A stretch of DNA of 64,000 nt. It comes from Desulfobacterales bacterium (GTDB lineage: Bacteria; Desulfobacterota; Desulfobacteria; Desulfobacterales; JAIPEE01). Both the position numbers and the translations under genes were made by a program. Position 1 is the first letter of the stretch, and each line of letters begins with the position of its first letter. Below are positions 1 to 64,000 of the stretch, in pieces. Below the pieces are notes generated by a model. It saw only the letters and a program-made list of their open reading frames with translations, was not told the origin of the DNA and ran no database searches. The stretch covers positions 1 to 64,000 of the forward strand of contig JAIPEE010000009.1 of NCBI GenBank assembly GCA_021737275.1, given 5' to 3'.

Positions 1-73
1 AATTATTAAGATGCTGATAAATCAGCTTCTTGGTTTTTTCAGAGACCCAACTCTTTTTAAACAGTTACTATTT

Positions 74-88
74 AGTTTTCAAAGATCA
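74..88 (-). promoter_or_regulatory. rrn boxA-like antitermination element
   Basis: Read on the minus strand this is TGATCTTTGAAAACT, very close to the boxA element (TGCTCTTTGAAAACT type) that recruits Nus factors in leaders and spacers of rRNA operons. It lies downstream of the promoter at 147-175 and points out of the window. I infer that a 16S rRNA gene begins shortly beyond base 1; no rRNA is visible here. Confidence 0.55.
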
Positions 89-146
89 AACACTCAGCCA
101 CTCGCATGGCCCCGACTCGTTTTTATTTGCGCCGGAAAACTTGGAC

Positions 147-175
147 TTTCTACCCCCTCTGGTTGATGTTGTCAA
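147..175 (-). promoter_or_regulatory. Strong sigma-70 promoter facing the left edge
   Basis: The minus strand carries a perfect -35 (TTGACA, 170-175), a 17-nt spacer and the -10 TAGAAA (147-152). The tRNA-Pro promoter in this window has the same layout (TTGACA-N17-TAGAAG), which suggests a stable-RNA promoter. With the boxA-like element downstream, it probably drives an rRNA operon lying left of the window. Nothing coding was found in 1-356. Confidence 0.6.
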
Positions 176-356
176 GAAGATTTTTTAATTAATTTCTCTT
201 ATCTCAAAGACCCCCTCGCTCAAAAGGAAGAACACTTCTACACTCTGTTTTTGGTTCCGTCAAGGACTATTTTTAAAAAAACTATTTTTTTTATCAGCAC
301 CCGAATTTCGTGGATCTATCACATTCTCCAGCCTACTGATATGAATTACTTTTTTA

Positions 357-1640
357 CTACTTTACTTTCAACTTATGAAACTGTTTTTTCCCTGCCCGCA
401 GCACAATTTCCCCATCAGAAAGGTCTTTATCCGTAACAAGGTAATCGAAAGAGGTAATACGATTCCCGTTAACATAAGCACCACCCTGCTGGATTAAACG
501 TCTTGCAGCACCACCAGACTGTGACAGCCCGGTAATCTGAAACACTTTAAATGCAGGTATACCCGCTGTAAGGACTTCCATATCAACTTCAGAGTGAGGC
601 ACAGAAGCATCATCACTTTCTGAGCCCTCCCTAGGGATGCAGCTTGAAGGAAGCAGATCTGCAGGTAATTTGCGGGAACCAAACATTATTTCTGCGGCTC
701 TAAAGGCATTTACAGCCTTCTCTTCACCATGGGCCAGGGTGGTTGCCTCGAATGCAAGTATGGCCTTAGCCGTGTTCAGATCAGCATCCGTAAGGTCTTT
801 AACCTTGCGGATCTCATCCATGGGCAGAAATGTAAAGAGAGAGAGAAAACGAACGACATCGCGGTCATCCGTATTTACCCAGAACTGAAAATAATCATAG
901 GGTGATGTACGTTCAGCGTCAAGCCAGACTGCACCCTTGGCTGTCTTTCCCATCTTTTCACCGCTGCTGGTGGTGACAAGCGGAAAAGTAATACCAAAGG
1001 CGGTTTCCTGACACATACGCCGTACAAGCTCAACACCGGCAACAATATTACCCCACTGATCTCTGCCGCCCATCTGAAGATGACAACCATATTGTTTAAA
1101 AAGTTTCATAAAATCATATGCCTGAAGGAGCATATAATTAAACTCAATAAAACTGAGACCTTCTTCGGATTCAAGCCGGATTTTATAACTTTCCGCCTTG
1201 ATCATCCGGTTGATACTGAAATGCTTACCGATGTCTCTTAAAAAAGGAATATATTCCAGTTTTGTCAGCCAGTCCGCATTGTTCACCATAATGGCTTTCC
1301 CATCACTGAAATCGATAAAACGGGAAAGCTGGCCTCTGATACCTTCCATATTCTCTTCAATGGCCTCATTAGTAAGCATCTTGCGCATTTCCGTCTTGCC
1401 GCTGGGATCGCCAATAAGCCCCGTACCGCCACCAACAAGCGCAATGGGTCGATGACCATGCCGCTGCATATGAGCAAGAGACATAATCGGAACCAGGCTG
1501 CCCACATGCAAACTTGAAGCTGTTGGGTCAAAACCGATATAGCAGGTTACGTCATTGCCCTCTACATATTCATTCAACTCTGTATCATGAGTTGCCTGCT
1601 CTATAAATCCTCGATCCTGAAGGGTTTCAACTACATTCAT
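357..1640 (-). CDS. tyrS: Tyrosine--tRNA ligase
   Basis: Cytosolic class I aminoacyl-tRNA synthetase that charges tRNA-Tyr with tyrosine. The 427-residue length is normal for bacterial TyrRS. The HIGH-type signature appears as HVGS at residues 45-48, after GFDPTASSLH. The KMSKS-type loop is KMGKT at 229-233. The C-terminal 65 or so residues form the S4 RNA-binding domain (SGGAARRLIQQGGAYVNG). The start is preceded by AAGGAAAAGGA. The gene begins 12 bp after the rny stop codon, so the two are probably cotranscribed. No T-box or other leader is possible in that gap. Confidence 0.97.
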   Translation of the reverse strand: MNVVETLQDRGFIEQATHDTELNEYVEGNDVTCYIGFDPTASSLHVGSLVPIMSLAHMQRHGHRPIALVGGGTGLIGDPSGKTEMRKMLTNEAIEENMEGIRGQLSRFIDFSDGKAIMVNNADWLTKLEYIPFLRDIGKHFSINRMIKAESYKIRLESEEGLSFIEFNYMLLQAYDFMKLFKQYGCHLQMGGRDQWGNIVAGVELVRRMCQETAFGITFPLVTTSSGEKMGKTAKGAVWLDAERTSPYDYFQFWVNTDDRDVVRFLSLFTFLPMDEIRKVKDLTDADLNTAKAILAFEATTLAHGEEKAVNAFRAAEIMFGSRKLPADLLPSSCIPREGSESDDASVPHSEVDMEVLTAGIPAFKVFQITGLSQSGGAARRLIQQGGAYVNGNRITSFDYLVTDKDLSDGEIVLRAGKKQFHKLKVK

Positions 1641-1652
1641 TTATCCTTTTCC

Positions 1653-3215
1653 TTACTTGTTCGCATATTCAACCGCTCGTGTCTCCCTGATAACAACTAC
1701 CCTGATCTGTCCCGGGAAGGTCAACTGCTCTTCAATCTTTTTCACAATATCCCTGCTCACCAGAACGGCCTCATCATCAGAAATAATCGAACTTTCAACA
1801 ATAACACGTATCTCCCTGCCGGCTTGAATCGCAAAAGAATTGGACACACCCTTGAAGGAGTTGGCAATACCCTCAAGATCTTCCAGTCGCTTGATATAGT
1901 TTTCAAGCAGTTCCTTACGTGCACCGGGCCGTGCACCGGACAGGCCATCAGCAGCCTGAACCAGAAGTGCATAAACTGTTGCCGGTGGAATATCTTCGTG
2001 GTGAGCAGCAATGGCATGGACAACCTGAGATGACTCACCATGTTTTTTGGCCAGTTTAGAGCCGAGTAGCGCATGCGGCCCTTCCACTTCGTGATCAACA
2101 GCTTTGCCAAGGTCATGAAGCAAACCCATTCGTTTGGCAATTTTCTGATCAAGACCCAATTCGGCAGCCATGATGCCGCACAGGAATCCTACTTCAACTG
2201 AGTGCTGCAACACATTCTGGGCATAACTTGTTCTGAACTTAAGACGGCCAAGGAACATAATCAGTTCCGGATGGATGCCATGAATACCCAGCTCAAAGGC
2301 CGCCTGTTCACCGGCTTCCTTGATCGCATTATCAACTTCTTTGGTTACCTTTTTAACAACATCCTCAATTCGGGCAGGATGTATTCTGCCGTCTGCAATC
2401 AGACGCATCAGAGAAATTCGGGCAACCTCTCTCCTGACCGGATTGAAACCGGACAATATAACGGCTTCAGGTGTGTCATCTATAATCAGATCAATACCGG
2501 TAGCTGCTTCCAATGCACGGATGTTCCTTCCTTCGCGGCCGATAATACGGCCCTTCATCTCATCGCCCGGCAATTGGACAACTGAAACAGTCCGTTCAGC
2601 AACATAATCGCCGGCATACCTTTGAATTGCCGTTGCCAATATCCGTTTGGCTTTTTTATCAGCCTCTTCCTTGGCCTCATTTTCAATTCGTTTTACAAGT
2701 TTGGCTCCCTCGTGCCGTGCTTCATTTTCCATTGCCCGGACCAAAAGCTCTTTGGCTTGATCCGCAGTCAATCCTGAAATTTTTTCCAGCTGTTTTTTTT
2801 GTTCTTCAACCAGTTCATTATATTTTTCTTCACTTTTAACAATGTCCTGCTCACGACGTGTAAGATTTTTATCTCTCTGTATAACACTCTGTTCTTTACG
2901 TTCGGAAAGTTCCAGTTTTGCATCTAAAGCTTCCTCTTTCTGAGTAAGGCGTTTTTCCCTTTCTTTTAAATCACTTTTTGTCTCTTTGGTTTCCTGGTCA
3001 AACTCACTTTTCATTTTAAAAAGTGTGTCTTTGGCCTCCAGTTCAGCAGATTTGACAATCGTTTCAGCATTCCGCCTGGCATCATCACGAATTCTTGCCG
3101 CTTCCTGTTCAACTGCTTCAATTTTCTTTGAAGCAATTTTATCTTTAACCCAGAAAGCAATGGCAAAACCGGTGATAAAACCGATGATACCAAGTATGAT
3201 ATTATATTCAGACAT
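1653..3215 (-). CDS. rny: Ribonuclease Y
   Basis: Membrane-anchored endoribonuclease that starts mRNA decay. Residues 5-22 form a single transmembrane anchor. Residues 30-200 are a long charged coiled coil. A KH domain with the GxxG loop ([10 protein letters not shown], 222-231) follows, then an HD phosphohydrolase domain with the metal-binding HD pair at 367-368 ([11 protein letters not shown]) and further histidines at AAHHED. The 520-residue length is typical. GGGG lies 9 nt before the ATG. A stable hairpin sits in the 5' leader (3268-3300). Confidence 0.97.
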
Positions 3216-3535
3216 ATTTTATATCCCCCAGATACAAATGATGATTTATAATATTACCCCTCCGTATGGCGATTAACTTTTCTGTTAAAGTTATATCGCT
3301 CTTATATTATATCACCCTGTGTTTATAATCCTAATACTAAAGGTTTCCGCCATTATCCTAAATAAAGGACAAAAAAACCATATAAACTGTTGTCTATATC
3401 ACTGTAACAGCCTAAATAATATCAATAAATTTATTTGGAGCAAATTCAAGGAGAAACGGTGAGAGTTCATTTTATAGATTTTATTTTAAAATTAAATAAA
3501 ATCCATACCGGAATGATGGACCATTATTGAATATC
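3216..3535. other. Non-coding interval between 6S RNA and rny
   Basis: No credible coding sequence was found. The interval holds the rny leader, with the hairpin at 3268-3300, and AT-rich sequence. A TATAAT on the minus strand near 3315 has no convincing -35 partner, so I do not call a promoter. Confidence 0.5.
3268..3300 (-). promoter_or_regulatory. Hairpin in the rny 5' leader
   Basis: An inverted repeat (TAACTTT / AAAGTTA, extended by GCGAT / ATCGC with one bulge) can form a stem of about 12 bp around a 6-nt loop, 53 nt or more upstream of the rny start codon. No U-tract follows, so it is not a terminator. It could stabilise the mRNA or be a target for RNase Y itself; this is inference. 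Confidence 0.4.
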
Positions 3536-3725
3536 GAAACGAGATCCCCGCCAAAATGCCGTGTTGCCAGGTCTTTGAACCTGAATTCAAAGTGGGCGCT
3601 TTGTGATTCCTTTAGGCTTTTCTGTACAAGCAGAACTTGCGCACCGGAATCAGGGGAAGCCCCCTTTTATTAAATTATTGGATCAAAGAACATCTTACAA
3701 TCACGAACATGGCAGGGGTCTCGTA
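3536..3725 (-). ncRNA. ssrS: 6S RNA candidate (RNA polymerase regulator)
   Basis: About 190 nt between zapA and rny, on the same strand as both. The 5' segment CGAGACCCCTGCC pairs with the 3' segment GGCGGGGATCTCG to make the closing stem. Just inside the 3' arm, GGTTCAAAGACCTGGCAACACG resembles the conserved 3' half of enterobacterial 6S RNA, in cut form GGTTCAA...GGC...GGCGG. The interior is a long imperfect rod typical of 6S RNA. The gene order zapA-ssrS is also known from gammaproteobacteria. 6S RNA imitates an open promoter and binds sigma-70 holoenzyme. No promoter is evident directly upstream, so processing from a zapA transcript is possible. Confidence 0.75.
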
Positions 3726-3847
3726 AAGTGATCATTCAAATTAATTGGTTCCGGACACTAATCATCATTTATTATAGTGCTATAATGATTTATCCTGATC
3801 AATTTCCGGTGAAAATGAACTGAAAGGTCTTTACTTTAAGCAACCCG

Positions 3848-4141
3848 CTACTTTACATACTCATTTAATACGCGAACCAGATTTCCTGTCTTGCCTGAAA
3901 CTTCCTGTATTAATTTATTTTTATTCTGTTTCAACTCAAAGTTTTCATTGGCAATATTTAGTGCAGCTAACAGCAGAATCGACAATTTAGAAATATTAGA
4001 AGTCTTTTCAGAATGCTGAGATTCTATTTTCGATACTTCCTTAACCAGGTAATCCGCAACTTCTTTTGCCTTATTACCGTCTGATTCGGCTTTAAATGTA
4101 AATGGCTGCCCGAAAAGCTCTATAGTTACAATCTGTTCCAA
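3848..4141 (-). CDS. zapA: Cell division protein ZapA
   Basis: FtsZ-ring-associated protein that crosslinks FtsZ filaments at midcell. It has 97 residues, the usual ZapA length. The N-terminal half has the family's beta strands (VTIELFGQPFTF) and the C-terminal half is a coiled coil containing the conserved ILLLAALNIANE segment. It lies 56 bp downstream of a second small coiled-coil gene and just upstream of the 6S RNA candidate; both genes probably share the promoter at 4453-4481. Confidence 0.88.
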   Translation of the reverse strand: MEQIVTIELFGQPFTFKAESDGNKAKEVADYLVKEVSKIESQHSEKTSNISKLSILLLAALNIANENFELKQNKNKLIQEVSGKTGNLVRVLNEYVK

Positions 4142-4197
4142 TTAAATTGTATGCTACCTTTCTGAAAATCACCGCTATCGCACTGCCAACCAGATTA

Positions 4198-4428
4198 TTA
4201 TGAATCTTCCAATCTGGATAGCAGGCCATCAATTTTTGAACGGATCAAAGCCCTCTCCTCTGTGAAAGTATTTTCTGCGTCTACTTTCCCCTGAAGTTCA
4301 CTCTCTAACTGATCAATTCTGTTCTTCAGCTCTAAATTCTCTGCCTCGATTAATTTTCGGCCCTGAATTAGCTTTTCAATATTTTGTTCAATTTCTTCAA
4401 ACTGTTTAACTATTGCTTCGTTATCCAC
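4198..4428 (-). CDS. ZapB-like small coiled-coil protein
   Basis: A 76-residue, highly charged protein that is almost entirely heptad-repeat coiled coil (for example AENLELKNRIDQLESELQ). It has no signal peptide or membrane segment. Size, composition and position directly upstream of zapA fit the ZapB-type division proteins that work with ZapA, but coiled coils are poorly diagnostic and I assign this by context. A promoter lies immediately upstream. Confidence 0.65.
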   Translation of the reverse strand: MDNEAIVKQFEEIEQNIEKLIQGRKLIEAENLELKNRIDQLESELQGKVDAENTFTEERALIRSKIDGLLSRLEDS

Positions 4429-4452
4429 TATTCACCCCTGATTAATTATTCG

Positions 4453-4481
4453 ATTAAACCCTGACAATGCAATATTGTCAA
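4453..4481 (-). promoter_or_regulatory. Promoter of the zapB-like/zapA operon with dyad
   Basis: Minus strand: perfect -35 TTGACA (4476-4481), 17-nt spacer, -10 TTTAAT (4453-4458, five of six matches). An inverted repeat TGACAAT-N5-ATTGTCA (4462-4480) covers the -35 box and half of the spacer, where a repressor would block polymerase. The promoter begins only about 10 bp after the stop codon of the upstream nucleotidyltransferase gene. Confidence 0.6.
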
Positions 4482-4491
4482 GATATTTTGA

Positions 4492-5232
4492 TTATCCAGC
4501 CTCCAAAACGGCTTCTACGGCCTTAAGATGTTCAACACTGTTAATACCTGAAAATTCCACAGCATTTTCACCAAGCATCATTCCAACAACCTGATTCTTC
4601 TCATTAGCAATTTTCACAATATCAGTAAGATAATATTCACCTTGGGCATTATTGGCCTGAAGTTTTGAAAGCGCTTCCTTTAAAAAAATCTGATTAACGC
4701 AGTAAACACCTGTATTTATAATATTTATACATTTTTGTGCATCTGTTGCATCGGCCTGTTCAACAATTTGGGATACATTTCCATCTTCATCAACAAGCAT
4801 CCTGCCATACCCGGTTGGATCATCAAGCTGAACGGCAAGCACGGAAACAACTCTCCTGTTCCTGGCATGATCCTCAGCCAATTTTAAAATGGTTTGAGAT
4901 GTGAGTAACGGCACATCCCCGCATAAAATAATAACATCTTTTATCTTTTCAGTCAGATAAGGTAATGCACACTGGACAGCATGCCCGGTTCCAAGTTGTT
5001 CTTCCTGAAAGGCAAAAAGAATATCATGTGTTTTATTAATGACCTGTCTTACTTTTTCAGCCTGGTGCCCCACTACAGCTATAATATTATTACCGACAGC
5101 CTCGCCGGCTGTTTCAACAACATAGGTAATCATGGGTTTTCCCAGAACATCATGGAGTACCTTTGCCTTATCTGACATCATACGCGTTCCAAGGCCTGCC
5201 GCTAATATAATTACAGCCGTATCTTTTAGCAC
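4492..5232 (-). CDS. GlmU-type sugar nucleotidyltransferase, single domain
   Basis: NTP-transferase fold enzyme resembling the uridylyltransferase half of GlmU, which makes UDP-N-acetylglucosamine from UTP and GlcNAc-1-phosphate. The N-terminus carries the signature LAAGLGTRM followed by K24 in DKAKVLH, and CGDVPLL matches the metal-site region. At 246 residues it ends where GlmU would enter its left-handed beta-helix acetyltransferase domain, so that activity is absent or encoded elsewhere. The start codon is GTG, preceded by GGAG. It lies just past the atp operon terminator. Confidence 0.8.
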   Translation of the reverse strand: MLKDTAVIILAAGLGTRMMSDKAKVLHDVLGKPMITYVVETAGEAVGNNIIAVVGHQAEKVRQVINKTHDILFAFQEEQLGTGHAVQCALPYLTEKIKDVIILCGDVPLLTSQTILKLAEDHARNRRVVSVLAVQLDDPTGYGRMLVDEDGNVSQIVEQADATDAQKCINIINTGVYCVNQIFLKEALSKLQANNAQGEYYLTDIVKIANEKNQVVGMMLGENAVEFSGINSVEHLKAVEAVLEAG

Positions 5233-5252
5233 TAATGTTGCTCCTGAAAGGG

Positions 5253-5291
5253 TTAAAAAAAATAGGGCAAACCGTTTATCGGTTTGCCCTA
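5253..5291 (-). terminator. Rho-independent terminator of the atp operon
   Basis: A perfect 12-bp stem (TAGGGCAAACCG / CGGTTTGCCCTA) with a 5-nt loop, followed on the minus strand by eight T residues. It lies 47 bp after the atpC stop codon and before the GlmU-like gene. Confidence 0.92.
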
Positions 5292-5337
5292 TATATTTAT
5301 ATTATCTATTCGTCAATGTATAATTTACTGTTTCCTG

Positions 5338-5748
5338 TTACACATTTTTAACGAGCCGTAATCGATGCATTGCCCTGTCAAGCGCTGCTTTAGCACGTGC
5401 AATATCAACTTTTTCCTTGGTGTCATCATCAAGTCTTTTCTGTGCTCTTTCCAGTGCTGACTGTGCGCGATCAACATCAATTTGAGATCGTCTTTCAGCA
5501 GATTCTGCGAGAACAGTAACCCTGTCCGGCAAAACTTCAGCAAAACCACCACTTACAAATACCATTCGTTCTTTTCCTTCGGCATCCGTATAACGTATAG
5601 AACCGATTTTAAGGGTACTGAGAAAAGGCGTATGCCCTGCCAGTACACCAAACTCACCAAGTTCACCAGGGCAGACAGCAATCTCTACTTCTTCGCTGAC
5701 GACAGCCTTTTCAGGAGTCACTACTTCAAGCCTGATATTTTTTGCCAT
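5338..5748 (-). CDS. atpC: ATP synthase F1 subunit epsilon
   Basis: Subunit of the central stalk that couples rotor movement to catalysis and can inhibit ATP hydrolysis. It has 136 residues: an N-terminal beta-sandwich (LEVVTPEKAVVSEEVE, CPGELGEFGVLAGHTPFLS) and a C-terminal helical hairpin rich in alanine and arginine. It is the last gene of the operon, 18 bp after atpD, and is followed by a strong terminator. Confidence 0.95.
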   Translation of the reverse strand: MAKNIRLEVVTPEKAVVSEEVEIAVCPGELGEFGVLAGHTPFLSTLKIGSIRYTDAEGKERMVFVSGGFAEVLPDRVTVLAESAERRSQIDVDRAQSALERAQKRLDDDTKEKVDIARAKAALDRAMHRLRLVKNV

Positions 5749-5766
5749 AATTTAACTCCCTGCTAA

Positions 5767-7182
<1,416 letters not shown>

Positions 7183-7216
7183 TTAACGACCTCCTGTGTA
7201 CTATAAACGGTATTTT

Positions 7217-8107
7217 TTATCCTTTTAGAGCCTCAGCGCCACCAACGATATCCATCAGGTCGGCTGTAATAGCAGCCTGCCGGGCTTTGTTGTATGCCAG
7301 AGTAAGGCTATCAATCATATCATTACAAGCTTTTGTCGCATTATCCATTGCCGTCATACGAGCAGCATGTTCACTTGTAGATGTTTCCAGAAGTGCATTG
7401 TATATCTGCACATAAATATTACGGGGGAGCATATCGCCAAGCAGCTCATCCGCTGATGGTTCACAAATGTGTTCCGGCAAATACGGTGCATTCTCATCAA
7501 CTTCTTCTTCAACCTTTTCTATAGGTGGAATGGGAAGGATCTGTTTCATGACGGCATTTTGACGTGCCATACTGAGAAACTCTGAATAGATGATATAGAC
7601 TTCATCATATTTATCAGCCAGAAATGCATCAATTATTTTTTTACCGGAAACACTGGCGGTATTAAATCCAAACTTCGAGCCGACAACGCCAAGATATTCA
7701 TCCTGAATTGTCAACTTATTGGATTTTGCCCAGCCACGTCCCTTCTTACCAAAGTTAGTAACGGAAATTTCAACATCTTCGCCTTCTTTTCCCTTAAAAA
7801 ACTTTTCAGCAACGGAAATGAGATTGGAGTTAAAACCACCACAAAGCCCTCTGTCTGAGGTACAAAGAACAAGGTGAATTTTTTTCACCTCTTCCTTGGC
7901 GAGAAGCAGGGGACTTGACTCTTTACCTGCTTTTTCTGCCAGACTTCCAAGAACTTCAGAAAATTTAGCGGCATACGGACGAAAGGACTCCATTTTACTC
8001 TGGGCACCACGCAACCTGGAGGTTGCAACCATATTCATGGCTTTCGTAATCTGCTTAGTTTTCTTTACACCAACTATTTTTGTTTGAACTTCTTTTAATG
8101 TTGCCAT
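7217..8107 (-). CDS. atpG: ATP synthase F1 subunit gamma
   Basis: Central rotor shaft of F1. It has 296 residues, with the conserved N-terminal helix (KTKQITKAMNMVATSRLR) and C-terminal helix (EHAARMTAMDNATKACNDMI) that form the coiled-coil shaft, and the Rossmann-like middle with SDRGLCGGFN. It sits between atpA and atpD in the standard order. Confidence 0.97.
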   Translation of the reverse strand: MATLKEVQTKIVGVKKTKQITKAMNMVATSRLRGAQSKMESFRPYAAKFSEVLGSLAEKAGKESSPLLLAKEEVKKIHLVLCTSDRGLCGGFNSNLISVAEKFFKGKEGEDVEISVTNFGKKGRGWAKSNKLTIQDEYLGVVGSKFGFNTASVSGKKIIDAFLADKYDEVYIIYSEFLSMARQNAVMKQILPIPPIEKVEEEVDENAPYLPEHICEPSADELLGDMLPRNIYVQIYNALLETSTSEHAARMTAMDNATKACNDMIDSLTLAYNKARQAAITADLMDIVGGAEALKG

Positions 8108-8152
8108 ACAGGTCAGCCCTTATGAACTTTATAAGTTTTTATCTCAAATGCA

Positions 8153-9670
8153 TTATTTAACAGTGTCTTTAAATTCTTCATCATATGCGGTCAAGGCTTC
8201 TTTCATCAACTTTTCAATATCATCAGTAATTTTCTGCTTTTCCTTTAACTGAGCGAAAACCTGAGGAAATCTCTCTTCAACAAAAGGATAAAGACCTGCT
8301 TCGTATTTATCAACCGAATCGATCGGATACTTATCAAGAAAACCTCTGGTTCCGGCAAAAAGAATGGTAACCTGTTTTTCCATTGATAACGGCTGATACT
8401 GAGGCTGTTTCAGGATTTCAACAAGTCTCTGTCCACGGGTCAACTGTTTTTGGGTAGATGCATCAAGATCACTACCAAATGCGGCAAATGCTTCCAGTTC
8501 ACGGAACTGAGCCATATCCAGACGCAAAGTACCGGCAACCTGTTTCATGGCTTTTACCTGAGCGGCACCACCAACACGGGAAACAGAAAGGCCAACATTA
8601 ATGGCCGGACGGGTACCGGCAAAAAACAAACTGGGTTCAAGATAAATCTGACCGTCAGTAATTGAAATAACGTTTGTTGGAATATATGCAGAAACGTCAC
8701 CAGCCTGGGTTTCAATGATCGGCAGAGCGGTCAGGGAACCGGCACCCAGTTCATCACTAAGTTTGGCGGAACGTTCGAGCAGACGTGAATGGTTATAGAA
8801 AATATCACCAGGATAAGCTTCACGTCCCGGCGGACGTCTAAGAAGCAAAGAAACCTGACGATAAGCAGCAGCCTGTTTTGAAAGATCATCATAAATAATC
8901 AGTGCATGTTTGCCGGCATCACGGAAATATTCACCCATCGCACAACCGGCATAAGGTGAAACAAACTGCAGCGTTGCAGGATCGGAAGCACATGCGGCAA
9001 CGATGGTGGTGTACTCCATGGCACCATGTTTTTCCAAAACAGCATGAACCTGGGCAACTGTTGATTTTTTCTGGCCACAGGCAACATAGATACAATAAAC
9101 ATCCGTATCTTTCTGCGCAAGAATGGCATCGATGGCACAAGCAGTTTTACCGATCTGGCGGTCACCAATAATAAGCTCACGCTGACCACGGCCAACCGGT
9201 GTCATTGCGTCAACAGCTTTAAGGCCGGTATAACAGGGCTCATGAACACCCTTTCTGGCGATAACACCAGGTGCCACCATTTCAACACGACGGGTCTCTG
9301 TGGCATTAATCGGTCCTTTGCCGTCCAGCGGCTCACCAACAGCGGAAACAACGCGTCCAAGTACGGCTTCTCCAACAGGTACCTCTGCAATTTTGCCGGT
9401 ACGTTTAACAAGATCACCTTCTTTAATAAAGGTATCTTCACCCATAATAGCGATACCAACGTTGTCTTCTTCAAGGTTCAGAACCAGTCCGAGAATTCCA
9501 CCGGGGAATTCAACCAGCTCAAGGGCCATTGCTTTTTCAAGGCCGTAAACCCTGGCGATACCATCACCAACTGACAGAACAACTCCGGTTTCACTCAGTT
9601 CGACCTTCTTGTCATAATTTGCAATCTGATCTTTAATTATTTGGCTTATTTCTTCAGCTTTTAATTCCAT
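8153..9670 (-). CDS. atpA: ATP synthase F1 subunit alpha
   Basis: Non-catalytic nucleotide-binding subunit of F1. It has 505 residues. The Walker A motif is GDRQIGKTA, and the alpha-specific SRVGGAAQ and arginine-finger region are present. Its start codon overlaps the atpH stop by one base (TAATG), which implies translational coupling. Spacing to atpG is 45 bp. Confidence 0.98.
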
Positions 9671-10221
9671 TATACACTTTCACCCCTTTTTAAAGATTCT
9701 CTCATATTGAGTAACTGTGTTCTGACACTTCCGTCCAAAACAAGATCCCCGATTCTTGTAACGATACCGCCAATGAGTTCGGGATCCTCTTCAGCATCAA
9801 GAATAATATCTTTACCTGTCATGTTGGACAGGGTTGCACGAATCTTATCCGTGGTTTCGGATGAAAGCTCCGTAGCCGAAACCAGGCTGGCTCGAAGAAC
9901 GCCTTTTAATTCGTCAGCCAGTTTTTGATAAAAATCATCTATTGCACCCAGGAAACCAATTCTTCCTTTATCGAAAAGCAACATAAGAAAGGCTTCAGTA
10001 ACCTTCGCCAGGTTTAGTTTTGCAATAACTGCCTGCAGAACCTTTTTGCGCCCTTCCATATCATAAAGGGGGTTATGAATTGCCTGTTCAAGTTCTTTTT
10101 GTGAAGAAATTAACGCTGAAACACCTGCAATCTCTTCACGGTAAGTTTCAGCCTGCCCATCTTCTTTACCAATGAGCAGAAGTGCTTTGGCATAACGCCG
10201 TGCGATCGCCATATTTTTCAC
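9670..10221 (-). CDS. atpH: ATP synthase F1 subunit delta
   Basis: Peripheral-stalk subunit (OSCP homologue) joining F1 to the b subunits. It has 183 residues with the family's N-terminal helical bundle ([16 protein letters not shown]) and the C-terminal signature [20 protein letters not shown]. It is translationally coupled on both sides: it overlaps atpF upstream and atpA downstream by one base each. Confidence 0.96.
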
Positions 10222-10808
10222 TATGACACCACCTTCTCTAAATATTCATCAACCATTTTTTCCTGATCATCAGCCGTAATTTTTGCCTTTATTATTGCTT
10301 CAGCTTTTTCAAGTGCTTTTTCCAACACCTCATCCTGAAGTTTTTGCTTTGCCTGGCTGAATTCATGCTCAATATTTCTTTTGGCCTGTGCCTCAAGTTT
10401 TTCAGCATTTTTTTCAGCTTCTTTAAGAATTCTTTCCCTGGCTTCTTCACCCTGACGGATATATTCAGCTACCAGCTTATCTGCTTCACTATCAAGCTGT
10501 GCAAGCCGGTTATTATATTCAGCAAGTTTCTGCTCTGCTTCTGATTTCCGGTTTTCAAGATCAGAAATCTGTTCCCTGATGCCTGTAATTCTGGAACCAA
10601 GCGCTTTGCCAACCGGTTTTCTTACAAGGAGGAAAAGACCAACGGCCAGTGCAACAAAGTTCATGACACGATAAGTATCAGTTGAAACCCAGCCTTTTGG
10701 TTCTGCTTCACCGTGACCACCGCCTGAGGATGCAAAAACAGGCATCGCAACAGCACAGAAAAGGATCAGTAATGTAATCAGAATCGGGGCAAGCTTTTTA
10801 ATACACAT
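10221..10808 (-). CDS. atpF: ATP synthase F0 subunit b
   Basis: Peripheral-stalk membrane subunit. It has 195 residues. A hydrophobic N-terminal segment (residues 8-26) looks like a signal sequence or extra membrane helix, a second membrane segment (about 48-65, FVALAVGLFLLVRKP) is the conserved b-type anchor, and the rest is a long coiled coil. The extended N-terminus distinguishes it from its shorter paralogue just upstream. It overlaps both neighbours by one base. Confidence 0.93.
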   Translation of the reverse strand: MCIKKLAPILITLLILFCAVAMPVFASSGGGHGEAEPKGWVSTDTYRVMNFVALAVGLFLLVRKPVGKALGSRITGIREQISDLENRKSEAEQKLAEYNNRLAQLDSEADKLVAEYIRQGEEARERILKEAEKNAEKLEAQAKRNIEHEFSQAKQKLQDEVLEKALEKAEAIIKAKITADDQEKMVDEYLEKVVS

Positions 10809-11236
10809 TATACGGCCCTCCCCAGAAGTTTCTGGCCAATCGCAGTTGCGATGTTGTCAAGTTCACCCTGCAGTGAGACCCTGACAGCTTCAGCATCTTT
10901 CAGGATTCTTTTGCGCACTTCAGTAAGCTCTGCCTGAGCCTTTCGGTTAATATTCTCAATCACTTTTTTCTCTTCTTCTGATGCGGCCTGCAAAAGGGCG
11001 GATTTTTCATCTTTACCCCTGGTCCTTGCGGACTTAAGCCCTTCAGTAAATTCACTATCTTTTTCAGCGGCAGATTCAGCTAATGATTCTATTCCCTGCT
11101 CAAGGCCTTTAACTTTGTTGCCCCTTTCGCTCAGAATTTTGCGAATAGGTTTAAAAAGGACAGCATTCAAAAGAAATATCAATATTACAAAATTGACTAT
11201 CTGGAAACAAAGTGAAAATGCATCAATTTGTATCAT
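10808..11236 (-). CDS. ATP synthase F0 subunit b' (second b-type)
   Basis: Shorter b-type stalk subunit of 142 residues: membrane anchor at about residues 8-26 (CFQIVNFVILIFLLNAVLF), then a charged coiled coil. It is often named AtpF' or AtpX. I place the start at the ATG at 11236 because GGAGG lies 7 nt upstream; the frame is open for eight more codons, which would overrun that site. It is the first gene of the operon. Paired b and b' imply a heterodimeric stalk, as in many Desulfobacterota. Confidence 0.9.
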   Translation of the reverse strand: MIQIDAFSLCFQIVNFVILIFLLNAVLFKPIRKILSERGNKVKGLEQGIESLAESAAEKDSEFTEGLKSARTRGKDEKSALLQAASEEEKKVIENINRKAQAELTEVRKRILKDAEAVRVSLQGELDNIATAIGQKLLGRAV

Positions 11237-11389
11237 TGAACGGAGCCTCCAACTTAGCACCTAATATGTTTACAATAAACGAACTACACCAACTTTTGAT
11301 ATACCAATAGGGGTTTTAGTAAAATTTTATATCCATAAATGGATGTAATTAGATATAATACACCAACCCCATAATGATTAACTCGGCGG

Positions 11390-11419
11390 TCTATAACATC
11401 CACCGGAATACGTTGTCAA
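11390..11419 (-). promoter_or_regulatory. Promoter of the F1 ATP synthase operon
   Basis: Minus strand: perfect -35 TTGACA (11414-11419), 18-nt spacer, -10 TATAGA (11390-11395). This predicts an untranslated leader of about 145 nt before the b' subunit gene. No gene is seen in 11237-11523. Confidence 0.6.
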
Positions 11420-11523
11420 AGGTTTTTTAAATATTTTTACCATCTTTTGATAACATTGTTTCAGTCCATGCAATACAAAATATAACCTTCTGTTATTATA
11501 ATTATATTTTTAGATGATTTTTT

Positions 11524-12630
11524 TCACTCAAACATGAATCGTCTCATACTGACGTTCATTAGTAACCCTATACAGATCATGACAGTGACCGCCGATGACC
11601 CCCCGTAGCTGATAAACGGCAACGGCACCCCAACCACAGGCATTAGCCCCATAACCATACAGATGTTGATAACAATCTGCCAAAAGATCATGGCTGTTAC
11701 ACCGACTGAAAGGATAATGCCGAATGGTTCTCTGCACCGATGGGCAATATGAAGCGCCCATAAAATAAATCCGGCAAGAAGAATCAGGACAACAAGGGAG
11801 CCGGCAAAACCCCACTCTTCCGCCAGTACGGAAAATATAAAATCAGTATGCCGCTCGGGTAAAAAGGAGAGAGCATTCTGGGTACCTTTTAAGAATCCTT
11901 TACCGGACAGCATTCCAGACCCGATTGCAATTTTGGATTGAATAATATGGTAACCTGCCCCCAGGGGATCACGGTCCGGGTTTAAAAAAGTCAGAACACG
12001 CTGTTTCTGGTATTCCTTTAATAAGTATATCCATGCCAACGGTACCAATACGGTAAAAGCAACAATGATAGAAATAAATGTCCGGCGTTCAATTTTGACA
12101 TAAAACGTCATTGAAGCAACAATGAGCACCAGTACAATGGCTGTTCCCAGGTCAGGCTGCTGGATAATGAGCGCACAGGGAATGATTGTTAATATAAATG
12201 GAATAAGCAGCTCTCTGAAAATGAGCCCCTGATTATGAGCCACTTTTGAATAATATTTGGACAGGACAATAATCAATCCGATTTTCATTGTCTCAGAAGG
12301 CTGCAGGGTAATCGGCCCTAAGATGAGCCAGCGCTTTGAGCCGCCTGCCTGTTTCCCGAAGATCAGCACACAAACGAGCAAAACCACACATAACACATAA
12401 ATAACGTTGGCCCACTGATCCAGAGATTTGTAGTCGAAAAGAAAAGCGGATGTCATGGCAGCAAGCCCGATGCCGAACCAGAACAACTGCCGGTAAACAA
12501 GTGACTGCTGGGGCGTTGGAATTCCGGCAGTTACGGCACTATATAGGGTGACCAGTCCCAGGCCGCAAAGCAATACGGTCATAATTAAAAGCGGCCAGTC
12601 AAAATACTGTACAAGTCTGCGATCAAACAT
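11524..12630 (-). CDS. rodA: Rod-shape SEDS peptidoglycan polymerase RodA
   Basis: Inner-membrane glycosyltransferase that polymerises lipid II into glycan strands during elongation, together with the PBP2 encoded 6 bp upstream. It has 368 residues and about ten membrane segments. SEDS signatures include the conserved QPDLGTA segment with its catalytic-type aspartate, LPERHTDFIFSVLAEEWG, and the C-terminal GVPLPFISYGGSS. Confidence 0.96.
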   Translation of the reverse strand: MFDRRLVQYFDWPLLIMTVLLCGLGLVTLYSAVTAGIPTPQQSLVYRQLFWFGIGLAAMTSAFLFDYKSLDQWANVIYVLCVVLLVCVLIFGKQAGGSKRWLILGPITLQPSETMKIGLIIVLSKYYSKVAHNQGLIFRELLIPFILTIIPCALIIQQPDLGTAIVLVLIVASMTFYVKIERRTFISIIVAFTVLVPLAWIYLLKEYQKQRVLTFLNPDRDPLGAGYHIIQSKIAIGSGMLSGKGFLKGTQNALSFLPERHTDFIFSVLAEEWGFAGSLVVLILLAGFILWALHIAHRCREPFGIILSVGVTAMIFWQIVINICMVMGLMPVVGVPLPFISYGGSSAVTVMICIGLLMNVSMRRFMFE

Positions 12631-12636
12631 ATGATA

Positions 12637-14493
12637 CTACCTTTTTACCATTTCCTCACTATCGGGTTTATCCGGCAGCAGATAGGTTTGAATAATTTCC
12701 CTTGCAATGGGTGCGGCGGTACTGGAGCCATGCTTACCATGTTCCACAATAACCGTAACCGCTATTTCAGGATTTTCTGCCGGTGCATATGCAACAAACC
12801 AGGCATGGGACTTCAGATGGCCGGCCAGTTTTTCTTCATCCTGCTCTTTTACGCGAGCCCTGCCTACCAACTGGGCTGTTCCGGTCTTACCGCACATTTC
12901 AATATCCGTATTTTTTAGCCTGGCTTGCCATGCCGTACCTTTTCGTTTGTTTACAACTGTCCACAATCCCTTTTTGATAATTTCCAGATTTTTTTCACTG
13001 ACGGGTAATACGCCGAGCTCTCTCGGCTCGGGTCTGAAAATCAGATCATTTTCAGGAACGGCGGCATATTGGATAATTTCCGGCTTCATCAGCCTTCCCC
13101 CATTGGCAATTGCTGAAATCATAGATAACTGCTGAAGCGGTGTTACCAGATTATAACCCTGCCCTATAGCAATAGAAAGGGTTTCACCACTTTGCCACGG
13201 CACTCCCGTTCTTGCATACTTCCAGGCTGCTGTTGGAATCAGGCCGCTTGATTCATGGTCCAGGTCAATTTCTGTGGGATTGGCAAAGCCACAGGCTTTT
13301 GCATACCATGCAAGCCTGTCAACACCCAGCTTCTGGCCCACCTGATAAAAATAGACATCACAAGATTCAGCCAGTGCGGTATTAAGCGTTATCGCACCGT
13401 GGCCTCCTCTGCGCCAGCACCTGAATGCACGATCACCGTACCAGATAGATCCATTACACTCAAAAACCGTATTTTCATCAATAACACCCTCTTCAAGGCC
13501 GGCCATTGCCGTTATAATTTTATAAACTGATGCCGGTGGATATGTCCCCTGAATCGCCTTATTTTCCATCGGTCTCAGGGGGTTGGTTGAAAGATCCTGC
13601 CACTCTTTATGGGACATGCCGCTGACAAATATATTCTGATCAAAGGAGGGGCTACTTGCCATAGCAAGCAGTTCGCCGGTTGATGGTATAATAGCCAGAA
13701 CGGCGCCGGCTTTGTCCGCCAGAAGAGATTCCGCTTTCTTCTGCACTTCATAATCAATGGTCAGGTGAAGATTATAACCGGGAATAGCATCAACCGTATC
13801 GATAACACGGACATTCCTGCCGCGGGCATTAACCTCGACCTGGCGGCCGCCGCGCTCACCTCTCAATAATTTTTCATAAGTTTTTTCTATACCGAATTTA
13901 CCGATATAATCGCCACCCCTGTTGTCCGCATATTTTTTCATCTTCAGTTCAGCGGCACTGATCTCACCGAGATAACCGACAAGATGGGCGGCAAACTGTT
14001 TATCAATATAGTGCCTCAGGGGCTTAACCTCTATCGTGACCCCCGGCAGGTCAAATTTATTTACAGCAATTGCAGCCAACGCATCACGCCCGATATCCTG
14101 CATAAGCAGCACCGGTTTATAGGGTGAGGCGCCCTGCTGACGTTTAACCTTCTGAATAAAATCTTCTTCAGGAACATCCAGTAATTTAGAAAGCTTTGAA
14201 AGAACGTCAGCCATGGGCCGGGCATCCTTGGGAATAACGGCAACACCAAAAGAGGGCCGATTGTCCACAAGCAGCCGACCATTTCTGTCAAAAACCAGGC
14301 CTCTTGGCGCATCAATACTTTGAAGGCGAATACGGTTATTTTCAGAAAGACGCCTCAACTCATCTCCCTGGACCACCTGAAGATAAAAAAGGCGGGAAAT
14401 CAGAACGACAAAGACAGCCAGGACACAAAATATCACACCGCTGATCCTGCTTCGGAACCAATCGGCATTTACGTTTGTTAAAAAATCACTCAC
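12637..14493 (-). CDS. mrdA: Penicillin-binding protein 2 (elongation transpeptidase)
   Basis: Periplasmic peptidoglycan transpeptidase anchored by one membrane helix (residues about 17-36). It has 618 residues. The transpeptidase motifs are SVYK (in YPPASVYKI), SCD in place of SxN, and KTG (CGKTGTAQ). The start is GTG at 14493, with AGGA about 10 nt upstream. It lies between mreD (110 bp upstream) and rodA (6 bp downstream), the usual rod-complex order. Confidence 0.95.
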   Translation of the reverse strand: MSDFLTNVNADWFRSRISGVIFCVLAVFVVLISRLFYLQVVQGDELRRLSENNRIRLQSIDAPRGLVFDRNGRLLVDNRPSFGVAVIPKDARPMADVLSKLSKLLDVPEEDFIQKVKRQQGASPYKPVLLMQDIGRDALAAIAVNKFDLPGVTIEVKPLRHYIDKQFAAHLVGYLGEISAAELKMKKYADNRGGDYIGKFGIEKTYEKLLRGERGGRQVEVNARGRNVRVIDTVDAIPGYNLHLTIDYEVQKKAESLLADKAGAVLAIIPSTGELLAMASSPSFDQNIFVSGMSHKEWQDLSTNPLRPMENKAIQGTYPPASVYKIITAMAGLEEGVIDENTVFECNGSIWYGDRAFRCWRRGGHGAITLNTALAESCDVYFYQVGQKLGVDRLAWYAKACGFANPTEIDLDHESSGLIPTAAWKYARTGVPWQSGETLSIAIGQGYNLVTPLQQLSMISAIANGGRLMKPEIIQYAAVPENDLIFRPEPRELGVLPVSEKNLEIIKKGLWTVVNKRKGTAWQARLKNTDIEMCGKTGTAQLVGRARVKEQDEEKLAGHLKSHAWFVAYAPAENPEIAVTVIVEHGKHGSSTAAPIAREIIQTYLLPDKPDSEEMVKR

Positions 14494-14603
14494 TATTTTG
14501 CTGTCCTGAGGCTGATACTGATATTAAAAAAATCTTGAACCCAAAAATGTTGTCTGTTTTTACGATTTGGCTCCCGGCCATGGCAGGTCTTTTGCTAATA
14601 ACC

Positions 14604-15113
14604 TTAGCCGGCCGCTGAACCCGAAAAGATCGAATCCCATCTACTCCTGCACCGGATAAAGATATTCAATACTATGGGGCTGGTTAAAATAGCCCATATT
14701 AACTGCGATACAGCCACATGAAGCGCTTGCGCCGGTATAAATGATTTTGGTGACAATATGGCCATTGTACCGAGAAACACAATGTTTTCCAGAGCAATTC
14801 CGGCAACAAATGCCAGTTGAAGAAAAAGTCTGTTTCCTGCATGAAAAAAATTTATAAGAAAGGTACCGCCAACCAGTATCCAGAAATATACGGTCAGGTA
14901 AATTCCAAAAGGGGCACCTGAGAGGTTATCCATGAGAAGGCCAAGCAATAGTACGACGGCAACGCCCTCTCTTAAAGGTCTGAAAAGGGATACATATATA
15001 ATAAAAGGTGTAACGAGATTATAACACTGAAACGGAACAGGAATAAACGGTACAATTGTAGTCTGGATGACGACAAGAAAAAGACCGGCCAGTATATAAA
15101 AACAGATATTCAT
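14604..15113 (-). CDS. mreD: Rod shape-determining protein MreD
   Basis: Small polytopic membrane protein of the elongasome, 169 residues with about five hydrophobic segments. The family pattern is visible in the central LLGLLMDNLSGAPFGIYLT. Its ATG overlaps the mreC stop codon by one base. Sequence conservation in this family is low, so position between mreC and mrdA is part of the evidence. Confidence 0.9.
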   Translation of the reverse strand: MNICFYILAGLFLVVIQTTIVPFIPVPFQCYNLVTPFIIYVSLFRPLREGVAVVLLLGLLMDNLSGAPFGIYLTVYFWILVGGTFLINFFHAGNRLFLQLAFVAGIALENIVFLGTMAILSPKSFIPAQALHVAVSQLIWAILTSPIVLNIFIRCRSRWDSIFSGSAAG

Positions 15114-15943
15114 TATCCGTCCTCTTTTTCATCCGCTTTAATGCGGGCCATTACAAAAACCTCTTCAAGGGTTTCAAAGTCGACAAAAGGTTTTACAGTT
15201 ACAACCTGAAACATACCGGAAGAATTTTTCACAACCCCGGATACAACACCAACTCGTAATCCCTTCTGAAAGATACCGTCGAGTCCTGAAGAAATAACGG
15301 TATCTCCTGTCTGTATTTCATGTTTGCGCAATACATATTTTAGCGCACATTGGCCGGAACTCTCACCATGAACAACACCGCGTGCCCGGGAATTCTGTAT
15401 CAGTGCATCCACAGCACTATTATGATCAATCAGCAAAAGTGCTTTTGCATAATGAGATGCGACATCCGTCACCTGCCCGACAACACCTTCAGGGCTCACA
15501 ACGGCATCACCTTTTTCAACACCGTCATCACTGCCCTTATCTATAGTTATAGTTTTATGCCAGGAGGTAGGATCTTTACCTATAATTTCTGCCGCAATAA
15601 GCGGGCCTTCAGTCTTTTCAGTAAATTTCAGAAGGTTCCGGAGGCGCGCATTGGAAAGCTCGGCCTCAACCAGCCGGTTATTCTTTTCGGCGGCAAAGCT
15701 CAGCTCTTTCCTGAGCCTGTCATTTTCCATGGAAACAGAGGAAAGATAAAAATAGTGACGCCAGATGTCCTTGACAAAACCGATGGAACGGGTCAGGGCC
15801 TTTTGAAAAGGTGAAACGATATAAAGGGCAGTGGAACCGGAACCGTCTGTTGCATTACGTCTGCTTGTCACCGAAAGAAATATCATATTGAACGTGATCA
15901 GAAAGATCACGCCTATAAGCAGCACCATCTTTTTTGAAAGCAT
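15113..15943 (-). CDS. mreC: Rod shape-determining protein MreC
   Basis: Periplasmic scaffold linking MreB to PBP2. It has 276 residues: one N-terminal membrane helix (about 5-26), a coiled coil (about 70-115) and the beta-rich MreC core with GDAVVSPEGVVGQVTDV and DTVISSGLDGIFQKGL. It starts 4 bp after the mreB stop codon. Confidence 0.95.
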   Translation of the reverse strand: MLSKKMVLLIGVIFLITFNMIFLSVTSRRNATDGSGSTALYIVSPFQKALTRSIGFVKDIWRHYFYLSSVSMENDRLRKELSFAAEKNNRLVEAELSNARLRNLLKFTEKTEGPLIAAEIIGKDPTSWHKTITIDKGSDDGVEKGDAVVSPEGVVGQVTDVASHYAKALLLIDHNSAVDALIQNSRARGVVHGESSGQCALKYVLRKHEIQTGDTVISSGLDGIFQKGLRVGVVSGVVKNSSGMFQVVTVKPFVDFETLEEVFVMARIKADEKEDG

Positions 15944-15947
15944 GGTT

Positions 15948-16997
<1,050 letters not shown>

Positions 16998-17206
16998 TCA
17001 TTAACAGCACATGGAATGTGCATGGTTGAAGGTTTTGACTTATATCCGGCACTCATGCCGAGAGTATTGCTATAATATTTTTCGATTCAAAATAAAACTT
17101 TTTCCGGGTAGATAAGAAACCAAAACCGCATAAACAGTTAATCTTGACTAAAATAACAAAACACAGTCGATAATACAAGGAAAATTGAATAAAGCACCGT
17201 GTAAAA

Positions 17207-18298
17207 TTATATATCTGAAGCCGGGACACCTATCTGAAAAGCCATTTTCATAGCCTCATTATGTAAGATTGGCCGAAATTCCTTTATTTTCAGGTTATCC
17301 CGTGAAGGATGGATACGGTTTGACAACAGTATGATAATAATTGAACGATCGAGATCCATCCAGAAAGATGTGCCTGTAAATCCGAGATGTCCGACACTGT
17401 TTCTTGAAAACAGCGTGCCGCTCGAAGAATCTGTTGAAGATGGCGTATCAAAGCCCAGTGCCCAGTCTGTTTTATCCTGACGGCTGAAAAACTGCCGGGT
17501 ATAAACAGTTGGGAAAAAAGTATCCCGGCCATGTTGATATGCCGCAAGTAATTCCACCAGCACCTTATGAATACTGCCCGCTGTGCCAAACAGGCCGGCA
17601 TGGCCCTCAACACCGCCAAGTACATATGTATTATCATCATGTACAGCGCCGGATAAAACATTCCCGCGCCAAGGGCAATCTTCGGTTGCAGCAAAAACTT
17701 TTTCGGATTGTTTCTCTCCGGGGCTTAAAAAGAAAAGATTTTCAAGACCAAGCGGCTTATAAATATGTTTACCGACAAAACAGTCAAGGGACGTGCCGGT
17801 TATGGTTTCAATCACCCAGTTTAAAATTATAAAGCCCAGATCACTGTATAATGTGCGTTGGCCGACCGCATTCACAAGCGGCTCATTTACGAGCAGCTCA
17901 TGGAGGGCATGTTTTCTTTTTTCAGGCTCGATTAAAACCAGCCGTTTATAATAAGGAAGCCAGGCCGGCAGCCCGGATCTGTGGCAAAGAAGATTCCTGA
18001 TAGTAATGGGGGCTTTATCAGTACCTTTAAATTCAGGAATGATAGACGCAAGCTGCTGACCAAGGAATAATTTTTTTTTTTGAACCAGAATCATTATGGC
18101 CGGTGTTGTTGCAAGGGGTTTGGTCAGAGACGCCAGATCAAACAGTGTATCAACGGTTACTTTTTCACCATTACTGATATTGGTCTGTCCATAAGCTTTA
18201 TGAAAGATTATTTCATCTTTTTTTGCCACCAGAAGTACGGCGCCGGGAAAGACTCCATCTTCAATAGCCCGCTGCATCAAAACATCCGTTTTTTCCAT
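17207..18298 (-). CDS. Beta-lactamase/PBP-fold serine hydrolase
   Basis: Class C beta-lactamase-fold protein of 363 residues. The nucleophile motif is SLTK at residues 57-60, the second motif is YSD (about 154-156, with D where many have N), and the third is a HLGFTGT segment in place of KTG. No obvious signal peptide is present, which points to a cytoplasmic esterase or peptidase rather than an exported beta-lactamase. It starts 9 bp after the LD-carboxypeptidase stop, so the pair may recycle wall peptides; that role is inference. Confidence 0.8.
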   Translation of the reverse strand: MEKTDVLMQRAIEDGVFPGAVLLVAKKDEIIFHKAYGQTNISNGEKVTVDTLFDLASLTKPLATTPAIMILVQKKKLFLGQQLASIIPEFKGTDKAPITIRNLLCHRSGLPAWLPYYKRLVLIEPEKRKHALHELLVNEPLVNAVGQRTLYSDLGFIILNWVIETITGTSLDCFVGKHIYKPLGLENLFFLSPGEKQSEKVFAATEDCPWRGNVLSGAVHDDNTYVLGGVEGHAGLFGTAGSIHKVLVELLAAYQHGRDTFFPTVYTRQFFSRQDKTDWALGFDTPSSTDSSSGTLFSRNSVGHLGFTGTSFWMDLDRSIIIILLSNRIHPSRDNLKIKEFRPILHNEAMKMAFQIGVPASDI

Positions 18299-18307
18299 GC
18301 AGATATC

Positions 18308-19243
18308 TTAGACTCCCCTTTGTTTACTGTAAGCTACCTGTTTGCTTACAATAATAGCATTCCTCTCAGTATCCAGCGTTACCATAGCGCCAACCGGAAC
18401 TGTAATATTCTCATCTTCATGACCAATAGCAAACCCGCACAATATGGGAATTTTTTCGTCTCGAACAAGATCTGAAATCAGATTATGAATTTCAGAAATA
18501 TCACCACAATCCCTGAAACTGCCAACAGCAAGGCCCGCAATATCATCAAAGCAGCCTGCCAGTTTCAGATGCATCAGCTTTCGGTCTATCCGGTAGAGCG
18601 CCTCACCCCTATCCTCAAGAAAAAGAATGGCGCCTTTAAAATCCGGCGCATAGGGCGTACCGGTTGTATGGCATAACAGACTCAAATTACCGCCAACAAG
18701 CGGCCCGCCTGCATGACCGGATCTGATAATTACCGGACTTTCAGGAACAATATTTTCCCAGATATCGGCAGTAAACGCTTCAAAAAATCTCTTTTTTGTA
18801 TTTTCAGTTGATGCCGGAAGGGTTGTTACCAATGGCGTATGAAATGTAACCAGACCGCACTTTCTGTAAAATGCATTCAACAACACGGTAATATCACTGA
18901 AACCGGCAAAAATCTTCGGGTTATCCCTGATCACATCAAAATCAAGAAGTGAAAGGATCCGCATCACACCATAACCGCCGCGGGCACAGAAAATTGCCTT
19001 GATATCCGGATCTGCAAAAAGCGTGTTCAATAATTTTGCACGTTCAAAATCAGAGCCGGCCAGATACCCAGTCCGGTTAAAAATCTCTTCAGGAACGTGG
19101 ACAATAAACCCCATATTCTCCAGAACACTGATGCCCTGCATAAGCATGTGCTTATCAAAGGGGCTTGCAGGTGCTGCAATGGCAACGGTGTCGCCGGGTG
19201 ATATCAAGCCGGGAAATTGTGCATTCTGTTCTTTATCAGTCAT
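18308..19243 (-). CDS. ldcA: LD-carboxypeptidase (peptidase family S66)
   Basis: Cytoplasmic serine peptidase that removes the terminal D-alanine from murein tetrapeptides during wall recycling. It has 311 residues. The nucleophile is S116 in GFSD, preceded by the conserved CARGGYGVMR. The remaining catalytic residues fit the glutamate in LFLEDRGEALYRIDR and the histidine in GHEDENITVPVG. It is cotranscribed with the serine hydrolase downstream. Confidence 0.92.
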   Translation of the reverse strand: MTDKEQNAQFPGLISPGDTVAIAAPASPFDKHMLMQGISVLENMGFIVHVPEEIFNRTGYLAGSDFERAKLLNTLFADPDIKAIFCARGGYGVMRILSLLDFDVIRDNPKIFAGFSDITVLLNAFYRKCGLVTFHTPLVTTLPASTENTKKRFFEAFTADIWENIVPESPVIIRSGHAGGPLVGGNLSLLCHTTGTPYAPDFKGAILFLEDRGEALYRIDRKLMHLKLAGCFDDIAGLAVGSFRDCGDISEIHNLISDLVRDEKIPILCGFAIGHEDENITVPVGAMVTLDTERNAIIVSKQVAYSKQRGV

Positions 19244-19320
19244 AGATTATCGTATTATATTGTAAAAATTTCAGGTTGTTATTTCGATTTTAAAATATTA
19301 ATCAGATAACACAACATACC

Positions 19321-19349
19321 TTGACATGACAAGGGCAAAGTGATAGAAG
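19321..19349 (+). promoter_or_regulatory. Promoter of tRNA-Pro
   Basis: TTGACA (19321-19326), 17-nt spacer, TAGAAG (19344-19349), with a predicted start near 19356, five bases before the mature tRNA. Confidence 0.65.
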
Positions 19350-19359
19350 CCCATTCAAG

Positions 19360-19437
<78 letters not shown>

Positions 19438-19449
19438 AAAAAACTAATA

Positions 19450-19480
19450 AAAGCCGTTTGCTGATGCAGACGGCTTTTTG
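19450..19480 (+). terminator. Terminator after tRNA-Pro
   Basis: Hairpin AAAGCCGTTTGC / GCAGACGGCTTT with a 4-nt loop, followed by a T-rich run (TTTTTGTTTTG). Confidence 0.9.
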
Positions 19481-19592
19481 TTTTGTGTATTATGGTAAAG
19501 GATTTTGCTCTTGTTGTTGTGGGATTTTGAAATTTAATCTCTGTTTTATAGACTTATGTGAGGATTTAGAGGGACGTACATTAAATAATAAA

Positions 19593-20346
19593 TTAAAATA
19601 ACCTGAATTTATTTTCTGCCGCAACCCCCCTTCCACGTTTTATCGCATGTCTCACCGCTGCCAGGGTCATACTCAAATTTGACTCAATTTCGGGCTGCGT
19701 CATTCCAATTTCTTCATACGCGCCCAAAAACATAACAAATTTTTTGCCTGCACTGTGCTGCGCTGCCTGTCACTCGAAAAAAGATCGTGCAGTTTAATTT
19801 CTGTCAACTTCCCCACCTTTTTTGCAACCGATTCTAAATCCAGACCTTTTGATTCCTTGAGCACATAACCGGTATCCTGCCAAGGCGGCGACACTTTCAC
19901 GAAAAAGGAACTAAGGCCGCAATAAGGATATTTTTCAAGGCCGGAAATATCCCGGACAATCCCAGCTCTCAATGGATTCAAGTGGATGTATCGTACAAGC
20001 TCAAGCAAATAGATATCTTCCTGGCACAGGATAGGTTTGTATCGGTTTTGAAAAAGATGGCCGTGCCTGCTATGCTTTCTGTTGAAAGAAACAGCGTAAC
20101 CCGTCAAAATACGCTGCATGACTCGCGATATTTCAACACCGCCGGTTCTTAAGAGAAGATGAAAATGATTAGGTATAAGTGCCCATGCAAAATATCCTGT
20201 ATGGGTTTCATCAATAATATTGCCGAGACGTTCTATGAAATTATTCCGATCATCGTCATCAAGAAAGATCTTGCGCGGCGTTCGATCCCTCTGACAATAA
20301 TATGGTGCAGCGCACCTGACGCGTCTATTCCGGCTTTTCTTGGCAT
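19593..20346 (-). pseudogene. REP-associated tyrosine transposase (Y1_Tnp), two frameshifts
   Basis: Single-strand HUH-type transposase of the REP/IS200-like family, whose full length would be about 251 residues. The central part is open and shows the HUH motif in PNHFHLLLRTG and the catalytic-tyrosine region (FNRKHSRHGHLFQNRY). The family N-terminus (MPRKAGIDASGALHHIIVRG) is present from 20346 but in another frame, with a shift near 20273-20279. The family C-terminus (YEEIGMTQPEIESN... to RGRGVAAENK) continues past the apparent stop in a third frame, with a shift near 19718-19724. Both shifts lie in GCGCG-like tracts. It is therefore a decayed gene, unless the shifts are sequencing errors. 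Confidence 0.85.
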
Positions 20347-20578
20347 ATGGGCAATATGTCAAAATCTTTTTTTCTGTCAAACTTATGTTTTAATGTACGT
20401 TCCCTATCATTCTTGGTCACCTATTAAAAACCATTCCATATCTTATTCTCCTGCGCTGGCCGATCATTAATCGGTAAATTAAATCGTACTAACTATCCTT
20501 TTGGTAAACATAATTTCTTAAAGCCTTTAGGCCTGACCTCATTATTTTCATCATGTTTTATGACCTTTGGATTAACGT

Positions 20579-22066
20579 TTATTGTTTATAACTATCTTTC
20601 AAAATCGGGGGTGTTTTCAAATTACTGATTCTCTCCTCTTCCATGAGTCTCGCGAATTCGATGGTTGTGTTGTCCTCAAGATAAGGTCCTATGATCTGTA
20701 CCCCGACAGGCAGGCCTGTTGAAGTAAAGCCTATAGGCGCAATAGTAGCTGGTAAATAAGCGACTTGGCTTAATGATATCCATGGCTCCATAACTTCCCA
20801 GTATGGTTCATCCCGATCATTGATGCGTAGAATACGCTGAGACATATCTGTATGATCATGATGAAATGCGGCTATTCGGGCTGGAGGGCACAATAAAACA
20901 TCAATGTCTTCGAAAAAGTCTTCCCATTTTTGACGCATAATAGCTCTTTTCTGATTTAAAATATGCCAGTCACGGTGATACGCGGTCAAAGCGCGTATTT
21001 CTCTCGCTGTTTCACTTTGATCAGTCTCTTTCAGTTTTTTCAGCCGGCTAACGGCCTCTATGAATGCTTCCTCCGATTCCTCCCGGCTACAAGCCATTGT
21101 ATAAAACTGATTGTATAATCTATAACATTTTTCCAAATCAATATCAGGTATGCGAGCCTTAATATCTACGCCGGACTTTTTTAGTTGTTCGGTCATATTT
21201 TGCAGACAATTACCCACTTCACTATCAATGGGGTAAGTCTTGTCATCAAGCCATATCCCGACCTTAAATTCTTTCAGCCTTTTTTTTCTGGCCTGCGGCA
21301 ACTCTATCCTGATTGCTTTTTTCTGATAAGAAGGCGATCCAACAATAATATTCATCGCCAGCCGTAAATCTTCTGCGCTACGGGCAAGAGGGCCGTATAC
21401 CAAAAGATCATACTCGGCTGTATAATTAATTATATCCCCTTTTAAAGGTTTCCCGATATAATGCGGTGATACGATACCATATGAGGGTTTATGACCATAA
21501 ACGCCACAGAAATGGGCGGGGATCCTGATTGATCCACCAATATCCGAACCGATCTCCAGTCCGGTTAACCCTGCTGATAGCGCTGCTGCTGAACCGCCTG
21601 ATGATCCGCCGGGAGTTTTTTTAATATCCCAGGGATTATTGGTCTGACCATATAATTCATTGTAAGTTTGAACATCTATATAGAATAAGGATACATTCGT
21701 CTTTCCAAAAATGATCGCCCCGGCATTCTTTAACGATTGGGCCAGATCTGCGTCTTTTGGCGCTATATAGTCCTTGAATTCCGGAGATCCATCAGTACAT
21801 GGCATACCAGTAACCTTGACCATATCTTTAACTGTCATTGGCAGCCCATGTAAAGGCCCTGTATCTTCTCCTTTGGCAAGGCTTTCATCTGCTGCGCGGG
21901 CCAATATTCTCGCTTTTTCAAAATCAGTCGCCACAATAGCGTTTACTATCGGGTTTAAACGCTTATATCTCTCTATATAAATTTCCAGCAATTCAAGTGA
22001 ACTGATCGACTTGCTTTTTAAAGCGCTTACTAACTTTGTGGCAGAAAGGTTTGCTATGTTATTCAT
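20579..22066 (-). CDS. Amidase (amidase signature family)
   Basis: Cytoplasmic amide hydrolase of 495 residues. The Ser-cisSer-Lys triad is visible: K80 (MTVKD), S155 (GGSSGGSAAALSAG) and S179 (GSDIGGSIRIPA). Family members include enantioselective amidases, indoleacetamide hydrolases and GatA; the absence of gatB and gatC nearby and the divergent C-terminus argue against GatA. The physiological substrate is not predictable. It lies alone within the putative tRNA-Pro island. Confidence 0.9.
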   Translation of the reverse strand: MNNIANLSATKLVSALKSKSISSLELLEIYIERYKRLNPIVNAIVATDFEKARILARAADESLAKGEDTGPLHGLPMTVKDMVKVTGMPCTDGSPEFKDYIAPKDADLAQSLKNAGAIIFGKTNVSLFYIDVQTYNELYGQTNNPWDIKKTPGGSSGGSAAALSAGLTGLEIGSDIGGSIRIPAHFCGVYGHKPSYGIVSPHYIGKPLKGDIINYTAEYDLLVYGPLARSAEDLRLAMNIIVGSPSYQKKAIRIELPQARKKRLKEFKVGIWLDDKTYPIDSEVGNCLQNMTEQLKKSGVDIKARIPDIDLEKCYRLYNQFYTMACSREESEEAFIEAVSRLKKLKETDQSETAREIRALTAYHRDWHILNQKRAIMRQKWEDFFEDIDVLLCPPARIAAFHHDHTDMSQRILRINDRDEPYWEVMEPWISLSQVAYLPATIAPIGFTSTGLPVGVQIIGPYLEDNTTIEFARLMEEERISNLKTPPILKDSYKQ

Positions 22067-22093
22067 AATGTTTGCTTTCTAAAAAAAATGGTT

Positions 22094-22630
22094 TCACATC
22101 TTTTGAATAACGAGGAGTATCTCTCCAACCCGAAAACCGAACTTAGTCATCTCAGACTCATTTATAAGCGTATTTGGATTAACGAGGTACATACGATCAT
22201 CAATCGAAAGGTGAATTGTGTTGTCACTATAAGGAATTTCAAGCACATATTCGAGAAACATGCTGTTCCCTGCAATTTCGCCCTTTGCTTCGCCGATCAC
22301 ATCTCCAGCCGTTCCAACATAACTGTTGTCGCCCTGTCGGGTTAACTTCCAGACACGACGTTGTTTTTCCCCATCATCAAATATAAAATCCTCTTCCAGG
22401 GTACCCGCAGAATCCTCCCAGTAAGCCTTTATATCAGCATTAAAATATCGAATGACTTCACCCGCCCTGTTCTTTACAATACCGTGTGCGGTGAGATGCC
22501 CGTCGAAAAATTCCTCCGGAATCATGACAGGCTTGCGGTTCGCATAATCACTTACTTTTATGGTTGAACAACCTGTCAAAATTATCATTGCAGGGATCAC
22601 GATGAACAGAATATTTCGTATTATTTTCAT
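22094..22630 (-). CDS. DUF3833-like lipoprotein
   Basis: A 178-residue protein with a type II signal peptide: hydrophobic residues 5-18 and the lipobox LTGCS with C20 as the lipidation site. The rest is beta-rich (DGHLTAHGIVKNRAGEVIRYF, given here in part), resembling DUF3833, a family of outer-membrane-anchored proteins of unknown function. I place the start at 22630, with GAGGAAAA 5-10 nt upstream; the frame extends further upstream but without a ribosome-binding site. No functional partner is adjacent. Confidence 0.75.
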   Translation of the reverse strand: MKIIRNILFIVIPAMIILTGCSTIKVSDYANRKPVMIPEEFFDGHLTAHGIVKNRAGEVIRYFNADIKAYWEDSAGTLEEDFIFDDGEKQRRVWKLTRQGDNSYVGTAGDVIGEAKGEIAGNSMFLEYVLEIPYSDNTIHLSIDDRMYLVNPNTLINESEMTKFGFRVGEILLVIQKM

Positions 22631-22815
22631 AATTTTTTCCTCTTGACTAATGATATGAAATAAGGGTTTTAAATTAAAAATACTCATTTTGTTTGTTCTG
22701 AATTTTATGAATGGGATCAAAAATTGAAAATTGCTTGGGGTCAAGTCTACACTTTCTACAAAATATCTTAAATCGTCAAAAGTGTACGGGCTGTTGCCCA
22801 AATAGTTTTTCAATT

Positions 22816-23328
22816 TCAACCGAGGCACAAATTAAATTCTGATTTAATTTGTGCCTTGATAAATCTATCTACTCCAAAATACATTGCTGCTGTAAACTTC
22901 TCATCTTTTGTGTTTCTTATCAGAGTCATTATATTTTGGATTATTGATGTCAGGTATTCATGGATCTCAACTCGCCATTGCCTTCGCCGGCGAGCTCGCT
23001 TAAATCCATATCGAATACTTCGTGCAAAGGATCTTTCCATCAAATGTTTTCGTGTTATGAGATCATGCTTAGCCGCACGTGCTTTAGCCTGATTATGCAT
23101 CATGCCCAACTTGTTCTGCTTGATATGCCGTTTCAAGGTGCGACCGGCTTTGGGCTTTGTATACCTTCCTCTTAAGCGGCAGCTAATGCATTCTTCTGTG
23201 GTTGCCTTATAATCATAGCTTTGATGGATTTTATAAAAATTTCGTTTCTTCAATCTTTTGTTTGCCGGGTATATAAATGTATCTGTTTTCTGATTATAGA
23301 CAAATATTTCTTTTGGAAAGATCCCTTT
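22816..23328 (-). pseudogene. C-terminal remnant of a DDE transposase (IS1182-like)
   Basis: An open stretch of about 170 codons with no proper start. It matches the C-terminal part of IS1182-type transposases: FVYNQKTDTFIYPANK, then the zinc-ribbon-like CISCRLRGRYTK, then RTLKRH and the RKHLMERSFARSIRYG-like segment. An in-frame TAG at 23329-23331 and loss of recognisable sequence beyond show that the catalytic N-terminal part is missing. GGGCTGTTGCCC, a possible IS end, lies 16-28 bp beyond the stop codon. Confidence 0.7.
22823..22856. repeat. Perfect 15-bp inverted repeat
   Basis: AGGCACAAATTAAAT and ATTTAATTTGTGCCT flank a 4-nt loop, within the last codons of the transposase remnant. It could act as a terminator for either strand, though only weak U-tracts follow. 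Confidence 0.6.
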
Positions 23329-23464
23329 CTAACGGCCAGTCCCAATGCCTGCTTCTTTTAATACGGTTTGGTGTGGATTTATGAATTTTTAGTTTTTGTT
23401 AAAGCTAAAAATTTCTAATGAACGATCGAGTTTGATTTTTTTAAACGAACCTCCAAATTATTTA

Positions 23465-25297
23465 TCATAATTTAAGATTATTTATTGTTTTATCCGTCGG
23501 TTGGCCATCTTTGTTCCAACCCCTATATTCGTAATAATCATTCAAAAGCTGGTCCATTGGCGGAAGTTGATTGGTCAGACCCTCACCAAGCCTATTCCGG
23601 CTCAGAAATCGGGGAGGTAAAAGATCATCCTTTTTGTTAATGCCGATTCGGGTGTTATACAACCGTTTCAGGTTAAAAACACGTTCACCGACAGACATAA
23701 CGTCTTCAATCTTCATTTCTCTTCCAGTAATCATATTCAGCCAGTTGACTGTGTTGGTAATATTTACGGCTTTTCCTACCTGGACAAAACGGCAGATAAC
23801 CAAGGTATCAAACAATGTATTCATATTCTGCAGCTTTGCTGTAAATTCGGCCTTACCCTCAATCTGGTAAGCGTCCTGTGGTTCGAGGATATCAATTTCC
23901 GGCATGCTGAGACTCAGTTCATAGGGATGGCTCCAACTGGCATTGTGGCACGCGCCCCTAGCAGCAGTAGCATAATTGACAGCATGGCTAAAGAATCGTC
24001 GTGGATCATGGGCTGATGGCTCCAGACCCTTTACGTGGACTGCAAATTCAGTGGAATTTTTTCCAATTTTTTCTGCCATTCGCTTCGACCCTTCACCCAC
24101 CATAACACCGATACCTTCTTGTCTGCCGATCTTGTGTACCATTTCGACCAGGGCATTGGCATTACCAAATGTCAGTTTAATTCCATCAGTGTCTCCGGTA
24201 GTAATAATCCCTCGTTCAAATGCTTCCATTGCAAAAGCAATAGTTGCTCCGGTTGATATAGTGTCCAACCCATATCCGTTGCACAGTTCATTTGCCTTAC
24301 AAATGGCGGGTAGATCATCCACCATGCATTCTCCGCCCAATGTACCGATGGATTCATATTCCGGACCTTCACAATCCATCGGCGCATAGGGTCCTTCATT
24401 AATTTTTATGTGCCTGCCGCACATGATCGGACAATTCAGACAGGCTTTCCTTCCGGATAGAATCGTATCGTGCATGGCAACACCTGAAACTTTTACGGCT
24501 CCTGCCCAACGAGATCCGGCCCAATTTTTAATCGGAAAATTTCCGATCTCTTCATACGTAGCAATTCCTCCGGATGTGCCATACTTTCTGAAAGCTTCTG
24601 TGACGGACTTGATGTGGGGCATGAGCGCCCTTATATCTTTCTTTAATGCATCAGTATCGGCAATGGAAATTTCTTTTGTTCCATATGCCACCATTGCTTT
24701 CAGATTTTTCGATCCCATGACAGCACCGAGGCCCGTTCGGGCAGCAGCCCTGACGATATTACCGATATGGGGAATACCGGCAATGGGCACACACTTTTCT
24801 CCGGCCTGACCGATAACGGCAGCGGTCGCTTTCTTAGATGTTTCCATCTTAAGCCATTCTGCTGACATATAGGAATCCTTTCCCCAGATATTTTGTGCAT
24901 CTCGTATTTCAACACCGTCATCATGGATCCATAAATAAACAGGCGTATCCGCCTTTCCTGTTACAACGATGCCGTCATATCCTGATTTCTTGAAATGGGT
25001 GGACCAGGAGCCACCCACATTTGATTCGCCAATTAGACCGGTGAGCGGTGACCGCGCCATCATATGGTGACGGCTGGCTGATGGAACGGCTGTACCGGTA
25101 AAAGGCCCGGTAAAAGCAATCAAAGGATTTTCCGGTCCAAGCGGATCCGTTTCAGGTGAGGATTCTTTGTAGAGAAACCAGGCAGCGATACCGGCACCAC
25201 CCATATAATTTTTGATCAGATCTTTATTTAAGTCGCATATCTCTATTTTTCGGTTTGACAGATTAACTCGCAAATATTTTCCAAAGTAACCTAACAT
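23465..25297 (-). CDS. Aldehyde:ferredoxin oxidoreductase (AOR family)
   Basis: Tungsten- or molybdenum-bis-pterin enzyme that interconverts aldehydes and carboxylates with ferredoxin, cytoplasmic and oxygen-sensitive. It has 610 residues. The N-terminal domain has the family pattern GKYLRVNLSNRKIE and YMGGAGIAAWFLY. The Fe4S4 ligands are C286, C289 and C293 (CLNCPIMCG), with the fourth probably the cysteine of DTLVICRF. PHIGNIVRAAARTGLGAVMG is the pterin-binding segment. AGGA lies 7 nt before the ATG. A MoaD/ThiS-like gene is directly upstream. Substrate is not predictable. Confidence 0.93.
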   Translation of the reverse strand: MLGYFGKYLRVNLSNRKIEICDLNKDLIKNYMGGAGIAAWFLYKESSPETDPLGPENPLIAFTGPFTGTAVPSASRHHMMARSPLTGLIGESNVGGSWSTHFKKSGYDGIVVTGKADTPVYLWIHDDGVEIRDAQNIWGKDSYMSAEWLKMETSKKATAAVIGQAGEKCVPIAGIPHIGNIVRAAARTGLGAVMGSKNLKAMVAYGTKEISIADTDALKKDIRALMPHIKSVTEAFRKYGTSGGIATYEEIGNFPIKNWAGSRWAGAVKVSGVAMHDTILSGRKACLNCPIMCGRHIKINEGPYAPMDCEGPEYESIGTLGGECMVDDLPAICKANELCNGYGLDTISTGATIAFAMEAFERGIITTGDTDGIKLTFGNANALVEMVHKIGRQEGIGVMVGEGSKRMAEKIGKNSTEFAVHVKGLEPSAHDPRRFFSHAVNYATAARGACHNASWSHPYELSLSMPEIDILEPQDAYQIEGKAEFTAKLQNMNTLFDTLVICRFVQVGKAVNITNTVNWLNMITGREMKIEDVMSVGERVFNLKRLYNTRIGINKKDDLLPPRFLSRNRLGEGLTNQLPPMDQLLNDYYEYRGWNKDGQPTDKTINNLKL

Positions 25298-25322
25298 AGC
25301 ACAGTCCTTTCATATTTCGACT

Positions 25323-25586
25323 TTAACCGCCGGTTGCCGTTAGTAATATCTTTACGATATCCTGATTGGATATTTTATCATCAAGCCGAACTATTTTATC
25401 TTCCCGGAAAAAGAGAAACTGCGACAGAATTATCTCATCATTCAGTTCCTTACTGATAAATATTTTTTCGCTGATTGCTTCCGGCCATTTAAAAATGATG
25501 CTGCGCAATGAAAGCGAACCCTTGATCTCAATCCGGATTTCATTACCGATAACGCTTCTATACGTTTCAGGAACAATAAATTTCAT
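25323..25586 (-). CDS. MoaD/ThiS-like sulfur-carrier protein
   Basis: An 87-residue beta-grasp protein ending in TATGG; a C-terminal GG is the thiocarboxylate-forming end of MoaD and ThiS. It lies 25 bp upstream of the AOR gene, the usual place for the dedicated MoaD-like partner that supplies sulfur for the AOR pterin cofactor. No clear ribosome-binding site is seen before the ATG. Confidence 0.75.
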   Translation of the reverse strand: MKFIVPETYRSVIGNEIRIEIKGSLSLRSIIFKWPEAISEKIFISKELNDEIILSQFLFFREDKIVRLDDKISNQDIVKILLTATGG

Positions 25587-26039
25587 TTCAAATTACATTT
25601 TATTACTTATTCACTCACTGAACTTGGAAACGCAACGCTGATCTTCCTCCAGTTTTTGTACCACTTTCTAAGATAGTATCCGGAGTATATTTGCCTTTGT
25701 AGGTTTACCCCAAAAAGGATTGAAGGTCAAAGAGTGAATGAACTCCGGAGACTGTTGCCCTATATTCGGAACTAATGATCTGCTTCAAAATATTTTATTT
25801 TGTTGCAAGATCTCAATCAGAACCTTTGCAAACTCCGGCCTGAACCTACATTTATAAAAAATGTCCGTATACAACTGACAATTGGTATGTACAAAAACTA
25901 TCCTGCAGCATAATTGGCATGCAAGAATATCAACAATATACACACCATGCGCACAGAGCGAAAAAATCAGGTGACTCTCAGAATTTATCACTAATTCAGT
26001 ATGTTATATAATTATTTTGTTGTGTGCTGCATTAGATGA
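25587..26039. other. Gene-poor interval at the right side of the island
   Basis: No gene is supported. A 68-codon minus-strand frame (25785-25991) has no ribosome-binding site or recognisable domain and unusual cysteine-rich composition. The stretch GACTGTTGCCCTA near 25750 shares CTGTTGCCC with the possible IS end at 22788-22800 and may be a solitary IS end. Confidence 0.4.
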
Positions 26040-26080
26040 GGTTCAAGGGGTCGGAAGCTCAACTCTTCCCGCCCCGACCA
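26040..26080 (+). repeat. Displaced tRNA-Pro 3' fragment (attR-like)
   Basis: A 41-base match to tRNA-Pro 19397-19437, with three substitutions in the T-arm region and an identical last 11 bases including CCA. No D-arm or 5' acceptor half precedes it, so it is not a functional tRNA. It marks the probable right junction of an integrated element of about 6.6 kb. Confidence 0.7.
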
Positions 26081-26315
26081 ATAAAACATAAATAATTAAA
26101 CGTGTTACTCAAATTGGTTAATCCGCTTTTTTGGGGTATTTTAATAAAATTATTTTATGTTACCGTTACTTCTTCGTAATACGCTGCAAGGTTTTACCGG
26201 TTACTAAACAATAGCCGCGATGCTTTCCATACCATTTATTTCTTCGTCTTTGTTTTTGTTGGATACCCTCATCAGCAAAAGATCTTCCTTGTGTTTCCCC
26301 TGATTGTTTCTCTCC

Positions 26316-26987
26316 CTACTTAACGCCAACAGGGCAGACACGTATACAAACACCGCAAATATCCATATCACCCAGTTGAAGCCTCTCACCCACTTCGATG
26401 TGGCGGGCTTCGCACATAGACTTATCTACAATACGGTCTCCTTTTAACGCTCCACACGGACAAGCCTTAATGCACTTGTCACAGTCTTTGCAAAGATCTA
26501 TATCAAGCGGTGTATCCGCTTTTAAGTCAGCATCTGTAATAACTGAAGTTAATCGAATTCTTGATCCAAATTTTTCAGAAAGGAGAAGATCGTTTTTTCC
26601 CAAAACCCCTATGCCTGCCAGGTAGCCTGCATGTCGATGGGAAAGATCCCCCATGTTTTCTTTCAAATCGTAAGGAATTGAACATGGAACATGAAGTGCA
26701 CGAAAGCCTTTATCCTGAATAAAGCGGCAAAGACGGAAGGCCATGCGATCCAGTTCATGACTTACTATATTAACAGTAATTGCGTACTCCCGACTTGGTG
26801 CTGACTCAAAGCTTGCGTTGAGCATACGAACAGCCATTACAATGACGCTTTTGGCACCCCGAAGTATCTCTTCCGGCCGATGTCCCTCAGGCGCTTCTCC
26901 AAAAGAATCTGCCTGAACAACACCAACAAGGTCCGCACCCAGGCTGTATGTTAATTCTTTTACACTGGTGGTTAGTTTCTCGTTCAT
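26316..26987 (-). CDS. Epoxyqueuosine reductase-like iron-sulfur protein
   Basis: A 223-residue cytoplasmic protein. The N-terminal two thirds resemble the QueG/reductive dehalogenase-like fold (SLGADLVGVVQADSFGEAPEG; AGYLAGIGVLGKNDLLLSEKFG). The C-terminus carries two Fe4S4 motifs, CKDCDKCIKACPCGAL and CGVCIRVCP. It lacks the C-terminal HEAT-like region of true QueG and is shorter, so the activity is unknown. I prefer the second ATG (26987), which has AGGA 9 nt upstream. The stop is TAG. Confidence 0.75.
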   Translation of the reverse strand: MNEKLTTSVKELTYSLGADLVGVVQADSFGEAPEGHRPEEILRGAKSVIVMAVRMLNASFESAPSREYAITVNIVSHELDRMAFRLCRFIQDKGFRALHVPCSIPYDLKENMGDLSHRHAGYLAGIGVLGKNDLLLSEKFGSRIRLTSVITDADLKADTPLDIDLCKDCDKCIKACPCGALKGDRIVDKSMCEARHIEVGERLQLGDMDICGVCIRVCPVGVK

Positions 26988-27111
26988 GTTCATTTTTCCT
27001 GATCGTTAGCGGTTTATATTTAGCCGGTTAAACCTGCTTTCATTAAGAGTCATACAGTATCACAAACAACTCGGCTCGTAAAAATATATTTCATGATCTT
27101 TCTTTACAGCA

Positions 27112-28263
27112 CTACCGAACATTAGGATTAACGAAAACCTGATAAGGATATCTGGAAAGAGCCTCTTCATTAATCTCCACTCCTAAGCCCGGGCCTTCCG
27201 GTAAACTTAAGTAACCACCCTCAACATTAAACGGATTTACTGAAATTTCATCACTTCTGTCCTTGAAATTACAGAAGTATTCCAGAACAAGAAAATTTGG
27301 TATGCATGCCGAGACGTGCAGAGAAGCAGCCAGACCGATAGTGTTACTGTTATAATTATGGGGTGAAACAGCAACTTGATATGGCTCAGCCATAGCCGCA
27401 ATTTCCTTCAACTCCAAGATACCACTACAACACACATCAGGATTAATAATATCTGCCGCTCTTTTTTCAAATACTTGCCGGAAGTCTGACTTGGTATAAA
27501 GTGCCTCTCCGGTTACTATGGGAATATTTATATTTTTCTTTACTTCCGCCAAATCATCTAAATTATCAGGTGCAACAGGCTCTTCGTACCAGAAAGGATT
27601 AAACTTTTCCAGCATCTGAGCCGCCCTGATAGCATTCGACGGCGATAGTATGCGATAGACATCAATCATCAGATCAATATCCGAACCAATCGCCTCTCTC
27701 ACTGCCCTGACTCTCTCAATGGCCAATTGCACTTGCTGCTTGCTGGTATAGGTTTCTTTCAAACCCAAACCGTCGAACGGGTAAAATTTTAGCCCTTTAA
27801 AACCGCTTTCTATTACTTTTGCAGCCTTATCAGCAAACGCCTCAGGTGTGTCAGAATCTTCCCACCATCCATTTGCGTATACTTTAATTTTATCCCTGCA
27901 GGATCCACCCAGTAGATTATAGACTGGTGTATTAAGCCATTTGCCGGTGATGTCCCAAAGAGCCAGCTCTATACCACTAATAGCACTAAAATAATCCATG
28001 GACCGTTGTCTGTCAGCATAATCTTCGTACATAACCGTTGTAAAATGCTTGATATTTAAGGGATTTCGGCCAACAAAGTACTTTCCAATATGATCCACAT
28101 AGGCTGCAATGCTTCTCTCACGATCCAATAAAGTGTGACATTCCCCCCAACCGTGTATCCCCTCATCAGTCTCTACCTTTATCAATAACCAATTCTTGGT
28201 GTCGCCAAGATCTACAGTAACACCGGAATCTACAAAAAAAGTCTTTATATCAGTAACCTTCAA
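27112..28263 (-). CDS. Enolase-superfamily sugar-acid dehydratase-like protein
   Basis: Mandelate racemase/muconate lactonising enzyme family, 383 residues. The N-terminal capping domain (KVETDEGIHGWGE; SAISGIELALWDITGK) is followed by a TIM barrel with metal ligands in DLMIDVYR, WYEEP and TGEALY, and a histidine in SPHNYNS on the late strand. Galactonate- or related sugar-acid dehydratase activity is likely, but the general-base set is not fully diagnostic. The start is TTG with AGGAG 8 nt upstream. It lies downstream of the MttB operon, after a terminator. Confidence 0.85.
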   Translation of the reverse strand: MKVTDIKTFFVDSGVTVDLGDTKNWLLIKVETDEGIHGWGECHTLLDRERSIAAYVDHIGKYFVGRNPLNIKHFTTVMYEDYADRQRSMDYFSAISGIELALWDITGKWLNTPVYNLLGGSCRDKIKVYANGWWEDSDTPEAFADKAAKVIESGFKGLKFYPFDGLGLKETYTSKQQVQLAIERVRAVREAIGSDIDLMIDVYRILSPSNAIRAAQMLEKFNPFWYEEPVAPDNLDDLAEVKKNINIPIVTGEALYTKSDFRQVFEKRAADIINPDVCCSGILELKEIAAMAEPYQVAVSPHNYNSNTIGLAASLHVSACIPNFLVLEYFCNFKDRSDEISVNPFNVEGGYLSLPEGPGLGVEINEEALSRYPYQVFVNPNVR

Positions 28264-28435
28264 AGTTTATACTCCTTTCTTTAATTTATGTAATATTTTC
28301 CGACCTTTCATCCACACCATAATAGTGTATAACAACGGAAAAATGTTAACACATTAAAAAAACACATTTCCATCATTAGACAATTCTGCTGATAACTTTA
28401 TTTGTGGCACAGTCCGGTTTTCCAACAGATACAGC

Positions 28436-28476
28436 ACAAAAATAAAGAGATTGGGCCATTAAATCGGCCCAATCTC
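28436..28476 (-). terminator. Terminator of the MttB/PotD-like operon
   Basis: An 11-bp perfect stem (GAGATTGGGCC / GGCCCAATCTC) with an 8-nt loop, followed on the minus strand by TTTATTTTT. It lies 36 bp after the binding-protein gene. Confidence 0.9.
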
Positions 28477-28511
28477 AACTTTTAAATTGATTTGGATAGC
28501 AGTGCTATAAA

Positions 28512-29654
28512 TTATCTTTTCAGTTCTGCCCAAATTTCCAACCTGAGTTCCTTACCTTTACCGGTAATCGCCCTTTCTTCTTCTGATTCACACTTTTCCA
28601 TGTACCCCTCAGGCAATATAAATCCAGGCCATGCTTTCATTTCATCCGACATGAACTCCATCGTATGTTTATGAGTAGGCGGGTAACCAATCGTCGAAAT
28701 CAGGAAAACATTAACTTCCGGGCGAAAAATATAGTTCAGAAACAGATGAGCTGCTGCCGGGTGTTTCGCGCCGGTAGGAATAAAATCAGTACTTGCTGCA
28801 ACAAAAGTACCTTCTTCAGGCAACACTGCTTTCAATTCAGGCAAATCCTCATGATGAACTAACCATGCATCTCCATCCCAAGTTTCAGATACCCAGGCAT
28901 CTTCTTCAACCCAGGTCCTTCTCGGCATTGAATCATAAGCCATTACTCTCGGCTTCTGTTTCAGCAAAAGGGCTTTTGCTTCCATCAATTCTGATTCAAC
29001 ATCAGAATTCCAGGAATACCCGAGAGACTTCAACGCAGCGCCAACCACACTATACATATTGTCAAGCATGGTAATTCTGCCGGCGTATTTTTCATTTTCA
29101 AACAAAAATTTCCAAGTATTAAACCCGGGAACGGTATCATCAACATATTTAGAATTATAGCACCAAAGTGTTGAATAACCGGAATCTGGGATTTGGTACT
29201 TGTTACCCGGATCAAAAGTTCTTTTTGTATAACCCTCTATCATGTATTCTGTTATATTTGGAAGCCAATCATAATTTAAATTTGTAACAACACCCATAGG
29301 CCTCAACACCATTGCATTTGCAGGGCTGGCACCCAGCACAATATCATATTCTGATTTGGGGTTAAGTTTGAACTTTGCTACCATTTCTTCAGTATCAGAG
29401 TAGTAATCAAAAATGACATCCACACCAAATTCTTTTGAAAAATTGTCGAATAGCTCCTGCGGCCACCACTCAGCCCAGTTATAAACATATAGCTTGCTGC
29501 CTTCTTTTTTTACCGCATCCAAACATTCCTGGGGAACAGGAAAATCTTTATATTTGGGTTCTGCAGCGTTTAATGGACCAACAATAATACCCAGTACAAA
29601 ACTCATTGCAATCAGGACGATTATTCCACTTTTTTGTAAATTTAATTGTTTCAT
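28512..29654 (-). CDS. PotD-like polyamine-type ABC substrate-binding protein
   Basis: Periplasmic solute-binding protein of the spermidine/putrescine (bacterial SBP 1/8) family. It has 380 residues with an N-terminal signal peptide (about residues 1-31, ending LNAAEP). The pattern SKLYVYNWAEWWPQELFDNFSKEFG, cut here as WAEWWPQ, and the C-terminal FIPTGAKHPAAAHLFLNYI are typical. Tryptophan-rich segments (WAEWW, WVEEDAWVSETWDGDAW) could form an aromatic box for a quaternary amine or polyamine. Start chosen at 29654 behind GGAGGGAAGG. No ABC permease or ATPase gene is adjacent. Confidence 0.85.
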   Translation of the reverse strand: MKQLNLQKSGIIVLIAMSFVLGIIVGPLNAAEPKYKDFPVPQECLDAVKKEGSKLYVYNWAEWWPQELFDNFSKEFGVDVIFDYYSDTEEMVAKFKLNPKSEYDIVLGASPANAMVLRPMGVVTNLNYDWLPNITEYMIEGYTKRTFDPGNKYQIPDSGYSTLWCYNSKYVDDTVPGFNTWKFLFENEKYAGRITMLDNMYSVVGAALKSLGYSWNSDVESELMEAKALLLKQKPRVMAYDSMPRRTWVEEDAWVSETWDGDAWLVHHEDLPELKAVLPEEGTFVAASTDFIPTGAKHPAAAHLFLNYIFRPEVNVFLISTIGYPPTHKHTMEFMSDEMKAWPGFILPEGYMEKCESEEERAITGKGKELRLEIWAELKR

Positions 29655-29777
29655 TTGCCTTCCCTCCATGTGGTGATTTAATTTATAATGGTTTTTTTGG
29701 ATACAGAGCTGCCTCCTTTCTTTATTAGTTTAGGAAAATATAAATTTTCCTAAACTAAATATTCATTTTTTTGTTTG

Positions 29778-31238
29778 TTATTTATCTGATCTTTTTGCTT
29801 CACAATCAGCCGATGCCAGAATACGATCCAGTTCAGTCAAGACTTTTTCGGGCAGTGGCTCAGGGTGATGAAATTCGTCAATTCTTTTAAACTCTTCCAG
29901 AGCTATTTCAAATGGATCTCGAAAACTGCCATCATCATTTTTCTTTCGAAGCAAGGGGGACAGTCGAAAATCACGGAGATGATTTATTGTGTGTCGTTCT
30001 GTTAAGAAATGGCCACCCGGTCCCACTTTATTAATAACGTCCAATGCCATGTCGATTCCGTCACTGTCTAAACCGTGCAGCTCGTCATAAGCTCGCCAGC
30101 AAATCTCATGGTCGAGAATTAATTTCTCTGGTGAAAAAGTCATTGCACCTTCCGTCATTCCCATATGGCCGCCGATCTCGGCTGCTGTTAACGGAATAAA
30201 AGCCGATCCCAGGCCGCCTTCCATACCGGATTGCCAGCCATTATCAGGGGCATCGGTATTTACACCTCCCGCACCAAGGCTGGGAACACCCCATGCATGG
30301 GCAAGCTGAGTGGAAATTATTTTGGTGGGGGCCGAATTTACACCGATGTAACCGCCAGTATACGGATCCATCATAGCTACATGCACCGCATGAAACACCG
30401 GGGCACCGGGGAAGGCCAGTTGAATCAAGGTCATAGCACTGACCACCTCAGCGTCTCCCATTATTAATGCACCAAAAGGTGCTGCTGGAGCAGTTGATCC
30501 CATGATCGGCATGGAGAAAAAACTCACTGGAATTCCCGCTTCAGCATAAATTAGTGCCGACTCAATACCGTGGGCATCATGGGATAATGGCGAAATCGTA
30601 CATATGTTGGCATTAACTGGCGGGCGGGACTTAAGTGAGTCGGTATTTCCGGCCACAATGGTCGCCATCTCGACAATATACCGGGCCAGATAAGGTGGGA
30701 CGGTTGTACCACCGCGTACGTGTTTCAGTGTATTCGTCAGGCCGGCATAACAATCATGTAACTGTGCTGTAATTCCGCAATCTTGCGATGTGACCATAGG
30801 CCAATAAAAACCGATTAAAGGTAAAGCATCGCTGATTCTCGCAGATCGCTCCACATCTTCTTTGCACGAAGATCTTTTTTGGCGAGAATGTGGATCGATA
30901 ACGTGTACACCACATCCTTCCGTGCAAAGGTAAGAGCATTGTCCATCAAGAACCAGATCGAAACGTTCTTCTCTCCCGGCAAGGACAAAGGAGCGTGGTG
31001 CCGTTGACATGGCTTTTAACACCAGATCAGGGGAAATACGGATGACACCCGTATCCATGTCTACTCGTGCACCGTTATCGGCAAAAATTTGGAGAACTCG
31101 TTGCGATGGGAAACAGACCCCGACTTCATCCAGCAAGCTGAGCGTCCCATTTTTCAGAGTGTCAATTTGTGTCCGAGTCAGAAATTCACCCCTTAAAGGT
31201 GATTTGAAACCGATGATATCCGGTGTTTTTGAAAACAT
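29778..31238 (-). CDS. MttB-family trimethylamine methyltransferase-like protein
   Basis: A 486-residue member of the MttB superfamily, whose members demethylate methylamines and quaternary amines, passing the methyl group to a corrinoid protein. Family features include the N-terminal LLDEVGVCFPS, the central glycine-rich ATP-independent barrel, and the C-terminal HFLTERHTINHLRDF. The frame is uninterrupted, so it is not the pyrrolysine-containing TMA type but the non-Pyl type, such as glycine betaine or proline betaine demethylases. The start at 31238 follows GGAGGAG. It lies between a flavoprotein and a PotD-like binding protein. Confidence 0.88.
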   Translation of the reverse strand: MFSKTPDIIGFKSPLRGEFLTRTQIDTLKNGTLSLLDEVGVCFPSQRVLQIFADNGARVDMDTGVIRISPDLVLKAMSTAPRSFVLAGREERFDLVLDGQCSYLCTEGCGVHVIDPHSRQKRSSCKEDVERSARISDALPLIGFYWPMVTSQDCGITAQLHDCYAGLTNTLKHVRGGTTVPPYLARYIVEMATIVAGNTDSLKSRPPVNANICTISPLSHDAHGIESALIYAEAGIPVSFFSMPIMGSTAPAAPFGALIMGDAEVVSAMTLIQLAFPGAPVFHAVHVAMMDPYTGGYIGVNSAPTKIISTQLAHAWGVPSLGAGGVNTDAPDNGWQSGMEGGLGSAFIPLTAAEIGGHMGMTEGAMTFSPEKLILDHEICWRAYDELHGLDSDGIDMALDVINKVGPGGHFLTERHTINHLRDFRLSPLLRKKNDDGSFRDPFEIALEEFKRIDEFHHPEPLPEKVLTELDRILASADCEAKRSDK

Positions 31239-31319
31239 GCGATCTCCTCCATTCAACATCCAACCCGTTTAATACATTTGTTATTTTGGGTGGCAATGAT
31301 CTAAAAAAAGCAATACTAC

Positions 31320-32918
31320 TTAGCGGCGTTTCTTCTTCTTTAAGTCAGCAATAACTACCCTGGCTGCATTATGACCTGGTGCACCTGTCACACCGCCGCC
31401 AGGATGTGACCCTGAGCCGCAAAGATAAAGATCCTTAATAGGCGTTCTGTATTGAGCCGCTTCAGGATGCGGCCTAAAACTGAAAAGCTGGTCAAGGTCA
31501 TGTTTCCCATGGAAAATATCAGCTTCTGTAAGCCCATATTCCCTTTCGAGATCCAACGGGCTTATCATATTTCGGCCGACAATCAGTTCACGAATATTAG
31601 GCATTGATTTTGACAGGTAATCAATAATCTGATCTGTAACATCCTCTTTGATATCATCCCATGATGTATTATCTGCCAGTTCATAGGGATAATATTTTGC
31701 CAGAATACTCATGACATGATGACCGGGAGGTGCCAGTGTATCATCTACTGTAGAAGGCATTACAATTTCAAGGCGAGGTTCCTTTGGCAGCTTACCAACT
31801 GCTGCCGCAAAGTAATTTTCTTCCATTCCCTTAATGTCTGAAAAGATACTAATATTTGAGCGATGCCAGGGGCCTTCTTTTCCGGATTCGAAGAAACGGA
31901 TATCCGGCAAACCTTTCAATGCAAGATTAAGCTTCAAGGAAGAGTGTCCCATACGAATTTGTTTAATATCTTTTGCAAACTCTGAATCAAGGTGTTTTTG
32001 GTCCATCAATTTTAGAAATGTTCGTTTAGGATCAGTATTGGCCATTAAACAACGGGCACTTATCGTTTCACCATTTTCAAGCAGCACACCGGTTGCCCGG
32101 CCGTTTTTAATGATAAACGCTTTAACCGGTGCCTCAGTTCTGATCTCTACACCTTTAGATCGGGCAAATGAGGCCATGGCCTGCGTAATACCACCCATGC
32201 CGCCCTTCACAAGACGCCAGGCACCCAATTCTCCATCCAGTTCACCAACAGCCATATGGAAAAAGGGAATGGCTGATGAGGGTTGTTTCAGACTGGCATA
32301 ATTGCCGGAAAAACTTGATGATGCATACATATTCTTTACCATCGGGCTTTCAAACCAGCGTTCAATCAGATCGTATGCACTGGTTGTAAAAAGCTGGAAC
32401 AGGCGATGGCGATTTTCACCAGAAAGTTTTCGGACTTCAAGTCCCATTTTACCCAGAGAAATCAAATCCGATATGCCGACATTCAGTTTTGGCGCTTCCA
32501 TCAGCATTTGCTTTCGGATAACACTTCCTGCCGCCTGAACCATTGCATCAAATTTTTTCATCGCATCATAATCACTGCTGGAAAACCGTCCGACTTCTTT
32601 TCGGTTATGATTTTCATCATCAGTCATAAACAGATAATCATCATTACATATACACAGGTTTCCGGCAGTCTTAATAGTACTGTAACCATGCTTTTTAAGT
32701 TCAAGGTCCCGGGTTACTTCATCCCGCAGGAGGCTCACTACATATGAAATCGTAGAGAGACGATATCCGGGATGAATCTCTTCAGTTACAACTGCTCCGC
32801 CTACCATGGATCGTTTTTCAAGAACGAGTGTTTTAAACCCGGCTTTTCCCAGATAACCTGCTGCCGTTAATCCATTGTGTCCGCCGCCAACGATAATTGC
32901 GTCATATGCTTTAGCCAT
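31320..32918 (-). CDS. PYROXD2-like FAD-dependent oxidoreductase
   Basis: A 532-residue flavoprotein of the phytoene-desaturase/amine-oxidase-like group. The FAD-binding Rossmann motif is at residues 6-35 (IIVGGGHNGLTAAGYLGK ... VLEKR), followed by GGAVVTEEIHPGYRLS. The C-terminal FAD motif is LYLCGSGSHPGGGVTGAPG. It sits between the two MttB-like genes in one operon, so oxidation of a methylated amine or its product is a reasonable guess, but this is inference. Confidence 0.87.
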   Translation of the reverse strand: MAKAYDAIIVGGGHNGLTAAGYLGKAGFKTLVLEKRSMVGGAVVTEEIHPGYRLSTISYVVSLLRDEVTRDLELKKHGYSTIKTAGNLCICNDDYLFMTDDENHNRKEVGRFSSSDYDAMKKFDAMVQAAGSVIRKQMLMEAPKLNVGISDLISLGKMGLEVRKLSGENRHRLFQLFTTSAYDLIERWFESPMVKNMYASSSFSGNYASLKQPSSAIPFFHMAVGELDGELGAWRLVKGGMGGITQAMASFARSKGVEIRTEAPVKAFIIKNGRATGVLLENGETISARCLMANTDPKRTFLKLMDQKHLDSEFAKDIKQIRMGHSSLKLNLALKGLPDIRFFESGKEGPWHRSNISIFSDIKGMEENYFAAAVGKLPKEPRLEIVMPSTVDDTLAPPGHHVMSILAKYYPYELADNTSWDDIKEDVTDQIIDYLSKSMPNIRELIVGRNMISPLDLEREYGLTEADIFHGKHDLDQLFSFRPHPEAAQYRTPIKDLYLCGSGSHPGGGVTGAPGHNAARVVIADLKKKKRR

Positions 32919-33020
32919 AGTTTAATTATCCTTTCGATTGTTTCTAATAAACACTTCTATGGAAGAGTGCTGAAGCTATCAGCAAGAGGTTAATATAGAC
33001 CTCTGACCGTTATATGTTAT

Positions 33021-34475
33021 TCAGGTTGTGATTACTCCGATTTTTTTTAAAACTTCATCAATCCGCTGCCGGGTTTCTTCCGGTAGCGGATTTGGTTGAT
33101 GTTCGGCCAAAATTTTCCTCAGATCTTCATCAATCAGATCAAACAGATCTTTTTTCCCTTTCTGTTCCCACTCCTCCACATTCAGCATTTTAAAATACCT
33201 GGGTAGCCACAGTTCAGTTCTGCAGTGCTGAACTGTATGTCGCTCAGCCAGGTAATCAGATTTTAGGCCCACTTTTTTTAAAACATCCATAGCCATCGTG
33301 TCCTCATTGATCTCAATGCCTCTTTCCATACGGCGAATGAACCCGGCCAGTTCATGGCAGTAAAGAAGTGCGTGAAAGGAATAGGTCATACTTGCTTCTA
33401 CATTGCCCAAAAAGTAGGCTTCATCCGCACCACTGTAATAAGCATGCATCATTGAAGAAGCTATATCAGTAGCACAATTCTGGTCAAATATCGGGGAAAC
33501 ACTGCTCCCGGCACCGCTTACAGCCGGCAAACCGAGTGACTTGAAAATCTGTATTTTGGCCAGTTCGCCTAAAAAGAATTCCGGTTTTCCTCCAAAATTA
33601 CCGGTTCTGGGGTCCATAAACTTTATTTCTGAGCTGCTCAGGCAACAACAACCTTTTTGAATGAGCTGTCCAAGTACAAACAGGGCAAAATCAGTGGCAA
33701 TACAAGGGAGAAGACTTCCGGCAATGGTCATTGGGCTTGTTGCCCCGGCAATAACAATACTGCCGGAGTTAAGCGGAATGCCGTTTTCAATAGCCAGAAA
33801 GATCTGATCAATTTCTTTTTGACTAAAGTAAAGCGGCATTTGCGTGACACTATAGGAAAAATACGGTTTTTCTTTTAGGTTATCTAACCCACCCCGAATG
33901 GCAGCAGCGATCTCAATGGCGGCTTCAAGCGACTCAACATATTCAGAAATATATGTTATCGGCTTGGTTGTATTTGAGGCGATCACGTTGAATTCGTCAA
34001 TCTCCCCATAAACATCCGATCGCTCGACAATTTTACAAGACTGACTGATGCCGTCAATGAACGGCAGCGCATCAACAACACGGGCAACGGTGGCAAGATC
34101 TTCCCTGGTGCTTGAGCGACGCTTTCCGGTTTCAATATCAATCACGTTAATGCATCCCATGCCCGCAGTAAAAGACATTCCCGGAACATTAACCGGATTG
34201 CCATTCCGATCCCAGAGGCAAACCTCTTTTTCAACAGAATCAAGGCTTTCTTCGACAAGATCTCTGTGAATTTTTACAACACCGTCACCTGAGACGTCGC
34301 AACCTGCTGCTGAAAAGAGATCCAATGCTCTCGGGTCCGGATCGAACCGAACGCCGACTTCGCGCAGAAGTTCATAAATACCATTTATAATTTTATTCAT
34401 ATCTTTTTTCGATAGGATTTGAGGAGAGATATTTGCGCCAAAAGAATTCGCTCTTTTTCCCATGTTGTTATCCAT
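33021..34475 (-). CDS. Second MttB-family methyltransferase-like protein
   Basis: A 484-residue paralogue of the MttB-like protein at 29778-31238. It shares LLREVGVRFDPDP near the N-terminus and SDYLAERHTVQHCRTELW near the C-terminus, but the middle is divergent. No in-frame amber codon. The start is either 34475 or 34463; neither has a good ribosome-binding site, and the frame continues upstream through the operator, which is unlikely to be translated. It is the first gene of the operon controlled by the promoter and operators at 34536-34616. Confidence 0.86.
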   Translation of the reverse strand: MDNNMGKRANSFGANISPQILSKKDMNKIINGIYELLREVGVRFDPDPRALDLFSAAGCDVSGDGVVKIHRDLVEESLDSVEKEVCLWDRNGNPVNVPGMSFTAGMGCINVIDIETGKRRSSTREDLATVARVVDALPFIDGISQSCKIVERSDVYGEIDEFNVIASNTTKPITYISEYVESLEAAIEIAAAIRGGLDNLKEKPYFSYSVTQMPLYFSQKEIDQIFLAIENGIPLNSGSIVIAGATSPMTIAGSLLPCIATDFALFVLGQLIQKGCCCLSSSEIKFMDPRTGNFGGKPEFFLGELAKIQIFKSLGLPAVSGAGSSVSPIFDQNCATDIASSMMHAYYSGADEAYFLGNVEASMTYSFHALLYCHELAGFIRRMERGIEINEDTMAMDVLKKVGLKSDYLAERHTVQHCRTELWLPRYFKMLNVEEWEQKGKKDLFDLIDEDLRKILAEHQPNPLPEETRQRIDEVLKKIGVITT

Positions 34476-34535
34476 TTTTTGGTAATATTTATGTCTTGAA
34501 AAACTTAATAAGAGACGAGCTAATGATTTATTTAA

Positions 34536-34556
34536 AAAGGAATAAACTATTCCTTT
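34536..34556. promoter_or_regulatory. Operator copy 1 (TetR-type palindrome)
   Basis: Palindrome AAAGGAATA-N3-TATTCCTTT. It overlaps the predicted transcription start of the MttB operon. It is the reverse complement of copy 2, including its central three bases. Confidence 0.75.
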
Positions 34557-34562
34557 ATTTTG

Positions 34563-34590
34563 TGTATAGCAACCTGAATTCATTTGTCAA
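34563..34590 (-). promoter_or_regulatory. Promoter of the MttB operon
   Basis: Minus strand: TTGACA (34585-34590), 16-nt spacer, TATACA (34563-34568). The promoter fits exactly between the two palindromes, with copy 1 at the start site and copy 2 abutting the -35. Confidence 0.6.
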
Positions 34591-34593
34591 GAC

Positions 34594-34616
34594 AAAAGGA
34601 ATAGTTTATTCCTTTT
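34594..34616. promoter_or_regulatory. Operator copy 2 (TetR-type palindrome)
   Basis: Palindrome AAAAGGAATA-N3-TATTCCTTTT, centred 59 bp from copy 1. It lies just upstream of the MttB-operon -35 box and about 95 bp before the tetR start, so it could serve both divergent transcripts. Confidence 0.75.
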
Positions 34617-34708
34617 ATGATTTAGAGACATAACTCATTTAAATTATTTGCTAAATAATAAGCCATGTGATATATGCATCATCAAATCAGGAAGGAATTA
34701 CGAGATTT

Positions 34709-35350
34709 ATGAACAAGGGACTTGAACAAAGGGCAAAACCAAAACAAGATAGGGCAATAAAAACCTATGAGCTGATTCTCAAAACTTCGGCTGAACTGTT
34801 AGTGGAAGTTGGTTTAGAACGATTTTCCACGTTCATCGTTGCCGAAAAAGCGAATTTGAGCATGCGAAGCGTTTACCGTTACTTCCCAAATAAATTATCG
34901 ATTATCAAAGCCCTGGCCGAACAATATTTCGAAAGAGATTTGCAGATCCTGGACGGCAGATATGATTCATTAAAGAATTTGGACATCAACTTCGTGGAAG
35001 CATTAGAGGTTATTATAGTATCCTACTATGAAATGGTGTCAACTGACCCGACTTACATGGCTATCAAAAAAGCTTTCACCGGTAGCCAGGAATTAATGGA
35101 ATATGAAGAACAAATAAATCAGAAGTATGCAATTGAACTGGCAAAAGCACTAAAAACCAGAATGCCTAAAATTAGTGACAAAAAACTGAAAATTATCAGT
35201 ATGAACATTATGGATGTTTCTGATACGATGATTTATCGGGCACATAAATATTTACATTACCATAATGATAAGAAAAGTGCGACTGAAATTATCGAGGAGT
35301 TCAAGCTAATGTTGAGAGGTTATATAGCAAGTCATTTAAATCAGAATTAG
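34709..35350 (+). CDS. TetR-family transcriptional regulator
   Basis: A 213-residue repressor-type protein. The N-terminal helix-turn-helix occupies about residues 15-60 (TSAELLVEVGLERFSTFIVAEK ... RSVYRYFPNKLSIIKAL). The C-terminal ligand domain is not assignable to a ligand class. I use the ATG at 34709; an upstream GTG at 34667 keeps the frame but lacks a ribosome-binding site. It is divergent from the MttB operon, with twin palindromes in the intergenic region, and is the probable regulator of that operon. Confidence 0.9.
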   Translation: MNKGLEQRAKPKQDRAIKTYELILKTSAELLVEVGLERFSTFIVAEKANLSMRSVYRYFPNKLSIIKALAEQYFERDLQILDGRYDSLKNLDINFVEALEVIIVSYYEMVSTDPTYMAIKKAFTGSQELMEYEEQINQKYAIELAKALKTRMPKISDKKLKIISMNIMDVSDTMIYRAHKYLHYHNDKKSATEIIEEFKLMLRGYIASHLNQN

Positions 35351-36010
35351 CGTTTACATGCCCGTGTATTGGAATATTTCCTCACTATGGGAGTTACGTA
35401 CACGGACTGTTTCACCATATTCTGGAGGCGTATCAAATGGTTGGTAATGCATTGTCATACTTTAGTGTTATAATAGTAAATTCAAAATAAGACTTTTTTC
35501 ATACTTTCCGCTGATTGACTGTTGAAGAATCTTTGATAAGGGTAAATTTATTAATCGCCATAATGCGTTGTTTTGATGCCGTTTCTTTCAGCAGTACCTG
35601 ATGACTGTTTCAAATGAACATGCTTAGCAATACATTAAGGCCCAATAAAGCCGGTATTCGGAATCTGCATTTATGTTGCTGTTATTTATATAATAAAGTA
35701 AACCAACGAATACACAAAGCTGAAATTCAGCCTAATTCATTTTCAAAAAACAAGTTCTCCAAAATGAATGCTGCACGCCCTCATTTTGAAGGGTTGAATT
35801 AAGCTGAAACGAAAAGTAATAATTTTATGTTACAATGATTATTTTTTCAGAAGTATACACCTTTTAATATTTATCAGTATCACATGGGAGGTAGAACAAA
35901 TTGGGCTGAAACGTTAGATGAACACTCAAGTGTTATAGGGTTTAGATGAATGGCCTGTTTAAGGAAATAATAACGACGTCTTTTTTTGACTTTTAATGAA
36001 GGAGGATAAT
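35351..36010. other. Gene-free interval before the PEP-CTERM gene
   Basis: About 660 bp of AT-rich sequence with no supported gene. A 62-codon frame at 35614-35802 lacks a ribosome-binding site and family resemblance. I looked for a GG-N10-GC sigma-54 promoter, common upstream of PEP-CTERM genes, and found none convincing. Confidence 0.5.
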
Positions 36011-36616
36011 ATGAAAAAACTTTTGGCAACATTTATAATGGTATGTTGTGTGGTTGGCATGGCAGGGACAGCAAGTGCTACCATTTTAGATTTTGAGGGA
36101 CTTATAGCGAATAGTGTAGAAGATTTGACGTTGAATAATCAGGGCTATGGTGGTTTTTCATGGGATAGCGGGTGGTATCTTTATAATGACAACGATTATT
36201 CTACTCCTGCACACTCTGGAGATTACGGTATTGTGAATAATTTTGGCAACAATCCCTTAGGGCTTATGATCAGCAGCAGCAGCGCGTTTGATTTCAATGG
36301 CGCATGGATCGCCGGATGGAGTTTTAATTCCCCTTCACAAATCAAGGCACAGGGTTTTGATCAACTGAACAATTTAATCGGTGAAACTTCATGGATGCCG
36401 GTGACCGCTGGTATCAACAGCTACCTTGAGGCAAACTTTACCGATGCGTATCGTGTTGATTTCCTGGGCGGCGGGTATTTTACTGTGGACGACTTTACTT
36501 TTAATGCCTCTTCATCAACTCCTGTACCTGAACCTACGACCATGCTGCTTTTAGGGATAGGTCTTGTCGGCCTTGCTGGACTCAGAAGGAAGAAGCAACA
36601 AGAAATAAAGGTGTAA
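36011..36616 (+). CDS. PEP-CTERM sorting-domain protein
   Basis: A 201-residue exported protein: signal peptide (residues 1-25, ending ASA), a beta-rich middle (FDFNGAWIAGWSFNSPSQIKA in part) resembling secreted carbohydrate- or matrix-associated PEP-CTERM proteins, and a C-terminal sorting signal with VPEPTTMLLLG, a membrane helix and an RRKK tail. Exosortase would cleave and attach it. The start at 36011 has GGAGG 8 nt upstream. No exosortase or EPS genes are in this window. Confidence 0.9.
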   Translation: MKKLLATFIMVCCVVGMAGTASATILDFEGLIANSVEDLTLNNQGYGGFSWDSGWYLYNDNDYSTPAHSGDYGIVNNFGNNPLGLMISSSSAFDFNGAWIAGWSFNSPSQIKAQGFDQLNNLIGETSWMPVTAGINSYLEANFTDAYRVDFLGGGYFTVDDFTFNASSSTPVPEPTTMLLLGIGLVGLAGLRRKKQQEIKV

Positions 36617-36646
36617 TGTAAGATACAACACCTCAAACTACTGAAG

Positions 36647-36676
36647 AGGCAGAGTCAGCAATGGCTCTGCCTTTCC
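36647..36676 (+). terminator. Possible terminator after the PEP-CTERM gene
   Basis: Stem AGGCAGAG / CTCTGCCT with a 10-nt loop, followed by TTCCC, a poor U-tract. Confidence 0.45.
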
Positions 36677-36756
36677 CATTCAGATTTAAAATCATGCTTG
36701 TTGCTATTAATTTGATTCCCATCAAATTCTGATTTGAATCATCTCTTAGCAAAAAA

Positions 36757-38070
36757 TCAGACCGTTTTTTCCACAAAGTTGATGTTCTGTTTTTCCAGAC
36801 CTGCCAGTACGGGTTCATAGATATCTTTTGTAATGGGGATAAGGATTCCTTTACGATTAATTTCTCCTTCCGCCATCAGCTTAATTCCAATAGCGAGCGG
36901 CAGGCTGACAGTCCTGGCCATAGATGAATCACCATGGGGAATCCCATAATCAATAAGCGTTGAGGTGATGGTCTGTTTTGACTTATCCTTATTTTCAACC
37001 ACAAAGGTATGTTTAAGAATAATCATATCTTTTTCACCTTCCTGATACTTTAGCCTTTCCAACAGTCTTTCACTCAAAATATCCAGCCTGTTATCAGCGT
37101 CCGGAACCTTATCTTCAGCGAAGAGTCCTAACCAGTCGAGATTGTTGATAACAAAATGATCTATAGGAAGTCCTGCTTTTTCTGCTATTTTTGCAACAAC
37201 GTCATCGGATTCGCTGACGCCGGCAATATCTGCCATCATTTTACGATAGGAGTTTCCTTTCAAGTCAGGATTGACAGCGTCATCCACCAGGCCTAAATCA
37301 ACCATCTTCTTAAGCGTGTCGCACCAGCCGACATATCGATATGTTCCCCGCATGACTGTTTCAGCATCTTTTAAACCGTAAATCTCTTTGTATGGTATGG
37401 AATCCCTGTTGGGGAAGACCTCGAAGTCGCCCAGACCTTCCACGTTTTCAATCCGTTTGTTTAAAAACAGATCTTTACCTTCAATATTGATCTCTTTTCC
37501 GTTTTCAAGAAATCTGGCGGGATTTTTTGATGCCAAAACCACACCTTTAGGACTCCAGGAGAATTTGTAGCCGAAAGGATTATCATTGTCATCCGGTGCA
37601 GGCAGACCGCCGCAAATGGAATAGAAATGTTTGATTTTACCGCCATCCGAATGGACCCGGTCAATAATTTTCATGGCTGACATATGGTCGGTTCCGGGAT
37701 CCACACCAATTTCATTGAGAAATGTCAGGCCACTGCTTTTGACATCGCTATCAAGTTTTTTCATATCCGCACTGACGTAGGATGCCGTGGCCATGTCTTT
37801 ATTGTTTTTCAGGCAGCATTTTGCCACTGTAACGTGGTGAATCCATGGCAACAGGCTGACGGTAATATCGTGTTCCTTTATCAGTCTTTCCAGCATATCG
37901 CTGTCTTCGACGTCAAATTGAAGTGCTGTCCCGTTTTCAAAGCCCTGAACAATCCCCTGAGCCTTTTCGACCGTTCTGGATGCTACGGTAACTGAAAATT
38001 TGTTTTCCAGCAAAAAAACCACGCCGGGTTTACTGACCAGTCCTGCGCCCAAAATTAATATTTTTTTCAT
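36757..38070 (-). CDS. Saccharopine dehydrogenase (glutamate-forming)
   Basis: NAD(P)-dependent oxidoreductase of 437 residues that splits saccharopine into glutamate and aminoadipate semialdehyde, resembling the C-terminal SDH half of animal/plant AASS and yeast Lys9. Rossmann motif GAGLVSKPGVVFLLE at residues 8-22; family hallmarks LLPWIHHVTVAKCCL, NEIGVDPGTDHMSAM and GLPAPDDNDNPFGYKFSWSP. It is 9 bp downstream of the lysine-ketoglutarate reductase-like gene, reproducing the two halves of AASS as separate, adjacent genes. Confidence 0.9.
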   Translation of the reverse strand: MKKILILGAGLVSKPGVVFLLENKFSVTVASRTVEKAQGIVQGFENGTALQFDVEDSDMLERLIKEHDITVSLLPWIHHVTVAKCCLKNNKDMATASYVSADMKKLDSDVKSSGLTFLNEIGVDPGTDHMSAMKIIDRVHSDGGKIKHFYSICGGLPAPDDNDNPFGYKFSWSPKGVVLASKNPARFLENGKEINIEGKDLFLNKRIENVEGLGDFEVFPNRDSIPYKEIYGLKDAETVMRGTYRYVGWCDTLKKMVDLGLVDDAVNPDLKGNSYRKMMADIAGVSESDDVVAKIAEKAGLPIDHFVINNLDWLGLFAEDKVPDADNRLDILSERLLERLKYQEGEKDMIILKHTFVVENKDKSKQTITSTLIDYGIPHGDSSMARTVSLPLAIGIKLMAEGEINRKGILIPITKDIYEPVLAGLEKQNINFVEKTV

Positions 38071-38079
38071 TTCGGCTCC

Positions 38080-39384
38080 TTAAATATAGTGTTTCATGTA
38101 CGCATAATCATCTGTTAACTCACCGTTATGCAATATTAACGCTTTTTTAATCGGGTACGGCAACTCAATGTCTGACAATGATTTTTTAAAATCGGCAGAT
38201 ACAATATCATTGGCATACTCTTTCAGTACATTAGAAAAAAAGATGGACGACTCCATCGAAAATTCACAGGGAAGATTGTCCACGGCCATCACGGTAACAC
38301 CTTCGCTTATAATGGCATCTTCATACGTATCAGCCTCAGGCAGATAGGTATAACAGGCGTTATCAGGCATGGTACTTTCCCTGGTAATTTCAATTGACCC
38401 TTCAATATCACAGCTGATATCACCGATGACAGACAGCTTACTTGAAACGCCTGATTTCATATCGTCTTTTAAACCCTGTTTTGTTACCAGCCGAGGATAT
38501 TTTTCCGTCCAGTAGATGCAGTTGACCAGGATATCCAGATGCCGCAGCAGATCAGGCATCACTGAGTCATAGTTTTCCGGGTGGTCATAGTAGTTCCGGA
38601 GATCGAACGAACCGGATTTCGGTTTGACCAGATCTTTTTCCCGGAATTCGACCTTATACAGATAGCGGGTTTCCTGAATTCCGCTTTTTCTGAGACTTTC
38701 CAGCTCACTTGCTTTAATTGTTTTGACCGGCAGAAGATCAAAAATCTCCTGAGCGCCTCCGGAAACATTTCCATAACCGGCAAATCCGACTACCAGTGGA
38801 CACATCTCTTTGGGTAAACCGGTTTGACTGATCTCAGTTCCAATTTTTTTTATATGATCTTTTGCACTGTTCAGGTCATCATATTCAAAGGCCTGTTTAA
38901 TTTTTATCAGTGGAGATTCGAGACCCCTCAACTTCATTTTTTGACCGAATGCATGCAGGGTTTCAATGATCCCGGCATATCCGGCATGCATTCCGAAAAA
39001 AATAAGACGCTGGTTTTTTTCATTTACAATGCGCTCGTAATCAATCAGGTTGCATTTGAAAGACATCAGCTTTTTCAGCATACCCATGTTATAGGGCTGT
39101 CCTTTGATAGTATGGGAGAAAAAGATATAAGTCTTGTTCTCAACCAGCAGGTCTACAGGTATTTCTTTGACCGCAAAAATAGTATTAGCTTCGCTTAAGT
39201 CTTCTGTAATCCGTATACCTTTTTCTTTAAAAGCTTCATCGCAATAAATCCTGAGCTCAGATGGCTGGACCAGAGCCTGGATGCCATAATTTTCCTTTAG
39301 TTCCAACAGGTGGTCGGGAATGATAGGAACCCTTCTTTCCCACCTGTTTTTATCTTCACGTCTGATTCCAAGTACTTTTTTCAT
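38080..39384 (-). CDS. Lysine-ketoglutarate reductase-like protein (AASS N-domain)
   Basis: A 434-residue protein of the alanine dehydrogenase/PNT superfamily. It matches the LKR half of eukaryotic AASS: IRREDKNRWERRVPIIPDHL at the N-terminus, FSHTIKGQPYNMGML, FGMHAGYAGIIETLHAFG, and a dinucleotide-binding GFAGYGNVSGGAQEIFDLLP. It would condense lysine and 2-oxoglutarate into saccharopine. With the SDH gene immediately downstream, a saccharopine route of lysine catabolism (or lysine formation in reverse) is implied. Confidence 0.87.
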   Translation of the reverse strand: MKKVLGIRREDKNRWERRVPIIPDHLLELKENYGIQALVQPSELRIYCDEAFKEKGIRITEDLSEANTIFAVKEIPVDLLVENKTYIFFSHTIKGQPYNMGMLKKLMSFKCNLIDYERIVNEKNQRLIFFGMHAGYAGIIETLHAFGQKMKLRGLESPLIKIKQAFEYDDLNSAKDHIKKIGTEISQTGLPKEMCPLVVGFAGYGNVSGGAQEIFDLLPVKTIKASELESLRKSGIQETRYLYKVEFREKDLVKPKSGSFDLRNYYDHPENYDSVMPDLLRHLDILVNCIYWTEKYPRLVTKQGLKDDMKSGVSSKLSVIGDISCDIEGSIEITRESTMPDNACYTYLPEADTYEDAIISEGVTVMAVDNLPCEFSMESSIFFSNVLKEYANDIVSADFKKSLSDIELPYPIKKALILHNGELTDDYAYMKHYI

Positions 39385-39830
39385 TTTTAATACCCATGCT
39401 GAATTCTAAATAAACCAACGATTACACTTATCTTTTTTAATCAATGATAAATAAAATGATAAAATTTTATTTTTATAATGCCATTGTGATTGTTAGTCAA
39501 ATAATGATTCACAAAAAATGGGAAATAACACACAACCCATAACCATCCTCGCAATCTTGACACTGGTATTATGGTCTCCGGGAATTGAAGTTTTTTTTGA
39601 AAATTTTGGTTTTGATGGAATGCTCTCAACTTTTAACTGTAACAAATTCCGGCAGTCTGCTGTTTTGCTATTTCCACAACACAATATATTGTTGAGGCAG
39701 GGAGATTTTTAAATGTATTTGATATTTTTTACGCCATACCGTTCACCAAATTGAAGTACCTGACAATGTTTTTCGGTAATAGCCAATTCATGTCTGATTT
39801 TCTACAAATAAAAATTTTCAATACTTGTGT
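39385..39830. other. Gene-free interval between LKR and stress-protein genes
   Basis: Several 60-65 codon frames exist on both strands but none has a ribosome-binding site or recognisable domain. I see no promoter I would defend. Confidence 0.45.
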
Positions 39831-39971
39831 TTAAAGTGAATCAAGAAAATCTTACCAGGGTGCTGCGATCAATGTTTACGTCGTTGATCGGACATGCGCC
39901 CGAATCATCATGGCCGCCTTTTTCACCTGGTTTGGGTCATCTGACTCTACAATATTAATTACGTCATATTT
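39831..39971 (-). pseudogene. Remnant of a GYD-domain (DUF3303-like) gene
   Basis: Directly after the stop codon of the stress-protein gene, the same frame reads KYDVINIVESDDPNQVKKA, AMMIRAHVRSTT, then a stop, TLIAAPW, another stop, and DFLDSL. GYD-type proteins end in YD-x-V-x-IVE ... TTETL-x-ATPWK, so each stop falls where glutamate or lysine is expected (one base change each). The N-terminal half is missing. The identification is from memory of the family pattern. Confidence 0.5.
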
Positions 39972-40904
39972 CTATACAACCCAGACAGATCTATTGCTTA
40001 TCATGCGAATTATCTTTTGGGTGACGCACCCCATCAGGTGCTCTCTGATTTTAGACAATCCCTTTCTTCCCATTACAATTGTATTATAATGTCCATTCCG
40101 TGCTTCTGTAACAATAGTAACTGTTCGACTCAAAGAACCGGATATAATTTCAGTTGTAATCCGATCTTCCTTAAATCCATTTCTCATTAATCGGCGTTTG
40201 GCCTCACCGAAAAGGTGTTTTACCTCTTTATATTTATTTTCTGAGTTTTCTGATGCAAAGTACAGTATAGGCGGGTTAGCCAGACGATCCGGATTGCCTC
40301 TGATCACAAAGAGCAGATTAATATTATATTCATAATTACTCAATATTGCTGAAAGATAATCCAAAGCCCGAAAAGCACCTTCTGACCCGTCGAAAGCCAT
40401 AAGAATGTTTTTGCTCGGAAGAAGTGATCCAATCATTATAACCGGCATAAAATTTATTTTATCAATAATTTTATTCGCAATGCTGCCCATGAAAATGTCC
40501 TGATGAATACCCGTACCTTTTCGGCCTATTAAAATGGCATCGTAACTATTCCGGGCTTCATCTATAATATCGCGGGCAATGCCTTTATTTTTATTTTGAA
40601 CTTTTATAGTTATCGCTTCTTCAGAATAGTTTGCATTTATGAGAAGATCTTTCGCTTGCTGTAAATATTCAGTAATATCAGATCGCATCCGGCTTTCCCA
40701 ATCGAGGACACCTTTGTCCAATTGAAATAGATGCGGATCTATTTCAAGATCAAAATAAGGCTCCGGTGCTTTAGAAAAAACATGAAACAAAACCAGCTTC
40801 ATTTTATGAAACGCTTCAAACTCAGATAAATAACGAATTACATTTAAGGCATAGTCGGAACCGTCAAGTGCGACTAAATATTTTTTTTGTGATGTTTTTC
40901 CCAT
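39972..40904 (-). CDS. Tandem-domain universal stress protein (copy 2)
   Basis: A 310-residue cytoplasmic protein of two UspA domains. Domain 1 starts with KYLVALDGSDYALN and contains LIGRKGTGIHQDIFMGSIA; domain 2 starts NILMAFDGSEGAF and ends VMGRKGLSKIREHLMGCVTQKI. The G-x2-G-x9-G[ST]-type nucleotide loop is degenerate, especially in domain 2 (MGCV). It is a clear paralogue of the gene 55 bp upstream and probably cotranscribed with it. Confidence 0.9.
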   Translation of the reverse strand: MGKTSQKKYLVALDGSDYALNVIRYLSEFEAFHKMKLVLFHVFSKAPEPYFDLEIDPHLFQLDKGVLDWESRMRSDITEYLQQAKDLLINANYSEEAITIKVQNKNKGIARDIIDEARNSYDAILIGRKGTGIHQDIFMGSIANKIIDKINFMPVIMIGSLLPSKNILMAFDGSEGAFRALDYLSAILSNYEYNINLLFVIRGNPDRLANPPILYFASENSENKYKEVKHLFGEAKRRLMRNGFKEDRITTEIISGSLSRTVTIVTEARNGHYNTIVMGRKGLSKIREHLMGCVTQKIIRMISNRSVWVV

Positions 40905-40959
40905 AACTAAGTCTCCTTAACTAAGCCGTAACATTCTGCGTGGCGTATAATTTTTTGTA

Positions 40960-41892
40960 TCAAATTATCCAGACAGCCCTGTTAGAGATTAGTCTGATAA
41001 TTTTTTGGGTAACCTGTCCCAGTAAAAATTCTCCCACCTTTGAGTGCCCTTTTCTGCCAATTACTATTGTCCCGTAATTCCCTTTTCGGGCCTCTCTTAC
41101 TATTGTAACTGACCGACTGAACTTATCTGAAATTATTTCGGCAGTAATCTGTTGAGGCCCAAATCCTTTACTTATTAATATGTTTTTTGCTTTTTTAAAA
41201 AGTGATTTAACCTCCTTTTTAATATATTTTGAGTAACCGATCGGCAAATAAAGTATGGGCAAACTTATCTGATATTCCGGGCGGCCGCGTATAACATGAA
41301 GCAAGTTTACCTTGTAATCGCCCCCTCCTGCCATTGATCCTGTAAAACCAACCGCACTAAATGATTTTTCAGAACCATCAAAAGCAATCAGGATTTGCTT
41401 ATTATTAGAAATCGTACCAATCATTAAAACAGGAACCGCTGATAATTTATCAATGATCTTTGTTGCAACCCCTCCAACAAGAATCTCATTGTAAACACTC
41501 ATACCTTTACGTCCGATTAACAGGGCATCGTATCCTTTTTTAGCTTCATTAATTATATCAAGCGCGATTTCTTTTGTTTTATGTTGGATTTTTATACGAA
41601 TTGCCTCTTCAGGAATGCCTGATTCAACCAACATTTGTTTGGCTTTGTTCATATATAGTTGTATTTTATCTTGATTTGATTTTTCCCATACTTTTATCCC
41701 TTTCGGGAGATCACTACATTGAGATGGCGTTTCAAAATCACCATATAGTTCAGGAAATTTTCCAATAACATGAAATAAAATTATGGATTTTCTATGCAAT
41801 GGTTTAAAATCACAAACATAATGAACAACATTAAGCGCGTAATCTGATCCATCTAGTGCCAATAAAATTTTATTATCTAAAGAATTTTTCAC
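40960..41892 (-). CDS. Tandem-domain universal stress protein (copy 1)
   Basis: A 310-residue protein with two UspA domains (ILLALDGSDYALN; ILIAFDGSEKSFS), the same length and architecture as its downstream neighbour. Both end in an ISNR-[SA]-VW motif. The loops are RKGMSVYNEILVGGVAT and GRKGHSKVGEFLLGQVT. It is the first gene of the pair, 60 bp downstream of a sigma-54-type promoter and divergent from a histidine kinase/NtrC-type pair. Confidence 0.9.
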   Translation of the reverse strand: MKNSLDNKILLALDGSDYALNVVHYVCDFKPLHRKSIILFHVIGKFPELYGDFETPSQCSDLPKGIKVWEKSNQDKIQLYMNKAKQMLVESGIPEEAIRIKIQHKTKEIALDIINEAKKGYDALLIGRKGMSVYNEILVGGVATKIIDKLSAVPVLMIGTISNNKQILIAFDGSEKSFSAVGFTGSMAGGGDYKVNLLHVIRGRPEYQISLPILYLPIGYSKYIKKEVKSLFKKAKNILISKGFGPQQITAEIISDKFSRSVTIVREARKGNYGTIVIGRKGHSKVGEFLLGQVTQKIIRLISNRAVWII

Positions 41893-41951
41893 CTCTATCT
41901 TCTTTCTTTTATAAGTGTCATCACAAAATTTCAGATTGCATGACTTTAAAA

Positions 41952-41967
41952 TGCATTAATAATGCCA
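41952..41967 (-). promoter_or_regulatory. Sigma-54-type promoter of the stress-protein genes
   Basis: Minus strand TGGCATTATTAATGCA: GG and GC separated by exactly 10 nt, as in the -24/-12 consensus TGGCAC-N5-TTGC. It lies 60 bp before the start codon. An AT-rich palindrome (42063-42078) is about 100 bp upstream. The site itself is nearly palindromic, so a chance match is possible. No gene is seen in 41893-42215. Confidence 0.5.
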
Positions 41968-42215
41968 GGAATAAAAAAATATTTTATGCTAATAATTTCA
42001 AGTATTTATGAAATATTGAGTTTGGTTTGTGGTTAGAACTTTTACGAAGTAATTATGAAAATTTATAAAATTTTATAATAACACACGAATCAAACCGTAC
42101 TGAAAATAATTATCTTGAATTTATGATATTGTTATTGCAACATGAATATTCATCCATTTAATTCAGCCACTGTATGTTCGGATTTAAACTTTGATTATGG
42201 ATAAATATTAATAGT

Positions 42216-44246
42216 ATGAAAAATAACCTTAATATTTTTAATGATCCCTCTCTTACCTTTCGTGCTATACAGAAAATTGATTTTCTTGTCCAAAAAGAGG
42301 CGAAACGCTCTCGCTTATTTCAGGGTATTTGTAATATTCTCAACGAAAACCGAAATCACTATTATTTCTGGCTCCAGCGTTATGATAAATCAGATAAATT
42401 TGATATTTTTTTTGACGCTGAATTAGAAAAAAAAATCAAACCGACCTTAAAAAATACTGTGCCGGATAACATATTAGCCTGTACTCAAAATGCACTAACA
42501 CAACCCGGCGTGTATACCCGGAGTTATTCATCTTTGCTCTGTACAAAATGCCCCTTATCCTCTTTCTGCAAAAACAGAATATCGGTGAGCGTTCAATTGC
42601 GTTGTCATGCACAATTATACGGAGTCTTATCAATTTCCATACCCCGGAAGCACTGTTTTGAAACAGAGAAACAGGATATACTAATTGGAATTGCGAATGA
42701 TATTTCCGTCAGAATTTATAATAATCAGCTTGAAAAAGATTGCCGCAAGCACCGGAACTGGTATACAAATACCTCAAATCTGCTTCATGAGCGCACCAAG
42801 GAACTTAGTTTTTTTTATTCTTTCTCAAGGCTCAGTGAAACACCAAACCTTTCTCTTGAAGAGATAATACAGGGTACAATTCAACTTATACCGTCATCTT
42901 TTCAGTATTCAGAGATCGCAAAGGCAAGAATTTTACTTGATGGAAAAACGTTCACGTCACCCCATTTTAAAGAATCCGCCTGGAAGCTGAGTCGCCCCAT
43001 TAGCGGATTAAATAAAAAGAACAATAATGTAGAGATATTTTATATTGAGGAAAAACCTGAATTTAAAATACGACCTTTTTTAAAAGAAGAAGAATCCCTA
43101 CTGGAAGCCATTGCAGAGCGATTGGGTAAAATAATCCAAAGAAAACAGGCCGAAATCGCCTTAACAAAAAGTGAACAGCGTTTTCGAAACCTTGTTTATA
43201 ATTCAATGACAGGCATTTCAATAATTCAGGATAATCAGGTTGTATATCAGAATCCGGCCCAGGAAAAACTTTTTGGGCCACTGCCCCGGTCTGCTAAATT
43301 CGTCTCTTTTGATGAAATTCATCCGGAAGATCTTTCAAAAGTTAAAAAATTTTATCAACAATTAACGGACAAAAACTTTCATCAACATTTAGATATTGAT
43401 TTCAGAATATACCGCCAAGCTAAAAACAGCATCAGCAATGATCTGGTTTGGATTTTTTGCAGAGTCATTGTAATTGAATATAATGCCAATAATGCTTTTT
43501 TGCTTAATTCAATGGATATAACCCATACCAAAGAGCTTGAGCATCTTTTAGTACTTCAAGATAAAATGACCTCGTTAGGACGCGTAGCAGCAGGTATTGC
43601 CCATGAAATCCGAAACCCTTTATCAGGCATAAATATTTATCTGAAAACATTAGAAAAAGTCTATAACCGTAATATGAGCAAAGACAAGATTAAAACGATT
43701 TTAGATCAAATTCATACTGCTTCAAATAAAATTGAGTCCGTTATAAAAAGAGTATTGGATTTTTCAAAACCAGGTGAACCTAAACTTATTTCCATGGATA
43801 TTAACCAGCCTGTTGAAGAAGCGATCAACTTATCTGCTGTTACACTGAGAAAAAAATCTATCCGGCTATCCATAAATCTTTCCCTGAATTTGCCCAAGTC
43901 TTACATTGAACCGCAACTGATTGAGCAGGTCGTTTTAAACCTTATAAATAATGCGGTGGAAGCAATGGAAGTTTCAGACAAATTAAAAAAAATCGAGATA
44001 TCTTCTTTTACTGAAAACAGTTTTGTATGTGTAAAAGTTGGAGATTCCGGAACGGGGATATCTCAAAAGGATATTAATCATATATTTGAACCTTTTTATA
44101 CTACTAAAACAAATAGTTCAGGCATCGGCCTCAGTATTTGTCATAGAATTATTTCAGATCATAACGGTACAATTGAAGTGTCTGAAGGACAATTGAGTGG
44201 TGCGGAATTTTGTATTAAATTACCATTTAGTAAAGGATTGAGATAA
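42216..44246 (+). CDS. GAF-PAS sensor histidine kinase
   Basis: A 676-residue soluble kinase with no membrane segment. An N-terminal GAF-like domain (about 1-190) holds a cysteine cluster C109-x2-C112-x5-C118 (CTKCPLSSFC). A second GAF-like region spans about 200-310 and a PAS domain about 320-445 (RFRNLVYNSMTGISIIQDNQ). The H-box is [14 protein letters not shown], and the HATPase domain has NLINNAVEAM, GDSGTGIS and GIGLSIC. It is followed one base later by the NtrC-type regulator gene, its likely partner. Confidence 0.92.
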   Translation: MKNNLNIFNDPSLTFRAIQKIDFLVQKEAKRSRLFQGICNILNENRNHYYFWLQRYDKSDKFDIFFDAELEKKIKPTLKNTVPDNILACTQNALTQPGVYTRSYSSLLCTKCPLSSFCKNRISVSVQLRCHAQLYGVLSISIPRKHCFETEKQDILIGIANDISVRIYNNQLEKDCRKHRNWYTNTSNLLHERTKELSFFYSFSRLSETPNLSLEEIIQGTIQLIPSSFQYSEIAKARILLDGKTFTSPHFKESAWKLSRPISGLNKKNNNVEIFYIEEKPEFKIRPFLKEEESLLEAIAERLGKIIQRKQAEIALTKSEQRFRNLVYNSMTGISIIQDNQVVYQNPAQEKLFGPLPRSAKFVSFDEIHPEDLSKVKKFYQQLTDKNFHQHLDIDFRIYRQAKNSISNDLVWIFCRVIVIEYNANNAFLLNSMDITHTKELEHLLVLQDKMTSLGRVAAGIAHEIRNPLSGINIYLKTLEKVYNRNMSKDKIKTILDQIHTASNKIESVIKRVLDFSKPGEPKLISMDINQPVEEAINLSAVTLRKKSIRLSINLSLNLPKSYIEPQLIEQVVLNLINNAVEAMEVSDKLKKIEISSFTENSFVCVKVGDSGTGISQKDINHIFEPFYTTKTNSSGIGLSICHRIISDHNGTIEVSEGQLSGAEFCIKLPFSKGLR

Positions 44247-44247
44247 A

Positions 44248-45633
44248 ATGCATGCATTTTCTATCTATATTATCGATGATGAAGAGATAATAAGAAGCGG
44301 CCTGGAAATGGCTCTTGAACCGGATTATCAGGTTAAAACTTTTGGTGATGCAGAAACAGCAATTGATGCCATAAAAATAACTTCCCCGGATTTAATTCTT
44401 CTTGATATAGGCCTGCCCGGCATAAGCGGCATAGATGCTCTTAAAAAAATCAAACATATAAATCCTGAAATATTAGTGATCATCATAACGGCCTATGAAG
44501 ATATTGAAACCGTGATATCTGCAATGAAGCTCGGTGCATATGATTATGTTGTGAAGCCCATTCAAATGGATGGTATGGAGGTCACTATTGGAAATGCCTT
44601 TGATACAATCAAGCTTAAAAAAGAAGTTCAAAGCCTTCATAGCAAATTTCTAAATGAAAGCCTTCCTTGTTTTATCGGAGAAAGTAACAAAATCCAGACG
44701 ATGATGGATTTTTTAAGCAAGGTCGCCAAAAGCCCGGATACACCCATTCTTATTCTCGGAGAAACCGGCACCGGTAAAGAGTTGATCGCAAGTGCAATTC
44801 ATTACCGAAGTCCTAACTTTAAAGGCCGTTTGGTTACCATAAATTGTGCCGCTATCCCAAAAGACCTTATTGAAAGTGAAATTTTTGGTTATGAAGAGGG
44901 CGCTTTTAGCGGGGCCAAATCTTCAGGTAAAAAAGGATTAATTGAGGAGGCGGAAAATGGCACGTTATTCCTTGATGAGATAGGCGATTTAAGCCTGGAA
45001 GCGCAGGCTGCTCTTCTTCGATTCCTTGAAAATGGTGAGTTTTACCGGATTGGCGGTACAAAAAGATTACATGTTCAAACAAGAGTGATTTCGGCAACAA
45101 ATAAAGATATTGATTCAATGATAGAAAATGATAGTTTTAGAAAAGATCTTTATTTCAGGATAGGTGTTCTTAAAATAAATATTCCGTCACTTAATGAACG
45201 GCGCGATGATATAATGCCCCTTGCCAAACATTTCCTGTATGAGTTTAACCGTAAATTTGATAGTCATTTTACAACCATCTCTCCTGATGCTGAAACGTTC
45301 CTTGTCTCTTTTAACTGGACCGGCCATGTTCGGGAACTGAAAAATATTATTGAGAAAGCTGTTCTTGTCGGCACAGAGCCTGTTTTAACCGTCAAAGATC
45401 TTGATATTGAACATTACGTTAAAGATTCCACAAAAGACCAAATTAATCAAAATGCCGGTTTTTCTCCTATCCCGCCGGAAGGTATGGATCTCTCTGCAGC
45501 GCAGGAAGCCTTTGAAAAGCATTACATCGAAGAAGCCCTCAAGATTGCAGATGGTAATGAAAGTAAAGCTGCCAGGCTTCTCAACATTAACCACCATACC
45601 TTTCGTTACCGCAAAAAGAAACTACTTGAATAA
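44248..45633 (+). CDS. NtrC-family sigma-54 response regulator (GAFSGA)
   Basis: A 461-residue activator: receiver domain with phosphoacceptor D53 or so in LILLDIGLPG and K in YVVKPI; AAA+ domain with Walker A GETGTGKE, Walker B TLFLDEIGDL and a GAFSGA loop (the consensus is GAFTGA, which contacts sigma-54); and a Fis-type helix-turn-helix at the C-terminus (ESKAARLLNINHHTFRYR). Probable cognate of the kinase just upstream. Nearby sigma-54-type promoters precede the stress proteins, the CoA-transferase and mce. Confidence 0.94.
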   Translation: MHAFSIYIIDDEEIIRSGLEMALEPDYQVKTFGDAETAIDAIKITSPDLILLDIGLPGISGIDALKKIKHINPEILVIIITAYEDIETVISAMKLGAYDYVVKPIQMDGMEVTIGNAFDTIKLKKEVQSLHSKFLNESLPCFIGESNKIQTMMDFLSKVAKSPDTPILILGETGTGKELIASAIHYRSPNFKGRLVTINCAAIPKDLIESEIFGYEEGAFSGAKSSGKKGLIEEAENGTLFLDEIGDLSLEAQAALLRFLENGEFYRIGGTKRLHVQTRVISATNKDIDSMIENDSFRKDLYFRIGVLKINIPSLNERRDDIMPLAKHFLYEFNRKFDSHFTTISPDAETFLVSFNWTGHVRELKNIIEKAVLVGTEPVLTVKDLDIEHYVKDSTKDQINQNAGFSPIPPEGMDLSAAQEAFEKHYIEEALKIADGNESKAARLLNINHHTFRYRKKKLLE

Positions 45634-45704
45634 ACCGTTTATTATACTTAATTAAAAGGTATCTCTCTACTCTTTTTGAAAATTTCAAGTGTTATCTTAA
45701 ATAA

Positions 45705-47198
45705 TTAACCGGCTTCGGGAAGCATCGTCCCATATTCTATAAGGTTGCGGTGCAATTCAAAACATTTTGACAGGTCATGCCGAATGTGGCCCGGCTTGGA
45801 TTCGGCAATATATTTTTCCAGGTATGGTCTGTAAAGCGGATGAGCGCATTTGTCGATAATTCTCTTTGCGCGCTGCATCGGCCCAAGTCCCCTCAGGTCA
45901 GCCAGCCCCTGTTCTGTTACCACAACTTGCACTGAATGTTCATTGTTATCGATATGGGGACACATCGGTACTACCGATGAAATTTTACCACCTTTCGCAA
46001 TGGAAGGTGTCATATATACGGAAAAATAAGCATTCCTGGTAAAATCACCACTTCCACCGATACCATTCATGATATTGCTGCCATATATGTGAGATGAGTT
46101 GATATTGCCGTAAATATCCATTTCAATAGCTGTATTCATGCCGATGACACATAGACGACGGATGACACCCGGATGATTGGAAAGCTCCTGGGGCCTCAAA
46201 ACAATCCGGCTCGCAAAAAAATCCATATTGTCTGTTATTTTTTTCAGCATGGCAGGCGTGACAGTCAGGCTTGTTGCGCTTGCGCCAAGCAGTTTTCCAT
46301 CTTCCATTAGATTTACCATGGCATCCTGAAATACCTCGGAATACATCTGAAACCTGGGAATATCCGGATGCTCTCCCATGGCCAGTATAACTGCATTGGC
46401 TATATTTCCAACGCCGGCCTGAAGCGGTAGAAAACCTTCAGGTATTCTACCGCTTCGCATCTCGTTAAGAAAGAATTCAACCACATGGCCGGCAATTTTC
46501 CTGCAAATATCATCGGGCAGGGTAAACGCTGCGATACTGTCGGTTTCTGCCGTATTTACAATACCGAGCACCTTATCAGGATCAACGACACAATAGGGCC
46601 AGCCTACACGGGTAAGCGGATCATAGATATAAATAGGATCCCTTCTGGGCGGAGACGGCATAATTCTGATATCAGCCACCTCTCTTAATCTGGGTGACTG
46701 TGCTGAATTGATTTCAATAATCACTTTTTCAGCACGATCAAGAAATGTTGGTGATGCTCCAATGGATGTTGAAAGATAAACTCTGCCATCCGGCGTTATT
46801 TCAGTCGCTTCCACAACTGCCAGATTTATTTTCCCAAAAAATCCATTCTTAACTGCCTGGGGAAGGTAGGAAAGGTGCATATCCACATATTCCGTTTCCT
46901 GAGAATTAATTTTATCCCTCAAGCTCTTGCTTGACTGGTAAGGTGCACGCCATGCCACTGCACCGGCATCCACCAGATCCTGGTCAATATATTTGTTGGT
47001 AGAAGCACCTGAAAGCACCTTTATCCTGAATTGCCGCCCTGCCTCTTTTTCCTCAAGTGCCCGTTCTGCAAGTGCCGCCGGAACAGCTTTTGCGGCACCG
47101 GCAGCTGTAAACCCGCTAAAAGCGATGGTATCTCCATTTTTTACATATCCGGCCGCTTCTGTTGCTGTTAATATTCTATACGTACCATATTTTGTCAT
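45705..47198 (-). CDS. Acetyl-CoA hydrolase/CoA-transferase (succinyl-CoA:acetate type)
   Basis: A 497-residue class I CoA-transferase family enzyme. The catalytic glutamate is probably in QMYSEVFQDAM; the family glycine loops are GVGNIANAVI and NGIGGSGDFTRNAY. Length and motifs fit the AarC/Cat1 succinyl-CoA:acetate CoA-transferase group rather than the two-subunit types. It would activate acetate (or propionate) at the expense of succinyl-CoA, which fits the divergent methylmalonyl-CoA genes. A sigma-54-type promoter lies about 49 bp upstream. Confidence 0.87.
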   Translation of the reverse strand: MTKYGTYRILTATEAAGYVKNGDTIAFSGFTAAGAAKAVPAALAERALEEKEAGRQFRIKVLSGASTNKYIDQDLVDAGAVAWRAPYQSSKSLRDKINSQETEYVDMHLSYLPQAVKNGFFGKINLAVVEATEITPDGRVYLSTSIGASPTFLDRAEKVIIEINSAQSPRLREVADIRIMPSPPRRDPIYIYDPLTRVGWPYCVVDPDKVLGIVNTAETDSIAAFTLPDDICRKIAGHVVEFFLNEMRSGRIPEGFLPLQAGVGNIANAVILAMGEHPDIPRFQMYSEVFQDAMVNLMEDGKLLGASATSLTVTPAMLKKITDNMDFFASRIVLRPQELSNHPGVIRRLCVIGMNTAIEMDIYGNINSSHIYGSNIMNGIGGSGDFTRNAYFSVYMTPSIAKGGKISSVVPMCPHIDNNEHSVQVVVTEQGLADLRGLGPMQRAKRIIDKCAHPLYRPYLEKYIAESKPGHIRHDLSKCFELHRNLIEYGTMLPEAG

Positions 47199-47246
47199 AA
47201 ACTTTTCTCCCTCATTTTTATTCCTTTAATCATACTTTTAAGTAAA

Positions 47247-47262
47247 AGCATTTTTAATGCCA
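47247..47262 (-). promoter_or_regulatory. Sigma-54-type promoter of the CoA-transferase gene
   Basis: Minus strand TGGCATTAAAAATGCT, with GG and GC exactly 10 nt apart and nearly identical to the stress-protein promoter at 41952-41967. A perfect 14-bp palindrome (47374-47387) is about 118 bp upstream, a normal enhancer distance. Confidence 0.55.
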
Positions 47263-47294
47263 AAAAAACAAAATGCCGGCAGTTACTTGCTATC

Positions 47295-47310
47295 TGGCAT
47301 GTTCATTGCT
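47295..47310 (+). promoter_or_regulatory. Sigma-54-type promoter candidate for mce-mcm-meaB
   Basis: TGGCATGTTCATTGCT, with the GG-N10-GC spacing. It is 260 bp before mce, a long leader, so support is weaker than for the divergent promoter. Confidence 0.4.
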
Positions 47311-47373
47311 ATGTATATAATCAGGCCGGTTGGTATCTGCTGTGTCGAACAAGCTCATATACTGTTGATTTAT

Positions 47374-47387
47374 AAATCTTAAGATTT
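47374..47387. promoter_or_regulatory. Perfect 14-bp palindrome, possible enhancer site
   Basis: AAATCTTAAGATTT, in the divergent region between the CoA-transferase gene and mce. Candidate binding site for the NtrC-type regulator. Confidence 0.35.
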
Positions 47388-47570
47388 TCAGGACATATAA
47401 AAAACATGCCTATTTAAAAGAATATGGTGGAAAAATGCCGGCAACGATGTCAACTGTCAGGCAACAGGTAATTGTATGCTGCAGTCGTTATCATCATAAA
47501 TCCTATTTACAATATGGAAAATAATCTGACAACCCCATATTTAAAGCCGCCTGAAAGGAGTCTTTATTAA

Positions 47571-47975
47571 ATGAAAATATTAAAAATTGATCATATCGGC
47601 ATAGCCATAAACCAGATTGATGAAAGCAAGCTCTTTTGGAACGATATTCTGGGGCTGGATTTTGAGGGTACTGAAACTGTTGAGACACAAAAGGTCATAA
47701 CCCATTTTTTTCCGGTGGGTGAAAGTAAGGTAGAACTGCTTGAATCAACATCACCGGATGGCCCCATCGCTAAGTTTATAGAGAAAAAAGGACCGGGCTT
47801 TCATCATATTGCACTGCGTGTTGAAAATATCGAGGCAGCGATTGAAGAGCTCAAAAATAGAGGTGTCAGACTTATTGATGAAACACCGCGCGATGGCGCA
47901 GATGGCGCCAGGATTGCCTTTCTTCATCCCGGAGCAACAAACGGGGTGCTAATTGAGTTGTGCGAACGGAAATAG
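47571..47975 (+). CDS. mce: Methylmalonyl-CoA epimerase
   Basis: A 134-residue metalloenzyme of the glyoxalase/VOC fold, interconverting (S)- and (R)-methylmalonyl-CoA. Metal ligands are in KIDHIGIAI, GFHHIALRVENIE and the C-terminal GVLIELCE. The helix LFWNDILGLDFEGTE is typical. AGGAG lies 10 nt before the ATG. It is the first gene of mce-mcm-meaB. Confidence 0.95.
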   Translation: MKILKIDHIGIAINQIDESKLFWNDILGLDFEGTETVETQKVITHFFPVGESKVELLESTSPDGPIAKFIEKKGPGFHHIALRVENIEAAIEELKNRGVRLIDETPRDGADGARIAFLHPGATNGVLIELCERK

Positions 47976-48025
47976 CGAACCCGAAAAGTAACAGAATCTG
48001 ATCATTATATATGGGAGTAAAAAAA

Positions 48026-50152
48026 ATGACTGAGCATTCGGATTTATTAAAATGGAAAGAACTGGCAGCAAAGGAATTAAAAGAAAAACCGCTGTCGGGT
48101 CTCACATGGCGCTCACCCGAGGAGATAGAGGTCAAACCGCTTTATACGGCAGAAGACCTAAATGAAATACCTCATATAAATTCACTGCCGGGTATGCCGC
48201 CTTTTATGCGCGGCCCAATGGCCACCATGTATGCCGGACGGCCATGGACCATACGGCAGTATGCGGGTTTTTCAACGGCAAAAGAATCAAATGCCTTCTA
48301 TCGCCGCAACCTTGCGGCCGGACAGAAAGGTCTTTCCATTGCATTTGATCTGGCCACCCACCGGGGTTATGACTCGGACCATCCAAGAGTGACCGGAGAT
48401 GTAGGTAAAGCCGGTGTCGCCATCGATTCTGCTGAAGATATGAAAATCCTTTTTGACCAAATTCCTCTGGATGAAATAAGTGTTTCCATGACAATGAATG
48501 GTGCGGTACTGCCCATCATGGCAGCCTATATCATCGCTGCTGAAGAACAGGATGTCGTACCTGAAAAGCTGACCGGCACCATTCAGAATGACATCCTTAA
48601 AGAATACCTGACGCGCAATACCTATATTTATCCGCCCGGTCCTTCCATGCGGATTGTATCGGATATCATCGCATACTGCTCCAGCCATATGCCCAAATTC
48701 AATACCGTCAGTATCAGCGGTTATCATATGATGGAAGCCGGTGCCAACTCAGTCCTTCAGTGCGCGTTTACACTTGCAGACGGACTTGAATATGTCCGGG
48801 CCGCAATAAGTGCCGGGCTTGATATTGATGATTTTGCGCCGCGTCTGTCATTTTTCTTCGGCGTCGGAATGAATTTTTTTATGGAAATTGCCATGCTTCG
48901 GGCCGCCCGGGTGCTGTGGCATGAGTTAATGAGCCGGTACCATCCTAAAAACACTCGTTCCAGCATGCTGCGCACCCATGTTCAGACATCCGGCTGGAGC
49001 CTGACGGAACAGGATCCATACAATAACATCATCCGCACCACCATCGAAGCAATGGCCGGCGTGCTGGGCGGCACCCAGTCCCTCCACACCAACGCTTTTG
49101 ATGAAGCGGTCGGTCTGCCGACAGAATTTTCAGCACGGATAGCCCGCAACACCCAGATTCTTATTCAGGAAGAATCCAACATCTGCCATGTCATTGACCC
49201 GCTGGGCGGCAGCTATTATGTTGAAACGCTGACCAATGAAATCATTACCCGGGCACGTTTGATCATCAAAGAAATTGAAGACCTGGGCGGCATGGCCAAA
49301 GCTATTGAAACCGGCATGCCGAAAATGAAGATTGAAGAATCCGCTGCACGTCGCCAGGCACGAATCGACCAGGGACTGGATACCATTGTCGGTGTCAACA
49401 AATATAAGGTTGAAAGTGAACCGTTAAAAGAAATATTGAAGGTGTCTGAATCTGTCCGCGAAGAACAGATACAGCGGCTCGGTAAAATCCGGGCAGCCCG
49501 TGATAATGATGCTGTTCAAAAAAGTCTGAATGCCATCACACAGGCAGCAGAAACCGGTGGTAATCTTCTGGAAGCCTGCCTGCCGGCTGCAAGAGTACGC
49601 GCAACCGTCGGCGAAATATCAACGGCCATAGAAAAAGTTTTTGGCCGGTTTACGGCAACAACTCAGTGTGTGTCCGGCATATATGCCTCAGCGTATAATG
49701 ATCAATCAGTTATTAATGCTATCAGAGACCGATCGAACCGGTTCAAGGAAAATGAAGGCCGGCGGCCTAGAATCCTGCTGACAAAAATGGGACAGGACGG
49801 CCATGACCGCGGAATCAAAGTTGTTGCAACGGCTCTGGCGGATCTTGGTTTTGATGTAGATATCAGTCCCATGTTCCAGACACCCGAAGAAGCAGCAAAA
49901 ATGGCCATAGAAAATGATGTCCATATTGTCGGTGCTTCGAGCCTGGCCGCCGGGCATAGGGCACTCATACCGCAATTGATTGATGCACTTCATCAAATGG
50001 GAGATGATAACATCAAGGTCGTGGCCGGCGGTGTAATCCCTACTGATGATTATAAGCAACTTTATGAAGCCGGTGTGGTCGGCATATTCGGGCCCGGTAC
50101 ACCCATAACAGAGTCCGCTTCCAAAATACTGGATGCACTGGAACAAAGCTGA
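48026..50152 (+). CDS. Methylmalonyl-CoA mutase, large single-chain form
   Basis: Adenosylcobalamin enzyme interconverting succinyl-CoA and (R)-methylmalonyl-CoA. It has 708 residues from the ATG at 48026 (GGGAG 8 nt upstream; an ATG at 48011 would cover that site). The TIM barrel runs to about residue 540 ([33 protein letters not shown]). The C-terminal B12 domain has the lower-ligand histidine in DGHDRG and the GASSLAAGH loop. It is a complete catalytic chain; no small-subunit gene is adjacent. Part of propionate oxidation or production through succinyl-CoA. Confidence 0.97.
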
Positions 50153-50158
50153 CAGGCA

Positions 50159-51139
50159 ATGAAACACTCAATTTCGCAACAGGAATATGTGGATGGTATC
50201 CGGTCATGTAATCGCCGTATGCTGGCCAAGGCCATTACGCTGATTGAAAGTGAACATCCTTTTCACCGTGAAATGGCCCGGGCTATTGTAGACCGGATAT
50301 TGCCTTATACGGGCCGATCCGTTCGACTGGGTGTTACCGGTGTCCCCGGTGCAGGCAAAAGCACTTTTATCGAAAGTCTTGGGATAATGCTGCTGAATAA
50401 GGGATACCGGTTGGCGGTACTGGCGGTCGATCCAAGCAGCACCCGGACCGGAGGCAGTATCATGGCGGATAAAACCCGGATGGAAAAGTTGTCAACCCAT
50501 CCCGATGCATTTATTCGCCCTTCACCGTCAAGCGGTACACTGGGCGGTGTTGCCAAAATGACTCGTGAAACATTACTACTTTGTGAAGCGGCCGGTTTTG
50601 ATGTGATTATTCTGGAAACCGTAGGCGTCGGACAATCGGAAATTGCCGTAGCCAATATGGTTGATTTCTTTCTGGTGCTGATGCTTGCCGGTGCAGGAGA
50701 CGAGCTGCAAGGGATCAAGCGGGGTATACTTGAACTGGCAGATGCGGTCGTTATTACGAAGGCAGACGGCGATAATTTGGAAAGAGCCAAAAAGGCCCAG
50801 CGGGATTATGCAACGGCGCTCCACATCGTCAATCATGCCTCAGCAGCCTGGAAACCCCCGGTTTTGACGTGTAGTGTATTAATGGAAGATAGCATCAATG
50901 TGGTCTGGGATTCGGTAATGAATCATCGGAAAATACTTTCCGACTGTGGAGACCTGATCATAAAACGTCGAAAACAATCAGTACACTGGATGTGGTCACT
51001 AATAGAAAACAAACTCAGGGAACACTTCCATAATCACCCGGAAGTAAAAAAACTTCTGCCTGAAATGATCCGTAACGTAGAAAACGGTATTACGTCACCC
51101 ACAGTTGCAGCCCGGGAACTTTATTCTCTTGTCTGTTGA
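50159..51139 (+). CDS. meaB: MeaB-type GTPase chaperone of methylmalonyl-CoA mutase
   Basis: G3E-family GTPase that guards and reloads the mutase cofactor. It has 326 residues. Walker A GVPGAGKST at 61-69; the switch segments include AVDPSSTRTGGSIMADKTRM and ILETVGVGQSE; the base-recognition motif is ITKADGD. It starts 6 bp after the mutase stop codon, so it is cotranscribed with its client. Confidence 0.96.
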   Translation: MKHSISQQEYVDGIRSCNRRMLAKAITLIESEHPFHREMARAIVDRILPYTGRSVRLGVTGVPGAGKSTFIESLGIMLLNKGYRLAVLAVDPSSTRTGGSIMADKTRMEKLSTHPDAFIRPSPSSGTLGGVAKMTRETLLLCEAAGFDVIILETVGVGQSEIAVANMVDFFLVLMLAGAGDELQGIKRGILELADAVVITKADGDNLERAKKAQRDYATALHIVNHASAAWKPPVLTCSVLMEDSINVVWDSVMNHRKILSDCGDLIIKRRKQSVHWMWSLIENKLREHFHNHPEVKKLLPEMIRNVENGITSPTVAARELYSLVC

Positions 51140-51153
51140 TTCCCCTTTGAACA

Positions 51154-51166
51154 TTACAATATGTAA
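51154..51166. promoter_or_regulatory. Candidate activator site 1 (TTACA-N3-TGTAA)
   Basis: TTACAATATGTAA, centred about 116 bp upstream of the sigma-54 promoter at 51276. A matching palindrome lies at the equivalent position before the second module (60839-60853). Confidence 0.5.
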
Positions 51167-51275
51167 AAAAAACTGACAGACCTGCCATTCAACATACCGC
51201 CTTTATTACACCGTCAAAAATTCAATATTATTGATATTACAGATATTTATTTCCACACCCCGCTAACACAACATA

Positions 51276-51290
51276 TGGCACAAACCTTGC
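51276..51290 (+). promoter_or_regulatory. Sigma-54 promoter of transporter-sensor module A
   Basis: TGGCACAAACCTTGC matches the -24/-12 consensus TGGCAC-N5-TTGC without a mismatch. It lies 13 bp before the first gene of the module. Confidence 0.8.
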
Positions 51291-51303
51291 TCATAAGCTT
51301 TTT

Positions 51304-51693
51304 ATGACCAGAACATACAATATCTTGATTGCAGACCGCAACTCCCATGTCAGGGATTATATGAAGCGTGAAATAGCATCTGAAGGCTATCAGGTCATGC
51401 TGGCTGAAAGCGGCCGGGATATTTTAAAATGGATATATAGTCAGGCTCCCATTGATCTTCTTGTTATTGATCCTGATCTGCCTGATGCAAATGAGCTGAA
51501 TTTATGGAACAAATTATGTGACCGTATCCCGCCGTTGCCCATTATTTTGCATACACTGGACGACCACGCCCCCAGTCTGTTTTCATATTATAATGTCGTT
51601 CAGATTGAGAAAACCGGCAAAAGCATTGAACGGATAAAATCCTCAATTTCACGGATGTTATCTCCGGACAGAAATAACAGTCAACAGGGGTAA
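51304..51693 (+). CDS. Divergent receiver-domain protein
   Basis: A 129-residue single receiver domain. The acidic pocket (IADRN) and phosphoacceptor aspartate (LLVIDPDLPD) are present and a lysine lies in QIEKTGKS, but the sequence is more divergent than other receivers here, with DRN in place of DD. It has no output domain. First gene after the sigma-54 promoter and 7 bp before the kinase gene. The start codon directly follows the promoter, leaving a very short leader with no obvious ribosome-binding site. Confidence 0.75.
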   Translation: MTRTYNILIADRNSHVRDYMKREIASEGYQVMLAESGRDILKWIYSQAPIDLLVIDPDLPDANELNLWNKLCDRIPPLPIILHTLDDHAPSLFSYYNVVQIEKTGKSIERIKSSISRMLSPDRNNSQQG

Positions 51694-51700
51694 TTTGACA

Positions 51701-53443
51701 ATGAAAGAAAGTAAAACCAGCTATACCCGTTATCAGGCTCTAAACCGGAATATTTTATTCATTATCATTTTCATGTCCATTGCACCGATGATTTTTGTCA
51801 GCATCACAATCTTTTACCACTTTCACAGTTCATATAAGGAAAAGGTAAATGCCCATCTGGGTGAACTGGTTCTAAAGCATAAGCAGCGTATTGATCTCTT
51901 TCTTGAGGAAAAACTGGACGCCGTCACATTTCTGCTGCATTCCAGTAAACCTGAAAAATTGCTTCAAGAAGCTGCTCTTGAAGAGAAACTGGCCATACTC
52001 AATGGATTGAGCCCGGCTTTTGTTGACCTTGGCATAGTAAATGAAAGTGGTCTGCAAGTTGCCTATGCGGGGCCTTTCCGGCTGGCCAAAGTACAGTACA
52101 ACGATGCCTTCTGGCTGGAAAAAGCGCTTGCCAATGACTATTATGTCAGTGATGTTTTTCTGGGGCTTCGAGGGCATCCTCATTTTATTATCACCACCAA
52201 GTTTACATGGGACTCCCGATCATGGATTTTACGAGCCACCATTGATTTCAACGCTTTTAATACGCTTGTTGAAAATTTGCGGATTGGGGAAACCGGCTTT
52301 GCATTTATCCTTAATCGGGAGGGCCTGTTCCAGACCAAACCACCTGTGGAAATTAACAAGGAACAGATTCCCAACTTCTGGGACAGAAATAACAACCGGA
52401 CAGACATTCTTAATATTGAAAATACGCAACCGAATGGTGACACGTTTATTTATGTGGCATCCTTTTTGAAAAATGATGATTGGGTACTCGTTTACCGGCA
52501 GACAACCAGAGATGCCTATTCGGATCTGACACGCGCTCAGCATCTGGCTATCATGATTATCATCTTCGCCGGTATCATTATTATTACCTTGACGCTCATT
52601 TTCTCCAGACGGATTGTTACCCGGATTAAAAAAACAGATACAGAAAAAGAATTTATGAATCTCCAGGTAATAGAATCCGGCAAACTGGCCTCTATCGGCG
52701 AACTGGCTGCCGGAATAGCGCATGAAATCAACAATCCGGTGGCAATTATGGTTGAGGAAGCCGGATGGATCGGTGATCTGCTTGAAGAAGATGAACTGAA
52801 ATCCAGCAGCAACCTTGACGAATTCAAGCGATCTCTTGAACAAATTCATACACAGGGACGGCGTTGCAAGGATATTACACACAAACTTTTGAGTTTTGCC
52901 CGAAAGACAGATCCTTCTGTTGATGATCTGGATGTAAATGCACTGATCGAAGAGGTTGTGGCGCTGTCCGCCCAAATGGCCAGGCACAGCCATATTAATA
53001 TTGTTACGGAACTTCAGCATGATCTGCCACCCATATCCGTATCTTCGTCTGAAATGCAGCAGGTACTGATGAACCTGATTAATAATGCGCTGAATGCGAT
53101 GGAGGAAAACGGCGGAACTATAAAAATTATCAGCAAATTAAGTAAACTTGAAAAAGGGCATATTGTCATTGTTGTTGAGGATGACGGGCACGGCATCCCC
53201 GAATCCGTTATACCCCGCATATTCGACCCGTTCTTTACAACCAAGCCGGTCGGAAAAGGAACCGGTCTGGGTCTGTCGATCTGTTATGGAATTATCAACA
53301 AGATAGGCGGGAAAATTGATGTCAGCAGCGTGGTTGATGTCGGCACACGGTTTCGGGTCTGGCTTCCTTACCATATTACTGATCACTACCGGGATACTAA
53401 GCCTGCTGATCAGGAAACCGGCGAAGCTGACAAAACAAATTGA
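51701..53443 (+). CDS. dCache-type membrane sensor histidine kinase (module A)
   Basis: A 580-residue inner-membrane kinase. Membrane helices lie at about residues 17-40 and 285-305, enclosing a periplasmic double-Cache sensor ([20 protein letters not shown] and [16 protein letters not shown] in part). The H-box is [14 protein letters not shown]; the HATPase has [36 protein letters not shown]. It is paralogous to the kinase at 60992-62686 along its whole length. The ATG at 51701 has AGGGG 9 nt upstream. Two receiver genes follow. Confidence 0.93.
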
Positions 53444-53457
53444 AAAGGAGAAAATAA

Positions 53458-53889
53458 ATGAATAGCGCTATTGTTCTTATCGTCGATGATGAAATACCTT
53501 TCATCCAGGCACTTTCAAAACGCCTGAAAAAACGTGAATTTAGCATAACCGAGGCATTTAGCGGATCTGATGCACTTCGCATCCTGAACGAGCGGCAGGA
53601 TATTGAAGTGGTCTTGCTGGATGTTAAGATGCCGGGAATTGATGGAATCGAGACACTTCAAACAATTAAACAAAAATATCCCCTGGTTGAAGTAATCATG
53701 TTGACCGGTCATGGAACTATTGAAACAGCCATTGAAGGAATGAAGCTGGGTGCATTTGACTACCTGTTAAAACCTTGTGAGATTGAGATTCTTGTCAGTA
53801 AAGTAAATGAAGCCTCTGCAAGAAAACGAATGCATGAAAAGAAAATTATCGAAGCGCGGATCAACCGCATTACCAAAAAACGGGTCTGA
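53458..53889 (+). CDS. Single-domain response regulator
   Basis: A 143-residue receiver without an output domain. The acidic pair is VDDE, the phosphoacceptor aspartate is in VVLLDVKMPGIDGIE, the threonine in MLTGHG and the lysine in YLLKPC. It closely resembles the receivers at 57293 and 62722 (shared DGIETLQTIKQKYPLVEVIML-type segment). It is 14 bp after the kinase gene and probably receives its phosphate. Confidence 0.9.
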   Translation: MNSAIVLIVDDEIPFIQALSKRLKKREFSITEAFSGSDALRILNERQDIEVVLLDVKMPGIDGIETLQTIKQKYPLVEVIMLTGHGTIETAIEGMKLGAFDYLLKPCEIEILVSKVNEASARKRMHEKKIIEARINRITKKRV

Positions 53890-53894
53890 TAAAA

Positions 53895-54350
53895 ATGGCA
53901 TCTGTCAAATCATCATCCACGGAAATTCCAATCAGAGTTCTTCTGGTTGACGACGAGTCCGGTTATATCGATGTGCTTGCCAACAGGCTCGTAAAAAGAA
54001 ATTTTGTGGTGAAAAAGGCATACAGTGGAACATCCGCCATCCGGATGCTTCGAAAAGATGATTATGATGTTGCCGTACTTGACCTGAAAATGGAAGACAT
54101 GAGCGGTATTGACGTACTTAAAATATTTAAAAAAATGATGCCGGATATGGCTGTAATTATGCTGACCGGCCATGGTTCTCAAACGGCCGCCAGAATGGGT
54201 ATGAATCTGGGAGCCTTCGACTACTTAACCAAGCCATGCAGCATCGAAAATCTGGTCGAAAAAATCATTGATGCACATCTTTCACCGCCACCTTGTAAAA
54301 ACAATCAATGTAGTCAGTCTGTCGAGACTGACAACAAGTTAAGGAGATGA
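53895..54350 (+). CDS. Single-domain response regulator
   Basis: A 151-residue receiver. Residues 1-12 are a serine-rich extension; then VDDE, phosphoacceptor aspartate in VAVLDLKMEDMSGID, MLTGHG and YLTKPC. The conserved proline after the phosphoacceptor (KMP) is replaced by glutamate. The C-terminal tail has cysteines (PPCKNNQCSQ). No output domain. It starts 5 bp after the previous receiver and is followed 7 bp later by the transporter gene. Confidence 0.9.
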   Translation: MASVKSSSTEIPIRVLLVDDESGYIDVLANRLVKRNFVVKKAYSGTSAIRMLRKDDYDVAVLDLKMEDMSGIDVLKIFKKMMPDMAVIMLTGHGSQTAARMGMNLGAFDYLTKPCSIENLVEKIIDAHLSPPPCKNNQCSQSVETDNKLRR

Positions 54351-54357
54351 TATTCAC

Positions 54358-55935
54358 ATGTTCTTCAAATCAAGATATTTTTTACTTTTTATTGCATTTC
54401 TGATTGGCGTGCTGATTCTGGTTATACCCCGCCCTGAGGGTACCCGGTTTTTGATTTCAGGTGATAGCCTCCTGCAGTTATATCAGGAAAGCGCCGACCA
54501 TTATACAATACTTGATCAAAATAAAAAAAACGGTACCTATACTCTTAAAACCAAAACAGCCGGCAGCCCTCAATCAACCGTTGCTTTTTTAATGGAAAAA
54601 GCTGATAATCTTAAACTTTCCAATGTGACGATTGATTATGTGGACGGCCTCTCCCCAACCGCCAAACGATTTCTGGCAATTATAGCGGTACTTGTTTTTC
54701 TTTTCGTCTTTGAGCCCATCCCGCTTGAAATTACAGCCATATGTATCGGTATTTTTCTTGTCCTCATGGGCATTTCGGATGTCAAATCAGTCTGGGCAAG
54801 CTATATGCATCCGGTTGTTATATTCATAATGTGCTGTCTGATTTTTGCCATTTCACTGGATAAATCCGGTATTACAAAGCGATTGGGATACTTTATCATT
54901 AAAAAAGCCGGAACAAGTATTACCCGGTTTACCTTCATCATCGCTATCGGGCTCGGGTGGGCATCGTCACTCATGCATGACGCTGCTGCATGCGCTATTG
55001 GTATCGTCACCATGCTTCCCATGATGCGGGCAGCCGGCATTGAACCGCATACCAAAACCGCAAAATTTATGATGTTATCCATTCCATTTGCATGTTCCTG
55101 CGGCGGCATGGGTACACTTGTCGGCGGCGGCAGGTGCATGGTATCGGCCGCTTTTCTGAAAGAGTTTACCGGAATTGAAATCTCATTTTTTGACTGGATC
55201 AAATATGCCGGACCTGCTGCCCTGGTAACCGTACCGATAGCTGTCTGTATCGTTTATATGGTTTTCAGGCCTGATCCCAATATCAAACTACCCAAATTTG
55301 ATGAAGAAATCGGACCCTGGCGGCCGTTGGAAATCAAATCGCTTATTATTATCGGTCTTGCCTTTATTGCCTGGCTCACCAAAGGAATACACGGTATTGA
55401 CTACTCCATCACCGGCATGATCGCCGTCACCCTGCTTGTGCTTTCAGACGTTTTATCCTGGAATGATATTCATGAAAATCTGGAATGGGGAACGGCTTTA
55501 TTTATTTTTGGCGGCGGCATTTCACTTGGACTGGCCATGGGATATTCAGGTGCGGCAACCTACTTTGCCAATCTGTTTTTTCCTCTTATCGAAGGCAGCG
55601 GCTGGCTGCTTTTATTTATTGGCGTCAGTATTTTCGGTGCACTGGTTACCAATGTCATGGCAAATGTCGCGGCGGCGGCACTCATATTACCCATCGTAAT
55701 CCCCATGGCCCAGCTGGAAGGCGTTAATCCGATTGTCCTTGCGTTATGTCTCGGCACGGCCACATCCTTTGCCATGCTGCTGGTCATTGGCTGTCCGCCC
55801 AATGCTATTGCCTATAGTTACCGTTATTTTAAATCATCAGATTTAACCAAAGTAGGGTTTATTGCCACGCCGATACTTTTAGCTGTACTGATACTCGTTG
55901 CCGCCATCTGGTGGAAAATTTTAGGGCTGGTATAA
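54358..55935 (+). CDS. SLC13/DASS-family anion transporter with N-terminal domain
   Basis: A 525-residue inner-membrane carrier of the divalent anion:sodium symporter family, with about 11-12 helices. After the first helix (about 8-25) there is a soluble segment of about 80 residues (about 27-105) before the standard DASS core begins with KRFLAIIAVLVFLFVFEP. Substrate-site regions are MHDAAACAIGIVTMLP and TNVMANVAAAALILP. Typical substrates are di- and tricarboxylates or sulfate; the sequence does not decide. It is encoded immediately after a kinase and two receivers. Confidence 0.88.
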   Translation: MFFKSRYFLLFIAFLIGVLILVIPRPEGTRFLISGDSLLQLYQESADHYTILDQNKKNGTYTLKTKTAGSPQSTVAFLMEKADNLKLSNVTIDYVDGLSPTAKRFLAIIAVLVFLFVFEPIPLEITAICIGIFLVLMGISDVKSVWASYMHPVVIFIMCCLIFAISLDKSGITKRLGYFIIKKAGTSITRFTFIIAIGLGWASSLMHDAAACAIGIVTMLPMMRAAGIEPHTKTAKFMMLSIPFACSCGGMGTLVGGGRCMVSAAFLKEFTGIEISFFDWIKYAGPAALVTVPIAVCIVYMVFRPDPNIKLPKFDEEIGPWRPLEIKSLIIIGLAFIAWLTKGIHGIDYSITGMIAVTLLVLSDVLSWNDIHENLEWGTALFIFGGGISLGLAMGYSGAATYFANLFFPLIEGSGWLLLFIGVSIFGALVTNVMANVAAAALILPIVIPMAQLEGVNPIVLALCLGTATSFAMLLVIGCPPNAIAYSYRYFKSSDLTKVGFIATPILLAVLILVAAIWWKILGLV

Positions 55936-56088
55936 AAATGGAAAGACAACATGATTTGAATAGCCATTTCTTAAGTGCACATGATATAATAAATATTTTT
56001 TTCAGGACGTTTGTTATAATAATCGGTTTTGCATATACAGACATCGTTTCAAAAAAAATATTTCAACCGGAAAAAAAAAGAGCCATTA

Positions 56089-57312
56089 ATGATGACTGAA
56101 ATAACGATATTACTTGTTGATGATGAAGCCGCATTCAGACAGGCTTTATCCAGGCGTCTCAATAAAAGAGGGTTTAATGTCCTTCAGGCGGATAGCGGCA
56201 GTCAATGTCTCTCGATGCTGAATAATCATTCCGTCAGCGTAATCATTATGGATGTAAAGATGCCTGAAATGAGCGGCATTGAAACGCTCAGACAGATCAA
56301 GAAAAAATATCCGGACAAGGTGGAGGTTATTTTGCTGACCGGCCAGGTATCTGCTCAGGACGGCGTCACCGGCATCAAGATCGGTGCTTTTGACTACCTC
56401 ACCAAACCGGTAGAAATCGACCATCTTGCTGAAAAGATAAAACAGGCGAATGAAAGCATTATCAGAAAAGAAGAACGGATAGCCGAAAATGCCTTTCGGG
56501 AAAAAGTAGCTCACCAGATGGCGGCCGCTGAAAGGCTGGCTTCTCTGGGAACACTGGCAACCGGTATAGCTCATGAAATCAATAATCCGCTGGCGATTAT
56601 CAATGAATCTGCAGGGTTCCTTTCTCAGATACTGGCACGACAGAAAATGTTACAGATACCATGTCGCAAAGAATTTGAACTGAGCATCGATAAAATCATC
56701 ACTGCTGTTGAACGTGCCGGAAAAATTACACATCAATTATTAGGATTTGCGAGAAACGGCCACTCGGACTATACCCGGGTTGATCTGCCGGAGTTAATAG
56801 CGGAATCAATCGATCTGTTGACCCATGAAATGTCAAACCGAAATATTGACATCACTACCTCTTTTGATCCTTTGTCAAAAGAGATAATGACAGATCCGTT
56901 CCAGCTCAGACAGGTATTTATTAACCTATTGTCAAATGCAAATTATGCTGTTGGTGAAAACGGCCGTATCTCTATCTCGACAGCAAACCATGGCCAGGAA
57001 GTCGCGATTTCAATCCAGGATACCGGACCAGGAATCCCCGCCAACCATATTGAAAAAATATTTGAACCTTTTTTTACAACAAAGCCCCCGAATAAAGGAA
57101 CCGGCCTTGGTTTATTTGTAACAAGAAATATCATTGACAAACTGGGTGGTTCGATTCGGGTTGACAGTAAGCTGAATGTAGGAACCACCTTCCGGGTGGT
57201 ACTTCCCAAATGCCTTGAAATGCAAATCAAGGCTTTTGAAACAGAAAATAGTGCAACAGACTGGATAAGTCATATTAAAGGAGAAAGTTATCATGATAAA
57301 AATTCCGATTAA
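56089..57312 (+). CDS. Receiver-histidine kinase hybrid
   Basis: A 407-residue soluble protein: N-terminal receiver (VDDE; phosphoacceptor aspartate in IIMDVKMPEMSGIE; YLTKPV) linked to a HisKA/HATPase kinase ([45 protein letters not shown]). No sensor or membrane domain, so input is probably phosphate from another kinase. I start at the ATG at 56089; ribosome-binding signal is weak. Its 3' end overlaps the next receiver gene by 20 bp. Confidence 0.9.
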   Translation: MMTEITILLVDDEAAFRQALSRRLNKRGFNVLQADSGSQCLSMLNNHSVSVIIMDVKMPEMSGIETLRQIKKKYPDKVEVILLTGQVSAQDGVTGIKIGAFDYLTKPVEIDHLAEKIKQANESIIRKEERIAENAFREKVAHQMAAAERLASLGTLATGIAHEINNPLAIINESAGFLSQILARQKMLQIPCRKEFELSIDKIITAVERAGKITHQLLGFARNGHSDYTRVDLPELIAESIDLLTHEMSNRNIDITTSFDPLSKEIMTDPFQLRQVFINLLSNANYAVGENGRISISTANHGQEVAISIQDTGPGIPANHIEKIFEPFFTTKPPNKGTGLGLFVTRNIIDKLGGSIRVDSKLNVGTTFRVVLPKCLEMQIKAFETENSATDWISHIKGESYHDKNSD

Positions 57313-57733
57313 AGTCCTTGTCGTGGATGATGAAAAGGACTTTGTTGAAATGCTCTGTTTGCGTCTCAAAGAGACGGGCGAACAAACTTCATTTGCATAT
57401 GATGGAGAGACGTGTCTTGATATACTGGCCAAATCGGATATTGATGTGGTTATTCTGGACATACGGATGCCGGGAATGGACGGTATAGAAACATTACAAA
57501 AAATTAAACATGACTTTCCACTGGTTGAAGTCATTATGCTGACCGGCCATGGCACTACCGAAACAGCCGTTGAGGGAATGAAGCTCGGTGCCTATGATTA
57601 TCTCCTGAAACCGGCCAATTTCAGTGAACTACAGATAAAACTGAACGGCGCCAGAAACCGGAAAGATGAACAGGAAGAAAGAATCCGAAGGGCAAGGACA
57701 AAACTGCTTCTCAGAAAAAGCGGCGACATTTAA
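57293..57733 (+). CDS. Single-domain response regulator
   Basis: A 146-residue receiver: VDDE, phosphoacceptor aspartate in VVILDIRMPGMDGIE, MLTGHG, YLLKPA, then a short basic C-terminal helix. GGAGA lies 5 nt before the ATG, inside the end of the kinase gene it overlaps. Likely an output or relay for the receiver-kinase hybrid. Confidence 0.9.
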   Translation: MIKIPIKVLVVDDEKDFVEMLCLRLKETGEQTSFAYDGETCLDILAKSDIDVVILDIRMPGMDGIETLQKIKHDFPLVEVIMLTGHGTTETAVEGMKLGAYDYLLKPANFSELQIKLNGARNRKDEQEERIRRARTKLLLRKSGDI

Positions 57734-57817
57734 TATCCAATAAGGATATATTGAAAAATATATTCGGGCGTATTATGGTCTTTCCATGAAATAACACGCA
57801 AAAGACAGGTCTGTGTC

Positions 57818-59308
57818 ATGTTTAAACGGTTAAGTCTTCAACGACGGGTTTTTATCATTCTGGCAATGTTATTGATCATAACGCTTGCGGGCGGATCAGT
57901 CATGATCTGGTATACTTATCGGATGGGCAACCTCCTCACATCGATGATTGATCGTCACATGGCCGCTTTCCATACCGCTGAAGCACTCGAAAGTGCGCTC
58001 CTTAACCAGAAAGGCTTTGTTACATACTATTTTATTGACAATGATCAGAACTGGCTAAATCAACTGAGTGAATATCGTCAAATATTTAGTGAAGAACTAA
58101 ATAAAGCAAAATTTATGGCGGGAAATCCGGAAGAACAACAGGACATTAATGCCATTGAAAAAGCCTACAATTTGTACACTGATACAAAAGACCAGGTAAT
58201 CGACTTATACAAAAATGGAAACCGGGTCAAAGGCAATCTGTTACACAAAGATGCCCGTCAATATTTTTTTCAGGTCCTTGAATTATGTGAAAATTATAAA
58301 TCTCATTTCAAATCACGAATCAATCTTGCAAAAGAAGAGAGTTCTGAACGCGCTATAACACTTCGTATTATAGCTATTGCTGCGATGGTATTCAGCGCCC
58401 TGCTCGGAACCCTCCTGGCGTTTGTCCTGGTAACCCAGATTCTGCTGCCGATTCGTAAACTGGCATTTCACGAAAATAATCCACCCGAACAGGCGGGCAA
58501 TGAAGTCATGGCACTTAGTCAAAAAGTCTATGGTCTGATGCATGATGTAGATCAAACAACATTTGAGCTGGAAAAAAGCAGGGAACATCTATTACAGGCC
58601 GAAAAAATGGCATTAGTCGGTAAGCTTGCTGCCGGTATGGCCCACAGTATCAGAAACCCTTTTACCTCTGTCAATATGCGCCTCTTTTCTCTGGAACGAA
58701 CCTTACAGCATCTGGATGACACACAAAAAGATGATCTGAATGTGATCTCCCAGGAAATTCGTCATATTGATGCTATTATCCAGAATTTTCTTGAATTTTC
58801 ACGACCGCCCAAGCTCAAGTTTCAGGAGATAAGCCCTTCAACTATTATTGATAGCGCCATACAGCTTCTTTCACATCGTTTAAAATCATATGGCGTTTCA
58901 GTAAAGGTGACCAGAAAAAATCCTTTGCCCAAAATAACCTGCGACCCTGAACAAATTAAGGAAGTACTGGTTAATATTATCGTAAATGCCTGTGAATCAA
59001 TGAATAAAACCAATGGACATATTATTATCAGAGAAGAAGAAGTTTTTCCGGAACCTCTTAAAAAGTCCATATCCATACGAATAAGTGATGATGGCCCCGG
59101 TATTCCTGAAACAATCCGAAAAAAAATTTTTCAACCCTTTTTTACAACCAAAGAAGAAGGCACAGGCCTTGGTTTAAGTATTGCGGATCGAATTATCAAA
59201 GAGCACCACGGCCTTATTGAAGCACACGCGAATGCGCAAAACGGTACGGTCTTTATCATAACATTACCGGTTGAGGGACCTGATTTTGAACACTATTTTA
59301 ATAATTGA
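57818..59308 (+). CDS. Membrane sensor histidine kinase
   Basis: A 496-residue kinase. Membrane helices at about residues 11-33 and 185-210 enclose a helical periplasmic domain of about 150 residues of four-helix-bundle type (HTAEALESALLNQKGFVTYY in part). The H-box is GMAHSIRNPFTS, with HS in place of the common HE. HATPase motifs: NIIVNACESM, DDGPGIPE, FFTTKEEGTGLGLS. Its end overlaps the sigma-54 regulator gene by 23 bp, which strongly suggests a cognate pair. Confidence 0.92.
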   Translation: MFKRLSLQRRVFIILAMLLIITLAGGSVMIWYTYRMGNLLTSMIDRHMAAFHTAEALESALLNQKGFVTYYFIDNDQNWLNQLSEYRQIFSEELNKAKFMAGNPEEQQDINAIEKAYNLYTDTKDQVIDLYKNGNRVKGNLLHKDARQYFFQVLELCENYKSHFKSRINLAKEESSERAITLRIIAIAAMVFSALLGTLLAFVLVTQILLPIRKLAFHENNPPEQAGNEVMALSQKVYGLMHDVDQTTFELEKSREHLLQAEKMALVGKLAAGMAHSIRNPFTSVNMRLFSLERTLQHLDDTQKDDLNVISQEIRHIDAIIQNFLEFSRPPKLKFQEISPSTIIDSAIQLLSHRLKSYGVSVKVTRKNPLPKITCDPEQIKEVLVNIIVNACESMNKTNGHIIIREEEVFPEPLKKSISIRISDDGPGIPETIRKKIFQPFFTTKEEGTGLGLSIADRIIKEHHGLIEAHANAQNGTVFIITLPVEGPDFEHYFNN

Positions 59309-60719
59309 TGATGATGATGCTTTAAGAAAAAGTTTTGAAAAAATCCTGTTAGAGGATGGATTTCTCGTAACAGGCGCCGCTTCAGGGGAATCCGGAATCG
59401 AAATTATCCGGAATGAAATTCCTGATCTGGTTATCCTGGATTTGCGACTGCCCGGCATGAACGGCATGGATACGTTCAAGAAAATTTATGAAATCGAACC
59501 TAAATTACCGGTAATTATCATGACCGCCTACGGTACCACCGAAACGGCGATAGAAGCTATCAAGATAGGCGCATTTGACTATATACTCAAGCCTTTTGAT
59601 GTACCGGATATGCTGGATACTATTTCAAAGGCACTGGCTGCAGGTCGTTTGATGAAATCACCCATTGCGCTGGATGCAAAACCGGATACGGCAAAAAGTG
59701 ATGCCATTATCGGCCGCTGCCATGCCATGCAGGAGGTTTATAAATCCATTGGAAAAGCTGCGCCTACTGATGCAACACTTTTAATTCGTGGAGAATCCGG
59801 AACAGGCAAAGAACTGGTTGCCCGTGCTGTCTATCAGCACAGCAAACGTTCTCACAAACCATTTTTGGTAATCAACTGTGTTGCCATCCCTGCTAACCTT
59901 TTGGAGAGCGAGCTTTTTGGTTATGAAAAGGGATCTTTCACCGGTGCCGTTCATCGGCGTATAGGAAAAATTGAACAGGCCAACGGCGGAACGGTACTGC
60001 TGGATGAAATTGGTGATATGCCCATTGATCTGCAGGCAAAATTGCTGCGCCTGCTCCAGGAAAAAAGCATTGAACGGTTAGGCGGACGAGATACCATTCC
60101 AATTGACGTTCGGATCATTGCAGCAACAAACCGGAATCTTGAAACAGCCATTGAACAGGGTACTTTCCGGGAGGATCTTTACTACCGTTTAAAAGTGGTT
60201 ACGATCTGGTTGCCGCCGCTAAACGAACGCGAAGGAGATATTCCGCTTCTGACTGAATATTTTCAATCCAGCTATTCTGCCCGAAATGATGTTCCTAATC
60301 CGGGTATAGCAGATGATGCGCAAAAGCTGTTAAACCGATATTCATGGCCGGGAAATGTCAGAGAGCTGGCTAATGTCATCCGGAAAACCATGATTTTTAA
60401 TCGCGGCATTAAAGTAAGCAGGGAAGATATTCAAAAAGCACTTCACGAAAAGTTGAATAAAGAAAAATCGGTTCCGGAAAATGATCAGACACTTCAGGAC
60501 TGGGTAAGAAAAATGCTTATTCAGCATTCTGAAGAGAATGTCTTTGATAATTGCATCGATTATCTCTCCAGTATTCTGGTTAGTGAAGCACTTGTTTTGA
60601 CTGAAGGAAACCGGTCTCAGGCTGCTAAGCTGCTGTCCCTTTCCCGACCGACACTCCATGCTAAAATTGAAAAATATAAACTTGCTTTTGAAACAAGTGT
60701 AAAAAAAGACAGGAACTGA
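59286..60719 (+). CDS. NtrC-family sigma-54 response regulator (GSFTGA)
   Basis: A 477-residue activator: receiver (IIDDDD; phosphoacceptor aspartate in VILDLRLPGMNGMD), AAA+ domain (Walker A GESGTGKE, loop GSFTGA, Walker B TVLLDEIGDM) and C-terminal Fis-type helix-turn-helix (NRSQAAKLLSLSRPTLHAKI). I prefer the TTG at 59286, with GAGGGA 6 nt upstream; TTG at 59271 is the alternative. It is the only sigma-54 activator among these genes, and both flanking transporter modules have sigma-54 promoters, so it probably drives them. Confidence 0.92.
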   Translation: MNTILIIDDDDALRKSFEKILLEDGFLVTGAASGESGIEIIRNEIPDLVILDLRLPGMNGMDTFKKIYEIEPKLPVIIMTAYGTTETAIEAIKIGAFDYILKPFDVPDMLDTISKALAAGRLMKSPIALDAKPDTAKSDAIIGRCHAMQEVYKSIGKAAPTDATLLIRGESGTGKELVARAVYQHSKRSHKPFLVINCVAIPANLLESELFGYEKGSFTGAVHRRIGKIEQANGGTVLLDEIGDMPIDLQAKLLRLLQEKSIERLGGRDTIPIDVRIIAATNRNLETAIEQGTFREDLYYRLKVVTIWLPPLNEREGDIPLLTEYFQSSYSARNDVPNPGIADDAQKLLNRYSWPGNVRELANVIRKTMIFNRGIKVSREDIQKALHEKLNKEKSVPENDQTLQDWVRKMLIQHSEENVFDNCIDYLSSILVSEALVLTEGNRSQAAKLLSLSRPTLHAKIEKYKLAFETSVKKDRN

Positions 60720-60838
60720 TTAATTCCCTGTATTATTTTAAAAGTGGCACAAAACACATCATTTAAGAATATCCCTCCAGTTAAATACTCAGCAGTATGT
60801 ATCAGTTATTATCTTTTATAATATCACCGGTGTAATAC

Positions 60839-60853
60839 TTTACATCTTGTAAA
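60839..60853. promoter_or_regulatory. Candidate activator site 2 (TTTACA-N3-TGTAAA)
   Basis: TTTACATCTTGTAAA, centred about 104 bp upstream of the sigma-54 promoter at 60950. It shares the TTACA-N3-TGTAA core with 51154-51166; the two distances differ by about one helical turn. A second palindrome, CACCGGTG, is at 60826-60833. Confidence 0.5.
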
Positions 60854-60949
60854 AAATATGGACGCCAGCCGGACTTAGCTTATTTTCTCATTTTAATTCA
60901 ACATACTGTTTTTATAGCTACTTATTTTTTTTAAATGCTCATAAAAATC

Positions 60950-60964
60950 TGGCACGAGCTTTGC
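60950..60964 (+). promoter_or_regulatory. Sigma-54 promoter of transporter-sensor module B
   Basis: TGGCACGAGCTTTGC is a perfect TGGCACG-N4-TTGC match, 27 bp before the kinase start codon. Confidence 0.85.
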
Positions 60965-60991
60965 CTTATAAGTAGTTTATATATTCACTGA

Positions 60992-62686
60992 ATGAGAACT
61001 AAAATGCTGAAAACTTATTCAAAAATAAAAAAATACATTCTGGCAAGTATGATCCTGGCACCGTTTTTACCCTTTATTATAGTGCTGGGTATCGGTTTTT
61101 ACTATTTTACATCATCCATTGAAAATTCAACCCTGGCCGGCCTCAAGCAAACGGTATCGGATCATCGGCAAATGATTGATACCTTCCTTCAGGAACGGAA
61201 ATCAGATCTTATTTTTATTTCAAAAGCCTATGGCCCGGAAACGCTTTTAAAACAGGCGTCCATCCAAAAAGCATATAATGACCTTAACAGCAAATCCCGT
61301 GCATTTGTTGACCTTGGTGTCTTTGACGAAAATGGAATTCACCGTTCTTACAGCGGCCCATATCAACTCACATTGAAAAACTATGAAAATGAATTCTGGT
61401 TTAAACAGGTCATGAAAAAGGGTACCTATATCAGCGATATCTTCCTTGGTTATCGACAGGTGCCCCATTTTGTTATTGCCGTTACCAGTCGGGTAAACAG
61501 TCACGTATGGATCATCCGGGCTACTATTGACACGAAACAGTTCAGCGATCTGGTAGAAAAAGTACAATTCGGCAGAACAGGTGAAGCTTATATACTAAAC
61601 ACCTCTGGAATCTTTCAAACCACACGCCGATCCGGCGGTAATTTAATGGAAACAGATTCGGAATTTACTCAATTTCCATATTCAGATAATGGAATTATGC
61701 ATTTCATAGAAAATATCAAGACCGGAAAAAAATTTTTGTACACATCCACTTTTCTTACTGAAAAAGACTGGCTACTCGTGGTGCGCCAGGAAACCGCTGA
61801 AGTATTCAGACAACTGCATACGGCAAGCTATCTGATTATATTGATCTCACTTTCAGGCGGCGCTGTAATTTTCAGTATCGCGATTGTTCTCACCAACCGG
61901 ATCATTAATCGAATCCGGCAAATTGATAACAAAAACGAATTGATAACCCAGCAGTTGATTCATGCAACCCGGTTATCCGAGTTGGGCGAAATGGCTGCCG
62001 GCTTCGCCCATGAAATCAATAACCCGCTTCAAATCATTAAGAATGAACAGTCCCTTTTACTGTTAATGATTGAGGAGATTAACAAATCTTCATCCGCAAT
62101 TCAGCCCCAAACAAATAAAGAGATAAATGATTCTCTTGAACAGATCGCCATTCAAATTTCAAGGGCAGCCAAAATCACCCAGGCTATTTTGAAGTTCGGC
62201 AGGAAAGAAAAACCATCCATGAGTCAAATCGAACTTCAATCCTTTATACCGGAAATTATAAATATGGTTAAAGGAAAGGCTACGGTTAACGATATCTCAA
62301 TTTTAAAGTATTTTCCGGAAAATGCCGCCCCCATCGTGTGTGGTGATCCGTCACAGCTTCAACAGGTTCTTTTAAATCTTCTGAATAACGCGATTGACGC
62401 AATTTGTGAAGCAAATGACAGTACCGGCGGTGTTATCAAAATTGAGATCGCCCTGCCGGATACATCAACAGTTGAAATATCCGTATCTGATAACGGTATT
62501 GGCATTAATCCTGACAATATTGAGAAAATATTTGCACCGTTTTTTACGACTAAACCAATGGGTCAAGGAACAGGTCTCGGCCTTTCCGTTTGCTATGGGA
62601 TTATTAAAAATATGGGTGGAGAAATGACCGTATCAAGCAATAAAAATGACGGCACCGAATTTAAAATACAGCTACCGGCAGCTTAA
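60992..62686 (+). CDS. dCache-type membrane sensor histidine kinase (module B)
   Basis: A 564-residue kinase, paralogue of the one at 51701-53443. Membrane helices at about 15-40 and 287-310 enclose a periplasmic double-Cache domain (AFVDLGVFDENGIHRSYSGP; SDIFLGYRQVPHFVI). The H-box is AAGFAHEINNPLQI; HATPase motifs NLLNNAIDAI, DNGIGIN, FFTTKPMGQGTGLGLS. The shared sensor signature suggests that both modules detect chemically similar ligands. First gene after a sigma-54 promoter. Confidence 0.93.
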   Translation: MRTKMLKTYSKIKKYILASMILAPFLPFIIVLGIGFYYFTSSIENSTLAGLKQTVSDHRQMIDTFLQERKSDLIFISKAYGPETLLKQASIQKAYNDLNSKSRAFVDLGVFDENGIHRSYSGPYQLTLKNYENEFWFKQVMKKGTYISDIFLGYRQVPHFVIAVTSRVNSHVWIIRATIDTKQFSDLVEKVQFGRTGEAYILNTSGIFQTTRRSGGNLMETDSEFTQFPYSDNGIMHFIENIKTGKKFLYTSTFLTEKDWLLVVRQETAEVFRQLHTASYLIILISLSGGAVIFSIAIVLTNRIINRIRQIDNKNELITQQLIHATRLSELGEMAAGFAHEINNPLQIIKNEQSLLLLMIEEINKSSSAIQPQTNKEINDSLEQIAIQISRAAKITQAILKFGRKEKPSMSQIELQSFIPEIINMVKGKATVNDISILKYFPENAAPIVCGDPSQLQQVLLNLLNNAIDAICEANDSTGGVIKIEIALPDTSTVEISVSDNGIGINPDNIEKIFAPFFTTKPMGQGTGLGLSVCYGIIKNMGGEMTVSSNKNDGTEFKIQLPAA

Positions 62687-62721
62687 TAATTTTGCGTGCA
62701 TTAAAAAAGGAGGAAGAAGCA

Positions 62722-63174
62722 ATGGAACATAATCATATACTGATCGTAGATGATGAAGAAAGGGTTCTGTCTACAAGCAGTAAGCTGCTTTCACAAAAAG
62801 GATTTCAGGTTTCTACAGCATCGAACGCCAAAGAGGCATTGGCCCTCATTGGGCAAAAAGCAATTCATGTGGTGGTCATGGATATCAAGATGCCGGGTAT
62901 GGACGGGATTGAGGCGCTCAAAATTATCAAACAGCAATATCCCCTGATTGAAGTCATTATGTTGACGGGCCATGCCACAGTTGAAACGGCCATTGAGGGT
63001 TTGCAATCCGGCGCATTCGATTTTTTAATAAAACCCGCTGATATAGACGAACTGGCCCAGGCCATTTCGAGGGCGAGTGAAAAGCGTGATCAAATAGAGA
63101 CCAAAATCAGGATGGCCCAAACCAAACACTATATGAAATCTCCCAGGGAGATCATTAAATCGACATCTTCATGA
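62722..63174 (+). CDS. Single-domain response regulator
   Basis: A 150-residue receiver: VDDE, phosphoacceptor aspartate in VVVMDIKMPGMDGIE, MLTGHA, FLIKPA, and a basic C-terminal tail. The ATG at 62722 has GGAGG 8 nt upstream, which decides it over the in-frame start at 62692. It is 35 bp after the module B kinase and highly similar to the module A receiver at 53458. Confidence 0.92.
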   Translation: MEHNHILIVDDEERVLSTSSKLLSQKGFQVSTASNAKEALALIGQKAIHVVVMDIKMPGMDGIEALKIIKQQYPLIEVIMLTGHATVETAIEGLQSGAFDFLIKPADIDELAQAISRASEKRDQIETKIRMAQTKHYMKSPREIIKSTSS

Positions 63175-63207
63175 GACATTAAAATTATTTAAATGGAGAA
63201 TTAAAAG

Positions 63208-63345
63208 ATGGCATTATCTGATATTTTTTTAAAAAAGGGAATCATACGCTTCTCGCGAAATACGGAGCGTAAGTTTTTCTTTTATGCAACCCTTATAATG
63301 TTTCTGGTCTATTTGATGAATAAAGCCATGAAATATTTTACTTAA
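63208..63345 (+). CDS. Small single-pass membrane protein, 45 residues
   Basis: A short gene starting MALSDIFLKKGIIRF with one hydrophobic segment (about residues 23-38, FFFYATLIMFLVYLM) and charged flanks. GGAG lies 9 nt before the ATG. It lies 33 bp after the receiver gene and 22 bp before the transporter gene, all on one strand, so it is probably translated. It could be a small transporter subunit or regulator; module A has no equivalent. Confidence 0.65.
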   Translation: MALSDIFLKKGIIRFSRNTERKFFFYATLIMFLVYLMNKAMKYFT

Positions 63346-63367
63346 CACTTTATAAAAAGGTGAGACA

Positions 63368-64000
63368 ATGACTGCTCAAATAGACAAAGTTAAGCCCACC
63401 GGGTATGACAAATATATCAACTGGAAGCTGTTTATCATTCCATTAGCACTTTTGCTGGTTATTCTGTCGATGCCGACTCCCAAAAGCATGCTGGATGTCG
63501 GTATCGAATATTCTATGGGGTCCAAATATACCATGGAATTTTTATCGAATGAATTATTTGCCATAAAACCGTCGGATCTTTCTCAATGGCAGATGCAACT
63601 GGTAAGAATGATGGACAAAAGCATGCAAACCTCTTCTTTCACCCACAAAGCCTTTTTGAAAAAAAACCGGAATTGGTGTGAAAAAAATGACATACCATCT
63701 TCAGAAGCACATCTTAAGGAAATTAAAAATTTTGTCGGCAGTATGAGTCCGCCAATATTTGAGAAACTTTTAAAGGATGCCTATCAATTACAAACGGATA
63801 AACTCGATTTTGAAAATCTCAGAGAAAGTGAAAAGGCAAATGCCCTGAAAGCCGGTTTTCATGTAAAGGCGGCGGTCGCCATTGTTGTTTTTGTTGTAGC
63901 CTGTTTTATCACTGAGGCCTTACCTTTACCGATGGTGGCTTTTTGTATCGGGATTATTGCCATGTGTACCGGTATCGTCAACAGGGAAAATGTCGCCGGC
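63368..64000 (+). CDS. SLC13/DASS-family transporter, N-terminal part (cut by window)
   Basis: The frame is open to the window end (211 codons visible). After a first membrane helix (about residues 19-36, KLFIIPLALLLVILS) there is a soluble region of about 130 residues (about 37-165, predicted periplasmic or extracytoplasmic). The DASS core then begins with ITEALPLPMVAFCIGIIAM. This is the same layout as the carrier at 54358-55935, with a longer insert. AGGTGAG lies upstream of the ATG. Confidence 0.8.
   Translation, partial: MTAQIDKVKPTGYDKYINWKLFIIPLALLLVILSMPTPKSMLDVGIEYSMGSKYTMEFLSNELFAIKPSDLSQWQMQLVRMMDKSMQTSSFTHKAFLKKNRNWCEKNDIPSSEAHLKEIKNFVGSMSPPIFEKLLKDAYQLQTDKLDFENLRESEKANALKAGFHVKAAVAIVVFVVACFITEALPLPMVAFCIGIIAMCTGIVNRENVAG

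Follow-up and report, generated by a model that had tools for sequence, protein, structure and literature searches.

The window (the whole 64-kb stretch of DNA analysed here) contains a 233-bp intergenic region from which a gene for a TetR-family regulator and an operon headed by an MttB-family methyltransferase gene are read in opposite directions (Table 1). No in-frame TAG is present in either of the two window MttB genes, and their proteins score 281–301 against the TIGR02369 cut-off of 525; they are therefore members of the wider MttB superfamily only, and not the pyrrolysine-containing trimethylamine methyltransferase (MttB proper). The 4.26-Mb genome (104 contigs) encodes 33 MttB-family genes, ten of which have a single in-frame TAG, which suggests that these ten use pyrrolysine. 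A perfect palindrome, GATTGGGCC-ATTAAATC-GGCCCAATC (window ~28447–28476), between the PotD-like and enolase-superfamily genes is a possible terminator or operator.

Table 1 Features of the MttB operon, its promoter region and the divergent tetR gene (window coordinates).
Feature	Coordinates	Strand	Remarks
Enolase-superfamily (mandelate racemase/sugar-acid dehydratase-like) enzyme, possible operon gene	27112..28263	-	
PotD-like solute-binding protein, probable operon gene	28512..29669	-	
Second MttB-family methyltransferase, probable operon gene	29778..31259	-	
FAD-dependent amine-oxidase/desaturase-like protein, probable operon gene	31320..32918	-	
First operon gene, MttB-family methyltransferase	33021..34475	-	Pfam MTTB 1.2e-61; start 34475 or 34463
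Proposed operator O2	34536..34556		AAAGGAATA-AAC-TATTCCTTT (+ strand); centre 34546
MttB-operon promoter	34563..34590	-	TTGACA 34590-34585, N16, TATACA 34568-34563; sequence read directly
Proposed operator O1	34595..34615		AAAGGAATA-GTT-TATTCCTTT (+ strand); centre 34605
tetR, proposed repressor of both operators, 213 aa	34709..35350	+	Pfam TetR_N, TetR_C_22

The tetR gene begins with an ATG at 34709 on the plus strand, just after AGGAAGGA, and is divergent from the MttB operon. Its product matches Pfam TetR_N (PF00440; 1.2e-8, 35.1 bits, cut-off 24) and PF17928 (31 bits, cut-off 26.4). The AlphaFold2 model (mean pLDDT 94.3) places the helix-turn-helix (HTH) helices at residues 41–47 and 52–58, and its fold matches in the PDB are TetR-family regulators. 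The protein thus combines a TetR_N HTH with an all-helical ligand domain, and a palindromic site adjoins or is divergent from the gene both here and at related loci, as in TetR-family systems. By alignment, its reading-head residues F42, S51 and M52 correspond to Arg28, Glu37 and Gln38 of TetR. No promoter could be assigned to tetR when the plus strand was inspected by eye; from the proximity of O1 we infer that tetR would be autoregulated through this site. Further along the window are a gene for a secreted protein with a PEP-CTERM-type tail (VPEPTTMLLLGIGLVGLAGLRRKK; 35996–36616), a saccharopine-dehydrogenase-like gene adjoining an AlaDh/PNT-domain gene (36757–39384; a possible lysine-saccharopine pair), and genes for two neighbouring universal-stress-like proteins that resemble each other, both 310 aa long (39972–41892), apparently a tandem duplication.

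O2 (34536–34556) reads AAAGGAATAAACTATTCCTTT and O1 (34595–34615) is its exact reverse complement, with the mutual complementarity spanning 22 nt (34535–34556 and 34595–34616). The arms of the two sites are separated by 38 nt; measured from start to start, or from centre to centre, the sites are 59 bp apart. In the window, O1 and O2 are the only matches at ≤3 mismatches, whereas dinucleotide-shuffled versions of the window give a chance expectation of 0.11. When the 233-bp intergenic region was shuffled (first order), one perfect palindrome with 9-bp arms and a 3-nt loop turned up in 0.6% of copies, and two in 0.02%. Across the whole genome only O1 and O2 match with <3 mismatches, and matches with 3 mismatches are at the control level. 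A chance origin was rejected on these window, genome and intergenic-shuffle statistics, and a repeat element or genome-wide regulon was rejected as the sites are unique in the genome. The inverted centre (AAC/GTT) is real in the window and is not kept at the other three twin-operator loci described below; a functional role for it was rejected on that ground, and the mutual inversion is probably incidental.

The MttB-operon promoter lies on the minus strand between the two palindromes. It has an extended -10, with a TG separated from the hexamer by a single base (TGC-TATACA), and the -10 itself is imperfect, its final base being A in place of the usual T, which is why a consensus scanner did not list this promoter. 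The centre of O1 is 15 bp upstream of the first -35 base, so that a bound dimer would abut the -35, and the centre of O2 is 17 bp downstream of the -10, over the predicted transcription start. The longest MttB open reading frame begins at an ATG at 34583, within the DNA between the operators. The start of a paralogue (MGKK...) indicates 34475 or 34463 instead, and the 34583 start was rejected in favour of these; with the start so placed, both operators would be non-coding. The earlier note had described, from the letters alone, two palindromes inverted with respect to each other including the centre, 59 bp apart (correct for the centres), with TTGACA-N16-TATACA between them and a divergent TetR gene, and all of this was borne out; the genome-wide motif scan that it proposed is the one reported above.

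A second TetR in the same genome (G000:C61), 59% identical to that of the window, is divergent from an operon for an FAD oxidoreductase of the DAO type and for an MttB that shares 72% identity with the window's first MttB. In the intergenic region of this paralogous switch, the palindromes AAAAGGGAGCGATACTCCTTT and AAAAAGGGAGCATTAATCCCTTTTT flank TTGACA-N18-TATTAT. They (AAAGGGAG...CTCCCTTT) are related to those of the window and occupy the same positions around the promoter, and a genome scan with their motif returned the two intended sites and one unrelated match with 2 mismatches. A further MttB gene (L011:6682-8205) is convergent to the paralogous tetR, which thus has amine-catabolism genes or operons on both sides.

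Two further TetRs (34–35% identical), one of them from Desulfatibacillum alkenivorans, were found in other families of the order. Both are divergent from a saccharopine-dehydrogenase-like gene, with twin AAAAGGGAG...CTCCCTTTT-type palindromes around TTGACA; as the same layout stands beside a different cargo gene, it travels with the TetR and not with MttB. A saccharopine-dehydrogenase-like gene is thus common to the neighbourhoods of the distant TetRs and to window 36757–39384. All four twin-operator loci have TTGACA at the same place, bracketed by two palindromes with the O1 centre 15–16 bp before the -35 (15, 15, 16 and 15 bp for the window, the paralogue and the two distant loci). The distance from the -35 start to the O2 centre (44, 46, 45 and 47 bp) tracks the promoter spacers (16, 18, 17 and ~17; the -10 of the fourth locus, TAGCCT, is weak). 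The distance of each operator to its own promoter element is therefore constant, which favours two separate steric blocks over looping.

A scan of the collection yielded 80 further TetR relatives. Loci were taken by a fixed rule (tblastn E ≤1e-18 and a best GGnAG-nnn-CTnCC-type site score ≥8, with the third base unscored), and the window's sites entered the set by their palindromes. A total of 21 loci were readable under this rule, and several distant relatives have no recognisable palindrome. Residue 51, at the start of the recognition helix, is Arg at all 13 loci with a GGG half-site, three of which (L053, L063 and L065) have a non-G in one of the two half-sites, and is Gly, Ala or Ser at all eight with GGA, including the window (Ser). 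The third half-site base thus fits the recognition-helix residue in 21/21 loci under the fixed rule (Fisher 4.9e-6), and one weak relative, L106, is off-rule (Ser, with T/G at the third base). In an unsupervised ranking of all alignment columns, residue 51 came first for the third base and residue 42 first for operator length (15 vs 16 bp). Residue 42 (K or F vs N) tracks the 15-bp odd or 16-bp even centre in 21/21 loci, and on the tree this changes about twice.

Both positions are known to matter in related proteins. Arg52 and Gln53 of AmtR, equivalent to Glu37 and Gln38 of TetR, are recognition-helix positions important for DNA binding (PMC2723105), and window residue 51 corresponds to TetR Glu37 via the AmtR/TetR table of that paper. 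The equivalent of window residue 42, TetR Arg28, is a base-contacting residue (PMC7102968). With the HTH columns excluded, the best tree puts the changes in residue and in base on four branches, always concordantly, and the change of the window relative to its paralogue is one of the independent contrasts. Only two contrasts lie on branches with strong support, too few for a formal sign test on the phylogeny to become significant, and the association is suggestive in this respect. The covariation links the TetR to the palindromes indirectly.

The 21 loci define a TetR subfamily (R-x-x-P-x-Q-x-R-A...Y-R-Y-F-P-N-K) with GGGAGTATATACTCCC-type operators, which shares with the window protein the reading head, the N-terminal arm and a palindromic site near a divergent gene. 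Most of its distant members carry a single site of 16 bp with an even centre, whereas the window clade has two 15-bp sites, and the window half-site GGAAT is unique. Upstream of tetR at L053 and L066 there are two closely packed or overlapping GGGAG-type palindromes, which differ from the promoter-bracketing pairs of the window clade. No relatives were found on viral contigs, plasmid tblastn gave 28–44% identity throughout among the matches listed, and none of the literature matches listed was a regulator paper for the GGGAGTATATACTCCC site.

We propose, with a probability of about 0.85 on the sequence comparisons above, that the divergent tetR gene encodes a repressor of the MttB operon for which the two palindromes serve as twin operators. 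One TetR dimer on O1 would sit directly against the upstream side of the -35 and a second on O2 would cover the transcription start, so that together they would block RNA polymerase at the promoter; each operator would be placed by its distance to the promoter element that it blocks, not to the other operator. The earlier note had suggested the same two dimers over the -35 edge and the start site, and had held that palindromes missing at related loci would speak against it. They were found at the paralogue and at both distant loci, and the layout shared by these three loci, together with the covariation of recognition helix and palindrome, backs its suggestion.

The palindromes by themselves name no protein, and they could serve another, unlinked regulator with tetR as a bystander. 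We consider this very unlikely, as twin palindromes accompany this TetR clade even beside a different cargo gene, changes in their sequence go along with changes in the recognition helix of the TetR next to them, and sites unique in the genome fit a local regulator. A DNA loop or a cooperative filament formed by two TetR dimers, in place of separate roadblocks, could likewise be imagined, given that four loci have twin sites similarly spaced. That spacing (59–62 bp) however follows the promoter spacer (16, 18 and 17 in three of the four) and keeps no fixed helical phase, and ~60 bp would demand strong bending, which makes this arrangement improbable.

The chances are slimmer still that O2 works as an RNA hairpin at the transcript start, controlling stability or translation, with O1 incidental. 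O2 does coincide with the 5' end expected for the transcript, and its fold in isolation has an energy of -7.0 kcal/mol, but such folding is expected of any perfect palindrome, and O1, which is upstream of the -35 and untranscribed from the MttB promoter, is better conserved in position than O2. An RNA hairpin or Rfam element is also unsupported by the fold of the whole leader, which is unremarkable (z -1.49), and by an Rfam search, which gave no match.

With separate blocks by two TetR dimers as the preferred reading, release from both operators would be brought about by a small molecule, most likely an amine or betaine-type substrate of the operon; binding, repression and ligand release are all inferred here. 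Genes neighbouring the subfamily members mostly encode amine or amino-acid enzymes (DAO-type and flavin amine oxidases, class-III aminotransferases, as well as alanine dehydrogenase and the methylamine dehydrogenase heavy chain), and a P450 gene neighbours one member of a clade in which residue 51 is small. This context, together with MttB, makes an amine or betaine plausible as ligand. The cargo (MttB family, amine oxidoreductases) hints at amine ligands, and a response to choline or betaine, as in BetI-type TetRs, would be conceivable.

A TetR switch with twin operators is an already-known kind of system. In Tn10, the repressor gene is divergent and tandem tetO1-tetO2 sites overlap the promoters within one intergenic region. 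The window switch resembles it in the divergent repressor, the two ~15 bp odd-centred palindromic operators and the HTH fold, and differs in that the two repressors are related in sequence at the family level only, the two window operators stand around a single promoter at set distances from its -35 and -10, and the cargo is a methyltransferase catabolic operon. The likeness to AmtR of Corynebacterium glutamicum lies in the equivalent recognition-helix positions that matter for DNA binding (PMC2723105), whereas its operator, cargo (nitrogen control) and effector mechanism are different.

What is new is the subfamily residue-base rule and the duplicated, apparently insulated pair. The reading heads of the window TetR and its paralogue differ by K42F, R51S and I52M, all four window half-sites are GGAAT vs GGGAG at the paralogue (two bases per half-site), and each site type is essentially confined to its own promoter in the genome. 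The pair probably arose by duplication of one repressor-operator switch, after which the window TetR and all four half-sites would have diverged together. Judged from these differences in residues and sites, cross-reaction between the two paralogous switches is unlikely. We lean towards the view that they form a naturally insulated, orthogonal repressor pair for two MttB operons, under a subfamily-wide rule in which Arg51 pairs with G and a small residue with A. TetR-DNA pairing is rarely predictable from sequence, and this subfamily offers a testable rule of one residue and one base. The duplicated pair in one genome shows a possible route to removing cross-talk, and the switch would provide a regulatory handle on MttB-type demethylation operons.
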